Assembly: GCA_000619965.1 (NCBI GenBank)
Contig: JHVD01000008.1
Span: 62,001 to 126,000, forward strand
Direction of reading: 5' to 3'
Length of the DNA stretch: 64,000 nucleotides
DNA from: Propionibacteriaceae bacterium P6A17
Lineage (GTDB): Bacteria > Actinomycetota > Actinomycetes > Propionibacteriales > Propionibacteriaceae
Positions 1 to 64,000 of this stretch are shown here, in pieces (position 1 is the first letter of the stretch; each line of letters opens with the position of its first letter). The position numbers were made by a program, and so were the translations under genes. Under the pieces are notes generated by a model that was not told where the DNA came from, made no database searches, and saw only the letters and a list, made by a program, of their open reading frames with translations.

Positions 1-239
1 TCCTTGCCGCGCATCCGCTGGTAGCGGGCGACGACGTCGGTGTGCGTGTAGCTGAACACGTGACCGACGTGCAGCGACCCGGAGACGGTCGGCGGGGGAG
101 TGTCGATGGAGAACACGTCGTCGCGCGAGGCGGGCCGACGGAACGCGTAGGTGCCCTCGTCGCTCCATACCTTGCCCCACTTCTCCTCGAGGCCCTCGAG
201 GATCGGCTTGTCGGGGATGCGGGAATGCAGTTCGGTCAT
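1..239 (-). CDS. valS: Valine--tRNA ligase, N-terminal part (runs off the window)
   Basis: Charges tRNA-Val with valine in the cytoplasm. Only the first 79 codons are present; the gene continues beyond base 1. The translated start contains PPPTVSGSLHVGHVFSYT, which holds the class I HIGH motif as HVGH and is typical of ValRS; the following ARYQRMRGKE also fits. The start is the ATG at 237-239. In M. tuberculosis, as recalled, valS lies upstream of folC on the same strand; here it points away from folC with a DsbA-like gene between them. Confidence 0.93.
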   Translation of the reverse strand, partial: MTELHSRIPDKPILEGLEEKWGKVWSDEGTYAFRRPASRDDVFSIDTPPPTVSGSLHVGHVFSYTHTDVVARYQRMRGK

Positions 240-331
240 GCGGGCGATCTTAGTCGGAACCGCACCCGACGAGCACCTCGCGAAACGGAGGTGCTGCCGG
301 GCGCGGGTGACGACGGCCGCGAAGACGCAGC

Positions 332-370
332 GACGCGGCCGGGCCCCGTCTCAGGGGCCGCAGCCGCGTC
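332..370 (-). terminator. GC-rich hairpin after the DsbA-like gene
   Basis: GACGCGGC (332-339) pairs with GCCGCGTC (363-370), and GGCCCC pairs with GGGGCC inside it. It lies between the end of the DsbA-like gene and the valS start. There is no U-tract on the minus strand, so termination efficiency is uncertain. Confidence 0.5.
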
Positions 371-397
371 GATGATGGTGGGCCGAAGCCGTCCGGC

Positions 398-1219
398 TCA
401 GGCGCCGAGGGGCTGGTTGGAGGGGGCGTCCTCCTCGTTGTAGGCCTTCGTGATGGCGTCGAGCATCGATTCCTCGGTGGGCTGGATGTACACCTCGTTG
501 GTCTCGGGGTTCGCGAACACCAGCTCGCGGTCGCCGATGCGGAAGGTGGGCGTGGAGCCGGCGCCACTGGCGGTGAAGCCCTCGTCGGACTTCTTGGCGA
601 AGTCGAGGTAGGCGCGCGTGCGGAACTCCTCCTGGAACTTCGTCAGCGCGTCTCCGGTGATGCCCGCCTCCTCGGCGAAGGTCTCGCGCAGCTGCTTGTC
701 GGTGTAGCTGCTGGCCTGGTTCTGGAAGAGCACCTTCTTGTACTCGCTGAACTTGCCGGCGGCATCCGCGGCGAGCGCGGCGATCGTCGCGCGCTGCGAG
801 TTGTCCGAGTTGTCGTGGGTGTCGAGGAAGTAGGTGGGCCGGAACTCGACGGTGATCTTGCCGTCGTCGGCCAGCTTCTCGTAGACCGCGCCGTAGGTGG
901 CCTCGCGCGAGGCGCAGCCGGGGCAGCGGAAGTCCTCGTAGAGGATGACGTGCGGGACGCCGTCGACGGGGGCCTTGCCCTTGTAGAGGATGCCGTACTC
1001 GGCGGTGGCATTGGGCGGGGTGAGCTGGTTGGCCGTCACCTCGACGCCACGATTGCGCAGCAGGGGCGGGATGGCCACGATCGCGATCACGGCGAGGATG
1101 GCCACGACGAGGATGCCGGCGCTGATCCCGATGATGCGGTTGGTGCGCTTCTGGCGCTGCTCGAGCTCCTGCTGCTGGCGCAGCGCGGCACGGCGGCTGA
1201 GATTTTGCTGGTTGGCCAT
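398..1219 (-). CDS. Membrane-anchored DsbA-family thiol-disulfide oxidoreductase
   Basis: A 273-aa protein with a basic, Gln-rich cytoplasmic N-terminus (1-28), one membrane helix (about 29-52) and an extracytoplasmic thioredoxin-fold domain. The active-site motif is CPGC at C99-C102, preceded by YEDFRCP as in DsbA/DSBA-like thioredoxins. The cis-proline loop is STPTF with Pro224. It probably forms or isomerises disulfides in exported proteins. The start has only a weak AAAG-type ribosome site. It lies upstream of valS on the same strand and is divergent from folC. The fold assignment is firm, but the redox direction and partner proteins are unknown. Confidence 0.88.
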   Translation of the reverse strand: MANQQNLSRRAALRQQQELEQRQKRTNRIIGISAGILVVAILAVIAIVAIPPLLRNRGVEVTANQLTPPNATAEYGILYKGKAPVDGVPHVILYEDFRCPGCASREATYGAVYEKLADDGKITVEFRPTYFLDTHDNSDNSQRATIAALAADAAGKFSEYKKVLFQNQASSYTDKQLRETFAEEAGITGDALTKFQEEFRTRAYLDFAKKSDEGFTASGAGSTPTFRIGDRELVFANPETNEVYIQPTEESMLDAITKAYNEEDAPSNQPLGA

Positions 1220-1270
1220 GGGCGTCTTTCTGGGGGGGCGATGATGCAGTATTCAACCGGGACGAACGAG

Positions 1271-1312
1271 CGCGGGACGCGAATTGTTCCCGCGTGTTCG
1301 CTACACAGTGTA
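1271..1312. promoter_or_regulatory. Divergent intergenic region dsbA-like/folC with two dyads
   Basis: CGCGGGA (1271-1277) can pair with TCCCGCG (1288-1294), giving a possible hairpin in the leader of the minus-strand gene. TACAC and GTGTA (1302-1312) form an 11-bp dyad; its minus-strand half, TACACT, could also be a -10 box for the DsbA-like gene. Role inferred from position only. Confidence 0.3.
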
Positions 1313-1367
1313 ATTGAGACGAAATCGTGACCCGCGCGCTCGGGTGGCCCCGCGTCGCGACGACGAC

Positions 1368-1373
1368 TACGCT
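1368..1373 (+). promoter_or_regulatory. -10-like TACGCT before folC
   Basis: TACGCT ends 9 nt before the folC ATG at 1383. A GAGG lies in the spacer, so both leaderless and short-leader initiation are possible. Confidence 0.35.
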
Positions 1374-1382
1374 CGAGGCATC

Positions 1383-2726
1383 ATGCACGACACCTACGAC
1401 GAGCTCGTCTCGCAGCTCACCGCGCGCTGGCCGGAGCACCGCGTCGCGCCCAGCCTGAGCCGGATCACCGCCCTGATGGACCTTCTCGGCGAGCCCCAGC
1501 GTTGCGTCCCGGTCATCCAGATCGCGGGCACCAACGGCAAGGGCTCCACGGCGATCATGGTGGAGGCGCTCCTGCGCGCCGCGGGGCTGCGGACCGGCCG
1601 GTTCTCGTCGCCGCACCTTGCCGACGTGCGCGAACGCATCGTCATCGACGGCGAGCCGATCTCGCGCGAGGCCTTCCAGGCGTGCTGGGCGGACATCCGG
1701 CCCTACGTCGAGATGGTCGACGAGCAGGCGCACGACGGCGTCGCGATGACGTTCTTCGAGGTCATCACCGGGATGGCCTACGCGGCCTTCGCGGACGCGC
1801 CGGTCGACGTCGCCGTCATGGAGGTGGGGCTGGGCGGCCGCTGGGACGCCACGAGCGTCGCCGAAGCGCAGGTCGCCGTCGTGTGCCCCGTCGGGCTCGA
1901 CCACACCCACATCCTCGGCGACTCGCTCGCCGAAATCGCGGGGGAGAAGGCCGGGATCATCAAGGAGCATGCGACGGCAGTCCTCGCCGGGCAGGACCCG
2001 GCCGCGGCCGCGGTGCTGCTGCAGCGCGCCGTCGAGGTGGGTGCGCGGGTCAAGGCCGAGGGGCCGGACTTCTCGCTGATCGACCGTCGGGCGGCCGTGG
2101 GCGGGCAGGTGCTGCGCATCGGCACCGAGGGAGGGCCCGTCGGCGACCTGTTCCTGCCGCTGTACGGCGAGCACATGGCGCGCAACGCCGCGCTCGCGGT
2201 GGCGGCCGTCGAGGCGTTCCTCGGCGGCAAGCCCCTCGCCGCTGACATCATCGCCGAGGGTCTGGGCTCGGTCGAGGCACCCGCGCGGCTCGAGCGGGTG
2301 CGCACGGATCCGCCGATCGTGCTCGACACCGCACACAACCCACAGGCCGCGCTCGCGCTGGCGCAGGGATTCTCCGAGGCATTCTCGTTCCAGCCCACCA
2401 TTGGCGTCGTCGCGATGATGCGCGACAAGGACGCCCGTGAGGTGCTGCGCACGTTCGCGCAGATCATGGACCTCATCGTCGTCACCAAGGTGCGCTCCAG
2501 CCCCCGTGCGCGCGACGTCGCGGAGCTGGCCGAACTCGCGCAGGAGTTCTTCCCCGACGGCGCCGTGCACCAAGCGGCCACGATGGAGGACGCGCTCGAC
2601 CAGGCGATCATGCTGGCCGACACGCTCTCGGAGCACGCCGGCATCCTCGTCGCCGGCTCCGTGATCGCCGCCGGCGAGGCGCGCCTGCTGCTGCACAAGG
2701 ACGAGGAGACCGTCGATGTCGCTTGA
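1383..2726 (+). CDS. folC: Folylpolyglutamate synthase / dihydrofolate synthase
   Basis: Adds glutamate to (dihydro)pteroate or folate in an ATP-dependent ligase reaction. At 447 aa it has the normal length. The P-loop region IQIAGTNGKGSTA is the Mur-ligase/FolC signature, and FSSPHLADVRERI and VMEVGLGGRWDATSV are family hallmarks. The ATG at 1383 is preferred over the upstream in-frame ATG at 1314 because GAGG lies just before it and FolC N-termini align there. The stop overlaps the start of the DUF4233 gene by 11 bp. folC-DUF4233-ndk is a conserved actinobacterial run. Confidence 0.95.
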   Translation: MHDTYDELVSQLTARWPEHRVAPSLSRITALMDLLGEPQRCVPVIQIAGTNGKGSTAIMVEALLRAAGLRTGRFSSPHLADVRERIVIDGEPISREAFQACWADIRPYVEMVDEQAHDGVAMTFFEVITGMAYAAFADAPVDVAVMEVGLGGRWDATSVAEAQVAVVCPVGLDHTHILGDSLAEIAGEKAGIIKEHATAVLAGQDPAAAAVLLQRAVEVGARVKAEGPDFSLIDRRAAVGGQVLRIGTEGGPVGDLFLPLYGEHMARNAALAVAAVEAFLGGKPLAADIIAEGLGSVEAPARLERVRTDPPIVLDTAHNPQAALALAQGFSEAFSFQPTIGVVAMMRDKDAREVLRTFAQIMDLIVVTKVRSSPRARDVAELAELAQEFFPDGAVHQAATMEDALDQAIMLADTLSEHAGILVAGSVIAAGEARLLLHKDEETVDVA

Positions 2727-3063
2727 CCCGACCAACCCCATGAACAACACGATGCGAGTGCTGCTGGTCTTCGAGGCGGTGCTGGTGTGGCTGGCGTTCC
2801 CGGGCATCATCCAGGTCGAGGGCGTCCAGACGGGGCTTGCGGTGGGCGTGTGCCTGGCGCTGACCGCCGTGTTCGTCGCCGCAGCCGGCGCGATCAAGCG
2901 ACCCCTCGGCTACCTGCTCGGCTGGCTCGGGCAGGTGGGCTTCGTCGCGCTCGGCCTCCTGACGCCGTGGATGTACGCCATGGGTATCATCTTCGTCATC
3001 ATCTGGGTGACGTCGTTCGTGCTGGGCAAGCGCATCGAGGCCAAGCGCCGCATCGACGGCTGA
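2716..3063 (+). CDS. DUF4233 small membrane protein
   Basis: A 115-aa protein with about four hydrophobic helices (roughly 12-30, 38-58, 66-83, 85-105) and a basic C-terminus (KRIEAKRRIDG). It matches the actinobacterial DUF4233 family, which sits between folC and ndk. No catalytic motif is visible and the function is unknown. The start ATG overlaps the end of folC, so it is probably translationally coupled. Confidence 0.85.
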   Translation: MSLDPTNPMNNTMRVLLVFEAVLVWLAFPGIIQVEGVQTGLAVGVCLALTAVFVAAAGAIKRPLGYLLGWLGQVGFVALGLLTPWMYAMGIIFVIIWVTSFVLGKRIEAKRRIDG

Positions 3064-3093
3064 CCATCACCCCACCGAGTAGGAGGAATTCCC

Positions 3094-3498
3094 TTGTCGC
3101 GCACGTTTGTGATCATCAAGCCCGACGCGGTCGCCGCAGGTCTTGCGGGGGAGGTGCTGCGCACCTACGAGCAGGCGGGGCTCACCATCGAGGCCATGGA
3201 GCTGCGCACGATCGACGGGGCCTTCTCCGACCAGCACTACGCCGAGCACGTGGGCCGCGAGTACTACCCGACGCTGCGCGAGTTCATGACCTCCGGGCCG
3301 CTCATCGCCCTCGTGCTCTCCGGCGACGACGCCGTGGCGCGCGTGCGCGCACTCAACGGGGCCACGGATCCGGCCAAGGCCGACGAGGGGACGCTTCGGC
3401 AGCGCTTCGGGACGACGGTGCAGCGCAACACCGTGCACGCCTCGGACGCGGACGAGACCGCCACCCGCGAGATTGCGCTCTGGTTCCCGGGGCTCTGA
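3094..3498 (+). CDS. ndk: Nucleoside diphosphate kinase
   Basis: Transfers the gamma-phosphate from ATP to NDPs through a phospho-histidine. It is 134 aa, the family size. Motifs include FVIIKPDAV at the N-terminus and the active-site stretch RNTVHASDAD with the phosphorylated residue as H115. The start is TTG at 3094, chosen because a strong GTAGGAGGA ribosome site lies about 8 nt upstream. It follows DUF4233 after 30 bp. Confidence 0.96.
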   Translation: MSRTFVIIKPDAVAAGLAGEVLRTYEQAGLTIEAMELRTIDGAFSDQHYAEHVGREYYPTLREFMTSGPLIALVLSGDDAVARVRALNGATDPAKADEGTLRQRFGTTVQRNTVHASDADETATREIALWFPGL

Positions 3499-3547
3499 CG
3501 AGCGACTGCGCGTCGATTGACGGTTCCACGACCGGGCGGGCGCGGGT

Positions 3548-3553
3548 TACAAT
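3548..3553 (+). promoter_or_regulatory. -10-like TACAAT before the radical SAM gene
   Basis: TACAAT ends 9 nt before the ATG at 3563, and no Shine-Dalgarno is visible. This fits a leaderless transcript. Confidence 0.45.
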
Positions 3554-3562
3554 CGCCCGGTT

Positions 3563-5512
3563 ATGACTGTCACCATGCGCGGCCAATCGCTCTTCCCCCA
3601 GCTCGAGCCACTGCTCGCCCAGGTCTCCAAGCCCATCCAGTACGTCGGCGGTGAGCTCAACTCCGTCGTGAAGGAGTGGGACTCCGTCGACGTGCGTTGG
3701 TGCCTGGCCTACCCCGACGCGTACGAGGTGGGGCAGCCCAACCAGGGCGTGGCCATCCTCTACGAGATCCTCAACGAACGCGACTGGATCCTCGCCGAGC
3801 GCACCTACGCCATCTGGCCCGACATGGCCGAACGGATGCGTGCAGCGGCCGTGCCGCAGTTCACCCTCGACGCGCACCGCCCCGTCGGCGAGTTCGACGT
3901 GCTCGGCGTGAGTTTCGCCACCGAGCTCGGCTACACCAACCTGCTCACGATCCTCGACCTCGCGGGCATCGCCCTGCACGCCGTGGACCGCGGCGAGCAG
4001 GACCCGATCGTCGTCGCCGGCGGCCACGCCGCATTCAATCCCGAGCCCATCGCGGACTTCATCGACGTGGCCGTCCTCGGCGACGGCGAGGAGGCGTCGC
4101 TGCACATCTCGGACATCGTGCGCGAGTGGAAACAGGAGGGACGCCCAGGCGGGCGACTCGGACTGCTCGAACGACTGGCCGCCACCGGCGCCTTCTACGT
4201 GCCGGCCTTCTACGACGTCGACTACCTCGACGACGGCCGCATCCGGCGCGTGGCCCCCAACAACCCGTCGGCGCCCTTCCAGGTCCGCAAGCACACGCTC
4301 ATGGACCTCGACCAGTGGCCGTACCCGAAGAAGCCGATCGTGCCGCTGGCCGAGACCGTCCACGAGCGGTACTCCGTCGAGATCTTCCGCGGCTGCACCC
4401 GCGGCTGCCGGTTCTGCCAGGCCGGCATGATTACGCGGCCCGTGCGCGAGCGCAACATCCAGACCATCGGCGAGATGGTGGCCGGCGGGCTGGCCGCCAC
4501 AGGGCTGGAGGAGATCGGGCTGCTCAGCCTGTCGTCGGCCGACCACTCGGAGATCGCCGAGGTGACCCGGGAGCTCGCCGATCGTTACGAGGGCACCAAC
4601 GTGTCGCTCTCGCTGCCGAGCACCCGCGTCGACGCGTTCAACATCGATCTCGCCAACGAGTTGAGCCGCAACGGGCGACGCTCCGGGCTCACGTTCGCGC
4701 CCGAGGGCGGCTCGGAGCGGATGCGGAAGGTCATCAACAAGATGGTCACCGAGGACGATCTCATCGACACGGTGGCCGCGGCGTTCGCGTCGGGCTGGCG
4801 GCAGGTGAAGCTGTACTTCATGTGCGGTCTGCCCACGGAGACCGACGACGACGTGCTCGCCATCGCCGACATGGCGGCCCGCGTGATCGAGACGGGCCGG
4901 AAGGCGGCCGGCACGAAGGACATCCGCTGCACCGTCTCCATCGGCGGGTTCGTGCCGAAGCCGCACACGCCGTTCCAGTGGGCGGGCCAGGCCGACGCGG
5001 AGACCGTCGACCGTCGTCTGCTTGCGCTGCGCGACAAGATCCGCCAAAACCGCAACTACGGCAAGTCCATCGGCCTTCGCTACCACGACGGCAAACCCGG
5101 CATCATCGAGGGGCTGCTGAGCCGCGGCGACCGTCGCGTGGGACGCGTCATCGAGCGCGTCTGGCGTGAGGGCGGCCAGTTCGACGGCTGGAGCGAGCAC
5201 TTCAGCTACGAGCGCTGGATCACCTGCGCCGAGGAGGAACTGCGCGGATTCGGCGTGGACCTCGACTGGTTCACGACGCGTGAGCGCGACTACGAGGAGG
5301 TCCTGCCGTGGGATCACCTCGACTCCGGCCTCGACCGCGACTGGCTGTGGGAGGACTGGCAGGATGCCCTCGACGAGCGCCCCGTCGAGGACTGCCGGTG
5401 GACGCCGTGCTACGACTGCGGCGTCTGCCCCCAGATGGGCACGGACATCCAGATTGGCCCGACGGGGCAGTCGCTGCTGCCGCTCACCGTGGTTCGCAAG
5501 GACCTGGCGTAG
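3563..5512 (+). CDS. TIGR03960-family radical SAM protein (B12-binding type)
   Basis: A 649-aa protein with an N-terminal cobalamin-binding-like domain (about 1-190), a radical SAM core with C278, C282 and C285 in FRGCTRGCRFCQAG, and a C-terminal cysteine-rich tail (CRWTPCYDCGVCPQMG). This is the TIGR03960 family, which normally travels with a TIGR03936/DUF2344 protein and often with rne. The substrate is unknown; an RNA or translation-related modification is a common guess and only inference. Here the DUF2344 partner is about 4 kb away at 9498, with ald and an ABC transporter between them. A strong hairpin follows the stop. Confidence 0.88.
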   Translation: MTVTMRGQSLFPQLEPLLAQVSKPIQYVGGELNSVVKEWDSVDVRWCLAYPDAYEVGQPNQGVAILYEILNERDWILAERTYAIWPDMAERMRAAAVPQFTLDAHRPVGEFDVLGVSFATELGYTNLLTILDLAGIALHAVDRGEQDPIVVAGGHAAFNPEPIADFIDVAVLGDGEEASLHISDIVREWKQEGRPGGRLGLLERLAATGAFYVPAFYDVDYLDDGRIRRVAPNNPSAPFQVRKHTLMDLDQWPYPKKPIVPLAETVHERYSVEIFRGCTRGCRFCQAGMITRPVRERNIQTIGEMVAGGLAATGLEEIGLLSLSSADHSEIAEVTRELADRYEGTNVSLSLPSTRVDAFNIDLANELSRNGRRSGLTFAPEGGSERMRKVINKMVTEDDLIDTVAAAFASGWRQVKLYFMCGLPTETDDDVLAIADMAARVIETGRKAAGTKDIRCTVSIGGFVPKPHTPFQWAGQADAETVDRRLLALRDKIRQNRNYGKSIGLRYHDGKPGIIEGLLSRGDRRVGRVIERVWREGGQFDGWSEHFSYERWITCAEEELRGFGVDLDWFTTRERDYEEVLPWDHLDSGLDRDWLWEDWQDALDERPVEDCRWTPCYDCGVCPQMGTDIQIGPTGQSLLPLTVVRKDLA

Positions 5513-5535
5513 CCCGCCCTCAGTCTCGCCCGCTC

Positions 5536-5576
5536 CCGGCAGGCGGTGCCGTGCGACGAGCGTTGCCGCCTGCCGG
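5536..5576. terminator. Bidirectional terminator between radical SAM gene and ald
   Basis: A perfect 11-bp stem: CCGGCAGGCGG (5536-5546) with CCGCCTGCCGG (5566-5576), loop 19 nt. It lies between two convergent genes and can serve both. No U-tract. Confidence 0.7.
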
Positions 5577-5584
5577 CCGTCGCG

Positions 5585-6697
5585 TCACTGCAGCGCGTCG
5601 ATGCCCGTCGTCGCAATCCCGAAGGCCTCGCCCACAGGCTGGGAGAACAGGGCACCGGCATGCGTGGACAGCCCCCGCGCGAGCGCTGGATCCCGCTGGA
5701 GTGCCTCCCGCCAGCCGTGCGACGCCAGCCGCATGACGTAGGGGAGCGTCGCGTTGGTGAGGGCCCGCGTCGACGTGACCGGCACCGCGCCGGGCATGTT
5801 GGCCACGCAGTAGAACACCGCGTCGTGGACCCGGAAGGTGGGGTCCGCGTGCGTCGTGGGGTGCGTGTCCTCGAAGTTGCCGCCCTGGTCGACCGCGATG
5901 TCGACGAGCACCGCCCCCGGCAGCATCTGGGCGACCATCTCGTTGGTGACCAGCGTCGGCGCCTTCGCGCCCGGCACCAGCGCGGCGCCGAGCACGAGGT
6001 CGGCCTCGCGGCAGAACTGCATGATCCCGAACGGGGTGGAGTACTCGGTGCGGATCGTGCCGCCGGTGATGTCCTCGATGTAGCGCATCCGCGAGACGTT
6101 GATGTCGAAGACGGTGACGTTGGCGCCCATGCCACGCGCCACCCGTGCCGCGCAGAGCCCCGCGACGCCGCCGCCCAGCACCGCCACCTCCCCGGTGACC
6201 ACGCCCGTGGCGCCGCCGAGCAGCGCGCCGCGGCCGCCGTTGAACTTCAGCAGCGCGTTCGCGCCGACCTGGGCGGCGAGCCTGCCCGCAATCTCCGACA
6301 TCGGCGCCAGCAGCGGCAGCTCCCCGCCGGGCAGCTCCACCGTCTCGTACGCGATCGACGTGGTGCCCCTCGCCAACAGCTCCTGCGTCAGCGGCCGGTC
6401 CGCGGCCAGGTGCAGATAGGTGAACAGGACAAGGTCCTCGCGCAGGAAGCCGTACTCGCTGGGCACCGGTTCCTTGACCTTCAACACCAAGTCCGCGTCG
6501 CCCCAGGCTTCGTCGGCGCCGTCGACGATCCGCGCCCCCGCCTGCCGGTAGGCGTCGTCGTCGATGCCGGAGCCGAGGCCGGCACCCTGCTGGATGAGCA
6601 CCGTGTGCCCGGCGCCGACGAGGGAGTCCACCCCCGCCGGAGTGATCGCCACCCGGTACTCGTTGTCCTTGACCTCCGCGGGGATTCCCACGCGCAT
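5585..6697 (-). CDS. ald: Alanine dehydrogenase
   Basis: Interconverts L-alanine plus NAD+ with pyruvate, ammonia and NADH. At 370 aa it matches the family length. Key residues are at the M. tuberculosis positions: K75 (VLKVKEP), H96 (FTYLHLA) and D270 (VDIAVDQGG); the NAD Rossmann motif is VAVLGGGVAG (171-180). The ATG at 6695-6697 starts the canonical MRVGIPAEVKDNEYRV, with AAGGGAG upstream. It is divergent from an amino-acid ABC transporter across a 199-bp region holding a strong inverted repeat, so a shared regulator is plausible. Confidence 0.96.
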   Translation of the reverse strand: MRVGIPAEVKDNEYRVAITPAGVDSLVGAGHTVLIQQGAGLGSGIDDDAYRQAGARIVDGADEAWGDADLVLKVKEPVPSEYGFLREDLVLFTYLHLAADRPLTQELLARGTTSIAYETVELPGGELPLLAPMSEIAGRLAAQVGANALLKFNGGRGALLGGATGVVTGEVAVLGGGVAGLCAARVARGMGANVTVFDINVSRMRYIEDITGGTIRTEYSTPFGIMQFCREADLVLGAALVPGAKAPTLVTNEMVAQMLPGAVLVDIAVDQGGNFEDTHPTTHADPTFRVHDAVFYCVANMPGAVPVTSTRALTNATLPYVMRLASHGWREALQRDPALARGLSTHAGALFSQPVGEAFGIATTGIDALQ

Positions 6698-6738
6698 CTG
6701 ATCGCTCCCTTGCGCTCGATTCGGTAACTGGTGGATCC

Positions 6739-6744
6739 ATGCTA
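6739..6744 (-). promoter_or_regulatory. -10-like TAGCAT for ald
   Basis: ATGCTA on the plus strand reads TAGCAT on the minus strand, about 40 nt upstream of the ald start, leaving a leader that contains the ribosome site. Confidence 0.35.
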
Positions 6745-6807
6745 GGGCCGTCGGCGGGCGTGCGTGGGCGGGGCCGGGAGATCGCCGTCGGTGAACAACG
6801 TGGTCGC

Positions 6808-6828
6808 TGGTCAGACGCGTCTCGACCA
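6808..6828. promoter_or_regulatory. Inverted repeat in the ald / ABC transporter divergent region
   Basis: TGGTC (6808-6812) and GACCA (6824-6828) flank a perfect 10-bp palindrome AGACGCGTCT (6813-6822). The element lies where the -35 of the transporter promoter would be, upstream of TAGGAT at 6845-6850. It is a good operator candidate for coordinated control of ald and amino-acid uptake, for example by an Lrp/AldR-type protein; the protein is inference. Confidence 0.45.
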
Positions 6829-6844
6829 CCACGGGGCGCACCCA

Positions 6845-6850
6845 TAGGAT
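6845..6850 (+). promoter_or_regulatory. -10-like TAGGAT for the ABC transporter operon
   Basis: TAGGAT lies about 47 nt before the start at 6897, leaving a leader with the ribosome site GGAGGAAGC. Confidence 0.35.
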
Positions 6851-6896
6851 GGCTGCGCGGTCACCGCCGCCCAGACCAATCGAACACGGAGGAAGC

Positions 6897-7775
6897 ATGC
6901 CCATCTCGATCAACCGTCGGTCCGTCCTGGCCCTCGCGGGTGCTGCCGCAATGCTCGCGAGCGCCTGCGCCGGCGGTGGGTCCGCCTCCTCCGACGCCTC
7001 CCAGCCGTCCTCGTCCGCCGGCGCCTCCTCGGCGACCGCCCGACTCCAGACGGTGACCCCCGGCAAGCTCACGATCGCCACCGGCGAGCCCGCGTTCTCT
7101 CCCTGGGTGGAGAACGACGCCCCCGAATCCGGCGAGGGCTTCGAGGCCGCCGTCGCCTACGCCGTCGCCGACCAGCTCGGCTTCGCCGAGGGGGACGTCG
7201 TGTGGAAGCGCACGACGTTCGACGCCGCGATCGCGCCGGGTCCCAAGGAGTGGGACTTCAATCTGCAGCAGTACTCGATCACCGAGGAGCGCCGCAAGGC
7301 CGTCGACTTCTCGTCCCCCTACTACGTGACCGCGCAGGCCGTCGTCACGATGCAGGGCTCCGCGGCCGCCGGCGCCACGTCGATCGCCGACCTCGCCAAC
7401 GTCCGGTTCGGTGTGCAGGCCGCGACGTCGAGCCAACGGATCGTGGCCGACATCGTCAAGCCCAGCACCCCGGCGCTCATCTTCAACAACTCCGTCGACG
7501 TGGTGCAGGCGCTGAAGAACCAGCAGATCGAGGCGATCGTCGTCGACCTGCCCACCGCGCTGTACCTCGTGGCGGCCGAGCTGGAGCAGGCCGAGGTCGT
7601 AGGGCAGTTCGAGGACACGCAGGGCGGCGACGAGTTCGCGCTCGTCCTGCCGAAGGGTTCGGTGCTGACGCAGCCCGTGACCGAGGCCGTCGACGCGCTG
7701 CGCGCGGACGGCACCTTGGCCAAGCTGGAGCAGGAGTGGCTGTCCGACAGCGTCAACGTCCCCGTCCTGCGGTAG
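6897..7775 (+). CDS. Polar amino-acid ABC transporter, substrate-binding lipoprotein
   Basis: A 292-aa family 3 solute-binding protein. The signal peptide is MPISINRRSVLALAGAAAML with a lipobox ending at C24 (LASAC), so it should be a membrane-anchored lipoprotein. R7-R8 (NRRSVLAL) resemble a Tat motif, so Tat export is possible. A Ser/Gly/Ala linker follows, then the mature domain with KLTIATGEPAFSPW and ITEERRKAVDFSSPYY, typical of glutamine/glutamate-type binding proteins. The ATG at 6897 follows GGAGGAAGC. It is the first gene of a three-gene operon with permease and ATPase. The exact amino acid is not determined. Confidence 0.92.
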   Translation: MPISINRRSVLALAGAAAMLASACAGGGSASSDASQPSSSAGASSATARLQTVTPGKLTIATGEPAFSPWVENDAPESGEGFEAAVAYAVADQLGFAEGDVVWKRTTFDAAIAPGPKEWDFNLQQYSITEERRKAVDFSSPYYVTAQAVVTMQGSAAAGATSIADLANVRFGVQAATSSQRIVADIVKPSTPALIFNNSVDVVQALKNQQIEAIVVDLPTALYLVAAELEQAEVVGQFEDTQGGDEFALVLPKGSVLTQPVTEAVDALRADGTLAKLEQEWLSDSVNVPVLR

Positions 7776-7777
7776 CC

Positions 7778-8638
7778 GTGGCCGCCTTCGATCCCGACGT
7801 CGTCAGCGAGGTCGAGCTCTCCCGTCGTGCCCATCGCCGACGGGAGGCCCGACGCTCGGTGCTGGTGGCGGTCGCCTCGACGTTGGTCTTCGCGGCCGTC
7901 ATCGCCGTCGTGCTCGCGAACTCGCCGGGTTGGCAGGTCACGCGAGAGACCTTCCTGTCGCCGCAGTACTTCGTCGAGGCGCTGCCCGCCGTCGCCTCCG
8001 GCCTGTGGTTGAACATCCGAGTTCTCGCCGTGGCCGTGCTCGGGGTGGCGGTGCTCGCGGTGCTGCTGGCCACCATGCGCTCGCTGCGTGGGCCCGTGTT
8101 CTTCCCGCTGCGTGTCCTGTCCGCCGCGTACACCGACTTGTTCCGCGGCATGCCGTTCATCATCGTGTTGTACCTGATCGGTTTCGGCATCCCCGCGCTC
8201 GGCCTCGTCGACCACGTGATCCCCGTCGCGCTGCTGGGCACCGTCGCGCTGGTGCTGACCTACTCGTCCTACGTGGCGGAGGTGCTGCGCGCGGGGCTCG
8301 AGGCCGTCCACCCGTCGCAGCGGCTGGCCGCGCGCTCCATGGGCCTGTCGCACGGGAAGACGCTGCGCTTCGTCATCATCCCGCAGGCCGTGCGGAAGGT
8401 CACGCCCGCGTTGATGAACGACTTCATCTCGATGCAGAAGGACGTGGGCCTCATCTCGGTGCTGGGCGCCGTCGACGCGGTCCGCGCGGCCCAGATCCAC
8501 CAGGGCCAGACGTACAACTTCACGGCCTACGTCGTGGCCGGCGTGCTGTTCGTGCTCATCAGTTGGCCCTTCATCCGGCTGTCCGACTGGTACAGCGCCC
8601 GCTTGCGCGAGCGGGAGCAGGCAGGAGGCATGGTCTGA
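7778..8638 (+). CDS. Polar amino-acid ABC transporter, permease
   Basis: A 286-aa membrane protein starting at GTG 7778, two bases after the binding-protein stop. It has a charged N-terminus, about five to six membrane helices, and the cytoplasmic EAA-loop variant LAARSMGLSHGKTLRFVIIPQA, which contacts the ATPase. TDLFRGMPFIIVLYL is typical of HisMQ-family amino-acid permeases. Only one permease gene is present, so it probably acts as a homodimer. The stop overlaps the ATPase start. Confidence 0.92.
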   Translation: MAAFDPDVVSEVELSRRAHRRREARRSVLVAVASTLVFAAVIAVVLANSPGWQVTRETFLSPQYFVEALPAVASGLWLNIRVLAVAVLGVAVLAVLLATMRSLRGPVFFPLRVLSAAYTDLFRGMPFIIVLYLIGFGIPALGLVDHVIPVALLGTVALVLTYSSYVAEVLRAGLEAVHPSQRLAARSMGLSHGKTLRFVIIPQAVRKVTPALMNDFISMQKDVGLISVLGAVDAVRAAQIHQGQTYNFTAYVVAGVLFVLISWPFIRLSDWYSARLREREQAGGMV

Positions 8639-9408
8639 TGGCGAAACTGCCATTCGAGCCCGCGACGGGCCACCTCGGCCCCGTGCTCGACGTCCGCGGC
8701 GTCGTCAAGCGTTTCGGCAGCAACATCGTCCTGCGGGGCCTCGACCTCGCCGTCGACGCGCACGAGGTCGTCGTGCTCCTCGGGGCCTCCGGCTCCGGCA
8801 AGTCCACCCTGCTGCGCACGGTCAACCTGCTGGAGCGCGTCGACGACGGCCAGATCTTCCTCCAGGGCACCGACATCACCGATCCGCGAATCGACGACGA
8901 CGCCGTCCGGGCCCGCATCGGCGTCGTGTTCCAGCACTACAACCTCTTCCCGCACCTGAGCGTGCTCGACAACATCACGCTCGCCGCCCGGAAGGTGCAC
9001 GGGGTCCCCAAGCAGGACGCGCAGGACAAGGGCATGTCGCTGCTCGAACGCATCGGGCTGGCGCAGTTCGCGCGCCAGTTCCCCGACCGGCTCTCCGGTG
9101 GCCAGCAGCAGCGCGTGGCGATCGTGCGCGCACTCGCCACGAGCCCCCAGCTGCTGCTGCTCGACGAGATCACGTCCGCGCTGGACCCGGTGCTCGTCGG
9201 TGAGGTCCTCGACCTGGTCCGCGAGCTCAAGGAGCAGGGCACGACCATCCTCATGGCCACCCACGAGATCGGGTTCGCCCGCCAGGTGGCCGACCGGGTC
9301 GTGTTCCTGGAGCACGGCCGCATCGCCGAGCAGGGGCCTCCGGAGCAGGTGATCGACGCTCCCTCACAGCCCGCCACGAGGGACTTCCTCGCGAGGGTGC
9401 TGCGATGA
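8638..9408 (+). CDS. Polar amino-acid ABC transporter, ATP-binding protein
   Basis: A 256-aa ABC ATPase that energises uptake with the two preceding gene products. Walker A is GASGSGKST (49-57), the signature LSGGQQQR (152-159), Walker B LLLLDE (172-177) and the switch histidine lies in MATHEIGFA. It resembles GlnQ/HisP. The ATG overlaps the permease stop by one base. Confidence 0.95.
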   Translation: MAKLPFEPATGHLGPVLDVRGVVKRFGSNIVLRGLDLAVDAHEVVVLLGASGSGKSTLLRTVNLLERVDDGQIFLQGTDITDPRIDDDAVRARIGVVFQHYNLFPHLSVLDNITLAARKVHGVPKQDAQDKGMSLLERIGLAQFARQFPDRLSGGQQQRVAIVRALATSPQLLLLDEITSALDPVLVGEVLDLVRELKEQGTTILMATHEIGFARQVADRVVFLEHGRIAEQGPPEQVIDAPSQPATRDFLARVLR

Positions 9409-9483
9409 ACCAGGGCCGGCGACGTCGCAGGGGGAGGCCCTGCGGCGCCTGACGCGCGTTGCGCGGCGGGGCACGTCGATCGG

Positions 9484-9489
9484 TAGAGT
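9484..9489 (+). promoter_or_regulatory. -10-like TAGAGT before the DUF2344 gene
   Basis: TAGAGT ends 8 nt before the GTG start at 9498; no Shine-Dalgarno is seen. Leaderless-type. Confidence 0.45.
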
Positions 9490-9497
9490 GCTGCCTC

Positions 9498-10196
9498 GTG
9501 GGACAACGCAAGCAGCCTCCGCAGCAGCCGCCGCCGGTGCAGAAGCTGCGCCTCCGATACGCCAAGCGGGGCGCGGCCAGGTTCACGTCGCACCGCGACT
9601 TCGGGCGGGCGCTCGAGCGCGCGCTGCGGCGGGCGGACGTGCCGATGGCGTACTCGTCGGGCTTCAACCCCCACCCGCGCATCTCCTATGCGAACGCGGC
9701 GCCCACGTCGGCCGCCTCCGAAGCGGAATACGTGGAGCTCGGGCTCGCCCGGCGCTGCGACCCGGCGAAGGTGATCGCGGCACTCAACGAGTCCTTGCCC
9801 ACCGGGTTCGTCGTGCTCGACGCGGCGGACGCCGTCACGGACGGGCTCGGAGAGCTGCTGCAGGCCTCCGACTGGGTGGTTGCGCTGGCAGGCGTCGACG
9901 AGGCGCGGTTGCGGGCCGCCGTCGGGCAGTTCCTCGCGCTCGACGAGCTGCCCGTCGAGCGCATGACCAAGAACGGCCTGCGCAGCTTCGACGCGCGCGG
10001 CGCGGTGCTCTCGTGCGCCGTCGAGCCGGAGGGCCTGCGGGTGCGCATCCTGCACACGGTCCCGCTCGTCCGCCCCGACGACGTCGTCACCGCCCTGCGG
10101 ACGCTGGACCCGCAGCTCACCGCGCAACCCCTCCTGACCCGTCTCGAGCAGGGCCCGCTCGTCGACGGCGAGATCGGTGACCCACTGCGCCCCTGA
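9498..10196 (+). CDS. TIGR03936/DUF2344 radical-SAM-associated protein
   Basis: A 232-aa protein of the DUF2344 family that in many bacteria is next to, or fused with, the TIGR03960 radical SAM protein and precedes rne. Recognisable features are LRLRYAKRGAARFTSHRD and MAYSSGFNPHPRISYA near the N-terminus. Function is unknown; it is presumed to work with the radical SAM protein at 3563. The GTG at 9498 is chosen because a -10-like TAGAGT sits 8 nt before it. A terminator overlaps the stop codon. Confidence 0.85.
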   Translation: MGQRKQPPQQPPPVQKLRLRYAKRGAARFTSHRDFGRALERALRRADVPMAYSSGFNPHPRISYANAAPTSAASEAEYVELGLARRCDPAKVIAALNESLPTGFVVLDAADAVTDGLGELLQASDWVVALAGVDEARLRAAVGQFLALDELPVERMTKNGLRSFDARGAVLSCAVEPEGLRVRILHTVPLVRPDDVVTALRTLDPQLTAQPLLTRLEQGPLVDGEIGDPLRP

Positions 10197-10217
10197 GCGG
10201 GCCTTCCGCGCCCGCTC
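10195..10217 (+). terminator. Terminator overlapping the DUF2344 stop
   Basis: GAGCGGGC (10195-10202) pairs perfectly with GCCCGCTC (10210-10217). The left arm begins inside the stop codon. No U-tract. Confidence 0.6.
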
Positions 10218-10456
10218 ACGACCGAATTCCCGCAGGGCGCGACGCGACGAGGCCCGCCCGGCCGGGCGTGGTGCTGGCACGGACTTGGGTCCGTGTGAAA
10301 CAATGGCCGCAGGTCAAAGCGCCGCCGGCGCGACCGGGGAGTGCTGAGCTGCACCGCGACTGTGAAGACCGCGACTGCTCGCACCGCCCGGAGGCCATAG
10401 GTTTTCGGCACGGTTCGCCGTGCCCGTCCGCGCATGTGCGCGTTAGGAGTTTCTCC
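10197..10456 (+). promoter_or_regulatory. Structured leader region of rne
   Basis: This 260-bp region has two clear hairpins: CACGGAC/GTCCGTG with a TTGG loop (10278-10295), and GGCACGG/CCGTGCC closed by TTCG (10407-10424), the latter 20 nt before the rne ribosome site. ACCGCGACTG occurs twice (near 10354 and 10374). Leader hairpins mediate RNase E autoregulation in E. coli; a similar role here is inference. No gene was seen in it. Confidence 0.4.
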
Positions 10457-13075
10457 ATGACCGAATCGGTCGAACCCACCCAGCCTTCCGCCTCCACCTC
10501 GGGCCCGCGCCGCCGCCGCGCGGCGTCTCGCCCTGCGGGTGCGCCCGTGAAGGTGGAGTCGACGGCCCCCGTCGCGACGACGACGCTCGCCGCCGCGCTG
10601 GATCCGGCTCCGGAGGCGGCCGAGGCGGCCACTCCGGAGGCCCCGAAGCGCCCCACCCGCCGTCGCGCCACCCGCAAGGCCGCCCCTGCCGCGGCCTCGG
10701 AGGCCGTCGTCGTCGAGGGCGGCGAGCCCGCGCAGGCACCCGGCGCGACCGACGCGTCCGACGCGCCCGCCGAGGCGGTGGCCGCGGCCAAGGGTGGTGA
10801 GAAGCCCGCGCGGCGGACTCGTTCGCGCCGCAAGCCCGTGGAGGAGGCCGCGGTGCCCGTCGTCGACGAGGTCGCCGCCGATGCCGCCGAGGAGGCCCCT
10901 GCGGAGGCGGAGCCCGCGGCCGCGGACGTCGCGGCCGCCGAGGCCGAGGAAGCGCCGAAGCCGACGCGTCGCCGTCGGGCTGCCGCCGCGGCCGACGACG
11001 AGCCGACGAAGAAGCCCACCCGCCGCAGGCAGCCGAAGAAGGCGGAGGCCGTGGAGGCCGAGGGCGAGGCCGCAGCCGAACAGCCGCTCGACATCGAGGC
11101 CGCGATCGCCGAAGCCGAGCGCATCGCCCAGGCTCGACGAGCCGTCGTCGCCAACCCGTTCATGACCGACGCGGACCGCGCGGCCCAGCTGGCCGCGCTC
11201 GCCGGGGCCATCGCCGCAGGCGACGAGGACTTCGACGCCGACGACGAGGAGCCCCTCGACGAGGCGACCGCCGACGATGAGGCAGACGAGCAGGGCGACG
11301 ACGAGGCGGACGTCGAGGCGGACGAGGACACCGAGGACGCCGAGGAGTCGGAGGACGGCGAGGAGACCGACGAGGCGCGCCCGTCGCGGCGCCGCCGCCG
11401 CCGTGGGGGCCGTCGTCGCCGCCGTGGCGGACGCGACGCCGCCGATGACGAGGCCGAGACGGAGGGCGGGGACGCCGACGACGCCGAGGACGTCGACGCG
11501 GGCGCGGACGAGTCCGACGCCGACGGTGACGGCGCCGACGACACCGACGGTGCCGGCACCACGCGCCGCCGTCGCCGCCGTCGCCGCCGCGGGGCGTCGT
11601 CGGAGACCGACTCGATCGACGACGAGGTCACCGGCATCGAGGGTTCCACCCGCATGGAGGCCAAGCGGCAGCGCCGGCGCGAGTCGCGGGCCGCGGGGCG
11701 TCGTCGGGCACCCATCCTGAGCGAGGCGGAGTTCCTCGCCCGACGCGAGTCCGTGGACCGCACCATGGTCGTCCGCCAGGGCGAGGAGTACACGCAGCTC
11801 GCGGTGCTCGAGGACAACGTCCTCGTCGAGCACTACGTCGACCGGCCCTCCGCGTCGTCGCTCATCGGCAACATCTACCTGGGCAAGATTCAGAACGTGC
11901 TGCCCAGCATGGAGGCGGCGTTCATCGACATCGGTCGCGGCCGCAACGCCGTCCTGTACGCCGGCGAGGTCGACTGGGACTCGTTCGGGGTCACCGGCGA
12001 GGACCGCAAGGTCGAGAACGTGCTGAAGTCGGGCCAGAGCATCGTCGTGCAGGTCACCAAGGACCCCGTCGGCCAGAAGGGCGCGCGCCTGACGCACCAC
12101 ATCTCGCTGCCCGGGCGCTACATCGTCTACTCGCCCGGCGGCCACCTCTCGGGCATCTCCCGGAAGCTGCCCGACAAGGAGCGCGCTCGTCTGCGTGACA
12201 TCCTGGGCGGGCTCATCTCCGACGACGAGTCCGTGATCGTGCGCACCGCGGCCGAGGGCGTGGGCGAGGAGGAGCTCACGCGCGACGTCAGCCGGCTGAA
12301 AGCCCAGTGGGAGGTCATCGAAAAGCGTGCGAAGCAGGGTGGTGCACCGCACTCGCTCTACACCGAGCCCGACCTCACGCTGCGCATCATCCGCGACCTC
12401 TTCACCGAGGACTTCGGCAGGATCGTCGTCCAGGGCGACGGCGGGCAGGAGGACGCCTTCGACGTCATCTCCGCCTACGTCGGGCACGTGGCGCCGTCGC
12501 TGCTGGAGCGTGTCGAGCGGTTCCAGCCCGCCGAGGACGGCAAGGACGTGTTCGCCGCCCACCGCATCGACGAGCAGATCGCGAAGGCGCTGGACCGCAA
12601 GGTGTTCCTGCCTTCGGGTGGCTCGCTCGTGATCGACCGCACCGAGGCGATGACCGTCATCGACGTCAACACCGGGCGCTTCACCGGTTCCGGCGGCAAC
12701 CTCGAAGCGACGGTCACCTCCAACAACCTCGAGGCTGCCGAGGAGATCGTCCGCCAGCTCCGGCTGCGCGATCTCGGCGGCATCATCGTGATCGACTTCA
12801 TCGACATGGTGCTGCCCAGCAACAGGGAGCTGCTGCTGCGGCGTCTGGTCGAGTGCCTCGGCCGCGACCGCACCCGCCATCAGGTGGCGGAGGTCACGAG
12901 CCTCGGGCTCGTGCAGCTCACGCGCAAGCGGATCGGCACCGGGCTGGCGGAGGCGTTCACGGAGGAGTGCGAGCACTGCCACGGGCTCGGCTACCACAAG
13001 TTCGACGAGCCCACCGACACCCAGGCGCCGGCCGACGGTGGCGACCGCCCGCAGCGTCGTCGTCGCAAGCGCTGA
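10457..13075 (+). CDS. rne: Ribonuclease E/G with long charged N-terminal extension
   Basis: Endoribonuclease for mRNA turnover and rRNA/tRNA processing. It is 872 aa. Residues 1 to about 400 are low-complexity Ala/Glu/Asp with Arg-rich blocks (RRRRRRGG repeats), probably disordered and RNA- or protein-binding. The catalytic part holds the S1 domain (about 465-545, SLIGNIYLGKIQNVLPS), the DNase I-like metal site with D736 and N738 (VIDVNTGRFTG) and D780 (IIVIDFIDM), and the zinc-link C838 and C841 (CEHCHGLGY). The ATG at 10457 follows TAGGAG; the earlier in-frame ATG at 10268 lies in the leader. It is followed by rpmB rather than the rplU-rpmA seen after rne in many relatives. Confidence 0.95.
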   Translation: MTESVEPTQPSASTSGPRRRRAASRPAGAPVKVESTAPVATTTLAAALDPAPEAAEAATPEAPKRPTRRRATRKAAPAAASEAVVVEGGEPAQAPGATDASDAPAEAVAAAKGGEKPARRTRSRRKPVEEAAVPVVDEVAADAAEEAPAEAEPAAADVAAAEAEEAPKPTRRRRAAAAADDEPTKKPTRRRQPKKAEAVEAEGEAAAEQPLDIEAAIAEAERIAQARRAVVANPFMTDADRAAQLAALAGAIAAGDEDFDADDEEPLDEATADDEADEQGDDEADVEADEDTEDAEESEDGEETDEARPSRRRRRRGGRRRRRGGRDAADDEAETEGGDADDAEDVDAGADESDADGDGADDTDGAGTTRRRRRRRRRGASSETDSIDDEVTGIEGSTRMEAKRQRRRESRAAGRRRAPILSEAEFLARRESVDRTMVVRQGEEYTQLAVLEDNVLVEHYVDRPSASSLIGNIYLGKIQNVLPSMEAAFIDIGRGRNAVLYAGEVDWDSFGVTGEDRKVENVLKSGQSIVVQVTKDPVGQKGARLTHHISLPGRYIVYSPGGHLSGISRKLPDKERARLRDILGGLISDDESVIVRTAAEGVGEEELTRDVSRLKAQWEVIEKRAKQGGAPHSLYTEPDLTLRIIRDLFTEDFGRIVVQGDGGQEDAFDVISAYVGHVAPSLLERVERFQPAEDGKDVFAAHRIDEQIAKALDRKVFLPSGGSLVIDRTEAMTVIDVNTGRFTGSGGNLEATVTSNNLEAAEEIVRQLRLRDLGGIIVIDFIDMVLPSNRELLLRRLVECLGRDRTRHQVAEVTSLGLVQLTRKRIGTGLAEAFTEECEHCHGLGYHKFDEPTDTQAPADGGDRPQRRRRKR

Positions 13076-13089
13076 GCGCCTCGGCGGAT

Positions 13090-13119
13090 TTGTCGACGGT
13101 GCTTTGGCTGGGTTACAGT
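13090..13119 (+). promoter_or_regulatory. Promoter of rpmB
   Basis: TTGTCG (13090-13095), an 18-nt spacer and TACAGT (13114-13119), about 50 nt upstream of the rpmB start. Confidence 0.5.
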
Positions 13120-13171
13120 TGTGCGGTTGCCTTTCGAGGCACCCCACCCGAGATCGAACAAGGAGATTCCG

Positions 13172-13360
13172 ATGGCCGCCGTGTGTGACATCTGCGCCAA
13201 GGGTCCCGGCTTTGGCCACAACGTCCCTTGGTCCAAGAAGAAGACCAAGCGTCGCTGGAACCCGAACATCCAGCCCGTGAACGCCGCGGTGAGCGGCCGC
13301 GCGAAGAAGATCAACGCGTGCACGGCCTGCATCAAGTCGGGCAAGATCTACGCCCGCTGA
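13172..13360 (+). CDS. rpmB: 50S ribosomal protein L28, zinc-ribbon type
   Basis: A 62-aa large-subunit protein. MAAVCDICAKGPGFGHNV is the L28 start, and CDIC with CTAC forms a four-cysteine zinc site, the C+ paralogue type. The ATG at 13172 follows AAGGAG at 9 nt. It has its own promoter and a strong terminator, so it is probably monocistronic. C+ ribosomal proteins are often zinc-responsive, but no Zur box was recognised. Confidence 0.95.
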   Translation: MAAVCDICAKGPGFGHNVPWSKKKTKRRWNPNIQPVNAAVSGRAKKINACTACIKSGKIYAR

Positions 13361-13369
13361 ACTTCCGGC

Positions 13370-13408
13370 AACGACGAGGCGGTCCCCTTGGGGGCCGCCT
13401 CGTCGTTT
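13370..13408 (+). terminator. Terminator of rpmB
   Basis: A perfect 13-bp stem AACGACGAGGCGG (13370-13382) with CCGCCTCGTCGTT (13395-13407), with further pairing of CCCC/GGGG inside and a short T run after it. One of the clearest intrinsic terminators in the window. Confidence 0.85.
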
Positions 13409-13437
13409 CCTCGGCAGATCCTGTCGCAGCGGCGCAC

Positions 13438-13443
13438 TAGGCT
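13438..13443 (+). promoter_or_regulatory. -10-like TAGGCT before recG
   Basis: TAGGCT ends 7 nt before the recG ATG at 13451; no Shine-Dalgarno. Leaderless-type. Confidence 0.45.
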
Positions 13444-13450
13444 GGTCGGC

Positions 13451-15676
13451 ATGTTGCGCACCCCGATCAACCGCGAGCTGGCCCGTCGGCTGCCGGACGT
13501 CGTCGGGGCCGCCACGGCGAGGCATCTCGCGAAGCTGGGCCTGCACACCCTCGACGATCTGCTGCGGCACGTCCCCCGGCGCTATGTCGCCAGCGGCCAG
13601 ATGACGTCCTTCGCCGGGCTCACCGTCGGGATGGACGTGGCCGTCATCGCCCGCGTGCGCAGCGCGGAAGTCCGCCAGGGCGGCAGGGCGCGCGTCGAGG
13701 CCATCATCGAGGACGCCGACGGCCACACCCTCACCGTCACGCTGTTCGTGCCCAGCGCCAAGGGCGGCGTGCCGAGGCGCGGCGTCGCCGAATACTGGCT
13801 GCGCCAGCTCGCCCCCGGCGCCACGGGAATCTTCGTCGGCCGGGTGCGGCGGTTCCGCGACCGGCTCCAGCTCACCCACCCCGACTACGTGATCCTCGAT
13901 GGGGCCCGCATCGCCGCCCGCAAGTCCGACTCGGTGAAAGCGCGCTCCCAAGCCGCGATGGCGCGGCTGGCGCAAGGGCCGACGATGATTGGCATGTATC
14001 CGGCCACCGCCCAGTTCCCGACGTGGCTCGTCGCCGAGACCATCCAGATGCTGTTGCCGACGATCACCGGCGACACCCTGCCCGGGTGGATTCTCGAGCT
14101 GGCCGAGCAGCCGTCGCTCACCGCTGCGTTGCACGACGTCCACGAGCCGCGCCACCTCGAGCACGCGGAGGCCGGCATCGAGCGGCTCCGGTTCGACGAG
14201 GCTTTCGGCATCCAGCTCGCCATGGCGCACCGACGCGCCACGCTGGCCAGCGAGGAGGCGACGCCGCGCGTGCCGCCACGCGGGGGCCTACTCGACGCGC
14301 TCGACGCCACCTTGCCGTTCGTCCTCACGCAGCAGCAGCGCCGCGAGGGACAGACGATCGCCGCCGAGCTCGCCCGCAGCACCCCCATGCATCGGCTCCT
14401 GCAGGGAGAGGTGGGCTCCGGCAAGACCGTCGTCGCGCTGCGGGCGATGTGCGCCGTCGTGGACGCGGGCGGTCAGGCGGTGCTCGTCGCCCCGACGGAG
14501 TTGCTCGCCAAGCAGCACCACTCGTCGTTCATGCGGCTGCTCGGGGAGCTCGGCCGGGGCCGCACGCTGGACCAGCCGAAGGGCACCCACGTCACCCTGC
14601 TCACCGGCTCCCTGTCGGCCGGCGAGCGCCGAGCGGCGCTCGAGCGGATCGCCACCGGCGAGGCCGGCATCATCGTCGGCACGCATGCCCTGTTCTCCGA
14701 CCCGGTGGAGTTCTTCGACCTGGGGCTCGTCGTCATCGACGAGCAGCACCGCTTCGGCGTCGAGCAGCGTGCGGCGCTCACGAAGAAGGCGGCGCGGAAG
14801 CCGCACATGCTCGTCATGACGGCCACGCCCATCCCGCGGTCCATCGCGATGACCATCTTCGGGGACCTGAGCGTCTCCGAGCTCCGCCAGCTCCCTGCGG
14901 GCCGCAAGGAGGTCAAGACGGTCGCCGTGTCCACGATGCACCAGCGCCAGTGGGTGTCCCGTGCCTGGGAGCGCATCCGCGAGGAATGCGCGGCGGGCCG
15001 GCAGGCGTTCGTCGTGTGCCCGGCGATCAGCCCCGACGAGGCGCAGGTCGACGAGGCCGACCAGCCGCGACGACTGGCCTCCGTCGAGCGGACGGCGGCG
15101 TTCCTGAAGAACGGTCCGCTCGCCGACCTCAGGGTGGGCGTCGTCCACGGCAGGCAGCCGTCGGCCGAGCGCGACGAGACGATGGCGGCCTTCACCGCGG
15201 GGGAGCTGGACGTGCTCGTCGCCACCACCGTGATCGAGGTGGGCGTCGACGTCCCCAACGCGACCGTGATGGTGGTCCTCGACGCCGACCGCTTCGGCAT
15301 CTCGCAGCTCCACCAGCTGCGCGGGCGCGTCGGTCGGGGGGCACACGCGGGGCTCTGCCTGCTGCTCGCACCCATCGACGACCCCGAGGGCAAGGCCTGG
15401 CAGCGGCTGAAGGCCGTCGAAGGGTCCCACGACGGGTTTGCGCTGGCCGAGGCCGACCTCGCCATCCGCAAGGAGGGTGATGTGCTGGGCGTCGGCCAGT
15501 CGGGGGCGTCGTCGCTGAGGATCCTGCGCATCGCCGACGTCGACCTCATCCTGCAGGCGAAGGAACTGGCCGAGCGCGTCCTGGACGATCCTCGGGCGGC
15601 CGAGGACCCGCTGCTGGCGGACCTGTTGGACAAGGCTGCGGAGATGGCCGCGGGCGAGTGGTTGGAGAAGGGATGA
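13451..15676 (+). CDS. recG: ATP-dependent DNA helicase RecG
   Basis: Branch-migrating helicase that regresses forks and processes recombination intermediates. It is 741 aa: N-terminal wedge/OB domain (about 1-260), helicase with Walker A GEVGSGKT (319-326), DEQH box D430-H433, and the C-terminal helicase domain with ATTVIEVGVDVPNA and QLRGRVGRG. The ATG at 13451 lies past the rpmB terminator; the earlier in-frame ATG at 13388 is inside it. rsmD follows with a 4-bp ATGA overlap. Confidence 0.97.
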   Translation: MLRTPINRELARRLPDVVGAATARHLAKLGLHTLDDLLRHVPRRYVASGQMTSFAGLTVGMDVAVIARVRSAEVRQGGRARVEAIIEDADGHTLTVTLFVPSAKGGVPRRGVAEYWLRQLAPGATGIFVGRVRRFRDRLQLTHPDYVILDGARIAARKSDSVKARSQAAMARLAQGPTMIGMYPATAQFPTWLVAETIQMLLPTITGDTLPGWILELAEQPSLTAALHDVHEPRHLEHAEAGIERLRFDEAFGIQLAMAHRRATLASEEATPRVPPRGGLLDALDATLPFVLTQQQRREGQTIAAELARSTPMHRLLQGEVGSGKTVVALRAMCAVVDAGGQAVLVAPTELLAKQHHSSFMRLLGELGRGRTLDQPKGTHVTLLTGSLSAGERRAALERIATGEAGIIVGTHALFSDPVEFFDLGLVVIDEQHRFGVEQRAALTKKAARKPHMLVMTATPIPRSIAMTIFGDLSVSELRQLPAGRKEVKTVAVSTMHQRQWVSRAWERIREECAAGRQAFVVCPAISPDEAQVDEADQPRRLASVERTAAFLKNGPLADLRVGVVHGRQPSAERDETMAAFTAGELDVLVATTVIEVGVDVPNATVMVVLDADRFGISQLHQLRGRVGRGAHAGLCLLLAPIDDPEGKAWQRLKAVEGSHDGFALAEADLAIRKEGDVLGVGQSGASSLRILRIADVDLILQAKELAERVLDDPRAAEDPLLADLLDKAAEMAAGEWLEKG

Positions 15677-16251
15677 GCAGGATCATCGCGGGACGCGCGA
15701 AGGGCCAGCGGCTGGCGACCCCGAAGGGGGATCGGACGCGCCCCACCACCGACCGGGTCCGGGAGGCGCTGTTCTCCGCGCTGGCGAGCTGGTTCGGCAC
15801 GGCCGAGGAGCCTGCCGAGCATCATCTCGACGGGGTCGCGGTGCTCGACCTGTTCGCCGGCTCCGGCGCGGTGGGGCTCGAGGCCGCCAGCCGCGGCGCG
15901 GCGCGGGTCACGCTCGTCGAGGCGGACGCGCCCACGGCGAAGCTCGTGCGCTCCAACGCGAGGGCGATCGGGGCGAGCGTGGACGTCGTCACCGGCAGGC
16001 TCCCGTCGGCGCTGTCCTCGGTGGGCGGCGGATGGGACCTCGTCTTTGCCGATCCGCCCTACGACCTCGCCGACGAGCTGCTCGCGGAGCTGCTGGAACA
16101 GCTCGCAGGCTCGGGGGCGTTGGCGCCCAAGGCACTCGTCGTCGTCGAGCGGGCGAAGCGCAGCCCCGTGCCGTCGTGGCCCGCGCACTTCACGGACACG
16201 TGGGTGCGCGAGTACGGTGAGACGGTGCTGCACTTCGGTGCGACCAACTGA
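15673..16251 (+). CDS. rsmD: 16S rRNA (guanine(966)-N2)-methyltransferase
   Basis: SAM-dependent methylation of G966 of 16S rRNA. It is 192 aa. SRIIAGRAKGQRLATPKG and RPTTDRVREALFS are the family start, VLDLFAGSGAVGLEAASRG is the SAM-binding motif I, and DPPY is at 127-130 (motif IV). It is translationally coupled to recG, and coaD follows after 12 bp, as is usual in bacteria. Confidence 0.95.
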   Translation: MSRIIAGRAKGQRLATPKGDRTRPTTDRVREALFSALASWFGTAEEPAEHHLDGVAVLDLFAGSGAVGLEAASRGAARVTLVEADAPTAKLVRSNARAIGASVDVVTGRLPSALSSVGGGWDLVFADPPYDLADELLAELLEQLAGSGALAPKALVVVERAKRSPVPSWPAHFTDTWVREYGETVLHFGATN

Positions 16252-16263
16252 CGAGGGAGAAGC

Positions 16264-16749
16264 ATGGCAACGGTGGTGTGCGCGGGATCGTTCGATCCGA
16301 TCACGCTGGGACACGTCGATGTGATCGAGCGTGCGCAGGCGTTGTTCGGCGAGGTGGTCGTCGCGGTGGGCAACAACTCCTCCAAACGCTACGTGTTCGA
16401 CCACGAGGAGCGCATGGAGCTCGTGCGCGGCTCGCTCGAGCACGTCGGCTCGGTGAGGGTGGAGCCGCTCTCAGGGCTGTTGGTCGACTTCGCGCGCCGC
16501 CACGGTGCCGTCGCGATCGTCAAGGGGCTGCGCTTTGGCGCGGACTTCGATTTCGAGTTGCAGCAGGCGCACATGAACCACTCGCTCGCCGGCATCGAGA
16601 CGGTGCTGCTGCCGGCGAGCAAGGAGTGGGTGACGCTGTCGTCGACGATCCTGCGGGAGGTGTTCCGGCTCGGCGCTGACGTCTCCGAGTACGTGCCGGC
16701 GAACGTCCTGGCCGCCATCAGGGGCCGGCAGGAGGCGTCGCGGCCCTGA
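16264..16749 (+). CDS. coaD: Phosphopantetheine adenylyltransferase
   Basis: Fourth step of coenzyme A synthesis: 4'-phosphopantetheine plus ATP to dephospho-CoA. It is 161 aa. The nucleotidyltransferase motif is GSFDPITLGHVD (TLGH at 14-17), and SKEWVTLSSTILRE carries the second active-site motif. GAGGGAGAA precedes the ATG. Its last 32 bp overlap, tail to tail, the convergent gene that ends at 16718. Confidence 0.96.
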   Translation: MATVVCAGSFDPITLGHVDVIERAQALFGEVVVAVGNNSSKRYVFDHEERMELVRGSLEHVGSVRVEPLSGLLVDFARRHGAVAIVKGLRFGADFDFELQQAHMNHSLAGIETVLLPASKEWVTLSSTILREVFRLGADVSEYVPANVLAAIRGRQEASRP

Positions 16750-17470
16750 CAGTGCCGGCGGGCAGCGGGGTGGCGCGCAGCAGGGAGATCTTCTGCCAGA
16801 TCTTGCGGCTCATGCCCGTGGTGAGGTCCTCGATGCCCTCGACGGTGGCGAGCACCGTCTGGTCGTTGTTGCTCTCCGCGAACAGCGCCGCCGCTTTCCC
16901 GACGAGCGACAGCAGCTCTGAGCAGTAGTCGAGGTAGGACCACAGGTCGTGGATGTCCATGCCCATCTCGATGCTGCGCGCGGTCGGGCGGTAGCCGACG
17001 GACAGCCGCTCCGGGTCCTTCGTGAGCTGGTGCATGTCGATGATGTGCGCCAGCGAGCGCAGCTTGTGGAGCGACTGCAGGTGATGGGCGCGCTGGATGC
17101 GCGTCGGGACGTGCCACAGGAAGAACACGGCCACCCCGACGAACACCAGGTCGTTGACCATGGATTCGATGATCGACGCCCACTCCCACGTCCGCGGCGT
17201 GTCCGGGTCGTCCTGCGCGCCGATCAGCACGATGGCCAGCACCGCGACGAGCGAGCCCGCGAGGACGCCGATCAGCGCGCGGCTGGCGACGCTCAGCACC
17301 CCGTACCAGCGGGGTTGGGGGCGGATCAGGAGCTCGTCGATGGTGGCGCTGACCTCGGCCGCAACCTTGGGGAGATTACGCTCGGGGAAGCGGGCTGCGA
17401 TCCGTCGCTGCAGTGCATCCACCGTGTCCTTGACAGCGACGGCGTCCAGGCGCTGATACCTCGTTGGCAT
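16718..17470 (-). CDS. Two-helix membrane protein of unknown function
   Basis: A 250-aa protein with a soluble N-terminus (about 1-57), two membrane helices (about 62-84 and 103-122), and a cytoplasmic-looking alpha-helical C-terminal half (about 125-250, with HHLQSLHKLRSLAHIIDMHQ) ending in an Ala/Pro-rich tail. No enzymatic motif was recognised. The shape resembles a membrane sensor or scaffold, but that is speculation. A TAGCAT -10-like hexamer ends 6 nt before the ATG and there is no ribosome site. The 3' end overlaps coaD in antisense. Confidence 0.72.
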   Translation of the reverse strand: MPTRYQRLDAVAVKDTVDALQRRIAARFPERNLPKVAAEVSATIDELLIRPQPRWYGVLSVASRALIGVLAGSLVAVLAIVLIGAQDDPDTPRTWEWASIIESMVNDLVFVGVAVFFLWHVPTRIQRAHHLQSLHKLRSLAHIIDMHQLTKDPERLSVGYRPTARSIEMGMDIHDLWSYLDYCSELLSLVGKAAALFAESNNDQTVLATVEGIEDLTTGMSRKIWQKISLLRATPLPAGTVRAATPPAGP

Positions 17471-17476
17471 GGCTGC

Positions 17477-17482
17477 ATGCTA
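17477..17482 (-). promoter_or_regulatory. -10-like TAGCAT before the 16718-17470 gene
   Basis: ATGCTA on the plus strand; it lies 6 nt upstream of the minus-strand ATG at 17468-17470. Leaderless-type. Confidence 0.45.
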
Positions 17483-17547
17483 GTGGCCGAGGGTGGGCAG
17501 GCGGCCGGCGTCGACGACCCGCCGGGGGCGATCCGCAGCGCGGACCC

Positions 17548-17553
17548 TAGGCT
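17548..17553 (+). promoter_or_regulatory. -10-like TAGGCT before asparaginase
   Basis: TAGGCT ends 6 nt before the ATG at 17560. Leaderless-type; divergent from the previous promoter. Confidence 0.45.
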
Positions 17554-17559
17554 GCTGTC

Positions 17560-18489
17560 ATGGACGACACACTCGCAGCCATCGTGTATCGCGGCCACGT
17601 GCCCGAATCGCATCACCGTGCACGGGTGGCCATCACCGCTCCCGACGGCACCCTGCGGCTCGGGCTGGGCGACCTGCAGCGCCCGACGCTGCCGCGCTCG
17701 GCGCTGAAGCCGTTCCAGGTGATCGCGATGCTGGAGTCCGGACTGGACCTCGCCGACGAACTGCTGGCGCTGGCGGGGGCCTCGCATCGCGGCGAGCCCT
17801 TCCACCTGGATGGCGCCCGGCGCATCCTCGCAGGCGTCTCGCTCACGGAGACCGACCTCGTCAACACCGCCGACATCCCCTACGACGACGACGCCCGGCT
17901 GGCGTGGCTGCGCGCCGGGCGCGGCCGTGAGCCGATCGCCCACAATTGCTCGGGCAAGCATGCGGCGATGCTGCGCACCTGCGTGAGGGCCGGCTGGCCC
18001 CTCGAGGGATATCGGGACCCGGCGCACCCGTTGCAGCGGGCGATCAGGCGTGTGATCGAGGACTGGTGCGGCGTCGTCGGTGAGCCCGTCGTGGACGGGT
18101 GCTCGGCGCCCGCATTCGCGACGACGCTGCCCGGCCTGGCTCGCGGCTTCGGACGGTTGGCCGTCGCCGACGCTGGGCCTGCCGAGGCCGTGGCGTCGTC
18201 GTACCGGCGCTTCGGCGCGTGGATGTCTGGCACCCAGGACCCCACGGTGGGGCTCCTGGCGGGCGTCCCGGGCTGCGTCGCAAAGGGCGGCGCGGAGGCG
18301 GTACTGGCCGTCGGGCTGCCCGACGGGACCGGGGTGGCGTTGAAGATGTCCGACGGCATGGGCCGCGGCCGGTTCGCCGTGCTGCGGGCCGTGTTGCAGG
18401 CGCTCGGGCACGACTGGGACGGGGACGAGGCGGGTGTGGTCGTCGCGCCCGAACTCGAGCAACGATTGGCCGTGCTGCGGGACGACTGA
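17560..18489 (+). CDS. Asparaginase (asparaginase II family)
   Basis: Hydrolyses L-asparagine to aspartate and ammonia. It is 309 aa and belongs to the Rhizobium etli-type family (PF06089), not the E. coli AnsA/AnsB type. Landmarks are RSALKPFQVIAML with the conserved Lys (K50), AHNCSGKHAAML, VVDGCSAPAFATTL and GCVAKGGAEAVLAVG. The start follows a TAGGCT hexamer with no ribosome site. It is monocistronic between a divergent gene and DUF177. Confidence 0.9.
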   Translation: MDDTLAAIVYRGHVPESHHRARVAITAPDGTLRLGLGDLQRPTLPRSALKPFQVIAMLESGLDLADELLALAGASHRGEPFHLDGARRILAGVSLTETDLVNTADIPYDDDARLAWLRAGRGREPIAHNCSGKHAAMLRTCVRAGWPLEGYRDPAHPLQRAIRRVIEDWCGVVGEPVVDGCSAPAFATTLPGLARGFGRLAVADAGPAEAVASSYRRFGAWMSGTQDPTVGLLAGVPGCVAKGGAEAVLAVGLPDGTGVALKMSDGMGRGRFAVLRAVLQALGHDWDGDEAGVVVAPELEQRLAVLRDD

Positions 18490-18503
18490 GGCGGCCTGCG
18501 GCA

Positions 18504-18533
18504 TTTGGAGATCGCCCGTCGTCCGAGTACAGT
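18504..18533 (+). promoter_or_regulatory. Promoter of DUF177-rpmF operon
   Basis: TTTGGA (18504-18509), 18-nt spacer, TACAGT (18528-18533), about 50 nt upstream of the DUF177 start. It resembles the rpmB promoter (TTGTCG-18-TACAGT). Confidence 0.5.
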
Positions 18534-18584
18534 TGGCGGTCGGTCAACCACGAGGTCAGCTCGACCAGAAGTTGGGGCAGCACC

Positions 18585-19127
18585 ATGAAGTCCGGACACC
18601 GCCACGCGGATCGCCGCTCGCCGTACGTCTTCGACGTACACGAGATCGCGCATCGCGCGGGCGTCATGAAGGAGTTCGAGGTCACCGTCCCCGCCCCTGC
18701 AGAGCTCGGCACCGAGGTGATCGGAGTGCCCGAAGGCTCGGACTCGCACTTGGACATCCAACTGCAGGCCGTGGTCGAAGGCGTCTTGGTGACGGGTCAC
18801 GTCGACGCGCAACTGCGCGGCGAGTGCTCCCGCTGCCTGACGGAGCTGGAGGACGAGGCGTCCTTCGAGTTCCAGGAGTTGTTCTACCATCCAGGCCGTG
18901 AGGTCGAGGAGGACGAGCTGACCATCGTCGACGAGACGGTGGACATCGAGGAGCCACTCCGAGGCGCCGTGGTGCTCGAACTTCCGTTCACGCCCCTGTG
19001 CGCGGAGGACTGTCCAGGCCTGTGCCCCGACTGCGGGTTCGACCTGAACCAAGATCCGACGCACGGCCACGGCGACAAGGTGGATCCCCGTTGGGAGAAG
19101 CTCGCAGGCCTGACCGGAGACAACTGA
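18585..19127 (+). CDS. DUF177 (YceD-like) protein
   Basis: A 180-aa protein of the DUF177/YceD family, always found next to rpmF and implicated in 23S rRNA accumulation in bacteria and plastids. Landmarks are FDVHEIAHRAGVMKEFEV, the central CSRCLTEL pair and the C-terminal CAEDCPGLCPDCG, which together look like zinc sites. The ATG at 18585 is the first of a likely DUF177-rpmF-rnc-mutM unit. Confidence 0.88.
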   Translation: MKSGHRHADRRSPYVFDVHEIAHRAGVMKEFEVTVPAPAELGTEVIGVPEGSDSHLDIQLQAVVEGVLVTGHVDAQLRGECSRCLTELEDEASFEFQELFYHPGREVEEDELTIVDETVDIEEPLRGAVVLELPFTPLCAEDCPGLCPDCGFDLNQDPTHGHGDKVDPRWEKLAGLTGDN

Positions 19128-19199
19128 ACCTGAGCCCACGCGGCGCCCACCCCAGCGCCACCCGGCCGAGTGCCGGGCCACGACAACCAAGGAGTAGAC

Positions 19200-19391
19200 A
19201 TGGCCGTTCCGAAGCGGAAGATGTCGCGCAGCAACACCCGTTCTCGTCGCGCGCAGTGGAAGACCTCCGTCGTCCCCACCGTCACCTGCGTCAACCCGGC
19301 GTGCCGTGAGCCCCACCTCCAGCACACCGCGTGCCCGTCGTGCGGCCAGTACGGCCCGCGTTCGGCCCGTCGTCAGGTCGTCGAGGCCTGA
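19200..19391 (+). CDS. rpmF: 50S ribosomal protein L32, zinc-ribbon type
   Basis: A 63-aa large-subunit protein. MAVPKRKMSRSNTRSRRAQW is the L32 start; CVNPAC and CPSC form the zinc site. AAGGAG precedes the ATG at 19200 with 6 nt spacing. The end overlaps the presumed rnc start. Confidence 0.95.
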   Translation: MAVPKRKMSRSNTRSRRAQWKTSVVPTVTCVNPACREPHLQHTACPSCGQYGPRSARRQVVEA

Positions 19392-20065
19392 GCACGCTGC
19401 ACCATCTCTTGGAGGAGCTGGGGATCGAGGTCGATCCCCAGCTCCTTGAGTTGTCGCTGACGCACCGCAGTTTCGCCTACGAGGCGGGACAGATCCCGAG
19501 CAACGAACGCCTGGAGTTCCTCGGTGATGCCGTGCTGGAGATCGTCGTCACCGACCACATCTTCCGCGAATACCCTGAGCTCGCGGAGGGGGAGCTGGCG
19601 AAGCTGAGGGCCGCCGTCGTGTCCTCCGTGTCGCTCGCGCGGATCGCCCGGGCGCTGGGGGTCGGGCCGATGATTCGCCTCGGCAAGGGCGAGATGGCCA
19701 CGGGTGGTCACGACAAGCGCTCCATCCTCGCCGACACGATGGAGGCGATCATCGGCTGCGTCTACCTGTCGCAGGGCATGGAGGCGGCGTGGCGGTTCGT
19801 GCACCGCCTGACCGACCGCGCCATCGCCGACGTGATCGCGGCCGGCGACTACGCCGACCACAAGACCACCATCCAGGAGCTCTGCGCCCAGCACGGCTGG
19901 GAGCACTTCTACGAGGTCGTGGGCTCCGGGCCCGACCACGACCGCACCTACACGGCTACGCTCATCATCGACGGCGAGGCTCGTGGCACTGGCGTCGGCA
20001 GCAACAAGCGTCGCGCCGAGCAGCTCGCGGCGCGGGAAGCCGTCGCGCAGTTGGGCGATGCCTGA
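19388..20065 (+). CDS. rnc: Ribonuclease III (start codon uncertain)
   Basis: Double-strand-specific endonuclease for rRNA precursor and mRNA processing. With this start it is 225 aa: catalytic domain with [19 protein letters not shown] (about 40-60) and a C-terminal dsRNA-binding domain (about 155-222, [16 protein letters not shown]). No ATG exists near the expected N-terminus. CTG at 19388 overlaps the rpmF stop as CTGA and places the THRS motif at the same position as in the M. tuberculosis enzyme. Alternatives are TTG 19409 and GTG 19331 or 19340, the latter two well inside rpmF. The gene is certain; the start is not. Confidence 0.9.
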
Positions 20066-20897
20066 GCTTCCCGAGGTGGAGGTCGTCCGCGCCGGCCTCG
20101 AGCGCCACGTCGTCGGGCGAACGATCGAGTGCGTCACCGTCTGGCACCCGCGCCCGGTCCGGCAGCACGCTGGCGGCGCGGCGGCGTTCGAGACCGACCT
20201 CGCAGGGCGCGAGGTGGGGGAGGCCCGTCGTCGCGGTAAATACCTGTGGCTCGTGCTGGGGCCCGATGCGCTGCTCGTCCACCTCGGCATGAGCGGGCAG
20301 TTCCGCGTGGCGTCGCCCGACGATGACCTGCCCCGCAACACACGCGTCAGTTTCTCCCTCTCCGACGGCCGCGAGCTGCGGTTCGTGGACCAGCGCATGT
20401 TCGGCGGGTTGGAGCTTCGACGTGACGCCGCGACCAACCCCGTGCCCCACATCGCGCCGGACCCGTTCGACCCCAGCTTTCGGTTGCCGGAGGTGGCTCG
20501 TCGGATGCGCGCGAAGCACACGACGGTCAAGCGCGCCCTCCTCGACCAGCGGCTGGTCTCCGGCATCGGCAACATCTATGCCGACGAGGCCCTCTGGCGG
20601 TCCCGGCTCCACTTCGACACCCCGACGACGTCCCTCGGCCCGCGCCAGGCGACGGGGCTGCTGCGGCACGCCACCGATGTGATGCGCGAGGCGCTCGCTG
20701 CTGGTGGGACGTCTTTCGACTCGCTGTACGTGAACGTCAACGGCGAGTCCGGCTACTTTGAACGTGGCCTCAACGCGTACGGGCGCGAGGGGCTGCCGTG
20801 CTCGCGCTGCGGCGCAGTGCTGCGTCGGAGCTCGTTCATGAACCGGTCCAGCTTCTGGTGCCCGAGGTGTCAGCGGCCGCGCCGAGGGGTGGTGTAG
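20058..20897 (+). CDS. mutM: Formamidopyrimidine-DNA glycosylase
   Basis: Base-excision repair enzyme removing 8-oxoguanine and FaPy lesions, with AP lyase activity. It is 279 aa. The catalytic MPELPEVE start (P2, E3), K61 in RRRGKYLW, the H2TH helix region ([16 protein letters not shown]) and the four-cysteine zinc finger (CSRCG...CPRCQ) are all present. The ATG overlaps rnc by 8 bp. Confidence 0.96.
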
Positions 20898-20900
20898 CTT
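20895..20900 (+). promoter_or_regulatory. -10-like TAGCTT before the alpha/beta hydrolase
   Basis: TAGCTT ends 6 nt before the ATG at 20907. Its TAG is also the mutM stop codon, so it may be coincidental. Confidence 0.25.
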
Positions 20901-20906
20901 CGCCCC

Positions 20907-21512
20907 ATGACCACGATGGACGGCGGGCGCTGGCTCGGTTCCCCGGAGCGAGGAGCGGACGCGCCGCGCGTAGTCGTCGCGGCCGGCTTGTCGTATCCCA
21001 TCGATTTGCCGGGGTTGTTCCTGCCGGGCAGGGCGCTCGTGCTCGCGGGTTGGGAAGTCTGGCGCCTCGATTGGGGAGAGAAGCCTGCCAGTCCGGATGA
21101 CTGCGTCGCGACGGTGTCCAAGGCGCTCGACGCGCTGGTCGCCGAGCACGGGCCGGTCCAGATGCTGATCGGCAAGTCGCTGGGCACGTTCGCAGCACGC
21201 TGGGCGGCGGATCGTCGGGTGCCCGCCGTCTGGACGACGCCCTTGCTGAGCCAGCCGCTGGTCGTCGACGCCATCAACGCCTCGAGTGCTCCCACGCTGC
21301 TGATTGGCGGGAGCGAGGACCCGGCGTGGGTGCCAGCGGCCGTCACTTCGTCCACTGTCGGGCTGCTGGAGATCCCCGGCGCCAACCACGGCTGGCAGGG
21401 CGGGGGCTGGCGTCGGGAGATCGACGTCCACGCCCAACTCACGGCCGCCGTGGAGGCGTTCGCCATGCAAGTGAGCGCACTGAAGCCCACGGGAGACGAC
21501 CGCAAGGTGTGA
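20907..21512 (+). CDS. Alpha/beta hydrolase-fold protein
   Basis: A 201-aa soluble protein with the alpha/beta hydrolase pattern: nucleophile elbow GKSLG (Ser in MLIGKSLGTFAARW), an acidic residue in GGSEDPAWV, and a C-terminal His in GANHGWQGG. It has the short form of the fold without a large cap. The substrate is unknown. It starts 9 bp after mutM. The stop lies inside a remarkable 22-bp perfect inverted repeat. Confidence 0.75.
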   Translation: MTTMDGGRWLGSPERGADAPRVVVAAGLSYPIDLPGLFLPGRALVLAGWEVWRLDWGEKPASPDDCVATVSKALDALVAEHGPVQMLIGKSLGTFAARWAADRRVPAVWTTPLLSQPLVVDAINASSAPTLLIGGSEDPAWVPAAVTSSTVGLLEIPGANHGWQGGGWRREIDVHAQLTAAVEAFAMQVSALKPTGDDRKV

Positions 21513-21550
21513 GGAAGTGGTTGGTCCGCCAACCACTTCCTCACACCTTG
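21503..21550 (+). terminator. 22-bp perfect inverted repeat with TCCG loop
   Basis: Bases 21503-21524 are the exact reverse complement of 21529-21550, with loop TCCG. The stem contains the last codons and stop of the hydrolase gene. It is probably a terminator, though there is no U-tract and the stem is longer and less GC-rich than the others here. Confidence 0.6.
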
Positions 21551-21732
21551 TGCGGACGGGACGGGCCCGTTCGTGCAGGCAGGCGATGCTGGCTGAGCCG
21601 CGGGTGCATGCCGGCCCGGCGGAGCATCCGCGGGGGCGGAGACGGAGCACCTAGTAACCTGTCCCTCGTGCGATTGACCGAGCGAGCTGCCCGCCCCGTC
21701 CCCGGCGCGCGTGCCAGGCGAGGGGAGTCGTC
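21551..21732 (+). promoter_or_regulatory. Upstream region of the gtrA-like gene
   Basis: No gene seen. TAGTAA near 21652 could be a -10 box. AGGGGAG at 21721-21727 is the ribosome site for the GTG at 21733. Confidence 0.3.
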
Positions 21733-22326
21733 GTGGGCGACGGGGGCCCGGTCATGAAGTCGCTGGTCGCCAGATACGGCAATTCGATCGCGCAGTTCGT
21801 GAAGTTCGCCGTCGTCGGCGGCTCCGGGGTCGTCGTGAACATGCTCGTCAACATCGTGATGAACAAGCTCAACGGCGGATCGGCGAACGCGCAGGACATC
21901 CTCTGGGCGATCCCCGGCACGCAGTGGAACATCCGTTTCACGTTGCTCGCGTGGATCGTCCCGTTCGTCGTCGCGAACTGCTGGAACTTCCAGCTCAACC
22001 GCTGGTGGACGTTCAAGTCGAGCAAGCACGCTGGCTGGTGGCAGGAGTTCGTCCCGTTCTTCCTCGTGGGCTCGGCGGCGATGTGCGTCGGCGCCGTCCT
22101 GAAGGTGCTGATGACCAACCCGACGAGCCCCGCGTACCTGCCCGAGCCCTACTTCCACGAGGACTACGGGCTCGCATCGAGGGAGTACTGGAGCCAGCTC
22201 ATCGCCATCTTTCTGACGCTGCCGGTCAACTTCGTCGTCAACAAGGTGTGGACCTTCCGGGCCGTGCGTGGGCCGAAGCCCGTCGACGAGGTGGTCGACT
22301 CGCTGCGGGGGAGAGGACGGCGGTAG
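21733..22326 (+). CDS. GtrA-family membrane protein
   Basis: A 197-aa protein with about four membrane helices in the GtrA/PF04138 pattern: QFVKFAVVGGSGVVVNMLVN, WNFQLNRWWTF and LPVNFVVNKVWTFR. Family members are thought to move polyprenyl-phosphate-linked sugars across the membrane for cell-surface glycosylation. The GTG start at 21733 has a good AGGGGAG site; an internal ATG at 21754 is the alternative. Its stop abuts the smc start, so the two may be co-transcribed despite unrelated roles. Confidence 0.85.
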   Translation: MGDGGPVMKSLVARYGNSIAQFVKFAVVGGSGVVVNMLVNIVMNKLNGGSANAQDILWAIPGTQWNIRFTLLAWIVPFVVANCWNFQLNRWWTFKSSKHAGWWQEFVPFFLVGSAAMCVGAVLKVLMTNPTSPAYLPEPYFHEDYGLASREYWSQLIAIFLTLPVNFVVNKVWTFRAVRGPKPVDEVVDSLRGRGRR

Positions 22327-25300
22327 GTGTACCTCAAGCAGCTCACCCTGCGCGGGTTCAAGTCGTTTGCGTCGGCGACGACGCTCGTCTTCGAGCCCGG
22401 CATCACGTGTGTGGTGGGCCCCAACGGCTCGGGCAAGTCGAACGTCGTCGACGCGCTGGCCTGGGTGATGGGGGAGCAGGGCGCGAAGACGCTGCGCGGC
22501 GGGAAGATGGAGGACGTCATCTTCGCCGGCACCTCGAAGCGTGCGCCGCTCGGCCGCGCGGAGGTGGAACTCACCATCGACAATTCCGACGGCGCCCTGC
22601 CGATCGAGTACTCGGAGGTGCGCATCACCCGCACGATGTTCCGCTCCGGCGGCTCCGAGTACCAGATCAACGGCGCCCCGGCGCGCCTGCTCGACGTGCA
22701 GGAGCTCCTCTCGGACTCCGGCATCGGCCGCGAGATGCACGTGATCGTCGGCCAGGGGCAGCTCGACGCGATCCTCCAGGCCACGCCGGAATCGCGTCGC
22801 GGCTTCATCGAGGAGGCCGCGGGCGTGCTGAAGCACCGCAAGCGCAAGGAGAAGGCGCTGCGCAAGCTCGACGCGACGAAGGCGAACCTTGAGCGGTTGC
22901 AGGACCTCGTCGGCGAGCTGCAGCGGCAGCTCAAGCCGCTTGGGCGACAGGCGCAGGCGGCGCGCAAGGCAGCAATCATCCAGGCCGAGTTGCGCGACGC
23001 GAAGGCGCGACTCCTCGCCGACGACCTCTCCGCGGCCCAGCAGACGCTGGCAGCGGAGCTGGCCGACGAACGGGCCATGGCCGAAGCGCGGGCCCGGGCT
23101 GAGCAGGCTGTTCGCGACGCACTCGCAGGCGAGGAAGACGCCGAGCGTGCCCTCAAGGAGGCCGCCGCCCGCTACGACCGCGCGCAGGAGACCTGGTACG
23201 GGCTGGCGGCCCTGCGCGAGCGCGTCCAGTCGACGATCACCGTCGCCGCCGAGCGGGCCCGGATGGGCGACAACCAGCCGCAGCTCGACGTCGGCGGCCG
23301 CGACCCGGAGCAGCTCGAGACCGAGGCGAAGGAGGCACGGGAGCGGGAGCAGCGTCTCCGCAGCGATGTCGAGGCGGCCAACTCTGCGCTCACCGACGCC
23401 ACGCTGCGCCGAGGCGGCGCCGAGAAGGCCCACGCCGAGGCCGAGGCGGCGTACTCGGCCGCGCTCAGGGCGGTGGCGGACCGTCGCGAGGGGATCGCGA
23501 GGCTCACCGGAAGGGTCGGGTCGGTGAAGTCCAGGCTGCAGGCCTCGGGCGAGGAGGTGGCGCGCCTCGAACGACGCCGCGACGAGGCCCGCACCCGCGC
23601 CGAGGAGGCCGCCAAGCAGTACCGGGCCACCGAGGCCTCGCTGGCTGGGCTCGGCGCCGACGAGTCGGACCTCGACGCCACCTACGAGCGCGCCGTCGAA
23701 GCCCTCGACGACGCCCGCGCGGCCCTCGAATCGGTCCAGTCCCGCGAGACCGAGCTCGAGCGCCAGCGCACCGCCACGCAGGCCCGCGTCGACGCGCTGC
23801 GCCTCCTGACCCAGCGCAAGGATGGCCACGCGGCGCTCCTCGACGCGGGGGATGGGGTGCTGGGCCGGCTCTCGGACCTCATCACCGTCGAGGCGGGCTG
23901 GGAAGCCGCGATCGCGGCGGCGCTCGGCGCGGCGGCGGAGGCCGTCGTCGTGGCGGGGATGTCGGACGCGTCGCGCTCGCTGGAACGCCTCGCCGCCGAG
24001 GACCTCGGGCGGGCGAGCCTGGTCGTCGCGGGGGCCCACGGCCCTTCCCCGACGACCACCCGCGGCCGGGCTGCGACATCGGTCGTGCGCGCCGACGACA
24101 CGGTCGCCGGCGCGGTGGCCTGGCTGCTGCGCGACGTCGTCCTGGCCGAGGACGCGACGGAGGCGAAGGACGTCGTCGGGGAGGGAGGCCTCACGGCCGT
24201 GACCAGGGCCGGCGACGTGTACCGTGCCTGGTTGGTCGACGGCGGGTCGGCGAAGGCGCCGTCGCTCATCGAGGTGTCGGCGCAGCTCGCCGACGCCGAG
24301 GAGGAGCTCGTGGGGCAGCGGCACGCGCTCGAGCGGCTGCGATTCGAGCACGAGCAGCACGCCGACGCCCTGGCCGAGGCCGAGCGGGACGAGGCAGCGG
24401 CGCTCGAGCGGCTGCACGCCTCCGACGCGGCCATGGCTGCCGTCGCCGATCAGCTCAACGCCCACCGGCAGACCCAGGCGGGCGCCACCAAGGAGGCCGA
24501 GCGTCTCGAGGAGGCGATCGCGCAGGCGCTGCACTCGAGGGTGCGCGACGAGGAACAGCTTGCGGAGCTCGAGCAGCGGCTCGAGGCAGCGTCCGGCGAG
24601 GGGGAGCACGAGGAGCCCGACCCGACGCAGCGCGATGAGCTCGCTCTGGCTGCGCGGCTGGCCCGTCAGAAGGAGATGGATGCCCGGCTGCGGCTGCGGA
24701 CGGCCGAGGAGCAGGCGAAGGCGGTGGCGGGGCGGGCCGAGTCGCTGCTGCGCGCGGCCCAGCACGAGCGGCAGTCGCGCGCGAAGGCCAAGGCTCGGCT
24801 CGAGCAGATCCAGCGGGAGGCGCGCGTGGCACAGGCGGTGCTCGACGCCGCCCGCGTGGTGGCTGAGCGCGTCGAGCACGCCCGCCAACAGGCCACTCGC
24901 GAACGCGACCTCGCCGACGAGGCCCGCCGCGCCGCCGAAGCCGCGACGACCAGCGCCCGGCACGCCAGCAAGGCGGCGAGCGCGCACCTCGACGAGCTGG
25001 TCAAGGGCGCCCACCGCGACGAGATGCACCGCATTGAGTACCGCATGCGCATCGAGCAGCTCACGGAGAAGGCGTTGTCGGAGCTGGGTCTCGAGCCGGA
25101 GGTGCTCGTCGCCGAGTACGGCCCGCAGGAGCGGGTGCCGGTTCTCACGCGCCCCGACGGCACCGCGCTGCAAGAGGGCGACCCGGTGCCCGATCCGGTG
25201 CCGTACGTGCGCGCGGAGCAGGAGAAGCGCCTGCATGCCGCCGAACGCAACCTGCAGGTCCTGGGGCGCGTGAACCCGCTCGCGCTCGAGGAGTTCGACG

Positions 25301-25857
25301 CGATGACGGCCCGACATCAGTTCCTCGCCGAGCAACTGGAGGATCTGCGGCAGACGCGCGCGGACCTCGTCGACATCGTGCGGCAGGTCGACGCGAAGGT
25401 CCAAGAGGTCTTCGAGCAGGCCTACGTCGACGTCGAGCAGGCGTTCCAGCAGGTCTTCGAGCGGCTGTTCCCTGGCGGGCAGGGCAGGCTCGTCCTCACG
25501 GATCCGGGCGACTGGCTCAACACCGGGGTCGACGTCGAGGCGCGTCCCGCCGGCAAGCAGGTGAAGCGGCTGTCGCTGCTGTCGGGTGGCGAGCGCTCGC
25601 TGGTGGCGGTGGCATTCCTCTTCGCCCTGTTCATCGCCCGCCCGAGCCCGTTCTACATTCTCGACGAGGTGGAGGCGGCCCTCGACGACGCCAACCTCGG
25701 CCGCCTGCTTGGCATCTACGAGGAGCTGCGGGAGGTGTCGCAGCTGCTCGTCATCACGCACCAGAAGCGCACGATGGAGATCGCGGACTGCCTCTACGGC
25801 GTCACGATGCGTGGCGACGGCATTTCCACCGTAGTCAGCCAGCGACTGCACGACTGA
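22327..25857 (+). CDS. smc: Chromosome segregation protein SMC
   Basis: ATPase that loops and compacts the chromosome with ScpAB. It is 1176 aa, full length: N-terminal head with Walker A GPNGSGKS (31-38), two long coiled coils, hinge (about 500-640, DGVLGRLSDLI and AALGAAAEAVVV), and C-terminal head with signature LSGGERS (about 1083) and Walker B YILDEVEAALD. The GTG start at 22327 encodes MYLKQLTLRGFKSFA, the canonical SMC N-terminus. ftsY, which often follows smc, is here separated by about 9 kb of inserted genes. Confidence 0.98.
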   Translation: MYLKQLTLRGFKSFASATTLVFEPGITCVVGPNGSGKSNVVDALAWVMGEQGAKTLRGGKMEDVIFAGTSKRAPLGRAEVELTIDNSDGALPIEYSEVRITRTMFRSGGSEYQINGAPARLLDVQELLSDSGIGREMHVIVGQGQLDAILQATPESRRGFIEEAAGVLKHRKRKEKALRKLDATKANLERLQDLVGELQRQLKPLGRQAQAARKAAIIQAELRDAKARLLADDLSAAQQTLAAELADERAMAEARARAEQAVRDALAGEEDAERALKEAAARYDRAQETWYGLAALRERVQSTITVAAERARMGDNQPQLDVGGRDPEQLETEAKEAREREQRLRSDVEAANSALTDATLRRGGAEKAHAEAEAAYSAALRAVADRREGIARLTGRVGSVKSRLQASGEEVARLERRRDEARTRAEEAAKQYRATEASLAGLGADESDLDATYERAVEALDDARAALESVQSRETELERQRTATQARVDALRLLTQRKDGHAALLDAGDGVLGRLSDLITVEAGWEAAIAAALGAAAEAVVVAGMSDASRSLERLAAEDLGRASLVVAGAHGPSPTTTRGRAATSVVRADDTVAGAVAWLLRDVVLAEDATEAKDVVGEGGLTAVTRAGDVYRAWLVDGGSAKAPSLIEVSAQLADAEEELVGQRHALERLRFEHEQHADALAEAERDEAAALERLHASDAAMAAVADQLNAHRQTQAGATKEAERLEEAIAQALHSRVRDEEQLAELEQRLEAASGEGEHEEPDPTQRDELALAARLARQKEMDARLRLRTAEEQAKAVAGRAESLLRAAQHERQSRAKAKARLEQIQREARVAQAVLDAARVVAERVEHARQQATRERDLADEARRAAEAATTSARHASKAASAHLDELVKGAHRDEMHRIEYRMRIEQLTEKALSELGLEPEVLVAEYGPQERVPVLTRPDGTALQEGDPVPDPVPYVRAEQEKRLHAAERNLQVLGRVNPLALEEFDAMTARHQFLAEQLEDLRQTRADLVDIVRQVDAKVQEVFEQAYVDVEQAFQQVFERLFPGGQGRLVLTDPGDWLNTGVDVEARPAGKQVKRLSLLSGGERSLVAVAFLFALFIARPSPFYILDEVEAALDDANLGRLLGIYEELREVSQLLVITHQKRTMEIADCLYGVTMRGDGISTVVSQRLHD

Positions 25858-25903
25858 GTGGAAGCCTCGGCCAGTGGCCCGGACTCCGTGCCATGATGCC
25901 GCC

Positions 25904-26020
25904 ATGAGACTCGGCGCACCCCTTGGAACAGTCGGTGTCTGGGCCGTCGGAGGCGCGCTGCTCGGCAGCGCCGCGGTGCAGGGCTCCATCGTCGCGACGA
26001 CGACCCGCGCCCTGCCCTAG
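25904..26020 (+). pseudogene. N-terminal fragment cut off by an in-frame amber codon
   Basis: An ATG at 25904 opens 38 codons encoding a hydrophobic segment (VGVWAVGGALLGSAAVQGSI) and ends at TAG 26018-26020. The frame continues directly after the stop with another hydrophobic segment, PPFLLAGTLALALGVVLASQ, and then the protein at 26063-27205. The two segments look like the first two membrane helices of one protein split by a single CAG-to-TAG or TGG-to-TAG change. A sequencing error is possible. Confidence 0.6.
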
Positions 26021-26062
26021 CCCCCCTTCCTGCTCGCCGGGACGCTGGCCCTCGCGCTGGGC

Positions 26063-27205
26063 GTGGTGTTGGCGTCGCAGGCCGAGCGGGGCCGTCGGGT
26101 CGCGCTCGACGCGATTCGGCAGGGACGCGGCGGCGTCTGCCGGCTGGACTCGATCGTCGAGACCGGGGTGCGCAACGACGAGGGCGACCGGCTGCTCGCG
26201 CACGAGTACACCGTCGCCCTCGACGACGAGCGCTGCTACCGCTTCATCCACCAGCGCGTCACGCGGGATCCCAGCCTCGGGGTCCCGCGCCCCGTGGTGC
26301 AGGTGCACCCGGACTCTGCGGCCGTCGAGCCCTGCCCGGCGGGAGTCGTCCCGACGGTGGTGCAGCTCTCGCGTCTGCCGGCGCCCGGGTGGGCGCCGAT
26401 GTGGCCCGCCGTCGCCGACCGTTCTGTGGACGACCCCTACGCCGTGGCCGGACCCCCGGAACGGACGCGCGGGAAGCACCCCTGGGAGCCCGCGCTGGCG
26501 CGGCGCCCTTGGCGCCGCTCGCTGCCCGCGGCGGGGGCGGGGGTCGTCGTCGGGGCGCTGCTGACGACCCTGGCCCTCTGGATGGTGCCGAAGGCTGGGG
26601 GCGCGGATGCGCAGGGCCAGCCGGGTGCTCGGGTCGACGCATCGAGCAGCCAGCCCACGGACCCTGCCGCCACGACGCCGAGCCCGTCGCCGGAGCAGCC
26701 CGAGGCAGGCACCGCTGCGGCGCCCACCCCGTCCGAGGCGCGCTCGACCGTCGGCCCGATCGACACCTTCTCGGAGGCGGGGCTGACGCAGGTGCTGCAG
26801 GAGTTCGAGCGGATGTCCGGCAACGACGAGCTGGCAAGACTGGCCGTGCACGAGCATCTGGTGAAGGCCGACATGCCGATCGAACCGGATTCGGACAAGT
26901 TCGACGAATTCGAATACCACGAACACGGCGGGTTTGCGCGCACCGGTCCCACACTGATCCAGCCTCGCGCAGATCACGACGGGCGATTCCGCCTCGGCGA
27001 CGTGCAGCCGGAGGTGCTCGCCGACGTGATCCGTCGCGCGCCCGGGGACGGCGGCTACGAGGGGCGGCCGCCGTCGCACCTCATCGTCCAGCACATGCGG
27101 CGGGTGGACGACGCGCCGGTGATTCGGGTCTACGTGGGCGACGACTACGGCGATGCGATGGTGACGTATTCCCTCGATGGCGAGCTCATCGACGTGTACC
27201 GCTGA
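26063..27205 (+). CDS. Membrane protein of unknown function, probably N-terminally truncated
   Basis: The open frame after the amber codon at 26018 encodes 380 aa from GTG 26063, which has no ribosome site. Visible parts are the end of a hydrophobic helix, a soluble region with paired Cys, a second membrane helix (AAGAGVVVGALLTTLALWM), a Ser/Pro/Thr/Ala linker, and a C-terminal acidic domain with DKFDEFEYHEHGGF and VIRVYVGDDYGDAMVTY. No family was recognised. If the upstream fragment belongs to it, the intact protein would start at 25904 and have three membrane helices. It is convergent with glpK. Confidence 0.6.
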   Translation: MVLASQAERGRRVALDAIRQGRGGVCRLDSIVETGVRNDEGDRLLAHEYTVALDDERCYRFIHQRVTRDPSLGVPRPVVQVHPDSAAVEPCPAGVVPTVVQLSRLPAPGWAPMWPAVADRSVDDPYAVAGPPERTRGKHPWEPALARRPWRRSLPAAGAGVVVGALLTTLALWMVPKAGGADAQGQPGARVDASSSQPTDPAATTPSPSPEQPEAGTAAAPTPSEARSTVGPIDTFSEAGLTQVLQEFERMSGNDELARLAVHEHLVKADMPIEPDSDKFDEFEYHEHGGFARTGPTLIQPRADHDGRFRLGDVQPEVLADVIRRAPGDGGYEGRPPSHLIVQHMRRVDDAPVIRVYVGDDYGDAMVTYSLDGELIDVYR

Positions 27206-27224
27206 GCCCCGGCCCCCGAACACG

Positions 27225-27285
27225 ACGCGTCCCCCGAGTCTGCGACGAGCCCATGGTGGGCCAGGTCGAGAGCCGGGGGACGCGT
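27225..27285. terminator. Terminator between the unknown membrane protein and glpK
   Basis: ACGCGTCCCCCG (27225-27236) pairs with CGGGGGACGCGT (27274-27285); the loop contains a smaller hairpin (GCCCA/TGGGC). It serves two convergent genes. Confidence 0.65.
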
Positions 27286-27299
27286 TGCGTCTTCAGACG

Positions 27300-28820
27300 T
27301 CAGCGGACGTCGTCGTCAACCCACTCGAACGTGCGGGTGACGGCCTTCTTCCACAGGCGGTACTGGCGGTCGCGCTCGTCGGCGTCCATCTTGGGCGTCC
27401 AGCGCTTGTCCTCGGCCCAGTTGTCGATGACGTCCTGCTCGCCCGACCAGAAGCCGACGGCGATGCCGGCCGCGTAGGCCGCACCGAGGGCGGTGGTCTC
27501 CGCGACGACGGGGCGCACCACGTCGACGTCCAGCTGGTCGGCCTGGAACTGCATCAGCAGCTCGTTGGCGGTCATGCCGCCGTCGACCTTGAGCTCGGCG
27601 AGCTTCACGCCGGAGTCCGCCTCCATGGCGTCGAGCACCTCGCGGGTCTGGAAGGCGGTGGCCTCCAGCACGGCGCGGGCGATGTGGCCGCGGTTGACGA
27701 ATCGGGTGAGGCCGACGATGGCGCCGCGGGCGTCGGACTTCCAGTAGGGCGCGAACAGGCCCGAGAAGGCGGGCACGAAGTAGGCGCCGCCGTTGTCCTC
27801 GACGGTCTGGGCCAGCTGCTCGACCTCAGGAGCGGAGTCGAACATGCGCAGGTTGTCGCGCAGCCACTGCACCAGCGAACCGGTCACGGCGATGGAGCCC
27901 TCGAGCGCGTAGACGGGGGCCTGATCGCCGATCTTGTAGCAGAGCGTGGTGAGCAGGCCGTTCTTGCTCGGGACGGGCTCGGTGCCGGTGTTCATGAGCA
28001 TGAAGTTGCCGGTGCCGTAGGTGTTCTTCGCCATGCCGGGCTCGAAACAGGCCTGTCCGAAGGTGGCGGCCTGCTGGTCGCCCAGGATGCCGGAGATCGG
28101 GATACCGACGAGCATCCCCTGCTGCCGGCCATAGCCGTAGACCTCGGCGGAGGACTTGATCTCGGGGAGCATCGACATCGGGATCGTCATGTCGGCGCAG
28201 ATGTCCTCGGCCCACGAGAGGGTCTTGAGGTCCATGAGCAGGGTGCGGGAGGCGTTGGTGACGTCGGTGACGTGCACGCCACCCTCGACACCGCCGGTCA
28301 TGTTCCACAGCACCCAGGTGTCCATGGTGCCCATGATGAGGTCGCCGGCCTCGGCGCGCTCACGGGCGCCCTCGACGTTGTCGAGGATCCACTTCACCTT
28401 GGGGCCACAGAAGTAGGTGGCCAGCGGCAGACCGACGCGGTCCTTGTACTTGTCCTGGCCGACTTCGCCGCCCAGCTCCTCGACGATCTTGGCGGTGCGG
28501 GTGTCCTGCCAGACGATGGCGTTGTAGACGGGCTCGCCGGTGTTCTTGTCCCACACGACGGTCGTCTCGCGCTGGTTCGTGATGCCGACGGCGGCCAGGT
28601 TGGTGCTGTTGAGCTCGGCCTTGCTGAGCGCGGTGGCGACGACCTCCCGCACGTTGGTCCAGACCTCCATCGGGTCGTGCTCGACCCAGCCGGCGCGCGG
28701 GAAGATCTGCTCGTGTTCCTTCTGGCCCACGGAGACGACGGTGCCTGCGTGGTCGAAGATGATGGCGCGGGTGCTCGTCGTGCCCTGGTCGACGGCGAGT
28801 ACGTACTTCTGATCGGTCAT
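27300..28820 (-). CDS. glpK: Glycerol kinase
   Basis: Phosphorylates glycerol to sn-glycerol 3-phosphate with ATP. It is 506 aa, family size. FGGY-kinase motifs: phosphate loop DQGTTSTR (11-18), [12 protein letters not shown], and [19 protein letters not shown] in the C-terminal half. It lies 35 bp downstream of glpF and is probably co-transcribed with it. The product feeds GlpABC encoded just upstream. Confidence 0.97.
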
Positions 28821-28855
28821 TGATTCAATCCTTCAACGTGTACGGAAAGGGGTGG

Positions 28856-29608
28856 TCAGGGGAGCAGCACACCGGCGCAGAGGCCAGCGAGCACGCCGCC
28901 GATGAGCGGGCCCACGACGGGCACCCAGGAGTAGCCCCAGTCGGAGCCGCCCTTGCCCTTGATCGGAAGGATGGCGTGCATGATGCGGGGGCCGAGGTCA
29001 CGGACCGGGTTGATCGCGTACCCGGTGGGGCCGCCGAGCGCGATGCCGATGACGACGATGAGGAGCGCGACGCCGAACGCGCCGAGCCAGCCGAGGTTGG
29101 CCGGGCCGACGCCTGCCGCATCGGTGGTGTGGGTCGTGTACTTGCCTGCGGCGATGATGACGAAGACGAGGACGAAGGTGCCGATGGCCTCGGTGATGGT
29201 GTTCCACAGGGGGTTGCGGATCGCGGGAGCGGTCGAGAAGACGCCGAGCTTGTTGGCCGGGTCCGGCTCCTCGTCGAAGTGCTGCTTGTAGGCCAGCCAG
29301 CAGAAGAAGGCACCGAGCATGGCGCCCAGCATCTGGCCCAGCAGGTACCCGGCGATCTCGGCGCCCGAGAACTTCGTGCCGCTGGCCATCAACCCGAACG
29401 TCACGGCGGGGTTGAGGTGGCCGCCGGACTTGTAGGACACGAGGACGCCCATCATCACCGCGAGGCCCCAGCCCCAGTTGATGAACAGGAAGCCTGCCCC
29501 GTTGCCCTTCGACTTCACGAGCACTGCGCTCGCGACGGTGCCGCCACCGAGCAGCAGCAGCATCGTCGTGCCGACCAGCTCGGAGAGGAAGATGGTTGCG
29601 AAATCCAT
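28856..29608 (-). CDS. glpF: Glycerol uptake facilitator (aquaglyceroporin)
   Basis: Passive glycerol channel, 250 aa, six membrane helices and two half-helices. The first motif is NPA at N66-A68 (HLNPAVTFG). The second is NPV at N200-V202, followed by R203-D204 (INPVRDLGPR), where E. coli GlpF has NPARD; the selectivity arginine is kept. The start is the ATG at 29606-29608 (MDFATIFLSE), with GGAG 8 nt upstream; an upstream in-frame ATG at 29626 lacks a ribosome site. Confidence 0.95.
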   Translation of the reverse strand: MDFATIFLSELVGTTMLLLLGGGTVASAVLVKSKGNGAGFLFINWGWGLAVMMGVLVSYKSGGHLNPAVTFGLMASGTKFSGAEIAGYLLGQMLGAMLGAFFCWLAYKQHFDEEPDPANKLGVFSTAPAIRNPLWNTITEAIGTFVLVFVIIAAGKYTTHTTDAAGVGPANLGWLGAFGVALLIVVIGIALGGPTGYAINPVRDLGPRIMHAILPIKGKGGSDWGYSWVPVVGPLIGGVLAGLCAGVLLP

Positions 29609-29785
29609 GGTGGATGCTCCATTCATGACTGCGTTGTCATGGCCGCCCCGATTGGAACGACCAACTGCCTCGATTCCACCACGCCAAGGCACCGCCCCGT
29701 CTGCCGATGAACGTTCGTGCGGCCTCGATCCAGGCGCCGTGCATTTGCTCAGCAACTAGGCCCGATTCGCGCCTGGACGACGAGA
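29609..29785 (-). promoter_or_regulatory. glpFK promoter region with possible regulator sites
   Basis: No gene seen. It contains TGAACGTTCGTGC (29708-29720), which includes the palindrome GAACGTTC, and a second CGTGCA at 29738-29743. The first resembles the repeats upstream of glpA (11 of 13 positions match one of them). A shared operator is plausible but the match is modest. Confidence 0.35.
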
Positions 29786-29817
29786 ACGCCCGGTCCGCGC
29801 GGGCGCGAACCGGGCGT
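29786..29817 (-). terminator. Second hairpin after glpC
   Basis: ACGCCCGGT (29786-29794) pairs with ACCGGGCGT (29809-29817). It lies behind the first glpC terminator, giving a tandem. Confidence 0.5.
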
Positions 29818-29843
29818 CGAGGACCCTGGCCGTGGACGGATGG

Positions 29844-29881
29844 CCGGATGGGGCGGCCCCCAACGCCGCCGCCCCATCCGG
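29844..29881 (-). terminator. Terminator of glpABC
   Basis: A perfect 14-bp stem CCGGATGGGGCGGC (29844-29857) with GCCGCCCCATCCGG (29868-29881), 10 nt downstream of the glpC stop. It separates glpABC from glpFK. Confidence 0.75.
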
Positions 29882-29890
29882 AGCCTCCGG

Positions 29891-31144
29891 TCAGCCCTCG
29901 GACAGGCCGAGGGCGCGGTGGACGAGGACGATGGGATGCACCGTGTCCACCTTGGTCTCGTGGGCGATCTGCCAGCGGCACGTCTCCGTGTCGCAAGCGA
30001 CGAGTCCCTCGTTGGTGCGGTCGATCATGTCGAACAGTGGCTGGCCGACGGCACGGGCCACTGCGTTCTTCTCCTTCTTCAGCGCGTAGGTGCCTGCGAC
30101 GCCGCAGCAGGTGGCGTTGGAGTCGACCACCTTGAGCCCCGGGATCAGCCGCAGCAGGTCGGAGGCGGGCGCCCCCATGCCCTGGCTGCGCACCTGGCAG
30201 GGCTGGTGGTAGGGCAACTGCATCTCGATCGGCCGGAAGTCGAAGTCGAGCTCGCCGGCCTCGTGGCGCTCCATCAGGAATTCGGAGATGTCATAGGAGC
30301 GCACGCCCACCTCGTCGAGGATGGGGTCGTCGACGCCGAGGTAGTGCTTCGCCTCGTGCTTCAGCATGCCGACGCAGGAGCCGGCCGTCGAGACGACGGG
30401 GAGGTCCTTGCCCGCCGCGGCGAGCGCGCGCGCCAGATCGAGGATCGCCTTCGTCGCCTGATCGAACAGACCATTGCTCTGGGCGGCCAGGCCGCAGCAG
30501 CCCTGCGGCGGGACCAGGACCTCGTAGCCCAAGTGCTCGAGCACCTCGATGGCACACTTCGCGGCCTCGACCTCGAAGTAGGCACCGGCGCAGCCGTGGA
30601 AGTAGACGACGCTGCCGCGCGTCGGAGCCTTGCTCGGCTTCGGGCGCTTCTTCAGCCAGCCATGCAGCGACTGCGACTGCGCGGGCGGCATCGCGGCGTC
30701 GGCGGATACGCCGAACGTCGCCTCCATGACCTTGCGAATCGGGCGATTGCCGAGCGCGGCGTTCGCCAACGGCGCGACGGGGGTCATCGCCTTGCCCATG
30801 AGGGTCGTCTGGGTGAGCAGCACGTCGCGGATCGGCCCGCCGTGCTCGGCGCGCTTGACGGCCTTCGCGAGCGAGATGATCTCGGCCACCTGGACGCCCT
30901 GCGGGCACACGACGGTGCAGGTGCCGCAGCTCGAGCACCAGTCGATCGAGTGGTCCACCGACGCGCCGTCGCGGTAGCGCTCACCCTGCGGGCCGGAGTA
31001 CTTCGGGCCGCCGAAGAGGGGTTGCACGCCCATCACGGGGCAGGCGGTCTCGCAGATCGTGCACTTGACGCAGTGGTCGAGGCTCACGCGCCGCAGTTCG
31101 TTGTCGAGCCGCTCCTGCAGCTCCGCTGCACGCTTCCTGCTCAT
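29891..31144 (-). CDS. glpC: Anaerobic glycerol-3-phosphate dehydrogenase subunit C
   Basis: Iron-sulfur subunit that carries electrons from GlpAB to menaquinone and tethers the complex to the membrane. It is 417 aa. Two [4Fe-4S] motifs: C25, C28, C31, C35 and C70, C73, C76, C80. Two CCG domains follow (around GCCGLAAQ and TCCGVAGTY), as in heterodisulfide-reductase-like proteins. The ATG overlaps the glpB stop by 4 bp. Confidence 0.95.
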   Translation of the reverse strand: MSRKRAAELQERLDNELRRVSLDHCVKCTICETACPVMGVQPLFGGPKYSGPQGERYRDGASVDHSIDWCSSCGTCTVVCPQGVQVAEIISLAKAVKRAEHGGPIRDVLLTQTTLMGKAMTPVAPLANAALGNRPIRKVMEATFGVSADAAMPPAQSQSLHGWLKKRPKPSKAPTRGSVVYFHGCAGAYFEVEAAKCAIEVLEHLGYEVLVPPQGCCGLAAQSNGLFDQATKAILDLARALAAAGKDLPVVSTAGSCVGMLKHEAKHYLGVDDPILDEVGVRSYDISEFLMERHEAGELDFDFRPIEMQLPYHQPCQVRSQGMGAPASDLLRLIPGLKVVDSNATCCGVAGTYALKKEKNAVARAVGQPLFDMIDRTNEGLVACDTETCRWQIAHETKVDTVHPIVLVHRALGLSEG

Positions 31145-32367
31145 CGGGCACCTCCAAGGATCGATTCGGCTGCACGCCAGGCGCTGGCGACGGCGATGCC
31201 GTCCCCGGACTTCTCGCGCGCCCGCTGGGCGCCGGCGAGGATCCCGCCGGCGACGTGCAGGTTGGTGTGGACGGGGCCGTCCAGGCCCAGGGGGCGCATG
31301 TCGGCGTCGACGAGGACGCCCACCTCGAACAGCGGCTGCGGGGCGCCCACCTCCGGCTCCGTGAGTCCGGCCAGGGAGTCGACCGTCAGCGGCAGCCCGA
31401 ACAGCCGTTCGGTGATGACGCCGTGCGAGTCCACCCCGAGCCCGCCGGACTCGAAGCCACCCGGTGCGTGCACCACGGCGTCACAGCGGATGTGCTTGGA
31501 ATGCCCCGCCGATGCGACCTCGATGCCCGTGATGCGCCCATCCTCGTGGGTGAATCCCGTGGCCAGCGAGCCCTGCACGTGGCGCAGCCCGAGGGCACGC
31601 GCGTCGTCGAGCAGACGCTGGAACATGCGCAGCCCTGGAATGGACGGGGGCTGCATCGCCACCTCGGCAGCCGGGCGCCCCAGCGCCGCGACGAAGTCGT
31701 CCCAGGCGCCGGGATCGTCGAGCCCGACGATCCCTGGGACCAGCACGACGTCCGCGGTGCCGGCCGCGGCGGCCACGGCCGAGGCAAAGCGTCTGCGGGT
31801 GGCGGCATCGTCGAGCGCCCGCGCGAAGTGCACTGGCGACGGATCCTGCTCGCCGTCGCGCGCCTCGAAGTCCACGAGCCCGAAGCCGGCGCGGAGCTCG
31901 CGGCCGTCGAAGACCGTGCGGTCGAGGTTGCCGGCGATGAGCGCGGCGGGGAAGTCCTTGACCTGCTGGACGCCGATCACCGCGAACGTGGTGTGGTCAC
32001 GGACGTCGCCGGCCGCGAGCGACGCCCACGCGAGTGCCGTCGGACGAATCGCGCCGGCCGCCGTCGGGAGCTGCAGATTCGTCGCCGGGCTGCCGACGAG
32101 CCCCAGCCGCTGGCCCAGCCACGAGACGGACTCGCGCACGGTGGCCGTGCCCAGGACGGCGTAAGGATGGTCCCCGGGCAGCGCCCCCAACACTTCCAAC
32201 GGCCGCGTGACCCGCGACGGGCGATAGCCCAGCACGTCGATGCTGCCCTGGGACAGCGCCAACCCACCGGGGCCCTTGGACACGAGCGTCACGTCGACGC
32301 CAGCCTCCAGCAACCTGATGGAGGCCGTCAGCCCTGCGAGCCCGGCTCCGATCACCACCGTCCTCAT
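31141..32367 (-). CDS. glpB: Anaerobic glycerol-3-phosphate dehydrogenase subunit B
   Basis: FMN/FAD-type flavoprotein subunit of the GlpABC complex, 408 aa. The N-terminal dinucleotide fold is VVIGAGLAGLTASIRLLEAG, followed by VSKGPGGLALSQGSIDVLGY, which is typical of GlpB. ATGA overlaps with both glpA and glpC indicate a tightly coupled operon. Confidence 0.93.
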   Translation of the reverse strand: MRTVVIGAGLAGLTASIRLLEAGVDVTLVSKGPGGLALSQGSIDVLGYRPSRVTRPLEVLGALPGDHPYAVLGTATVRESVSWLGQRLGLVGSPATNLQLPTAAGAIRPTALAWASLAAGDVRDHTTFAVIGVQQVKDFPAALIAGNLDRTVFDGRELRAGFGLVDFEARDGEQDPSPVHFARALDDAATRRRFASAVAAAAGTADVVLVPGIVGLDDPGAWDDFVAALGRPAAEVAMQPPSIPGLRMFQRLLDDARALGLRHVQGSLATGFTHEDGRITGIEVASAGHSKHIRCDAVVHAPGGFESGGLGVDSHGVITERLFGLPLTVDSLAGLTEPEVGAPQPLFEVGVLVDADMRPLGLDGPVHTNLHVAGGILAGAQRAREKSGDGIAVASAWRAAESILGGAR

Positions 32368-33944
32368 CGCACGCCTCCCTGCGTCGAAGCGGGCACATGC
32401 TCGACGTCGAGCGTGCCCTGACTGATCCACTCGTCGAGCGCCGCCTGGCGGACCTGATCGCCAGCGAGAATCGGTTGCACGCCCTTCCACCTCGAGGCGA
32501 TGAAGTCGGTGAGGAGCTTCGTACCCTTCTCGGCGTCGACCTTGCCCGACGCGCACGCCACCCCGGCTGCCCGCAGCGAGCAGAAGCCACCCTGGCACGG
32601 GCCCATGCCGATGCGCAGTTGCCGGCGGACATCGTCGAGGCTGGCCTCGGGATGGGCCTCGATCTCCCTGCGGAAATCGTCCTCGGAGACCAGCTCGCAC
32701 TCGCACAGCGCACGCGTGTCGGTGCGCGACTCCTCCCTGGCCTTCAGGCGGTCGGTGACCTTGTGCAGCCGCGCGTGCGGCTCGGGCACCGCCTCGTCGG
32801 CGGTGCGGCAGGGGCGCTCGTCGCCGAGCTGCTCGCACATGGCGTCCACGATGTGCTCGGCCATGAGCCGATACGTGGTGAGCTTCCCGCCGCCGATCGT
32901 GAGCAGGCCGCGCAGGCCGTCGTGTTGGGAATGATCGACGATCGACATGCCGCGGCTCATGTGCCGGGTGTCGTCGGCGCTCACTCGCGGATCCTTGATG
33001 AGCGGACGGCTGCCGGCCCACGCGCGCAGCATGCGATGCGTGCGGAAGCCGGGAATCATGTGCTCGCCCGCGTCCAGCATCTGCTGGACCTCCTCGGCAG
33101 GCACGCGGGTGTCGTCGGGATCGTTCACCTTGACGTCGGTGGTGCCGATGATGGAGACGGTGTGGGCGGGCACCAAGATGTCGCCGTCGGTGGGGTAGAC
33201 GAGGCGGTTGACCACCGTGTTCACGATCCGGTGATTCATCGCGATCATGATGCCGCGGCCGGCGACGACGGCCACCGGCTCACAGCCGGCCATCGCGGAC
33301 ACCTGCCCGGCCCACGGGCCCGCACAGTTCAGCACGAAGTTGCAGGCGATCTCGACGTCCTCGCCGTGGCGCACGTCGCGGCAGCGGACGGCGGCGACGT
33401 GGTCCCCGTCGCGCACGATCTCCGTCACGCGGTGGTAGGTGAGGATCTGCGCCCCGTACTCCTGCGCGGAGCGTGCCGCGCCCCAGACGAGCGCCCAGCC
33501 GTCGACGGAGCCGTCGTGCACCTCGACGGCGCGCTGGATGCCGGGGTTGACGCGCGGCTCCCGGCGCAGCGCCTCGGCGACGCCGATCTCCTGCGCGGGC
33601 ACCCCGGTGCGGGCGGCCCCCGCGAGGAACTCATCGGCGAAGGCGGGGTCGTCGCCCGGCAGCGTGACGAAGAATCCCCCGGTGTCCTCGATCGCGCCCG
33701 GCTGGATGCGGCGCAGGATCGCGTTCTCCTCCGCGCATTCGGTGGCGGACTGCGGGTCGCTCACCACGTAGCGGCCCCCCGAGTGCAGGAGCCCATGGAA
33801 ACGGCCGGTCGTGCCGCAGGCGAGATCATCACGTTCGACGAGCACGGCCCGGTAGCCGCGCATTGCGGCGTCGCGCACCACGCCGACGCCCGTCGAGCCT
33901 CCGCCTATCACGACCACATCGGCGCTCAGACGTTGCACCATCAC
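32364..33944 (-). CDS. glpA: Anaerobic glycerol-3-phosphate dehydrogenase subunit A
   Basis: FAD subunit that oxidises glycerol 3-phosphate to dihydroxyacetone phosphate. It is 526 aa. DVVVIGGGSTGVGVVRDAA is the FAD motif; TGRFHGLLHSGGRYVV and the C-terminal Cys-rich part with CECELVSEDD and GMGPCQGGFCSLRAAG (a BFD-like [2Fe-2S] domain) closely follow E. coli GlpA. Start: GTG 33944 or ATG 33941; GGAGAGG precedes both. The operon promoter region upstream holds two 30-bp-spaced direct repeats. Confidence 0.95.
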   Translation of the reverse strand: MMVQRLSADVVVIGGGSTGVGVVRDAAMRGYRAVLVERDDLACGTTGRFHGLLHSGGRYVVSDPQSATECAEENAILRRIQPGAIEDTGGFFVTLPGDDPAFADEFLAGAARTGVPAQEIGVAEALRREPRVNPGIQRAVEVHDGSVDGWALVWGAARSAQEYGAQILTYHRVTEIVRDGDHVAAVRCRDVRHGEDVEIACNFVLNCAGPWAGQVSAMAGCEPVAVVAGRGIMIAMNHRIVNTVVNRLVYPTDGDILVPAHTVSIIGTTDVKVNDPDDTRVPAEEVQQMLDAGEHMIPGFRTHRMLRAWAGSRPLIKDPRVSADDTRHMSRGMSIVDHSQHDGLRGLLTIGGGKLTTYRLMAEHIVDAMCEQLGDERPCRTADEAVPEPHARLHKVTDRLKAREESRTDTRALCECELVSEDDFRREIEAHPEASLDDVRRQLRIGMGPCQGGFCSLRAAGVACASGKVDAEKGTKLLTDFIASRWKGVQPILAGDQVRQAALDEWISQGTLDVEHVPASTQGGVR

Positions 33945-34017
33945 TGATCCTCTCCGGCAGGTGTCGCTGTTGACATTGCCTGCACACCATCCAACCCTTC
34001 ACGTCGGGACCGGGGGC

Positions 34018-34059
34018 GCGATTTGCACGGACGATCAGGAACCGGAGGCGATGTGCACG
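34018..34059 (-). promoter_or_regulatory. Tandem operator candidates upstream of glpA
   Basis: GCGATTTGCACG (34018-34029) and GCGATGTGCACG (34048-34059) are direct repeats differing at one base and exactly 30 bp apart. They lie in the 128-bp gap between the SorC-type regulator gene and glpA. Read on the minus strand, about 16 of 24 aligned bases match. Spacing of about three helical turns suits a multimeric SorC/DeoR-type repressor. Binding is inferred. Confidence 0.5.
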
Positions 34060-34072
34060 AAGATGCAGGACC

Positions 34073-35044
34073 TCACGCGTCCATGAGCCGGATCACGCTG
34101 CGGGCGGTGACGTCGTCGCACACCAGATGCGTCACGCAGCCCGAGCGCAGCGCGGCCAGCAGCGCCACCGCCCGACTCGGATCCCCGACGACGCACAGCC
34201 TCGACGGCACGTTGCGCAGGTCCTGGGGGGTGGGGCCGCTGGCGCGGGCGTTGAGTTCGATGCCCTTGTACGTGCCGTCGGCGCGCAGCAGCACCGTGCA
34301 CACGTCGCCGACGGCGCCCTGGGACAGCGCGCGCGCCAGATCCGGCGGGTCGATGTGCCCGGCCGCGTACACGTGCGACGGCATGCGCGCCCCCGGGTAG
34401 CCCACGCCGAAGATCGCGACGTCGAGCTCGCGGATCCGCCGCAGCACGGCCAGCACCGACCGCTCCCGCCACATCGCCTCCCTCGTCGCGGCATGGTCGA
34501 AGAACGTCGGGACGGGGAACGGGATGATGGTCGCGGCGCCGAAGGCCGAGGCGTAGGTCTGCAGCAGGGAGCCGATGTAGGGCGTGGCCGGATCCGAGGC
34601 GTGCGCCGCGCCGTTCATCTGGACGATCTGCACCCCGGAGCGGCCTCGCGGGGCCAGAGAACGGGCCACCTGGCCCGTGGTGACGCCCCACGCGATGCCC
34701 AGATTCGTGCCGTCGACGACGAGCGAGTCCAGGACGACGGCAGCCTCCGCGGCGACGGCGCGCAGGCGGTCGGCGGCAGAGGTGGTGCTGGGCACGGGCA
34801 CCAGGTGCACGCGGATGTCGAACGCGTCGGCGATGCGGTGGGCCGTGGGGGAGTCCGCGCCGGGCGGCTCGGCCAGCGTGATGCGCACCACGCCGGTCTC
34901 GCGGGCGCGGGCCAGCAGTCGTGAGACCGTCGGTCGGGAAACCCCCAGCTCCTGGGCGATCGTCTCCATCGTCGCGCCATCCATGTAGTGACGCCGTGCG
35001 GCGACGTAGATGAGCGCATCCCGTGGCTCTTCGACCACGTGCAT
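34073..35044 (-). CDS. SorC/DeoR-type sugar-binding transcriptional regulator
   Basis: A 323-aa regulator with an N-terminal helix-turn-helix (about 20-45, MDGATMETIAQELGVSRPTV, continuing SRLLARARETG) and a C-terminal phosphosugar-binding domain (about 60-315, SLVVDGTNLGIAWGVTTGQVAR and VAIFGVGYPGARMPSH). The ATG at 35044 is preferred over the adjacent GTG 35047 because GAGG is 7 nt upstream of it. Its place directly upstream of glpABC-glpFK suggests it controls glycerol genes, perhaps with glycerol 3-phosphate as effector; this is inference. Confidence 0.88.
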   Translation of the reverse strand: MHVVEEPRDALIYVAARRHYMDGATMETIAQELGVSRPTVSRLLARARETGVVRITLAEPPGADSPTAHRIADAFDIRVHLVPVPSTTSAADRLRAVAAEAAVVLDSLVVDGTNLGIAWGVTTGQVARSLAPRGRSGVQIVQMNGAAHASDPATPYIGSLLQTYASAFGAATIIPFPVPTFFDHAATREAMWRERSVLAVLRRIRELDVAIFGVGYPGARMPSHVYAAGHIDPPDLARALSQGAVGDVCTVLLRADGTYKGIELNARASGPTPQDLRNVPSRLCVVGDPSRAVALLAALRSGCVTHLVCDDVTARSVIRLMDA

Positions 35045-35118
35045 CACCCTTCCTCAATCCCTGCCCCGGTCGGGGTCGAATCTAACACGGTGATCGGGGG
35101 TGTGGGGAGGACGTTGGG

Positions 35119-35124
35119 TAGGAT
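35119..35124 (+). promoter_or_regulatory. -10-like TAGGAT before ftsY
   Basis: TAGGAT ends 7 nt before the ftsY GTG at 35132. Leaderless-type, though the AGGA could also act as a weak ribosome site. Confidence 0.4.
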
Positions 35125-35131
35125 CACGGAC

Positions 35132-36373
35132 GTGATTTTGCTGAGCATTGACCAGGTCATCTTCTGGGTCGTCGTGGGCCTCGTGGGCGCGGCCATCATC
35201 GTCGCGAGCGTCGTCGTCGCGCGCGACAACCGTCGGGCGAAGCTCGAGGCCCCCTCCGAGGTGGCCCTCGAGGCGCCGACGGACGAGGCCGAGGCGGAGG
35301 CCGACGAGGAGCCCTCGTCGGCGCCCACGCCGGCACCCGACGAGGCCGAGCCCGTCGTCGAGGCGCCGCTTCCCACGGCCGAGCCGGAGGACCAGGAGGT
35401 GCCTGCGGAGACCCCCGCAGAGGTGCCGGCGGTGGCGGTGGAGGCGCCCGAGGCCCCGCGGTCTCGACTCGCGCGTCTGCGTCGGCGCCTCGCCTCGTCC
35501 AACAATGCGCTGGCCCGGGCCCTCGCGGACTTGCTGTCGGTGGAGCGTCTCGACGAGGAGGTCTGGGACGACTTCGAGATGACGCTCATCACGTCGGATC
35601 TGGGCGTGGGGCCCACCACCGAGCTCACCACCGCGCTGCGCCAGCGGTTGGCCGTCGACGGCGAGTCCGACCCGGCCAAGGCGAAGGAGGTGCTGCGTCA
35701 GGAGCTCGTGAAGCTCGTCGATCCGAGCCTCGACCGGTCGCTGCGCCTCGACAAGGACGGCGACCTGCCGGCGGTCGTGCTCGTCGTCGGCGTCAACGGC
35801 ACCGGCAAGACCACCACGGTCGGCAAGCTCGCCCGCGTGCTCGTCGCAGAGGGCAAGAGCGTCGTGTTGGGCGCCGCGGACACCTTCCGCGCCGCGGCGG
35901 CCGAACAGCTCGCCACCTGGGGTGAGCGCGTCGGGGTCGAGACGGTCCGCAGCCACGAGGGCGCCGACCCGGCGTCCGTCGCCTACGACGCCGTCTCCCG
36001 CGGCGCCGAGGTGGGGGCCGACGTCGTCATCGTCGACACCGCGGGCCGCCTGCACACCAAGACCGGCCTCATGGACGAGCTGGGCAAGGTGAAGCGCGTC
36101 ATCGAGAAGAAAGCGAAGGTCACCGAGGTGCTGCTGGTCATCGACGCGACCACCGGGCAGAACGGGCTCACCCAGGCGCGCATCTTCTCCGACGTCGTGG
36201 ACGTCACCGGTCTCGTGCTCACGAAGCTCGACGGCTCGGCCAAGGGCGGCATCGTCGTGCAAGTCCAGCGCGAGCTCGGCGTGCCCGTGAAGCTCATCGG
36301 GCTCGGCGAGGGCGTCGACGATCTCGCGCCCTTCGACACCGACGGGTTCGTCGCCGGCCTCCTCGGCGAGTGA
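35132..36373 (+). CDS. ftsY: Signal recognition particle receptor FtsY
   Basis: GTPase receptor that docks SRP-ribosome complexes at the membrane. It is 413 aa: an N-terminal membrane helix (about 8-28, VIFWVVVGLVGAAIIVASVV), an acidic Glu/Pro/Ala linker (about 35-110), an N domain, and the G domain with G1 GVNGTGKTT (about 220-228), DTAGRLHTK and TKLDGSAKGG. The GTG at 35132 keeps the membrane helix at the very N-terminus; the earlier in-frame start would fall in the regulator gene. Confidence 0.96.
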   Translation: MILLSIDQVIFWVVVGLVGAAIIVASVVVARDNRRAKLEAPSEVALEAPTDEAEAEADEEPSSAPTPAPDEAEPVVEAPLPTAEPEDQEVPAETPAEVPAVAVEAPEAPRSRLARLRRRLASSNNALARALADLLSVERLDEEVWDDFEMTLITSDLGVGPTTELTTALRQRLAVDGESDPAKAKEVLRQELVKLVDPSLDRSLRLDKDGDLPAVVLVVGVNGTGKTTTVGKLARVLVAEGKSVVLGAADTFRAAAAEQLATWGERVGVETVRSHEGADPASVAYDAVSRGAEVGADVVIVDTAGRLHTKTGLMDELGKVKRVIEKKAKVTEVLLVIDATTGQNGLTQARIFSDVVDVTGLVLTKLDGSAKGGIVVQVQRELGVPVKLIGLGEGVDDLAPFDTDGFVAGLLGE

Positions 36374-36454
36374 CCCGGCCGCCGTCGACGATCGGGGACC
36401 GCCCACCAACGGGTATCCTTGCGAGGGTTACCCGAATCTCGAAGGACTCTCCTG

Positions 36455-38023
36455 GTGTTTGACACGCTCCAAGACCGTTTGGCCGACGTCTTCAAGGGCC
36501 TCCGTTCCAAGGGCCGCCTGAGCGAGGCGGACGTCGATGCGACGATGCGCGAGATTCGCATCGCGCTGCTCGAGGCCGACGTCAACCTCGGCGTCGTCAA
36601 GGAGTTTGTCGCCGCGGTGAAGGCGCGGCTGGTGGGGCTCGAGGTGTCGAAGGCGCTCAACCCCACGCAGCAGATCGTCAAGGCCGTCAACGAGGAGCTC
36701 ATCGCCATTCTCGGCGGCGACGCGCGGCTGATCCGCTTCGCCAAGCAGCCGCCGACGGTCATCATGCTCGCGGGCCTCCAGGGCGCGGGCAAGACGACGC
36801 TCGCGGGCAAGCTCGCGCTGTGGCTGAAGTCGAACAGCCACTCGCCGCTGTTGGTCGCCGCGGACCTCCAACGGCCCAACGCCGTCAACCAGCTCCAGAT
36901 CGTCGGCGAGCGCGCCGGCGTCCACGTGTTCGCGCCCGAGCCGGGCAACGGCGTCGGCGATCCGGTGGAGGTGGCCCGACAGTCGATCGCGCACGCCAGA
37001 CAGAAGCTCTACGACGTCGTCATCGTCGACACCGCGGGCCGGCTCGGCGTCGATGCCGAACTCATGCAGCAGGCGGCCGACATCAAGGCCGCAGTCGACC
37101 CGCACGAGACGCTGTTCGTCGTCGACGCCATGATCGGCCAGGACGCCGTGAACACGGCGAAGGCCTTCGACGAGGGAGTCGGCGTCGACGGCGTCGTGCT
37201 GACGAAGCTCGACGGTGACGCGCGCGGTGGTGCGGCGCTGTCGATCGCCCGCGTGCTCGGCAAGCCGATCATGTTCGCCTCCAACGGCGAGAAGCTGCAG
37301 GACTTCGACGTCTTCCACCCCGACCGCATGGCCAGCCGCATCCTCGGCATGGGCGACATGCTGACGCTCATCGAGCAGGCGGAGAAGACCTTCGACGCCG
37401 AGCAGTCGCGTGCTGCGGCCGAGAAGCTGCTGGGCGGCAAGGCGAAGTTCGGGCTCGACGACTTCCTCGGGCAGATGCGTCAGTTGCGCAAGATGGGCCC
37501 GCTGTCGAAGATCCTCGGCATGCTGCCAGGCGCAGGCCAGTTCAAGGACGCCATCAACGAGATCGACGAGCGCGAGATCGACCGCATCGAGGCCATCATT
37601 TGCTCGATGACGCCGAAGGAGCGCGACGACGTCTCGATCCTCAACGGCTCCCGTCGCGCCCGCATCGCCAAGGGCGCCGGCGTCGAGGTCTCTGCGGTGA
37701 ACAACCTCGTCAACCGTTTCGTCGAGGCGCGCAAGGTGATGGAGCAGATGGCCAGCGGCGGCGGTTTGCCCGGGATGGGCGGCCTGCCCGGCATGGGTGG
37801 TCTGCCCGGGATGGGCGGCGGACGCCGGCCCCAGACGAAGCAGGCGAAGAAGAAGGCCAAGCGGGGCAAGGGGGTCTCGGGCAACCCGGCGAAGCGTGCG
37901 CAGCAGGAGCTTGCCAGGGCCCAGGGGGCCGACCGTCAGGCGCCGGCGATGCCGCAGAGCATGGACGAATTCGAACTGCCGGAGGACCTGAAGAAGATGC
38001 TCGGCGACCAGGGGCTGCGCTGA
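36455..38023 (+). CDS. ffh: Signal recognition particle protein Ffh
   Basis: SRP54-type GTPase that binds signal peptides and 4.5S RNA. It is 522 aa: N domain (1-90), G domain with GLQGAGKTT (107-115), DTAGRLGVD and TKLDGDARGG, and the methionine-rich M domain (about 310-450). The tail has a threefold GLPGMG repeat (about 434-452) and a Lys-rich segment (KQAKKKAKRGKG). GTG 36455 follows AAGGAC; it encodes VFDTLQDRLADVFK, the family start. Confidence 0.97.
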   Translation: MFDTLQDRLADVFKGLRSKGRLSEADVDATMREIRIALLEADVNLGVVKEFVAAVKARLVGLEVSKALNPTQQIVKAVNEELIAILGGDARLIRFAKQPPTVIMLAGLQGAGKTTLAGKLALWLKSNSHSPLLVAADLQRPNAVNQLQIVGERAGVHVFAPEPGNGVGDPVEVARQSIAHARQKLYDVVIVDTAGRLGVDAELMQQAADIKAAVDPHETLFVVDAMIGQDAVNTAKAFDEGVGVDGVVLTKLDGDARGGAALSIARVLGKPIMFASNGEKLQDFDVFHPDRMASRILGMGDMLTLIEQAEKTFDAEQSRAAAEKLLGGKAKFGLDDFLGQMRQLRKMGPLSKILGMLPGAGQFKDAINEIDEREIDRIEAIICSMTPKERDDVSILNGSRRARIAKGAGVEVSAVNNLVNRFVEARKVMEQMASGGGLPGMGGLPGMGGLPGMGGGRRPQTKQAKKKAKRGKGVSGNPAKRAQQELARAQGADRQAPAMPQSMDEFELPEDLKKMLGDQGLR

Positions 38024-38237
38024 GGCCCACCCCGGCAGGGAGGACCGCGGTCAGCCACGGCGGAGGGCCGCTGCGACGTCAGGGGCCGACTGCGCCGGGA
38101 TTGGTCGGCACTCGTGCGGGCGTGTCCCTGCCGCGTTGGCCCGGGCCGCGCAGACGAGGAACGGGCGCCCGATCCCGCTGGGGCAGGTGGCCGCTGAACC
38201 CGTCTGGTCGCACGGGCGGACGGGTAGACTCCGGTCC
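38024..38237 (+). promoter_or_regulatory. Intergenic ffh-amidohydrolase with leaderless-type promoter
   Basis: No gene seen in 214 bp. TAGACT (38225-38230) ends 7 nt before the amidohydrolase ATG. A 10-bp palindrome GACCGCGGTC lies just after ffh; no convincing terminator was found. Confidence 0.4.
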
Positions 38238-39317
38238 ATGACTTCCGCACTGCACCTGAACGCCGTCGTCCTGCCGGGCAGTGAGCCGACCGACCTCTGG
38301 ATCGTCGACGGCGTCGTCACGCATGAACCGGTGGCGGGCGCGGAGACGCTCGTCACCGGAGCCTTCGTCCTGCCGGGCCTCGTCGACGCGCACTGCCACA
38401 TCGGTCTGGGCGTCGAAGGTGGCGTCGACGACGACACCGCACGCGCGCAGGCGGCCGCAGACGTCGCCGTCGGCGTCATGCTCGTGCGGGACTGCGGCGT
38501 GCCGCGTGACACGCGCTTCCTCGCCGAGGAGCGCAACGCGCCGCGGATCGTGCACGCAGGGCGGCACGTCGCGCGCAGTCGCCGCTACATCCGCCATGCC
38601 GCAGCCGAGGTGGAGCCGGAGGGGCTCGTCGAGGAGGTGCGCCGGCAGGCGCGAGCCGGCGACGGCTGGGTCAAGCTGGTCGGTGACTGGATCGACCGTT
38701 CGGTGGGGGACCTCGCGCCGAGCTTCCCTGCGGAAGTGGTGCGCGAGGCCATCGCCGTCGCCCACGACGAGGGGGCCCGCGTCACCGCGCACTGCTTCGG
38801 GGAACAGTCTGTGGCGGAGATCATCGAGGCCGGGGTCGACTGCATCGAACACGGCACGGGGCTCGACGACGAACACATCGCGATGATGGCCGAGCGGCAG
38901 GTGGCGCTCGTGCCGACGCTCATCAACCTGGCCAACTTCCCCGTCTACGCGCAGCAGGGTGCCGCGAAGTTCCCGCGGTACTCCGCCCACATGCTCGATC
39001 TGCACGCTCGACGTCACGAAACCATCGGCAAGGCGGTCGAGGCCGGCGTGCCCGTCTACTCGGGCACCGACGCGGGTACCGTCATCAAGCACGGTCGTAC
39101 GATCGACGAGATCGAGGAGCTGGCGCGCGTCGGCGGCGTCGAGTTCGCCCTCGGCGCCGCGAGCTGGCGGGCCCGCACGTGGCTCGGTGCCGACAACCTG
39201 AGCGAGGGCGCGAGCGCGGACCTCGTCGTCTACGCCGACGACCCGCGCCGGGACCTTTCCACCCTGCACAGACCCACCCACCGAATCCTCCGAGGAGTGT
39301 TGCTGACCGATGACTGA
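38238..39317 (+). CDS. Amidohydrolase-superfamily metal-dependent hydrolase
   Basis: A 359-aa TIM-barrel hydrolase. Metal-site pattern: H52 and H54 in LPGLVDAHCHIG, a Lys in WVKLVGDW, His in VTAHCFG and in CIEHGTG, and Asp in YSGTDAG. It resembles imidazolonepropionase-like or prolidase-type amidohydrolases. M. tuberculosis has, as recalled, a comparable gene next to ffh (Rv2915c). The substrate is unknown. sppA overlaps its end by 8 bp. Confidence 0.85.
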   Translation: MTSALHLNAVVLPGSEPTDLWIVDGVVTHEPVAGAETLVTGAFVLPGLVDAHCHIGLGVEGGVDDDTARAQAAADVAVGVMLVRDCGVPRDTRFLAEERNAPRIVHAGRHVARSRRYIRHAAAEVEPEGLVEEVRRQARAGDGWVKLVGDWIDRSVGDLAPSFPAEVVREAIAVAHDEGARVTAHCFGEQSVAEIIEAGVDCIEHGTGLDDEHIAMMAERQVALVPTLINLANFPVYAQQGAAKFPRYSAHMLDLHARRHETIGKAVEAGVPVYSGTDAGTVIKHGRTIDEIEELARVGGVEFALGAASWRARTWLGADNLSEGASADLVVYADDPRRDLSTLHRPTHRILRGVLLTDD

Positions 39318-40530
39318 CGACCAGACCACCCCCAGCCCGGACGAATCCCGCGACGAGGCGCGCCCCGCGCGTCCCGACCACGTTCCCCCGACGCCGATGC
39401 CTCCCTCGGTGCCGGCAGGCTACGCGCTGCGCCCGGAGCGCAAGTCCGGCGGCTTCGGCCGTGGATTCGGCACGGGCCTCGGCTTCGCACTCGGTGCCGG
39501 GGCGGTCGTCGTCGCTGGCTCGGTGCTCTCGCTCATCCTCATGGTCGTGTCGGCGGCGTCGCTGGCCGGAGGCGCAGCCCCCGGCGCGTCGACGGCGCTG
39601 TCCACCGTGTGGGGCGACGCGGGCGCGAAGCATTCGCTGCGTGCGATCCCGATCCAGGGCGCCATCATGGCCGACGCCTCCGACGGCTCGGTGCTCGCCG
39701 GCGGCACGTACGGCTACGAGGTTGCCGACACGATCCGCGGCCTCGACAAGGAGGACGCGGCCGGCATCGTCCTGCTCGTCAACACGCCGGGCGGCTCCGT
39801 CGTCGGTTCGGCCGCCATCGCCGACGCGGTCACCGACTATCAGCAGCGCACCGGCCAGAAGGTGCTGGTCCACATCTCCTCGATGTCCGCCTCGGGCGGG
39901 GTGTACTCGACGTCGAGCGCCGACGAGATCTGGGCCGACGAGGGCTCGCTCGTCGGTTCGATCGGCGTCATCTCGGGTCCGTTCCAGCGGTACACCAACG
40001 TCACCCGCATCGGTGACACCCTCTTCTCGGCCGGCGTCGAGGCCGAGCGCATCGAACAGGAGTACCTCGCGGCCGGCCGCGGCAAGGCCTTCGGTGACCC
40101 CTTCAACGACATGGATCCCGAGTCGCGGAAGCAGTGGATCGAGATGATCAACGCCTCCTACGACCAGTTCGTGGCCCGCATGGTACAGGGGAGGGGCATG
40201 GACGAGCAGACCATCCGCAACGAGATGGGCGCCGGAATCTTCGACACCGCCAAGGCCAAGGAGTACAAGCTCATCGACGGGGTGTCCGGACGCGACGCGT
40301 TCTTCCGCCACGCCGCCGAGGCCGCGGGTCTCGACCCGGAGGACACGAAGGTGGAGCAGTTCACGCAGGATGCGGGACTGCTCGGCCAGATCCTCGGCGT
40401 CGAACGCACCTACGGCCAGGCCCCCGCGGCAGTGCAGGGGGAGGGCGTCACCCCGTCGCTCAGCCAGTCCATCTGCGGGGCGCAGGCCATCGTCGCGCTC
40501 CATGGGCCCAAGGCGGCGCTCTGCGGCTGA
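39310..40530 (+). CDS. sppA: S49-family signal peptide peptidase-like protease
   Basis: A 406-aa membrane protease that probably degrades remnant signal peptides. It has a Pro-rich cytoplasmic N-terminus, a membrane helix (about 58-85), and a ClpP-like domain with LVNTPGGSVVGS and the nucleophile S195 in SSMSASGGVY. A Lys general base is likely within EYLAAGRGKAFGDPF. It is a single-domain SppA of Bacillus type. It is coupled to the amidohydrolase, which hints at peptide salvage. Confidence 0.9.
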   Translation: MTDDQTTPSPDESRDEARPARPDHVPPTPMPPSVPAGYALRPERKSGGFGRGFGTGLGFALGAGAVVVAGSVLSLILMVVSAASLAGGAAPGASTALSTVWGDAGAKHSLRAIPIQGAIMADASDGSVLAGGTYGYEVADTIRGLDKEDAAGIVLLVNTPGGSVVGSAAIADAVTDYQQRTGQKVLVHISSMSASGGVYSTSSADEIWADEGSLVGSIGVISGPFQRYTNVTRIGDTLFSAGVEAERIEQEYLAAGRGKAFGDPFNDMDPESRKQWIEMINASYDQFVARMVQGRGMDEQTIRNEMGAGIFDTAKAKEYKLIDGVSGRDAFFRHAAEAAGLDPEDTKVEQFTQDAGLLGQILGVERTYGQAPAAVQGEGVTPSLSQSICGAQAIVALHGPKAALCG

Positions 40531-40547
40531 CCGTCGGGCCCCGACGG
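40531..40547 (+). terminator. Short hairpin after sppA
   Basis: CCGTCGG (40531-40537) pairs with CCGACGG (40541-40547), loop GCC, starting at the first base after the sppA stop. Confidence 0.45.
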
Positions 40548-40551
40548 CACA

Positions 40552-40588
40552 CGGCTGGGGCGGGCGAGCGGACGCTCAGCCCCAGCCG
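40552..40588. terminator. Bidirectional terminator sppA / zincin gene
   Basis: CGGCTGGGG (40552-40560) pairs with CCCCAGCCG (40580-40588), with inner GAGC/GCTC. It overlaps the last codons of the convergent gene. Confidence 0.55.
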
Positions 40589-40944
40589 AGCTCGTGGAGG
40601 CGGTCCTCCTCGATGCCGTGGTAGTGGCCGAGCTCGTGCACGAGTGTGATGGCGATCTCCTCGTACAGCTCGTCCTCGTCGGCGCAGAGCCGCGTCAGCG
40701 GCCCCTTGAACAGGACGATCCGGTCGGGCAGTTGCCCGAAATAGGTGCTGTCCCGCTCGGTGAGGGAGAATCCCTCATAGACGCCGAGCAGCTCCGTGCC
40801 GTCCTCCGGCTCGTCCTCGACGACGAAGATCAGGTTGTCGATGTTCTCGAGCAGCGCCTCGGGGATCTCCTCGAAGGCCTCCTCGACCAGGGCATCGAAC
40901 TCCTCGTCGGAGATCTCCAGGGCTGGGGATGCGTCGTCGGCCAT
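40576..40944 (-). CDS. Zincin-family metallopeptidase
   Basis: A 122-aa protein of the PF06262 zincin-like family. The zinc motif HELGHYHG has H103, E104 and H107, with the conserved Gly110 of HExxHxxG. The N-terminal third is very acidic. The physiological substrate is unknown. TAGGCT ends 6 nt before the ATG and there is no ribosome site. It is divergent from rpsP. Confidence 0.88.
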
Positions 40945-40950
40945 GCGGAG

Positions 40951-40956
40951 AGCCTA
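40951..40956 (-). promoter_or_regulatory. -10-like TAGGCT before the zincin gene
   Basis: AGCCTA on the plus strand, 6 nt upstream of the minus-strand ATG at 40942-40944. Leaderless-type. Confidence 0.45.
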
Positions 40957-40990
40957 CCTCGAGCCATTTCGCGAACCCGGCGGGTTCTGG

Positions 40991-41123
40991 CACAATGTCC
41001 GATGCACCTTTTTGTCCGGAGCCCTCTCTCTTCCGGGCGGGAGGCCCACAGGTTTGCAGGAGTTGCGTGCCCCACACGCAAGGCCTGCCGCCCCGAACTG
41101 CAACACCAAGGAGTACCACAACA
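40991..41123 (+). promoter_or_regulatory. rpsP promoter and structured leader
   Basis: CACAAT (40991-40996) is a likely -10 box. The leader folds into a two-part hairpin at 41056-41088: GCAGG/CCTGC outside and TTGCGTG/CACGCAA inside with loop CCCCA, ending about 20 nt before the AAGGAG site. It could be an autoregulatory leader of the S16 operon. Confidence 0.45.
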
Positions 41124-41582
41124 GTGGCAACCAAGATTCGTCTCAAGCGCATGGGCAAGATCCGTTCGCCCCACTACCGCATCGTCGTCATGGATTCGCG
41201 TCGCAAGCGCGACGGCCAGGCGATCGAGGAGATCGGCATCTACCACCCGAAGAACGATCCGTCGGTGATCCGTGTCAACTCGGAGCGCGCCCAGTACTGG
41301 CTCTCCGTCGGCGCGCAGCCCACCGAGGCCGTCGTCGCGATCTTCAAGCGCTCGGGCGACTGGCAGAAGTTCACCGGCGACGACTCCCCGTCGGGTATCG
41401 ACCCGCAGCCGGAGCGTCGCGACCGTGAGGCGGAGTTCGCCAAGGCCCTCGCCGAGGACGCCAGCGCCACCGCTCCCGCGATCACCAAGGCGCAGGAGAA
41501 GAAGGCCAAGGCCGAGGCCGAGGGCGCCGCCGAGGAGGCCGCCCAGGCTGACGAGGCCGCGGCCGACGGGGACGAGGCTTGA
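41124..41582 (+). CDS. rpsP: 30S ribosomal protein S16
   Basis: Small-subunit protein, 152 aa. [20 protein letters not shown] is the S16 start, and residues to about 85 form the core. The C-terminal 60 residues are an Ala/Glu/Lys-rich extension, common in actinobacteria. GTG 41124 follows AAGGAG. It begins the conserved rpsP-KH-rimM-trmD operon. Confidence 0.96.
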
Positions 41583-41584
41583 GC

Positions 41585-41833
41585 ATGCTCGCCGAGGCGC
41601 TCGAACACCTCGTCGCGGGGATCGTCTCCAACCCCGATGACGTCACGGTGCGCGACAAGGACCTCCGCCGCGGGCGGCTGCTCGAGGTCCGCGTGCATCC
41701 TGACGACATCGGCAAGGTGATCGGTCGGCAGGGCCGCACGGCCCAGGCGTTGCGCACCGTCATCGGCGCGCTGGCCGGGCAGGAGCAGGTCCGCGTCGAC
41801 TTCGTCGACGTCGACCGCCCGCGCCGTCGCTGA
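41585..41833 (+). CDS. KH-domain RNA-binding protein (KhpA-like)
   Basis: An 82-aa single type II KH domain protein with the RNA-binding GxxG loop in VIGRQGRTAQALRTVI. Family members bind ribosomal or small RNAs; KhpA pairs with KhpB in Gram-positives. ATG 41585 is preferred over TTG 41579 because GAGG is 7 nt upstream of it. It overlaps rimM by one base. Confidence 0.92.
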   Translation: MLAEALEHLVAGIVSNPDDVTVRDKDLRRGRLLEVRVHPDDIGKVIGRQGRTAQALRTVIGALAGQEQVRVDFVDVDRPRRR

Positions 41834-42345
41834 TGCGCGTCGAGGTCGTCGTCGGGAAGGTCGGACGGGCCCACGGCATCCGCGGTGACGTCTTCATCGA
41901 CGTCATCACCGACGAGCCGGCGCGCAGGTTCGCTCGCGGTGCCACCGTCCGGCTCCACGACGGCACCACGCTTGAGGTGGCCTCCGTGCGTTCGCACGGG
42001 GGCCGCCTCGTCGTGTCCTTCGACGGGCTGCGCGACCGCACGTCCGTCGAGGCCCTGACCGGACGCGAGCTCCTCGCCGACGTGCCCTCCGACGAGCGAC
42101 CAAGCGGCCCGGAGGAATACTTCGACCGGCAGCTCGTCGGTCTCGAGGTGCGCGACGCCGCAGGGCACCCCGTCGGCACGCTCGTCGCCGTGCAGCACAT
42201 GCCGGCCCAGGACCTCCTCGTCGTCGATGTCGACGGCGAGGACCGGCTCGTCCCGTTCGTGGCGGCGCTCGTGCCGGTGGTCGACGTCGAGGCTGGGTAT
42301 TTGCAGCTCGCCGACGTCGGGGGGCTGCTGGAGGATCCCGCGTGA
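41833..42345 (+). CDS. rimM: Ribosome maturation factor RimM
   Basis: Binds S19 and helps assemble the 30S head. It is 170 aa. [19 protein letters not shown] is the RimM N-terminal beta barrel; the C-terminal PRC-barrel has [13 protein letters not shown] and [17 protein letters not shown]. It overlaps trmD by 4 bp (GTGA). Confidence 0.95.
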
Positions 42346-43052
42346 GGATCGACGTCATCTCCATCTTCCCCGACTACTTCGCCCCGCTGTCGCTCAGCCT
42401 GGTCGGCAAGGCGATCGCGCGCGGCGTCGTCGAGCTGGGCATCCACGACCTTCGACGGTGGACCCACGACCGTCATCACACCACCGACGACACCCCCTAC
42501 GGCGGAGGCGCGGGAATGGTGATGAAGCCCGAGCCCTGGGGGGAGGCGTTGGACGCCGTCGAGGCGCTGTCCCCGTCGCGTCCGACGATCGTCATCCCCA
42601 CGCCCGCGGGGGAGCCGTTCACGCAGGCCCGGGCCTACGAGCTGGCGGCGCGAGACCACCTCGTGTTTGCCTGCGGGCGCTACGAGGGTATCGACCAGCG
42701 CGTGATCGACCACTGCCACGACACGTATGACACGTTCGAGGTGAGCCTCGGCGACTACGTCCTCAATGGCGGCGAGGTGGCGGTCCTCGCGATCACCGAG
42801 GCAGTCGTGCGCCTCATCCCGGGGGTGATCGGCAATCCGGAGTCGCTGTTCGAGGAGAGTCACTCCGACGACAACGATCGGCTGCTCGAGTATCCCAACT
42901 ACACGAAGCCGCCGGTGTGGCGAGGCCGCGCGGTGCCCGAGATGTTGCTCTCCGGAAACCACGGAGCCATCGCCCAGTGGCGTCGTGAGCGCGCGCTGGA
43001 GCGCACCCGTGAACGCCGTCCTGACCTGCTGGCCGAGCGTCCGCCGTCGTGA
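42342..43052 (+). CDS. trmD: tRNA (guanine(37)-N1)-methyltransferase
   Basis: Methylates G37 of tRNAs, preventing frameshifting. It is 236 aa. SPOUT knot motifs are visible: [26 protein letters not shown] and [14 protein letters not shown]. The GTG start overlaps the rimM stop. It ends the rpsP operon; sdhCAB follows instead of rplS. Confidence 0.96.
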
Positions 43053-43165
43053 GGCCCATTTCGGCATATTGTCAACTACAGTGTGTCGAAAATTCCTAGT
43101 CGCGCCGAGAATCACGGGTTCGCGACAACACCGACCCCAACGGCACGGAACGCGCATTTCTTGGA

Positions 43166-43171
43166 TAAAGT
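43166..43171 (+). promoter_or_regulatory. -10-like TAAAGT before sdhC
   Basis: TAAAGT ends 7 nt before the sdhC GTG at 43179, in a 126-bp region that is unusually AT-rich for this window. A further promoter with TTGTCA at 43069-43074 is possible. Confidence 0.45.
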
Positions 43172-43178
43172 ACGCCCC

Positions 43179-43892
43179 GTGACGACAACATTGACGATTC
43201 ATCAGCGAGCGGCGCGCTCGACTGTGGTCAAGAAGTTCACCATGGCGGTGACCGGCTTGATCATGATCGGCTTCCTGCTCATGCACATGTACGGCAACCT
43301 GAAGATGTTCATCGGTGCCGAAGCCTTCGACCACTACGCACACTGGTTGAAGGGCGCAACGGAAGACGGCGGCATCCTGTACCCGATCATGCCCGCGGGC
43401 ACGTTCATCTGGGTGTTCCGCTTCGTCCTCGTGCTCGCGGTCATCCTGCACATGTACTGCGCGCTGGATCTCACGCGGCGCTCGCGTCAGGCGGCCGGTC
43501 GCGGGTACCAGCACAAGACCCGCCTGGCGCAGACCTACGCAGCGCGCACGATGCGTTGGGGCGGCGTGATCGTGCTGCTCGGTCTGATCGTGCACCTCCT
43601 GCAGTTCACGATCATCCCGTCGTCGTTCTACGAGGGTGGCGCCGAGAGCCCCTACAAGATGGTGCTGCACGCGTTCGGCCAGGTCTGGTTCGTGCTCATC
43701 TACGCGGTGTGGATGGCGCTCGTGTGCCTGCACATCCGCCACGGTTTCTGGAGCGCGTTCGCCACGCTGGGCCTGAACCTCTCGCCGCGTTCGCGGGGCA
43801 TCCTCAACGGCCTCGCGGTCTTCGTCGCAGTGGTGCTCTACGTCGGCTTCATGATCATGCCGGTGTCCGTGCTCTTCGGTTGGATTGGGTGA
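43179..43892 (+). CDS. sdhC: Succinate dehydrogenase cytochrome b subunit (five-helix type)
   Basis: Membrane anchor of succinate:menaquinone oxidoreductase, 237 aa with five hydrophobic helices, as in the di-haem, single-anchor type of complex II. His residues in membrane segments ([29 protein letters not shown] and [11 protein letters not shown]) are candidate haem ligands. The GTG start at 43179 gives [20 protein letters not shown]; a -10-like hexamer lies 7 nt before it and no ribosome site is visible. Confidence 0.92.
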
Positions 43893-43896
43893 AAAC

Positions 43897-45887
<1,991 letters not shown>

Positions 45888-45891
<4 letters not shown>

Positions 45892-46637
45892 AGCTGAAGC
45901 TGCGTATCTGGCGTCAGGCCTCCACCAATGCTCAGGGCAGCATGGTGGAGTACCGCCTCGACGGCGTCTCCGAGGACATGTCGTTCCTCGAGATGCTCGA
46001 CATGCTCAACGAGCAGCTGACCGAGAAGAACGAGGAACCCGTTGCGTTCGACCACGACTGCCGTGAGGGCATCTGCGGCATGTGTTCGCTCGTGATCAAC
46101 GGTGTCGCACACGGCCCGGAGGTCACCACGACCTGCCAGCTCCACATGCGTTCGTTCTCCGACGGAGCGACGATCGACATCGAGCCCTGGCAGGCCGGAC
46201 CGTTCCCGGTCATCAAGGACCTCGTCGTGGACCGCACGGCCCTCGACCGGATCATCCAGGCCGGCGGGTTCATCTCGTCGAACACCGGTTCCGCCCCCGA
46301 CGCGCACGCCACCCCGGCGCCCAAGCGCGAGGCGGACACCGCGTTCGACAACGCGACCTGCATCGGCTGCGGCGCCTGCGTGGCGGCGTGCCCGAACAGC
46401 TCGGCGATGCTCTTCACCTCTGCGAAGATCTCGCACCTGGCGCTGCTCCCGCAGGGCCAGCCCGAGCGCTACCGTCGCGTGAAGTCCATGATCGCGGCAC
46501 ACGACGAGGAGGGCTTCGGCAACTGCACCAACATCGGCGAGTGCGCGGCGGTGTGCCCCAAGGGCATCCCGCTGGAGTCCATCTCCCGCCTGAACCGTGA
46601 CCTCATGAAGGCCATGTTCAAGGGCGACGGCAAGTAA
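45888..46637 (+). CDS. sdhB: Succinate dehydrogenase / fumarate reductase iron-sulfur subunit
   Basis: Carries electrons from FAD to the quinone site, 249 aa. [2Fe-2S] ligands C58, C63, C66 and C83 ([16 protein letters not shown]); [4Fe-4S] ligands C158, C161, C164 ([12 protein letters not shown]); remaining cluster cysteines C168, C213, C219 and C223. GTG start overlaps the sdhA stop (GTGA). A very strong hairpin follows. Confidence 0.96.
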
Positions 46638-46653
46638 TCGCCAGCAATCTGCT

Positions 46654-46693
46654 GCGCGAGGGGCGGCGGGCTTCGGCCCGCCGCCCCTCGCGC
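46654..46693 (+). terminator. Terminator of sdhCAB
   Basis: A perfect 18-bp stem (46654-46671 with 46676-46693), closed by a C(TTCG)G tetraloop, starting 16 nt after the sdhB stop. No U-tract, but the stem is extremely stable. Confidence 0.8.
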
Positions 46694-46743
46694 CTCCCTG
46701 CCCCTCGATGCGGCGAGTTTCGCCGTCGCGGCCCAGATCTGGC

Positions 46744-46866
46744 AGAATGGCCCATCGGTGCTCGTCGAGCACCCGACGATGCGTTCGGCTCCTGCCGCAG
46801 GGGGGTCGTCCGGCGCATCGGGGACACGACTGACGCGGTGGCCTGCGGCACTGACGAGGACACATC
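46744..46866 (+). promoter_or_regulatory. rplS promoter and structured leader
   Basis: CAGAAT near 46743-46748 is a possible -10 box. GGTGCTC/GAGCACC forms a hairpin (46757-46773). TGCCGCAGG (46793-46801) can pair with CCTGCGGCA (46842-46850), a long-range stem ending just before the GAGG site. A ribosomal-protein leader is plausible. Confidence 0.4.
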
Positions 46867-47217
46867 ATGACCAACCAGATCATCCGGGACCTGGACAAGC
46901 GCTCCATGCGCGACGACCTGCCCGAGTTCCGCGCCGGCGACTCCGTCAAGGTGCACGTCAAGGTCGTCGAGGGCAACCGCTCTCGCGTCCAGGTCTTCGC
47001 TGGCGTCGTCATCGCGAAGAACGCGGGCGGCATCCAGGAGGCCTTCACCGTGCGCAAGGTGAGCTTCGGCGTCGGCGTCGAGCGCACCTTCCCGCTCCAC
47101 AGCCCCATCATCGAGAAGATCGAGGTCGAGCGTCGCGGCGACGTCCGTCGCGCGAAGCTGTACTACCTGCGCGGGCTGCGCGGCAAGGCGGCCAAGATCA
47201 AGGAGAAGCGCGTCTGA
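46867..47217 (+). CDS. rplS: 50S ribosomal protein L19
   Basis: Large-subunit protein at the 30S-50S interface, 116 aa. [20 protein letters not shown] and [20 protein letters not shown] are the family core. GAGG precedes the ATG. It is flanked by a structured leader and its own terminator. Confidence 0.97.
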
Positions 47218-47240
47218 GGCGCACTGCCGGCAGATCCATG

Positions 47241-47278
47241 CGGGGCCACGGGGAGCGATCCCTGTGGCCCCGTCGTTT
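47241..47278 (+). terminator. Terminator of rplS
   Basis: A 14-bp stem (47241-47254 with 47259-47272, one G-T pair) with a GCGA tetraloop, followed by CGTTT. Confidence 0.8.
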
Positions 47279-47283
47279 CCGGC

Positions 47284-47289
47284 TACCAT
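47284..47289 (+). promoter_or_regulatory. -10-like TACCAT before lepB
   Basis: TACCAT ends 8 nt before the lepB GTG at 47298. Leaderless-type. Confidence 0.4.
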
Positions 47290-47297
47290 GGCTTCTT

Positions 47298-48089
47298 GTG
47301 AACGACGAGCAGCCCGACGAGACCAGCGACACCACCGGCGCCAACGAGCGGCCGCGAAGCCTGGTGCAGCGGCTGGTCGGCTGGGTGGCCGAGGGCGCCA
47401 TCATCATCGTCGGGGCCGTGATCATCGCGGCGCTGCTGCGGACGTTCGTCGCGCAGATGTTCGTCATCCCGTCCGGCTCCATGGAGCACACCATCGAGGT
47501 CGGCGACCGGGTCGTGGTGTCGAAGTTCGGGGGTTTCCAGCGCGGGGATGTCGTCGTGTTCCGCGACCCGGGCGGCTGGCTCAACATCGAAAAGCAGGAG
47601 CCGGGCCCCGTCCAGCAGGCGCTGGAGTTCGTCGGGATCCTGCCAAACAGCGGTCAGGATCACCTCATCAAGCGCGTCATCGGTCTGCCCGGCGACCATG
47701 TCCGGCTCGGCGACGACGGCCGGATCGAGATCAACGGCGTGTCGATCGACGAGTCGGCCTACCTGTATGCGCAGGACGGGGTGCAGGTCGCGGCGGCGAC
47801 GGTGCCGTTCGACATCGTCGTGCCGAAGGATCGCCTGTTCGTCATGGGCGACCACCGCAACTCGTCGGGTGATTCGCGGTGCCGCCTGGCGAATGTCACG
47901 CAGGGCGAGGCCCCGGGATCGGCGGCCTTCGTGCCCGTCGATCACGTCGTCGGGGCGGCAGTGGCGATCGTCGCCCCGCTCGATCGGTTGGCGACGTTCA
48001 ACGTCCCGCTCGTCTTCGCGCAGGTCCCTGCCCCCGCCGAGCCGGCCCCCGATCGGCCGGTGCTGAACCACGTCGAGCCGGGCTGCTGA
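47298..48089 (+). CDS. lepB: Signal peptidase I
   Basis: Cleaves signal peptides from exported proteins at the membrane outer face. It is 263 aa: short acidic N-terminus, one membrane helix (about 32-50), catalytic S61 in VIPSGSMEHT and K125 in LIKRVIGLPGD, box MGDHRNSSGDSR, and a Pro-rich tail. The GTG start at 47298 lies just after the rplS terminator. It overlaps rnhB by one base. Confidence 0.95.
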   Translation: MNDEQPDETSDTTGANERPRSLVQRLVGWVAEGAIIIVGAVIIAALLRTFVAQMFVIPSGSMEHTIEVGDRVVVSKFGGFQRGDVVVFRDPGGWLNIEKQEPGPVQQALEFVGILPNSGQDHLIKRVIGLPGDHVRLGDDGRIEINGVSIDESAYLYAQDGVQVAAATVPFDIVVPKDRLFVMGDHRNSSGDSRCRLANVTQGEAPGSAAFVPVDHVVGAAVAIVAPLDRLATFNVPLVFAQVPAPAEPAPDRPVLNHVEPGC

Positions 48090-48730
48090 TGCCCCGGCTC
48101 GGACGCGGGGCCTACGCGTACGAGCGGCTCCTCGAGCGTTCGGGGCTGGGCCCGGTGGCCGGTGCCGACGAGGCGGGCCGCGGCGCGAGCGCCGGCCCGC
48201 TGGTGGCCGCGGCCGTCGTGCTGTCTCCGAAGCACCCCATCGCAGGGCTGGACGACTCCAAGCGGCTCACGCGCGCGCGGCGCGAGCGGCTGCACGACGA
48301 GATCCTCGAGCGTGCGGCCGCGGTCGCCGTCGCGCAGGTCTCGCCTGCCGAGTGCGACCGCCTGGGCATGCACCACGCCGACCTGCACGGCCTGCGTCGC
48401 GCGGTCGGCAGGCTCGCGGTGCGGCCGGGCTTCGTGCTCACCGACGGCTTTCCCGTCGACGGGCTCGGCGTGCCCGGGCTAGCCATGTGGAAAGGCGATC
48501 AGGTGGCGGCCTGCGTGAGCGCCGCGTCCATCGTCGCGAAGGTGACCAGGGATCGTCTCATGGTGGCCTTGGCCGAAGAGTTCCCAGGCTACGGCTTCGA
48601 GATCCACAAGGGCTACAACACGGCCGTCCATCAGGAGGCGCTCGAGAGGCTGGGGCCGTCGTCGCAGCACCGTTGGTGCTTCGCCAACGTTCGCGCGGCC
48701 GCCGGTGCGCCACTAGACTCGGGCGCATGA
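48089..48730 (+). CDS. rnhB: Ribonuclease HII
   Basis: Removes ribonucleotides and RNA primers from DNA-RNA hybrids. It is 213 aa. VAGADEAGRGASAGPLVAAA has catalytic D27 and E28; GLDDSKRLT, VLTDGFPVDG and ASIVAKVTRDRLM are the other conserved blocks. It is coupled to lepB and to the DUF2469 gene (ATGA). Confidence 0.96.
   Translation: MPRLGRGAYAYERLLERSGLGPVAGADEAGRGASAGPLVAAAVVLSPKHPIAGLDDSKRLTRARRERLHDEILERAAAVAVAQVSPAECDRLGMHHADLHGLRRAVGRLAVRPGFVLTDGFPVDGLGVPGLAMWKGDQVAACVSAASIVAKVTRDRLMVALAEEFPGYGFEIHKGYNTAVHQEALERLGPSSQHRWCFANVRAAAGAPLDSGA
48714..48719 (+). promoter_or_regulatory. -10-like TAGACT inside rnhB
   Basis: TAGACT ends 7 nt before the DUF2469 ATG at 48727, inside the 3' end of rnhB. 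Possible internal leaderless promoter. Confidence 0.35.
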
Positions 48731-49035
48731 GCGCCGAGGACCTGGACGAGTACGAATCCAAGCTCGAACTCGAGCTGTATCGCGAGTACAAGGATGTCGT
48801 GGGCATCTTCACTTACGCGGTGGAGACGGAGCGTCGGTTCTACCTCTGCAACGCCGTGGACCTCAAGGTGCGTACCGAGGGAGGCGACGTGTACTACGAG
48901 GTGTCCATGGGTGATGCCTGGGTGTGGGACATGTACCGGCCGGCCCGCTTCGTGAAGTCGGCGAAGGTGCTCACCTTCCGTGATGTGTCGATCGAGGAGA
49001 TCGCGCACCAGGAGCTGGAGATTCCCGAGCGCTGA
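48727..49035 (+). CDS. DUF2469 protein
   Basis: A 102-aa acidic protein of the actinobacterial DUF2469 family, normally next to rnhB (as in M. tuberculosis Rv2901c). Landmarks are EDLDEYESKLELELYREYKD and FYLCNAVDLKVR. Function is unknown. It overlaps rnhB by 4 bp and also has its own -10-like hexamer. Confidence 0.9.
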   Translation: MSAEDLDEYESKLELELYREYKDVVGIFTYAVETERRFYLCNAVDLKVRTEGGDVYYEVSMGDAWVWDMYRPARFVKSAKVLTFRDVSIEEIAHQELEIPER

Positions 49036-49125
49036 CGCCTCCGGGCACACATTGCTCGATTTTCCCCTGTGGAAAAGCGGGTGAAAGGCGGTCCAGGTCA
49101 CCCATCACGATGATGGAGGTGGCCA

Positions 49126-49500
49126 ATGGTTCGGCAAGGAAAGGTGTCGCGGGCGCTCGGCTCACACGGAGAGCAGCTCGCGGCGGAGTATCTGCAGGCG
49201 CAGGGGATGGAGATCCTCGAGCGCAATTGGCGATGTGCCGAGGGTGAGCTCGACATCATCGCCTACGACGCCCCCGCGGATGCGCTGGTATTCGTCGAGG
49301 TCAAGACGAAGTCGGGGCCCGGTTTCGGGCATCCGCTGGAGGCGATCACCGTCGCCAAGGCGCGGCGGCTGTACCGGCTTGCGCTGTTGTGGGTCGACGA
49401 CCGGCGTCGGCGGGCTCGCGTGTTGCGGGTGGATGGCGTGGGTGTCCTGTTCGGTGGGCAGGTGCCGGAGATCACGCATGTCAGGGGGATCGCAGCATGA
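49126..49500 (+). CDS. YraN/UPF0102-family protein
   Basis: A 124-aa protein with a predicted restriction-endonuclease-like fold: GEQLAAEYLQAQG, NWRCAEGELDIIAYD and LVFVEVKTKSG carry the conserved E-D-ExK arrangement. Activity is unproven. It precedes comM and dprA, the usual context. A GGAGG site lies upstream, and the stop overlaps the comM start. Confidence 0.9.
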   Translation: MVRQGKVSRALGSHGEQLAAEYLQAQGMEILERNWRCAEGELDIIAYDAPADALVFVEVKTKSGPGFGHPLEAITVAKARRLYRLALLWVDDRRRRARVLRVDGVGVLFGGQVPEITHVRGIAA

Positions 49501-51023
49501 GCGCCACCACCTGGTGCATCGCGCTGCAGGGGCTCGAAGGGGCCCGCGTCGAGGTCGAGGCCGCGACGACGATGAACCTGCCGCGCACGATCTTCGTGGG
49601 CCTTCCCGACGCCGCTCTGAATGAGGCGAAGGAGCGCGTCAAGCATGGCGTGAAGGCGGCGGGTCGGAAGTGGCCGGACGGCGTCGTCACGGTCAACTTG
49701 TCCCCGGGCTCCGTGCACAAGCACGGGACGCATTTCGATCTCGCGATCGCCGTCGCAGCGATGTCCGTCGACGAGCGCAACGAGGTTGCGCGGCCGCTGC
49801 TCGCCGACACCGTCTTGTTTGGTGAGTTGGGTCTGGATGGTCGGGTCAGGCCGGTGCGCGGGATCATCCCGTTGCTGCTGGCAGCCTCGCGGCACGGCTT
49901 CGAGCGAGCCGTCGTGCCCGCTGCCCAATTGGCGGAGGCGGAGCTGGTCCCCGGCATCACGGTATGGGGGGTGGCGCACCTGCACGAGGTGCTGGAAGTC
50001 CTCGCTGGCCGGCCGGTGCTGCACTCCGTGCCGCAGGCGCAGCCGGACGAGGCTGCGCCCGCGTCGCCGGACCTGAGTGACGTGCGCGGCAACGAGGAGG
50101 CCCGCTTCGCGCTGGAGGTGGCGGCCGCCGGCAGGCATCACCTCTTCCTGCACGGCCCGCCGGGTGTCGGCAAGACGATGCTGGCCTCGCGACTGCCCAG
50201 CATCCTGCCGCCCCTGGCGCCGTCCGAGGCGATCGAGGTCTCCGCCATCCACTCGCTGGCCGGCGAGCGGCTCGATGGCGGGCTGATCACGCGACCACCA
50301 TTCCAGGATCCCCACCACACCGCGAGCCGCCAGAGTCTCGTCGGTGGCGGCGGCGGAGGCGAGATCAGGCCAGGAGCCGTGAGCTTGGCGCACCGGGGTG
50401 TGCTGTTCCTCGACGAGGGTCCCGAATTCGGGCAGAAGACCCTCGAATCGCTGCGCGTGCCGCTGGAGAATGGGTATGTGAGCATCGGGAGGGCGATGCA
50501 GCAGGTGCGGTTCCCCGCACGGTTCCAGCTCGTGCTGGCTGCGAATCCGTGTCCGTGCGGTAGCCATGGGGTGGCGGGCAAGGAGTGCTCCTGCCCACCA
50601 TTTCGAGTGCGCCAGTACCAGGACCGCCTCAGTGGGCCCATCCTCGACCGCGTCGACATCATGCTCCAGATGCCCGCCGTCACCCGGTTCATGGAGGTGG
50701 ACGGGCCGGTGCCGGAATCGAGCGCCGTCGTGCTGTCCCGCGTCCTGGAGGCGCGCGAGCGGCAGGCCCGACGCCTGGCGGAGACGCCGTGGACCACCAA
50801 CAACGAGGTCCCCGGATCCTACCTCCGCTCCGAGCTCCCGCTGCCCGATGCCAGTCCGATCAACAGGGCCCTGGCGCTCGGGAAGCTCACGTCGCGGGGC
50901 GTCGACAAGGTGCTACGAGTGGCGTGGACGCTCGCAGATCTCGCGGGCAAGGAAGCGGTGGGCAGCACCGAGCTCATGGCTGCGATGCGGCTGCGCCTGG
51001 GCGATGCGGCAAGGGCGGCGTGA
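49497..51023 (+). CDS. comM: YifB/ComM-family AAA+ Mg-chelatase-like ATPase
   Basis: Hexameric helicase that extends branch migration during natural transformation in species studied (ComM). It is 508 aa: N-terminal Lon-like domain (about 1-190), AAA+ core with Walker A GPPGVGKT (220-227) and Walker B GVLFLDEGPEF, a cysteine cluster (NPCPCGSHG and ECSCPP), and a C-terminal Mg_chelatase_C domain. It sits with dprA, suggesting a DNA-processing pair. Confidence 0.93.
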   Translation: MSATTWCIALQGLEGARVEVEAATTMNLPRTIFVGLPDAALNEAKERVKHGVKAAGRKWPDGVVTVNLSPGSVHKHGTHFDLAIAVAAMSVDERNEVARPLLADTVLFGELGLDGRVRPVRGIIPLLLAASRHGFERAVVPAAQLAEAELVPGITVWGVAHLHEVLEVLAGRPVLHSVPQAQPDEAAPASPDLSDVRGNEEARFALEVAAAGRHHLFLHGPPGVGKTMLASRLPSILPPLAPSEAIEVSAIHSLAGERLDGGLITRPPFQDPHHTASRQSLVGGGGGGEIRPGAVSLAHRGVLFLDEGPEFGQKTLESLRVPLENGYVSIGRAMQQVRFPARFQLVLAANPCPCGSHGVAGKECSCPPFRVRQYQDRLSGPILDRVDIMLQMPAVTRFMEVDGPVPESSAVVLSRVLEARERQARRLAETPWTTNNEVPGSYLRSELPLPDASPINRALALGKLTSRGVDKVLRVAWTLADLAGKEAVGSTELMAAMRLRLGDAARAA

Positions 51024-51024
51024 C

Positions 51025-52125
51025 ATGGACGAACGTGTGGCACGCATGGCGCTGTGCGCCGTCGGGCATCTCGCGTCGCCGGCGTTGGCCGAGCTCGTGG
51101 CGCAGGAGGGAGCCGAGTGGGTGTGGGCGTCGCTCAAACAGGCGGGGGAGTCGAGCGCGTTGTCGCGGCGGGCGCAGGTCGTCGACCTCGCGGAGATCGA
51201 GCGACTCACGGTGCGGTGCGGGGCGCGTTTCCTGATCCCGGGCGACGACGAGTGGCCGGCCGGATTGGCCAGCCTCGCGTCTGCGCTCGTCGGGCAGCAG
51301 GGCGGCGAGCCCTCGGGGCTGTGGGTGCGGGGGCGCCGGCTCGAGGATACGGACAAGGGCGTTGCCCTGGTGGGGGCGAGGGCGGCGTCGCAGTACGGGG
51401 AGCACGTGGCGATGGAATTGGCGGCGGACCTGGCCGCGCTCGGACGCCCGATCATCTCGGGGCTCGCCTACGGGATCGACGCCGCCGCCCACCGTGGCGC
51501 GCTCTCCGTCGGAGGGCCGACGGTGGCGGTCGTCGCCAGCGGGGTGGATCAGCCCTACCCGGCGGGCAACGCCGGGTTGGCGACGATGATCGGGCGACGG
51601 GGGACCATCGTCTCCGAGGTGCCGCCCGGCACCAGCCCCACCAGACCCGCGTTCCTGGCGCGCAACCGGTTGATCGCTGCCCTCGGTGCGGGCATCGTCG
51701 TCGTGGAGGCGGCGCTGCGTTCGGGGGCCAAGAACACTGCGGCGTGGGGCAATGAGATCGGGCGCGTCGTGATGGCGGTGCCCGGGCCCGTGACCTCGTC
51801 GACGTCGCAGACACCGCACCGGCTGATCCGCGACGGGCAGGCGGTGCTCGTCACCGATTCCCGGGACGTGCGGGAGTTGCTCGACCCCCTGGGCACCGTC
51901 GAGGAGGCGCCGCGCAGGGGCGAGGACGTGCCGCTGGACCGCCTCTCGGAGGACCAGCGCACGGTCCGTGAGGCGTTCGAGGTGGGCGAGGAAGTGGGTG
52001 CGGGGACCATCGCCCGACGCACGGGCTTGCCGATGGCAGTGTGTCTCGCCACCTTGGAGGAGCTGGCCCAGGACCGGTGGATCGAGGAGGGGGAGTCCGG
52101 TGGCTGGTGCCTACCGCATGCGTGA
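51025..52125 (+). CDS. dprA: DNA-processing protein DprA
   Basis: Loads RecA onto incoming single-stranded DNA in transformation; widely conserved even in non-competent species. It is 366 aa: N-terminal helical region, Rossmann-like domain (about 100-290) with GVALVGARAASQYG, ISGLAYGIDAAAHRGAL and VEAALRSGAKNTA, and a C-terminal winged-helix (DRLSEDQRTVREAF onward). The ATG is 1 bp after comM. It converges on the ECF operon with a 10-bp gap. Confidence 0.95.
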   Translation: MDERVARMALCAVGHLASPALAELVAQEGAEWVWASLKQAGESSALSRRAQVVDLAEIERLTVRCGARFLIPGDDEWPAGLASLASALVGQQGGEPSGLWVRGRRLEDTDKGVALVGARAASQYGEHVAMELAADLAALGRPIISGLAYGIDAAAHRGALSVGGPTVAVVASGVDQPYPAGNAGLATMIGRRGTIVSEVPPGTSPTRPAFLARNRLIAALGAGIVVVEAALRSGAKNTAAWGNEIGRVVMAVPGPVTSSTSQTPHRLIRDGQAVLVTDSRDVRELLDPLGTVEEAPRRGEDVPLDRLSEDQRTVREAFEVGEEVGAGTIARRTGLPMAVCLATLEELAQDRWIEEGESGGWCLPHA

Positions 52126-52135
52126 ACGGGCGATG

Positions 52136-52993
52136 TCAGCGCGCGGGCGCTGCCACGTCGGTGGTGACGCGCGCCATCCCCGATGCCCGACGCAGCACCA
52201 CCAGCAACGGCCTGCCCAAGATGAGCAGCGCCAGCGTCGTGGCAATCGCCCGGCCGGTGTCCCATCCGCCCGTCGAGGTGAGCAGGGTGAACCAGCCGAA
52301 GGCCAGCAGGTTCTGCGTGATCGGGGCCCCCGGCACGTAGTCCAAGGAGCCCGCGGGCACGCCCTCGACGCCGATGCCCGTGATCGTTGGCCAGAACCAC
52401 AGGTTCATGAGCAGGCCGTACACGTAGGCGCTGATGATGCCGAGGCCGATCAGCATCGCCAGCTCGGCTCGGCCGCGCACGCGCCGGGGCAGCAGCCCTG
52501 CGGCGAGTCCCACCCAGCCCGCACACATCATCTGGAAGGGCAGCCACGGCCCGACGCCCGCCGTCAACAGCGCCGAGGCGAACAGCGAAGTGTGCCCGAG
52601 CATGTAGCCGAATCCGGGGCCGAACACGCGTCCGGAGAGGATCAGCAGGAAGAAGACGCTCTCGAAGCCTGCGGTGCCCGCGCCCAGCGCCGGGCGGATC
52701 ACGGCATTGATCGCGGAGAGCACCCCCAGCATGGCAAGTGCCTTCGCGTCCAGCCCGCCGTCGGTGATCTGGGCGAGCACCAGCAGGAGGATCAGTGGCA
52801 GCATCGCCCCGAGGATGAACGGGGCGTCGGCCTGATGGTCGGGGGCGACATCCACCGCAGGCAGGATCAGCGGCCAGCCCAGCGCGAACAGCCCGAAGAA
52901 GGATGAAACGGCGATGAGCAGCCACGAACGCCACCCGAGCCGGACTCCGACGATGGGTGCTGGGATGTCGATCCGGTCATCCACGCGCGGCAT
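52136..52993 (-). CDS. ECF transporter substrate-binding (S) component, probably for cobalamin
   Basis: A 285-aa protein with about seven hydrophobic segments and the ECF S-component look (GTAGFESVFFLLILSGRVFG and GLLMNLWFWP). It is the last gene of a riboswitch-led operon, so cobalamin or another corrinoid is the likely substrate; that comes from context, since S components are too diverse to assign by eye. It starts inside the AA' gene (17-bp overlap). Confidence 0.8.
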   Translation of the reverse strand: MPRVDDRIDIPAPIVGVRLGWRSWLLIAVSSFFGLFALGWPLILPAVDVAPDHQADAPFILGAMLPLILLLVLAQITDGGLDAKALAMLGVLSAINAVIRPALGAGTAGFESVFFLLILSGRVFGPGFGYMLGHTSLFASALLTAGVGPWLPFQMMCAGWVGLAAGLLPRRVRGRAELAMLIGLGIISAYVYGLLMNLWFWPTITGIGVEGVPAGSLDYVPGAPITQNLLAFGWFTLLTSTGGWDTGRAIATTLALLILGRPLLVVLRRASGMARVTTDVAAPAR

Positions 52994-54542
52994 TGCAGAA
53001 CTCCTCCACCGTGAGCAGCGGGACGGGACTGGTCACCTTCGACACCTGCGTCGCCAGCAACTGGCTGGAGGCGAGGACGTCGCGGGCCGGGCCGTCGGAG
53101 ACCACCTCCCCCTCGGCCATGACGACCACCCGGTGACAGGTCGTCGCCGCCATCTCGACGTCGTGGGTGGCCACCAGCACCGCGCGCCCCGCCTGCGCCA
53201 TGTCGTCGATGATGCGGGCGAGCGTCGCCTTGGCCTGATAGTCGAGGCCACGTGTGGGCTCGTCGAGCAGCACGACGTCGGGGTTGCCCACCAGCTCGAC
53301 GGCCAGCACGACGGCGATCTTCTGCCCCTCGGAGAGGTCGCGCGGATGCGAGGCCATGTCGATGGTGGGCACGAGCGAGCGCAGCAGCGCCGCGGTCGTG
53401 CCGGGGGCGAGATCCGCCGCGGCGTCGCCGGCCCTGCATTCGGCCTCCACCGAGGTGAGGTAGAGCAGGTCCGAGGCGGTCTGCGGCACGAGGGAGATAC
53501 GACGGTCGCTGACGACCCGCCCTGCCGACTTGGTGCCGGCGCCTTGGATGGCCCACATGAGGCTCGACTTGCCGCAGCCATTGCGGCCCATCAGCGCGGT
53601 GACCTCCCCGCGATGCAGGGTGAGGTCCACGTCGCGCACGGCGACCACGCCGGGATATTCGACGACGATGCCCGTCGCCTCGAGCACCGGGTCGCCGGCC
53701 GTCGGGGCGGGCGGCAGCGGCGGAGGACTCTGCGTCCAGTCTCGACGCTGGGGCGCGGCCAGTCGTCGACCCTCACGAATCGTCAGCGGCAGCGGCTCCC
53801 ATCCTTGGCGCACCCCGAGTTCGACCAGCGGAGGCTTGATGGGGGCCTGGCGCAGAATCTGACGCACCGGGCCGTGGTGGACCGTCGCGTCGGGCTCCAC
53901 CAACAGCATGCTGTCGGCGAACTCGATCACTCGCTCCATGCGGTGCTCGGCCAGCAACACGGTGGTGCCGAGGTCGCGGACGAGCCTGGAGATCAACGCC
54001 AGCACCTCCTCTGCCGCGATCGGATCAAGGGCAGACGTGGGTTCGTCCAGTACCAACACCTTTGGTGCGCTGGCAATGACGCTCCCGATGGCCACCCGCT
54101 GCTGCTGCCCGCCGGAGAGGGTGCGCAGCGGGCGCCGTCGCAACTCCGCGATGCCGAGCAGATCGAGGGTCTCCTCGACGCGGCGGCGCATCTCCGCCTC
54201 GTCCACGCCGAGCTGCTCCATCGAGTAGGCGAGCTCCTCCTCGACGATGTCGGTCACGAATCCGGCCAGCGGGTCCTGACCGACGTATCCCACCGTCGTG
54301 GCGAGTTCGCGGGTGGGCAGGGTCGTGGTCTCGACGCCGTCGATGGTGATGCGCCCGGTGCGGGTGCCGCCGGTGAATCGGGGGACGAGATTGTTGACGC
54401 AGCCCAGCAACGTCGACTTGCCGGAGCCAGTGGGACCGATCACGAGGCACAGCTCGCCCTCCTCGATCTCGAAGGTCGCGGAGTCGAGCCGCAGGAGATC
54501 GCTGCTGGGATAGCGCAGAGTGACATCCTCGAAGCGGATCAT
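52977..54542 (-). CDS. ECF transporter energising ATPase, fused AA' type
   Basis: A 521-aa protein with two ABC ATPase domains in one chain, corresponding to EcfA and EcfA'. Domain 1: Walker A GPTGSGKST (about 35-43), signature LSGGQQQR, Walker B VLVLDEPTSALD. Domain 2: GRNGCGKSS, LSEGQKIAV, VVLLDEPTRGLD. The second signature is LSEGQ rather than LSGGQ. The ATG overlaps the T-component stop (ATGA). Confidence 0.93.
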   Translation of the reverse strand: MIRFEDVTLRYPSSDLLRLDSATFEIEEGELCLVIGPTGSGKSTLLGCVNNLVPRFTGGTRTGRITIDGVETTTLPTRELATTVGYVGQDPLAGFVTDIVEEELAYSMEQLGVDEAEMRRRVEETLDLLGIAELRRRPLRTLSGGQQQRVAIGSVIASAPKVLVLDEPTSALDPIAAEEVLALISRLVRDLGTTVLLAEHRMERVIEFADSMLLVEPDATVHHGPVRQILRQAPIKPPLVELGVRQGWEPLPLTIREGRRLAAPQRRDWTQSPPPLPPAPTAGDPVLEATGIVVEYPGVVAVRDVDLTLHRGEVTALMGRNGCGKSSLMWAIQGAGTKSAGRVVSDRRISLVPQTASDLLYLTSVEAECRAGDAAADLAPGTTAALLRSLVPTIDMASHPRDLSEGQKIAVVLAVELVGNPDVVLLDEPTRGLDYQAKATLARIIDDMAQAGRAVLVATHDVEMAATTCHRVVVMAEGEVVSDGPARDVLASSQLLATQVSKVTSPVPLLTVEEFCNAARG

Positions 54543-55693
54543 GAGAGTCCCTCCTCGTTGTTGGTGGACGTCGACAACACCGGTGGCGGCGTCAGGAAAG
54601 CGGGAAGTGCGCCGATCAGCAGAGCCAGCGCGAGCGGACCCGTCACCACCGGCCATTGGTGCTGGGGAATCGACGGGTCGAGCACTGACGGATCGGGCCC
54701 ATTGGCGACGAGGTGGACGAGGTACGCGGGCAGCAGCCCACACACGAGCACCACCGTTTCGGGCAGGCGCCACCGGTCGCGACGATACCTCGTGCGTTGT
54801 ACGTGCCGGCCGATGATGCCCATGGCGACGACGATCCCTGCGACGCCCATGATCAGCAGACCGACCTCGAGTACGTTGACCCGCCCGAGGTGGGGGCCGA
54901 TGCCGGGTTGCGCAAGCAGGAAGTAGGACCACACGGACAGCACGATGATGCCGCCCATACCCAGCAGCGTCGACGCGGCCCGCTCCGCGCCCGACGCCTG
55001 CCCGCCACGGCCGTAGCCCCGGACCTCCATGCTGGCGGCCAGTGCGATGGAGCGGTCGAGCGCGTCGGACAGGACGGGCACGATGATGGTCTCGACGACG
55101 CCGAGCCGTCGTCGCCGGGATTTCGGCGTCGTTTGACCGCCGCGCAGCCTCCGCACACGCATGACGCGCACCAGCGACTCACCGAGCTGTGGGAACACGC
55201 TGAACGACACCACGAGGATCGTGCCCAGCTCATACATCGCCGCCGGCAGTGCGGCCAGCAGTCGTTTGGGGTTGACGAGCGAGTTTGCCGCTCCCAGGCA
55301 GATGATCATCGTCGCCAGCCGCAGGCCGTCGTACAGGCCGTAGAGCAGCGACTCCAACGAGACCGGGCCCAGTAGGCGGATGCCGGCCACCCAGCTCGGC
55401 AAGGGCACCGTCGGCAGATGCAGGAGCACGGTGGGCCCATCTCCGCCGCCGAAGACGATCCTGAATGCCACGCGCAGCAAGACGATGAAGGCGCCCAGGA
55501 TCAGGTAGAGCTTGAATCCCTTCGCCCAAGGGTTGTCGCCGCAGCGCGACACCGTCACCAGGCACACGACGGCGATGATTCCGGCGAGCAGGAGAGGGTT
55601 GGTGGTGCCGCTGGCCATGACGGCGAGCCCGATCGCCCACAGCCACCACACGTAGGGATGGAGCGGTCGCGGCAGGAAATAGCGTCGGATCAT
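54539..55693 (-). CDS. ECF transporter transmembrane (T) component
   Basis: A 384-aa EcfT-like membrane protein that couples the ATPases to the S component. It has several hydrophobic segments and two cytoplasmic coupling-helix motifs of the A-R-G type: VRVMRVRRLRGGQ and SMEVRGYGRGG. ATG 55693 is chosen because it overlaps the preceding stop as ATGA; the in-frame GTG at 55708 is an alternative. Confidence 0.88.
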   Translation of the reverse strand: MIRRYFLPRPLHPYVWWLWAIGLAVMASGTTNPLLLAGIIAVVCLVTVSRCGDNPWAKGFKLYLILGAFIVLLRVAFRIVFGGGDGPTVLLHLPTVPLPSWVAGIRLLGPVSLESLLYGLYDGLRLATMIICLGAANSLVNPKRLLAALPAAMYELGTILVVSFSVFPQLGESLVRVMRVRRLRGGQTTPKSRRRRLGVVETIIVPVLSDALDRSIALAASMEVRGYGRGGQASGAERAASTLLGMGGIIVLSVWSYFLLAQPGIGPHLGRVNVLEVGLLIMGVAGIVVAMGIIGRHVQRTRYRRDRWRLPETVVLVCGLLPAYLVHLVANGPDPSVLDPSIPQHQWPVVTGPLALALLIGALPAFLTPPPVLSTSTNNEEGLS

Positions 55694-56688
55694 CGGCGGC
55701 GGCGCCACCAGACAACGCCGGCCGTCGCCGCCACACCCGCGACGGCCCCGACGCCGATCAGGGTGCCACTTGGGTCATCGGCGACCAGCTCTGCGGGCAC
55801 TGGTGGGGCAGACACTGCTGAGGGAGATGGGCCGGAGGCTGCCGAAGCTGTGGTCCCCTCGTCGACCGCGCTGGGAGCGCTGGTCGCCGACTGTGACGGC
55901 CCAGCATCGGAGGCGAGCGCTGACGCCGGGTCCCCGGGCGAGGCCGAAGCGGTCGAATCGGGGGTGGCCGTCGGACCCGCAGCGTCGGCGTGGGTGTCCC
56001 CACGCGGACGATCTGGATTCCGAGAAGGGCTCGGTGCCGCCGCCGTCGTCGACGGGGCCGGCTGCCGGGTGCGGGCTGGGCGCGTGCCCTCCGACTTGGG
56101 CGAGGCAGTCGGCGCGCTGCCCGTGGGGGTGCTCTCGGCCGGGACCGTCGGGGTGCGCACCGGGTGGGAGGGCGAGACCCGAGGCCTCGGGTTCTCGTGC
56201 TCATCCTTGTTGAAGGAGAACGACCAGCCCTCATACCCCCCGGGGATGACGGTGCGGTTTCGGATGCCGAACTGGGAGAACGTCCATTGGCCGCCGTTGG
56301 GGCTGTGCCAGTACGACCAGAACGCCTCCGCGGGCGGGGTCTGCACGCAGCGCTCGCGGAACCCCGGCCGGCCAGCGACGTCGATGTCCTGGTCGGGAGC
56401 GGGCTTCCCGTCGATGCGGCAGACGAAGTCCTCTCCGTCCTTGACGGTGCCCTGCAGACCGAAACCGGCCGCCACCATGGCGTCGTAGCCGGTCGAATCG
56501 GCGCCGAGACCGCTCACGCAGCGGACGACGGTGCCGCCGCCCAACTGTTGGAAATCGACGACGACCGTCACCGAGATCTCGTCCGAGCAATGACCGTCGC
56601 GCACCGAAGTCTCGGCGCGCGCCGTGGGCGAGGTCAGGGTGAGGAGGAGGCCGCCGAGCAGGATTGCTGCCAGGCGTCGCACGGTCAC
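55690..56688 (-). CDS. Membrane-anchored DUF4430-like surface protein
   Basis: A 332-aa protein: signal peptide (VRRLAAILLGGLLLTLTSPT, then ARA), a folded domain (about 30-190) with CSDEISVTVVVDFQQLGGG, AFWSYWHSPNGGQWTFSQFG and EGWSFSFN, a long Pro/Ser/Thr/Ala linker, and a C-terminal helix ending in WWRRRR. The domain resembles DUF4430/transcobalamin-like modules that bind corrinoids. It could capture B12 outside the cell and hand it to the ECF S component. The start is GTG 56688 (overlapping the previous stop as GTGA) or GTG 56682, which has GGGAG 7 nt upstream. Confidence 0.75.
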   Translation of the reverse strand: MTVRRLAAILLGGLLLTLTSPTARAETSVRDGHCSDEISVTVVVDFQQLGGGTVVRCVSGLGADSTGYDAMVAAGFGLQGTVKDGEDFVCRIDGKPAPDQDIDVAGRPGFRERCVQTPPAEAFWSYWHSPNGGQWTFSQFGIRNRTVIPGGYEGWSFSFNKDEHENPRPRVSPSHPVRTPTVPAESTPTGSAPTASPKSEGTRPARTRQPAPSTTAAAPSPSRNPDRPRGDTHADAAGPTATPDSTASASPGDPASALASDAGPSQSATSAPSAVDEGTTASAASGPSPSAVSAPPVPAELVADDPSGTLIGVGAVAGVAATAGVVWWRRRR

Positions 56689-57173
56689 ACTCCCGTGGGA
56701 GGAAGGCCGGCGGTGATGCCAGCGGACGCCGTCGGCTGCGGCGAGGCGAGTGGGTCCGTGCGAGGAGCGACCGCTTGCACGTTCCAGTCGGGCTCGAAGC
56801 TCCAGGCGACGACGCTGCCCGCTGCGGGGGCGAGCACGTCGGCCCCCTGCTGCGCGAGCACCCAGTCGCCGTCGGAGGACTTCGTCCACAGCGCGTACCA
56901 CTGGTTGCCGGAGGTGGTGTGGCCGTCGACGGTGGTGAAGAAGCCGTTCGAGCCCTCGAGGGCGATGCCTGCGGAGCGGGTCGCGTCCGCGGCGGTGGCG
57001 AAGTCGGAGGCGCATCCTCCGTTGGTCGAGTCCTCGTGCTGCACGTGTACCCAGACCTTGCCCTGCGCGACACAGTCGGCGGGGGTCACGGGTTCGGCGT
57101 GAGCGGGGAGACCGAGGCCGATCGCAAGCGCGACGATGACCCCGGTAGCCAGCGTGGGGAGAGTTTTCGCCAT
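56685..57173 (-). CDS. Secreted DUF4430-like protein
   Basis: A 162-aa protein with a signal peptide (MAKTLPTLATGVIVALAIGL, then GLPAHA) and one domain similar to that of the next gene: QWYALWTKSSDGDWVLAQQG aligns with the WSYWHSPNGGQWTFSQFG stretch, and VAWSFEPDW with EGWSFSFN. A cysteine pair (PADC and GGCASDF) probably forms a disulfide. The tail ends in LPPTGV, reminiscent of but not an intact sortase signal since no membrane helix follows. It is the first gene after the riboswitch. Confidence 0.72.
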   Translation of the reverse strand: MAKTLPTLATGVIVALAIGLGLPAHAEPVTPADCVAQGKVWVHVQHEDSTNGGCASDFATAADATRSAGIALEGSNGFFTTVDGHTTSGNQWYALWTKSSDGDWVLAQQGADVLAPAAGSVVAWSFEPDWNVQAVAPRTDPLASPQPTASAGITAGLPPTGV

Positions 57174-57195
57174 GAGGCTGCCTTTCTGCATGTGT

Positions 57196-57274
57196 GGAGC
57201 CGAAGGTCCGACTTGCCCGTTGGGCATCACGGTTGCGCGACAGTGTCGGTTTCCCACCGAACTTCCCCGGCTCG
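57196..57274 (-). ncRNA. Cobalamin riboswitch aptamer
   Basis: On the minus strand the conserved core reads GGGGAAG, CGGTGGGAAACCG, CACTGTCGCGCAAC, CGTGA, then a GCCC/GGGC stem and AGTCGGA, matching the cobalamin element order GGGAA - CGGTGxxAAxCCG - CTGxCxCGCAACxGTGA - AGTCxGA. TAGAGT (57282-57287 on the complement) is a fitting -10. The ATG of the first DUF4430-like gene is about 23 nt downstream, and its AAAGG site lies in between, suggesting control of translation. Confidence 0.78.
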
Positions 57275-57342
57275 GGCGATCACTCTACCGTCCCCGACCC
57301 CGCTCTGCGAGAATGGAGCGATCCGACGGAAAGGACGGCGAC

Positions 57343-57993
57343 GTGCCCAATGCAGTGATGTTCGATCTCGACGGCACCCTCACCGACACCGAGGGAGTCT
57401 GGGACGAGGTGCGACGTCGTCTCGCGGCGGAGGCGGGGCTTGAATGGCGCGAGGAGTACTCGCGCGTGATGATGGGGATGTCGACGCCCGAGTGGAGCCG
57501 ATACCTCGTCGAGGAGGTGGGGCTGCCCGTCGTGCCGGAAGAGGCCGCCCGGATGACGGTGCAGGGCATGGTCGACCACTACCTGTCCGGCGCACAACCC
57601 ATGCCGGGCGCCGCGGATGCGGTGCGGCGCATGGCGTCGAGGTATCCCGTCGCGATCGTCTCGTCGTCGCCCGCGCTGCTGATCGAGACGGCCGCGCAGG
57701 TCCTGGACATCGGTGACGCTCTGGCCGCGATCGTATCGACGGAGGAGTGTGATCGCGGCAAGCCCGCGCCCGACGGGTATCTCCTGGCCTGCACGCGGCT
57801 CGGGGTGCGGCCGGGTGACGCGGTCGCCGTCGAGGACTCGCAGGCGGGGATCACCTCCGCGCTCAACGCAGGGTTGACCGTCGTGGCCTGTCCGAGCACG
57901 TTTCGTCGCCCGCCGGAGTCGATCCTGGAACGCACGACGGTGGTGGGCTCGCTCGATGAGCTGACCCTCGAGCTGGTCGAGGGCCTTTCCTGA
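57343..57993 (+). CDS. HAD-superfamily phosphatase
   Basis: A 216-aa HAD subfamily IA hydrolase (beta-phosphoglucomutase/phosphoglycolate-phosphatase-like). Nucleophile D8 and acid/base D10 in VMFDLDGTLTDTE, motif II VSSSPALL, motif III Lys in CDRGKPAPDGYL, motif IV VAVEDSQAGITSA. GTG 57343 follows AAAGGA; ATG 57313 is the alternative. The substrate is unknown. It is divergent from the riboswitch operon. Confidence 0.9.
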   Translation: MPNAVMFDLDGTLTDTEGVWDEVRRRLAAEAGLEWREEYSRVMMGMSTPEWSRYLVEEVGLPVVPEEAARMTVQGMVDHYLSGAQPMPGAADAVRRMASRYPVAIVSSSPALLIETAAQVLDIGDALAAIVSTEECDRGKPAPDGYLLACTRLGVRPGDAVAVEDSQAGITSALNAGLTVVACPSTFRRPPESILERTTVVGSLDELTLELVEGLS

Positions 57994-58005
57994 CTCGAGG
58001 GCTGG

Positions 58006-58596
58006 TCAGCGCAGCGGGACGAACAGGTACTCGCCGTAGCGTTGGATCTGCGGCTTGCCGTCGTCGCCCTTGCGCACCTGCCACATCTGCCCGGCCACCG
58101 GCATCACGAGGACGCCGCCGACGCGCAACTGCGCGAACAGCTCCGGCGGCATGCGGCGCGCGGCCGCCGAGACGAGGATCCTGTCGAAGGGGCCCTTGCC
58201 CGCGTGTCCGAGCTTGCCCTTGACCGCCTGCGCAATGCTGGCCCAAGGGCGATCGAACTTGGCCAGGTTGGCCTGGCCAAATTGGACCAGCTCCGGCTCG
58301 ATCTCGAGGCCGAGCACGCTGCCCTCCGGGCCGGTCAGCGCCGCGAGCAGCGCCGTCGTCCAGCCGGACCCGGCACCGACGTCGAGCACCGAGGCGCCCT
58401 CAGGGACGTCGAGCAGGTAGAGCATGTCGTGCACCGTCGAGGGCTGCGAGTTCGTCTGGTTGCGGCCGATGGGCAGCGGGCGGTCCTCGGCGGCGCGCTC
58501 GCGCACCTTCTCGGGCAGGAACTCGGCGCGGGGCGTCGCGTCGAAGGCCGCGTCCACGCGCTGGATGATCGGGTCGAGTTCGGGCGAGTCGCTCAT
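58006..58596 (-). CDS. pcm: Protein-L-isoaspartate O-methyltransferase
   Basis: Repairs isoaspartyl residues by SAM-dependent methylation. It is 196 aa. RNQTNSQPSTVHDML corresponds to the family's GxTISQP region, SVLDVGAGSGWTTALLAALT is SAM motif I, and DRILVSAAARRMPPEL is motif II. It converges with the HAD gene (12-bp gap) and starts 4 bp inside the upstream small gene. Confidence 0.88.
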   Translation of the reverse strand: MSDSPELDPIIQRVDAAFDATPRAEFLPEKVRERAAEDRPLPIGRNQTNSQPSTVHDMLYLLDVPEGASVLDVGAGSGWTTALLAALTGPEGSVLGLEIEPELVQFGQANLAKFDRPWASIAQAVKGKLGHAGKGPFDRILVSAAARRMPPELFAQLRVGGVLVMPVAGQMWQVRKGDDGKPQIQRYGEYLFVPLR

Positions 58597-58988
58597 CGTG
58601 GTCCTCCGGGGTGGTCGTGGTCGAGCAGGGCGTCGATGGCCGACAGGAGTCGCGCATTCAGATCGGCGACGGGCGCGAAGTCGTCAGGAGGCGTGCCGCG
58701 GAACAGCGGTCGGATGCTCGTGCCGAGGTCGAAGACGTCCTGTCTGTCGAACGTCGACGCCTTCGCGAGGGCGTCGACCTCGCAGCGGGAGCGGGCGAGA
58801 TCCTGGATCCGACCCTGCCAGCCGGGGTTGTCGACGGGGAATTCGTCGTCGCGCATGCGGCGCGTCAACGCGTGCAGCGCCGACGACAGCTCCTCCAGCT
58901 GACGCCGCTTGGCGTCGACGTCGAACGGCGCCGCCTGGGGCGTCGCGTCCGCGCGGGCCCCACCGAACAATTTGTCGAACAGTCCCAT
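58593..58988 (-). CDS. Small soluble protein of unknown function
   Basis: A 131-aa protein starting MGLFDKLFGG, then a Lys/Arg/Glu helical stretch (RRQLEELSSALHALTRRMRD) and a mixed C-terminus ending in DHDHPGGPR. No family was recognised. It has the most complete Shine-Dalgarno in the window (AAGGAGGTGATC) and a -10-like TAGGTT (59009-59014 on the complement), so it is probably well translated. It overlaps pcm by 4 bp and may work with it. Confidence 0.65.
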   Translation of the reverse strand: MGLFDKLFGGARADATPQAAPFDVDAKRRQLEELSSALHALTRRMRDDEFPVDNPGWQGRIQDLARSRCEVDALAKASTFDRQDVFDLGTSIRPLFRGTPPDDFAPVADLNARLLSAIDALLDHDHPGGPR

Positions 58989-59159
58989 CGGGATCACCTC
59001 CTTGGGCCAACCTAGCGCATGGGCCCGGGGCGGGCGTCGGGGCAACACTCGGATTCCGGCCGGGGGAGGGCTGCCCGGTAGGCTGGGTGTCGACTTCGGG
59101 AACGCTGCCGCAAAGTGAGGTTGGGATTTGCGGCCCGATTCGCGTCCCGGGAGGAATCC

Positions 59160-60377
59160 ATGACCAGTGGCCCGTCGCTCGTCGCGCACGGTGGGCTCGC
59201 CTTCCTGCTCACCTCCGCCATCGGTCGTTTGCCTGCGGCGATGGTCCAGCTCGGCCTTCTGATGTACGTCACAGCCTCGGGCCTCGGGCTCGAGCTCGGA
59301 GGGCTCACGGTGGCGGCCGTGGGCATCGGCACCGCCGTGGGCGCCCCGGTGATGGGGCGGTTGGTCGACGGCGTGGGACCCCTGCCCGTGGTGGTGGGGG
59401 CGACGGTCCTCCAGTCCGCAGGGCTCTTCGCGATCCATCTCATGACCCCCGCACTGGTCGCCGGTGGGCTCCCGGCCGTGGCGCTGCTCGCGGTGGCCGC
59501 AGCCTGCGGGTTCGCGAACCCGCAGATGGGACCGATCGTGCGGGCGCACTGGTCCCACTTGAGCCGCACCGCCGGGCAGCCGGCCCTCGTCGGCAGGGCA
59601 CTGGGCTACGAGGGAGCCATGGACGAAATGAGCTTCATCGTCGGCCCCATCGCGGCCAGCTCGCTCGTGGCCACGCTCGGCCCGACGCGGGCCATCCTCG
59701 CGCTGATCTCGATCATCGTCGTCGGGCAGGGCGTGTTCGTCGCGCACCTCGTGCTGGCGCGCAGCCAGTGGCGGCATCGAGTCGGGGCGGAGCCGGCGTC
59801 GTCGACGGGGCGCATCCCGTTTGGCACGCTGGCCGCACCCATGCTCGTCCTGCTGGCCGTCGGCATCACCTTCGGCGCCACGCAGACGGCGCTGACGGCC
59901 GTGAACGCCGAGCGCGGCACGCCCGAGCTCACCGGCATCATCTACGGCTCCGTCGGGGTGGGCAGCGCGCTGTCGTCGCTGCTGGTGTCCCGCATGGCGC
60001 TGCGTTTCTCGGCCGGGGCTCGCCTGCTGTTGGGCTCTGCCGCGCTGTTGCTGGCAGGGCTGGGCCACATGCTGCTCCCCGGCCTCATCGGTTCCCTCGT
60101 GCTGGCGGTGGTCGCGGGGCTCGGGATCGGTGTGGTGCTGGTCACCGGTTTCGCGCGGGCGGAGGCGGTCGCGCCGTCGACGCGGATTGCGTCGGTGATG
60201 ACGGCCCTCACCATGTGCCTGACCCTGGGAGTCTCCGCAGGAGCGGCGACGGCGGGTCAGTTCACCGCCAACCTCGCGTGGGGCTTCGTCCCGGTCGTCG
60301 CTGCCGGGGTGCTCGCCCTGCTCGGCTCCTGCCTGGTGGCGCTGGGGGAGCGTCGCGAGGCGAGCACGCGTCGTTGA
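59160..60377 (+). CDS. MFS transporter
   Basis: A 405-aa protein with about twelve hydrophobic segments. GAPVMGRLVDGVG is the loop 2-3 MFS motif, and RALGYEGAMDEMSFIVGP in the middle is typical of small-molecule efflux permeases. The substrate is unknown. ATG 59160 follows GGGAGG; the upstream in-frame GTG at 59115 lacks a site. TAGGCT about 80 nt upstream may be the promoter. It converges with the VIT gene. Confidence 0.88.
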   Translation: MTSGPSLVAHGGLAFLLTSAIGRLPAAMVQLGLLMYVTASGLGLELGGLTVAAVGIGTAVGAPVMGRLVDGVGPLPVVVGATVLQSAGLFAIHLMTPALVAGGLPAVALLAVAAACGFANPQMGPIVRAHWSHLSRTAGQPALVGRALGYEGAMDEMSFIVGPIAASSLVATLGPTRAILALISIIVVGQGVFVAHLVLARSQWRHRVGAEPASSTGRIPFGTLAAPMLVLLAVGITFGATQTALTAVNAERGTPELTGIIYGSVGVGSALSSLLVSRMALRFSAGARLLLGSAALLLAGLGHMLLPGLIGSLVLAVVAGLGIGVVLVTGFARAEAVAPSTRIASVMTALTMCLTLGVSAGAATAGQFTANLAWGFVPVVAAGVLALLGSCLVALGERREASTRR

Positions 60378-60384
60378 CCCTCGA

Positions 60385-61107
60385 TCAGACGACGCCCTGG
60401 GTGCCCAGCAGCCAGCCGATGAGGAACGTCGCGCCGAGCGCCAGCGCGCCGCCGACGACGGTGCGCACCATCGCCCGCACGGGCTGCGCGTCGCCCAGCT
60501 TCGCCCCGGTGTACCCGGTCAGGGCCAGGGCAGTCAGCACCGACAGGAAGGTCACGGGGATCTTCGCCGGGCTCGGCACGAGCACGGCGACGAGGAACGG
60601 CAGCATGGAACCCACGATGAACGCGATGAACGAGGCGACGGCCGCGTGCATCGGGCTGACCACCTCGTCCTCGCTGAGGTGGAGTTCGACGTCGAGGTGC
60701 GCGGCCAGCGCGTCACGAGCCGTCAGTTCGCGCGCGACCTGCATCGCCGTGTCGTCGGACAGGCCCTTGTTGGCGTAGAGGCTGGCCAGCTCGCGGAGCT
60801 CCCCCTCGGGATCCTCGGCGAGTTCGCGCTGCTCGATCTCGATGAGCGACTTCTGGGCGTCGGAGCTCGACGACACCGAGACGTACTCGCCGAGGGCCAT
60901 CGAGATCGCCCCGCCGGTGATGCTCGCGACGCCAGCCAGGACGAGGGGTCCCATCTGCGGCGTGGCCCCGGCGACGCCGACGAGGACCGCGGCGACGGAG
61001 ACGATGCCGTCGTTCGCGCCCAAAATGCCGGCGCGGAGTCGGTTGAGTTTGTGGGCCGTGTCAGAGGCTGCGTGTGGTTCGACAGGCGTGGTCTGCAGGG
61101 TGTCCAT
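60385..61107 (-). CDS. VIT1/CCC1-family Fe/Mn transporter
   Basis: A 240-aa membrane protein with helices at about 30-50, 55-75, 148-170, 177-195 and 212-235. RAGILGANDGIVSVAAVLVG and GGAISMALGEYVSVSSSSDAQ are CCC1/VIT hallmarks; the acidic cytoplasmic loop (IEIEQRELAEDPEGELREL) is the metal-capturing domain. It probably exports or sequesters ferrous iron. An IdeR/DtxR-like box lies upstream of the promoter. Confidence 0.9.
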   Translation of the reverse strand: MDTLQTTPVEPHAASDTAHKLNRLRAGILGANDGIVSVAAVLVGVAGATPQMGPLVLAGVASITGGAISMALGEYVSVSSSSDAQKSLIEIEQRELAEDPEGELRELASLYANKGLSDDTAMQVARELTARDALAAHLDVELHLSEDEVVSPMHAAVASFIAFIVGSMLPFLVAVLVPSPAKIPVTFLSVLTALALTGYTGAKLGDAQPVRAMVRTVVGGALALGATFLIGWLLGTQGVV

Positions 61108-61113
61108 GGATCC

Positions 61114-61119
61114 ATGCTA
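61114..61119 (-). promoter_or_regulatory. -10-like TAGCAT before the VIT gene
   Basis: ATGCTA on the plus strand, 6 nt upstream of the minus-strand ATG. Leaderless-type. The palindrome AAACGCGTTT (61119-61128) starts at its edge. Confidence 0.45.
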
Positions 61120-61143
61120 AACGCGTTTGACTAGGCATTCCAG

Positions 61144-61162
61144 TAAGGCTAGGCATACCTTG
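61144..61162. promoter_or_regulatory. IdeR/DtxR-type iron box
   Basis: TAAGGCTAGGCATACCTTG matches the iron-box consensus TTAGGTTAGGCTAACCTAA at 13 of 19 positions. A second CTAGGCATtCC lies 18 bp away (61131-61141), suggesting a tandem half-overlapping site. Its position upstream of the -35 region suits iron-dependent activation of the VIT exporter. Confidence 0.6.
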
Positions 61163-61265
61163 AGCGTTGACGGGAGCCCGACGGGTGGGCGGTCTGCGAC
61201 GATGCGCGCCCGCTCGCGGTAGGGTGCGGGATTGATCCTGGAAACTGGTCGATGAGGACGGTGGC

Positions 61266-62480
61266 GTGAGCTGGGAAGGATACGAGCCGGGCACGGGCGG
61301 CTACCGGCGGGTGCTCGTCGCGTTGCTGTGCGCAGGCATCGCCACGTTCGCGCAGCTCTACTCCGTCCAGGGCGTGCTGCCGCTGCTCCAGCGAGACCTC
61401 GGCATCACGCCGGCGCAGGCCGCGTTGTCGGTGTCCGCTGCCACACTGGGGTTGGCCGCCGCCGTCGTGCCGTGGTCGGCGGTGTCGGACCGGCATGGTC
61501 GGCGACGTACGATGATCGTCGCGATCCTCTGCGCGACCGTGCTCGCGGTGGCGAGCATCTTCGCGCCCTCCTACCCGCTGCTCGTCGGGGTCCGCTTCCT
61601 CGAGGGCGCGGCGCTGGGCGGCATCCCGGCGGTCGCCATGGCCTACCTGGCCGAGGAGGTGCACCACGGCCACGCGACGGTCGCCGCCGCCACCTACATC
61701 TCGGGCACCAGCATCGGCGGACTGTCGGGGCGCATCGTCGCTGCCCCGGTGGGGGACCTGTTGGGCTGGCGGGCCGGGGTCCTGGCCGTGACGCTGCTGG
61801 CAGTGGCCGCGACGGTGGCGTTCATCGTCGTCTCGCCCCAGCAGCGACGATTCGTGCCCCAGCCGGTGCGCCTGCGGTCCCTGACGCTGCGGATCGTCGC
61901 GACGCTCACCGATCGTCGGCTGCTCGTGCTCTATCTGCAGGCCTTCCTGCTGATGGGGTCGTTCGTCGCGATGTACAACTACCTGGGATTCCACCTGGGG
62001 GCCCCGCCGTTCAATCTGTCGCCCGGGTGGGTCTCGCTGCTGTTTCTCGCCTACCTGTCGGGGACATGGTCCTCCTCGACGGCCGGTCGCATGGCCGCCC
62101 ACTGGGGAAGGCGGGGGGTGCTCGTCGGGTCCTCGCTGACCATGCTGGCCGGAGCCCTGCTCACCCTCGTCGGATGGCTGCCGGTCATCATCGTGGGGCT
62201 CCTGCTGTTCACTGCCGGATTCTTCGCCGCACACGCCATTGCCAACGGCTGGGTGCCGACGCTGGCGCACGACTCTCCGGCGCAGGCGGCCTCCTTCTAC
62301 ACGCTGGCCTACTACACGGGCTCGTCGGTGGTGGGCTTCGGGGGCGGGCTCGTGTTCGCCGACGGTGGCTGGCCGGGCTTCGTCGGGCTGCTCGCAGCGC
62401 TGCTGGTGGCGGGGGTGGCGGTCGCGCTGCTCGGCCTCCCGGGCCGGGGGCGCCACGCGGGCGACGCCCGGACGCAGTGA
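61266..62480 (+). CDS. MFS transporter
   Basis: A 404-aa protein with about twelve hydrophobic segments. VPWSAVSDRHGRRRTMIVA is the classic MFS motif A and RFLEGAALGGIPAVAMAYLAEE is helix 4-5. It resembles the YnfM/CynX-like group. The substrate is unknown. GTG 61266 follows GAGGA; the IdeR-like box at 61144 could also influence it. A terminator follows. Confidence 0.88.
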   Translation: MSWEGYEPGTGGYRRVLVALLCAGIATFAQLYSVQGVLPLLQRDLGITPAQAALSVSAATLGLAAAVVPWSAVSDRHGRRRTMIVAILCATVLAVASIFAPSYPLLVGVRFLEGAALGGIPAVAMAYLAEEVHHGHATVAAATYISGTSIGGLSGRIVAAPVGDLLGWRAGVLAVTLLAVAATVAFIVVSPQQRRFVPQPVRLRSLTLRIVATLTDRRLLVLYLQAFLLMGSFVAMYNYLGFHLGAPPFNLSPGWVSLLFLAYLSGTWSSSTAGRMAAHWGRRGVLVGSSLTMLAGALLTLVGWLPVIIVGLLLFTAGFFAAHAIANGWVPTLAHDSPAQAASFYTLAYYTGSSVVGFGGGLVFADGGWPGFVGLLAALLVAGVAVALLGLPGRGRHAGDARTQ

Positions 62481-62513
62481 GCGCGCGGAAGGCGTTTTGC
62501 CTCCCGCGCGCTC
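62479..62513. terminator. Bidirectional terminator MFS / glnB
   Basis: GAGCGCGCGG (62479-62488) pairs with CCGCGCGCTC (62504-62513), with an inner AGGC/GCCT stem, between two convergent genes. Confidence 0.7.
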
Positions 62514-62538
62514 GGCGCACGTCCCTGCCGGGCTCGGG

Positions 62539-62877
62539 TCAGAGTGCGTCCTCGCCGGTCTCCCCGGTGCGGACCCGCACAACGGTGTCGACTGCGGTGG
62601 ACCAGACCTTCCCGTCACCGATCTGGCCGGTGCGGGCGGCCTGGACGATCACGTCGATGACGTGCTGCTCCTCGTCCTCGGCGGCGAGCACCTCGACCTT
62701 GATCTTGGGGATCGTGTCGATGCGGTACTCGGTGCCGCGGTAGATCTCCGTGTGGCCGCCCTGGCGGCCGGAGCCGACGACCTCGGTGATCGTGACGCCG
62801 TGCCCGCCTGCCGAGCGGAGCGCCTGCACGACTCCCTCGAGGGCGTGGGGCTGGATGATGGCGGTGATGAGCCTCAT
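62539..62877 (-). CDS. glnB: Nitrogen regulatory protein P-II
   Basis: A 112-aa trimeric sensor of ATP/ADP and 2-oxoglutarate that controls the ammonium channel. The T-loop has Y51 in YRGTEYRID, the residue adenylylated in actinobacterial GlnK. VTEV-type TITEVVGSGRQGGHTE and TGQIGDGKVW (B-loop) are intact. GGGAG is 8 nt before the ATG. It overlaps amtB by 4 bp, so the pair is coupled; glnD is not in the window. Confidence 0.96.
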   Translation of the reverse strand: MRLITAIIQPHALEGVVQALRSAGGHGVTITEVVGSGRQGGHTEIYRGTEYRIDTIPKIKVEVLAAEDEEQHVIDVIVQAARTGQIGDGKVWSTAVDTVVRVRTGETGEDAL

Positions 62878-64000
62878 GCGTCGGCTCCCTTCTTGGCGGC
62901 GGCGCCGACGGCGAGGTCGACCCGGGTGGTGGTCTCGGACACGGGGCGCAGACGGCGCGTGGCCAGGCTGCCCGTGGCGAAGTCATAGGCGGTTTCGAGG
63001 TGGCGGGTGACGTCGATCCCCTCGAGTTCCTCGGTCTCGGTGACGCGCCATCCGATCGTGTACTTGATGGCGAGAGCGATCACGGCGGTGAGGGCGGCGG
63101 AGATCGCCATGGCGACGATCGCGACGATCGCCTGGACTGCGAGCTGTGCGAAGCCGCCGCCGTAGAGGAGGCCACCGTCGACGGCGAACAGGCCGATCAG
63201 GATGGTGCCGCTCAGGCCGCCGACGAGGTGCACGCCGACGACGTCGAGCGAGTCGTCGAAGCCGAAGCGGTACTTGAGCTCGAGCGACATCGCGCACAGG
63301 CCACCGGTGATGAGGCCCAGAGCGACGGCGCCCACGGGGCTGACGGCCGCGGCGGCGGGGGTGATGGCGACGAGACCGGCCACCGCACCGGAGGCGGCGC
63401 CGAGGGAGGTGGCGCGACGCTGGCGGAGCTTCTCCACGCCGAGCCAGCCGAGGATGGCCGTGGCGGTAGCGACGGTGGTGTTGACCCAGGCGAGGCCCGC
63501 GGTGCCGTCTGCGGTGCCTGCGCTGCCGGCGTTGAAGCCGAACCAGCCGAACCACAGGAGGGCCGAGCCGAGCATGACCAGCGGAAGGTTGTGGGGCTTC
63601 ATCGGGGTGGAGCCGAAGCCGATACGGGGGCCGACGATGATGGCCAGCACCAGCGCGGCGACGCCCGCGTTGATGTGCACGACGGTGCCGCCGGCGAAGT
63701 CGATCGGGTCGGCGATGGCGGCGAACGGGCCGCTGGCGGACAGCAGGCCGCCGCCCCAGACCATGTGTGCCAGTGGTGCGTACACGATGAGCGACCACAC
63801 GGCCGCGAAGATCAGCCAGCTGCGCATCCGGACGCGGTCGGCGATCGCGCCGGAGATGAGCGCGGTGCTGATGATCGCGAAGGTCATCTGGAATCCCGCG
63901 CCCACAAGGAACGGAACGCCCGACCCGGCCAGCAGCGACTGGTCGTCGGTGCCGGCGAGCCCGAAGAACTGGAACGGGTTGCCGATCAGCGAGGCGATGT
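62874..64000 (-). CDS. amtB: Ammonium transporter, C-terminal part (runs off the window)
   Basis: Ammonium channel. At least 375 codons are present, entering from beyond base 64000. GAGFQMTFAIISTALISGAI, DFAGGTVVHINAGVAALVL and SLDVVGVHLVGGLSG carry the two conserved pore histidines, and WFGWFGFNAGSA is the Amt signature. The cytoplasmic tail (ATEY-like region replaced by ETAYDFATGSLATRR) is the P-II docking segment. It is followed by glnB. Confidence 0.95.
   Translation of the reverse strand, partial: IASLIGNPFQFFGLAGTDDQSLLAGSGVPFLVGAGFQMTFAIISTALISGAIADRVRMRSWLIFAAVWSLIVYAPLAHMVWGGGLLSASGPFAAIADPIDFAGGTVVHINAGVAALVLAIIVGPRIGFGSTPMKPHNLPLVMLGSALLWFGWFGFNAGSAGTADGTAGLAWVNTTVATATAILGWLGVEKLRQRRATSLGAASGAVAGLVAITPAAAAVSPVGAVALGLITGGLCAMSLELKYRFGFDDSLDVVGVHLVGGLSGTILIGLFAVDGGLLYGGGFAQLAVQAIVAIVAMAISAALTAVIALAIKYTIGWRVTETEELEGIDVTRHLETAYDFATGSLATRRLRPVSETTTRVDLAVGAAAKKGADA

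Follow-up and report, generated by a model that had tools for sequence, protein, structure and literature searches.

The window, by which we mean the whole 64,000-nucleotide stretch of Propionibacteriaceae bacterium P6A17 DNA that was analysed, carries on its minus strand a short cobalamin (corrinoid) riboswitch aptamer (57197..57273), followed by genes for two secreted proteins, g1 (56685..57173) and g2 (55690..56682), for EcfT (54539..55693, 384 aa), for a fused double ATPase, EcfAA' (52977..54542, 521 aa), and for an S component (52136..52993, 285 aa). The host bacterium is a relative of Tessaracoccus. EcfT matches the CbiQ family (PF02361, 8.9e-12), EcfAA' matches ABC_tran (PF00005, 6.5e-49) in two stretches and the ECF_ATPase models at about 1e-78, under their equivalog cut-offs, and the S component was assigned by PF12822 (8e-11, over the cut-off) and a family alignment. 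The first-pass annotation had named these three genes, and with EcfT, two ATPase domains and an S component the operon encodes an ECF transporter with a dedicated module. T, AA' and S occur together in 38 of 40 fetched relatives. A profile of 37 S components found no PDB chain at E≤1, so that no link can be drawn from this S component to the experimentally proven CbrT. Linkage by overlapping starts and stops, as originally described, holds for g2/T (4 nt), T/AA' (4 nt) and AA'/S (17 nt) but not for g1 and g2, which are separated by 2 nt.

A cobalamin-type aptamer had been predicted at 57196-57274, and the absence of an RF00174 match above threshold had been named as evidence against it. An Rfam gathering scan of the whole window indeed gave no match, because the aptamer scores below the gathering score of 50 bits: a sensitive scan of 57050-57450 (401 bases) placed RF01482 (AdoCbl, clan CL00101) at 57273-57197 on the minus strand with 45.7 bits (E 2.1e-7), which leaves the window's leader outside CL00101 by score. 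Leaders of the same operon pass the gathering score in L040 (51.5 bits for RF01482, one of 12 loci scanned) and, for RF00174 in six loci scanned, in L076 (39.8 bits) and L047 (39.2 bits); L114 has two upstream sites, the farther of which also passes (35.3 bits for RF00174, six loci scanned). Compensatory changes in 7 of the 13 consensus pairs of 38 aligned aptamers indicate a conserved core with covarying helices. R1, a covariance model built from 38 leaders including the window's own, recovers the aptamer from the whole genome at E 3.8e-19, a value obtained with the window sequence as one of the 38 in the model. The element is thus real, despite the empty default scan. Its loop L5 (UCGCGCAA, 57233..57240, minus strand) is complementary to L13-type loops of the same leaders. 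A possible, weak −10 element, TAGAGT (57282..57287, minus strand), abuts the 5′ side of the aptamer, and TA..GT is kept at this place in an alignment of the window with L031, L032 and L038. A promoter and terminator consensus scan, which is uninformative in G+C-rich DNA, found neither. A Shine-Dalgarno-like AGAAAGG (57181..57187, minus strand) lies 7 nt 5′ of the ATG of g1.

Both secreted proteins that had been expected downstream of the aptamer were found. The 162-aa g1, recognized by inspection of its signal peptide and by profiles, ends with LPPTGV directly before the stop and has no membrane tail; the 330-aa g2 has a GTG start and continues through a Pro-rich linker into a C-terminal membrane helix and RRRR. 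g2 matches NCBIfam SCO2322_fam (NF040672) at 2e-6 and 28.2 bits, compared with a cut-off of 85, and served as seed of our beta-domain profile. The beta domain of g1 was detected at 5.2e-6 with the first-pass profile, which lacks g1, and at 3e-19 with the iterated profile that contains it. The label "DUF4430-like" fares differently by method: single-sequence matches are weak (g1, E 0.056) or missing (g2), and Pfam alone reports DUF4430 in 5 of 54 beta-family members at E≤0.01, but an hhalign comparison aligns the beta family with DUF4430 end to end (E 1.4e-5, probability 80; unrelated control, probability 0.2). The assignment as a DUF4430/SLBB-type domain is one by pairwise profile match, not by structure. 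The DUF4430 alignment used 8 of 14 returned loci; the other six were read in a frame without the domain and were left out. Against the PDB, the beta-domain profile returned only four antibody chains (best E 0.06). Across the phylum, DUF4430 exceeds its cut-off in 34 of 198 genomes drawn, G000 not being one of these.

A sortase-type LPXTG signal has a hydrophobic helix and a basic tail after the motif; g1 has neither, its stop following one residue past LPPTG. This LPxTG-x-stop ending without a membrane tail is shared by two capture proteins and occurs in 29 of 36 genomes of the genus, and 14 of 17 LPxTG matches lie in long frames. Two sortase-family genes are present in the genome. We met no description of such a tail-less ending in the literature searched.

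The human B12 carriers intrinsic factor and transcobalamin combine a toroid with a DUF4430/SLBB-type domain. The window contains no alpha/alpha toroid, but at a second locus of the same genome, C18, a riboswitch of its own precedes a gene for a 529-aa toroid+beta protein, through which the system includes one. Profile comparison identifies the toroid family as an alpha/alpha toroid (match to squalene-hopene cyclase at 2.5e-19, the sum over repeats). None of the 29 PDB matches of the toroid profile is named transcobalamin or intrinsic factor, and phmmer of the toroid+beta protein against the PDB gave five chance-like matches (best E 0.06). The protein also matches SCO2321_fam (1.9e-5) and SCO2322_fam (1.1e-4), far under their curated cut-offs of 300 and 85 bits.

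Elsewhere in the genome, R1 matches precede the toroid+beta gene and cbiM, and cobI/cbiL has one at its 5′ end; Rfam at E≤0.5 missed the cbiM site. Weaker matches are L165 on C19 (E 0.015) and three more at E 0.02-0.93. The genome holds a corrinoid-synthesis cluster, including CbiB and CobQ, so that a need for uptake is not obvious. A separate cobalt CbiM/CbiQ system adjoins the cob genes, and two proteins carry B12-binding domains. Four FecCD permeases were matched, three over the cut-off, with no corrinoid link seen and no R1 match on their contigs; one of them could be a BtuC.

Of at least 581 loci found to carry the S component, 80 named actinobacterial ones were kept for the analysis of conservation; 72 could be judged, five of which possibly come from genomes of the R1 training set. 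A same-strand riboswitch lies upstream of EcfT in 71 of these 72 loci, the beta domain is present in 67 and toroid plus beta in 52, leaving five loci without a beta domain and one without a riboswitch. Of the 36 uncut operons that were fetched, 33 show the riboswitch pattern; neither the pattern nor R1 finds one in the other three, L062, L065 and L067. The riboswitch-linked family extends over Nocardioides, Amycolatopsis, Streptomyces, Micromonospora and Tessaracoccus.

Comparison of four loci revealed a P13/L13-type hairpin, AUCG-UCGCGCUUG-CGAU (57121..57137, minus strand), within the signal-peptide codons of g1. L031, L032 and L038 have it at the same position and with the same loop type; in L038, an A-U pair is replaced by G-C. 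A loose L13 hairpin pattern occurs in 33 of 34 leaders, the exception being L063. Across leaders, L5 finds a kissing-loop partner downstream: its fit to the L13 of its own leader averages −7.15 kcal/mol compared with −5.63 kcal/mol for foreign leaders, and 0 of 2000 shuffles were as good (33 leaders, namely 32 of the 34 plus C18, with L063 and L068 left out; relatedness was not controlled). The window's L5 and L13 match over 4 bp, L13 lying in coding sequence. A search of 198 family genomes found the motif at a distance of 101-107 nt downstream of a riboswitch core in these four and no others; four more have it without a core within 250 nt, and the reversed pattern matches two genomes.

Taken together, the operon very probably serves the scavenging of corrinoids (vitamin B12-type compounds) by ligand-repressed capture and import, and comparative genomics strongly supports its predicted function, the import of corrinoids under corrinoid control with dedicated extracellular proteins. 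The first-pass annotation had taken the whole operon for a corrinoid import system with its own binding proteins; part of the capture machinery, the toroid+beta protein, sits at another locus. Plentiful intracellular corrinoid would bind the leader aptamer, and in the ligand-bound state L5 would pair with the L13-type hairpin, in this clade within the first codons of g1. The pairing would close the stretch that holds the Shine-Dalgarno sequence and the AUG, and translation of g1 and the coupled genes would fall. When corrinoids are scarce, g1 and g2 would be produced and exported and, along with the toroid+beta protein, might catch corrinoids, complete or incomplete, outside the membrane and pass them to the S component, with EcfT and the EcfAA' ATPase powering import.

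Which molecule is carried, and whether the secreted proteins take part, can be weighed against the same data. Import of cobalt or another metal under a cobalamin riboswitch would fit the membership of EcfT in the CbiQ family and the presence of cobalt transporters among the cobalamin riboswitch targets given in the available text of PMC3766115; we regard it as highly improbable, since the S component belongs to the PF12822 vitamin type rather than to CbiM, the genome has its CbiM/CbiQ system beside the cob genes, and secreted beta-domain proteins accompany the importer in nearly all judged loci. It is also improbable, if less so, that g1 and g2 are surface proteins carried along in the operon with no part in capture. 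Such a role would agree with the weak single-sequence DUF4430 match and with L038 (genome G001), which has lost g1 and g2 while keeping riboswitch, T, AA' and S and indicates that the two proteins are not always required; against it, the domain is kept between riboswitch and EcfT in 67 of the 72 loci and is fused to the toroid in L047, L040 and the window's own genome. Within the scavenging reading, the imported compounds might be incomplete corrinoids or foreign cobamides (cobinamide, lower-ligand variants) destined for remodelling instead of ready B12. CbiB and CobQ, which make complete B12 a less obvious need, and ECF-CbrT, which moves both cobalamin and cobinamide according to the available part of PMC5997447, speak for this sub-case, which we rate as a minority possibility; we found no sequence feature that distinguishes it from import of ready B12.

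The hairpin itself might be a mere shadow of conserved signal-peptide sequence, with sequestration of the Shine-Dalgarno region alone regulating the operon. The arrangement is confined to four genomes of common descent, ViennaRNA favours a shifted register of the same bases, and the L5-L13 match in the window is short, all of which would fit that case. On the other hand, the third base of an NTT codon in the hairpin stays T across the window, L031, L032 and L038, which encode Leu, Leu, Phe and Ile there, although codons of this form are seldom used in T, AA' and S of these loci (CTT in 4 of 175 Leu codons in the window and 1 of 173 in L031; TTT in 0 of 36 Phe codons in L032), with the exception of ATT in L038 (10 of 52 Ile codons). 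Moreover, L038 retains the hairpin in a 39-codon open frame though g1 and g2 are gone, and the spacing behind the core is found in exactly the four genomes. We therefore consider a shadow rather unlikely. Our own joint reading remains tentative: the regulated gene itself may act as expression platform for the corrinoid switch of this clade, the codons for the signal peptide of the first capture protein providing the L13 kissing-loop partner and thereby enclosing the start site between coding sequence and aptamer; one relative that lost the protein may have kept the hairpin stretch as a short ORF; and the tail-less LPxTG-x ending may be a hitherto undescribed sorting signal of the genus that retains the capture proteins.

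ECF vitamin systems were reportedly classed by Rodionov et al. in 2009. Secreted toroid or beta-domain proteins with an ECF module in actinobacteria are not described in the available portions of the literature compared (PMC5301498, PMC3766115, PMC1796856, PMC5997447, PMC2667541, PMC11260477, PMC10653944, PMC9600662), and Rodionov et al. 2009 may hold an earlier mention. The distinction drawn in the first-pass annotation from ECF systems equipped with an S component alone was anticipated in 2007 (PMC1796856) and 2017 (PMC5301498), as far as the accessible text of these papers goes. Burroughs et al. 2007 predicted a B12-scavenging role for secreted SLBB proteins of transcobalamin type whose operons also encode CbiO and CbiQ (PMC1796856, in the text available). 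As here, secreted toroid and beta-domain proteins stand beside EcfA/EcfT-type genes, often with a second SLBB paralogue. In the same text, that clade is assigned to low-GC Gram-positives, planctomycetes and euryarchaea, the bacteria usually being without key B12 synthesis enzymes, whereas our loci are actinobacterial, with a synthesis cluster in the host, a fused EcfAA', cobalamin riboswitches and a hairpin within coding sequence. In acI freshwater actinobacteria, RF00174 and RF01482 located cobalamin/AdoCbl riboswitches in front of ECF modules, which were proposed in 2017 as putative cobalamin transporters; these strains are without cobalamin synthesis, and the available sections mention no secreted capture proteins (PMC5301498). 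ECF-CbrT of Lactobacillus delbrueckii was experimentally shown to be a cobalamin and cobinamide transporter (eLife 2018, PMC5997447); in the parts of that paper available, the predicted set of eight S components served by a single ECF module includes CbrT, a structure is stated to be in the PDB, and secreted capture proteins are not mentioned, while the S family of the window is without a PDB relative by profile.

For the switch, the closest comparison is with the B12 riboswitches of M. tuberculosis metE and ppe2, for which upstream ORFs, an L5-L13 kissing loop and translational control are described, with the predicted L13 of ppe2 sharing a hairpin with the region where a short ORF starts (PMC11260477, available text). 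In contrast, L13 of the window lies 36 nt inside the signal-peptide gene of the regulated operon. BtuG and BtuB of Bacteroides are alike in that surface lipoproteins catch B12 for an importer, but this is an outer-membrane system of another phylum (PMC6143338, PMC10404256, as far as available). The NCBIfam families SCO2321_fam, matched below its cut-off by the toroid+beta protein, and SCO2322_fam, matched below its cut-off by this protein and by g2, are named after Streptomyces locus tags with no function in the name, and SCO2322 is not mentioned in the literature searched. The operon would represent a type of B12 uptake system that had been proposed before, unusual in the hairpin within g1 codons and in the tail-less LPxTG-x endings.

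Extracellular corrinoid capture by actinobacterial cells is little described in the literature searched. If our reading is true, riboswitch-linked, intrinsic-factor-like proteins with a dedicated ECF importer would constitute a testable capture route, and NCBI families so far named only by locus would gain a suggested function. The hairpin in coding sequence would be a clean case of a riboswitch platform overlapping the gene it controls, and the host would be a B12 maker that scavenges as well.

The operon on the minus strand (57290-52136) consists of a short cobalamin aptamer followed by the genes of two secreted beta-domain proteins, g1 and g2, and by those of EcfT, the fused EcfAA' and the S component. 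The first-pass annotation had placed a cobalamin-type aptamer at its head, and this is borne out by RF01482 at 57273-57197(-) (E 2.1e-7 in 401 bases) in a sensitive Rfam scan. The Rfam check of the leader, the RNA upstream of the first gene, came out in part only: the 45.7 bits miss the gathering score of 50, and a default Rfam scan of the window gave 0 matches. Judged by its sequence, the aptamer is real, though formally under the curated threshold. The overlapping starts and stops described earlier hold for g2/EcfT, EcfT/EcfAA' and EcfAA'/S (4, 4 and 17 nt) but not for g1 and g2, which are 2 nt apart. A HAD-type hydrolase gene (57136-57993(+)) is divergent to the riboswitch, and the two starts are close to each other.

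Conservation analysis found matches to the S component in 51 of 60 genomes searched, and EcfT, EcfAA' and S occur together in 38 of 40 fetched loci; the exceptions, L059 and L060, carry S without the remainder and have a covariance-model match ∼2.7 kb upstream of it. By pattern search, the aptamer core lies upstream in 33 of these 38 loci. Five loci lack it: L037 and L069, whose sequences are truncated, and L062, L065 and L067, which show no upstream riboswitch by pattern or covariance model. The latter three are large-genome relatives in one genus with beta protein, EcfT, EcfAA' and S present; L063 and L068, from the same genus, do carry an upstream riboswitch.

A profile search of genome contigs with the S alignment revealed at least 581 relatives, and the conservation survey covers the best 80 of these, including Tessaracoccus, Nocardioides, Amycolatopsis, Kribbella, Actinomadura, Streptomyces, Micromonospora, and others. 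Thirty-eight leaders went into the covariance model R1, 31 of them operon leaders and 7 from riboswitches behind S; on these 80 loci it gave 95 matches at E<=0.05. Eight loci were set aside (four without an EcfT match, four with too little upstream sequence), and a same-strand R1 match lies upstream of EcfT in 71 of the 72 judged, all except L107; five of the 72 (L071, L072, L074, L075, and L133) may be from genomes that supplied R1 leaders. In the 71 loci the distance to EcfT ranges from 179 to 6230 nt (median 2606), measured from the farthest R1 match where several lie upstream. Between R1 match and EcfT, 67 of the 72 loci encode a beta domain (absent from L093, L099, L100, L138, and L143) and 52 a toroid, all 52 also with a beta domain, the beta and toroid profiles having been iterated on the very loci counted. 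The Micromonospora locus L114 carries two strong canonical RF00174 riboswitches (9922-10139(+) and 1138-1341(-)), one directly following the S gene (102.4 bits), the other divergent upstream (86.9 bits).

The proteins g1 and g2 are paralogues. BLASTP between them gave 0.007; g1 is matched at 5.2e-6 (search space of 5000) by a first beta profile, whose 98 rows do not include it, and at 3e-19 by the iterated profile, which also reveals the domain beside most of these importers. The label DUF4430-like, given in the first-pass annotation, is weak or absent by single sequence (Pfam: g1 E 0.056, no DUF4430 match for g2; 5 of 54 beta domains at E<=0.01) but gains support from profile comparison, in which the beta family aligns end to end with eight DUF4430 proteins from other classes of the phylum (E 1.4e-5, probability 80, versus 0.2 for the S component as control).

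Many relatives encode a secreted alpha/alpha-toroid protein within the operon, and in several Tessaracoccus it is found directly behind S under its own riboswitch. Among the Tessaracoccus loci, L031-L036, L039, L040, and L042 have a second riboswitch just behind S, and in most of them a secreted toroid protein comes next. An unknown C-terminal module (NGRxWRTxCEPYS...RCRTxI...FNNLTY) is common to the toroid proteins of L033, L034, L035, L037, L039, L040, L042, and L070. Against PDB, the toroid profile matches squalene-hopene cyclases at 2.5e-19, summed over repeats (best single stretch 0.0017), and transcobalamin is not named among the 29 matches; a passage of PMC1796856 describes transcobalamin and bacterial relatives as having a toroid + SLBB domain layout. 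The window operon holds beta proteins only, without a toroid. The one toroid match and the third beta match of the own genome both fall in a single 529-aa secreted-type protein with a TTG start on contig C18 (L155 8123-6351, minus strand), preceded by the second riboswitch of this genome (R1 E 1.5e-17; RF00174 27.4 bits, below the gathering score of 31.5).

In known cobalamin riboswitches, kissing between the aptamer loop L5 and L13, the loop of the downstream P13 hairpin, stabilises P13 and thereby the RBS hairpin, as stated in a section of PMC10653944, and a section of PMC11260477 places the L5-L13 loop also in actinobacterial switches. Behind the core, 33 of 34 leaders (all but L063) show a hairpin that fits a loose L13-type pattern. 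Matched L5-L13 pairs average -7.15 versus -5.63 kcal/mol for mismatched ones, and none of 2000 shuffles reaches the matched value (n=33, L063 and L068 excluded; the shuffles leave relatedness in). Outside the window's clade, 28 operon leaders were tested, and each has the hairpin ahead of the likely first-gene start, at a distance behind the core of 49-84 nt in 27 leaders and of 125 nt in L064. For the window, L031, L032, and L038 this distance is 93-99 nt, which in the window corresponds to a position 36 nt past the A of the g1 ATG, and the middle hairpin codon keeps its T ending while the amino acid varies. In L038 (relative G001) g1 and g2 are gone (core to EcfT 308 nt); between riboswitch and EcfT (6357-6035, minus strand) the locus still holds a 39-codon open frame with an L13-type hairpin, one stem pair of which is changed from A-U to G-C. 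Of 198 family genomes, exactly these four carry the motif close to a riboswitch core; it occurs in four more that have no core within 250 nt of it, and two genomes match its reversed pattern. In the window, the chance rate of hairpins with >=4 bp and loop start TCGCG is ∼0.075 per 230 nt, a figure for a stricter pattern than the loose L13-type one. Counting against an in-codon L13 hairpin, ViennaRNA folds its bases in a shifted register, the L5-L13 match of the window is 4 bp, and the arrangement occurs in four genomes only, of common descent.

The C-termini of g1 and the C18 protein read LPPTGV-stop and LPSTGV-stop, and neither has a hydrophobic C-terminal helix. The beta proteins of the window and 120 loci mostly have a membrane helix at the C-terminus, and the tail-less LPxTG ending is found in 12 beta- or toroid-holding frames. 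A DNA-level search for LPxTGx-stop gave 17 matches in the own genome versus 1 for the reversed pattern; all 17 (L166-L182; window case 56685-56705) read GLPxTGx without membrane helix or basic tail, 14 of them in long frames. Nine of these frames and the C18 protein were scanned, revealing GH10, PhoX, and 5'-nucleotidase families. Within the genus, 29 of 36 genomes have PGLPxTGx-stop, versus 0 of 24 from the rest of the order (171 matches versus 3 for the control), and the own genome has two sortase-family genes. The GLPxTGx-stop ending is possibly an undescribed sorting signal.

The proposed corrinoid import with its own extracellular proteins is backed by the R1 match (71/72) and the beta domain (67/72) in the judged loci from the best 80 of at least 581; the sequence evidence supports a putative corrinoid-repressed capture and import system. 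It combines two published arrangements, the SLBB/CbiO/CbiQ operons (2007) and, from acI actinobacteria, ECF modules preceded by riboswitches (2017, PMC5301498). Its newest points would be the position of the L13 hairpin within codons and the LPxTG ending that lacks a tail. Hosts of the SLBB/CbiO/CbiQ operons are usually without B12 synthesis, according to a passage of Burroughs et al. (PMC1796856), whereas the own genome has synthesis genes. Contig C9 (L164) encodes CbiM, CbiQ, CbiD, CobJ/CbiH, CbiE, CobM/CbiF, CobI/CbiL, CobQ, CbiB, and precorrin-8X methylmutase over the NCBIfam cut-off, and CbiG under it. Two weaker R1 matches were found there (1.3e-9 and 6e-4), the first at the 5' end of cobI/cbiL (overlapped by ∼11 nt of the longest frame; Rfam 26.3 bits, below gathering), the second 33 nt before cbiM, where Rfam gave no match at E<=0.5. 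Two proteins with a B12-binding domain and four FecCD matches, the latter on contigs C8, C1, and C4 without any R1 match, are also present. Because of the cob/cbi genes and CbiM/CbiQ on C9, the organism probably makes corrinoids, has a separate cobalt uptake system, and keeps the ECF importer as well.
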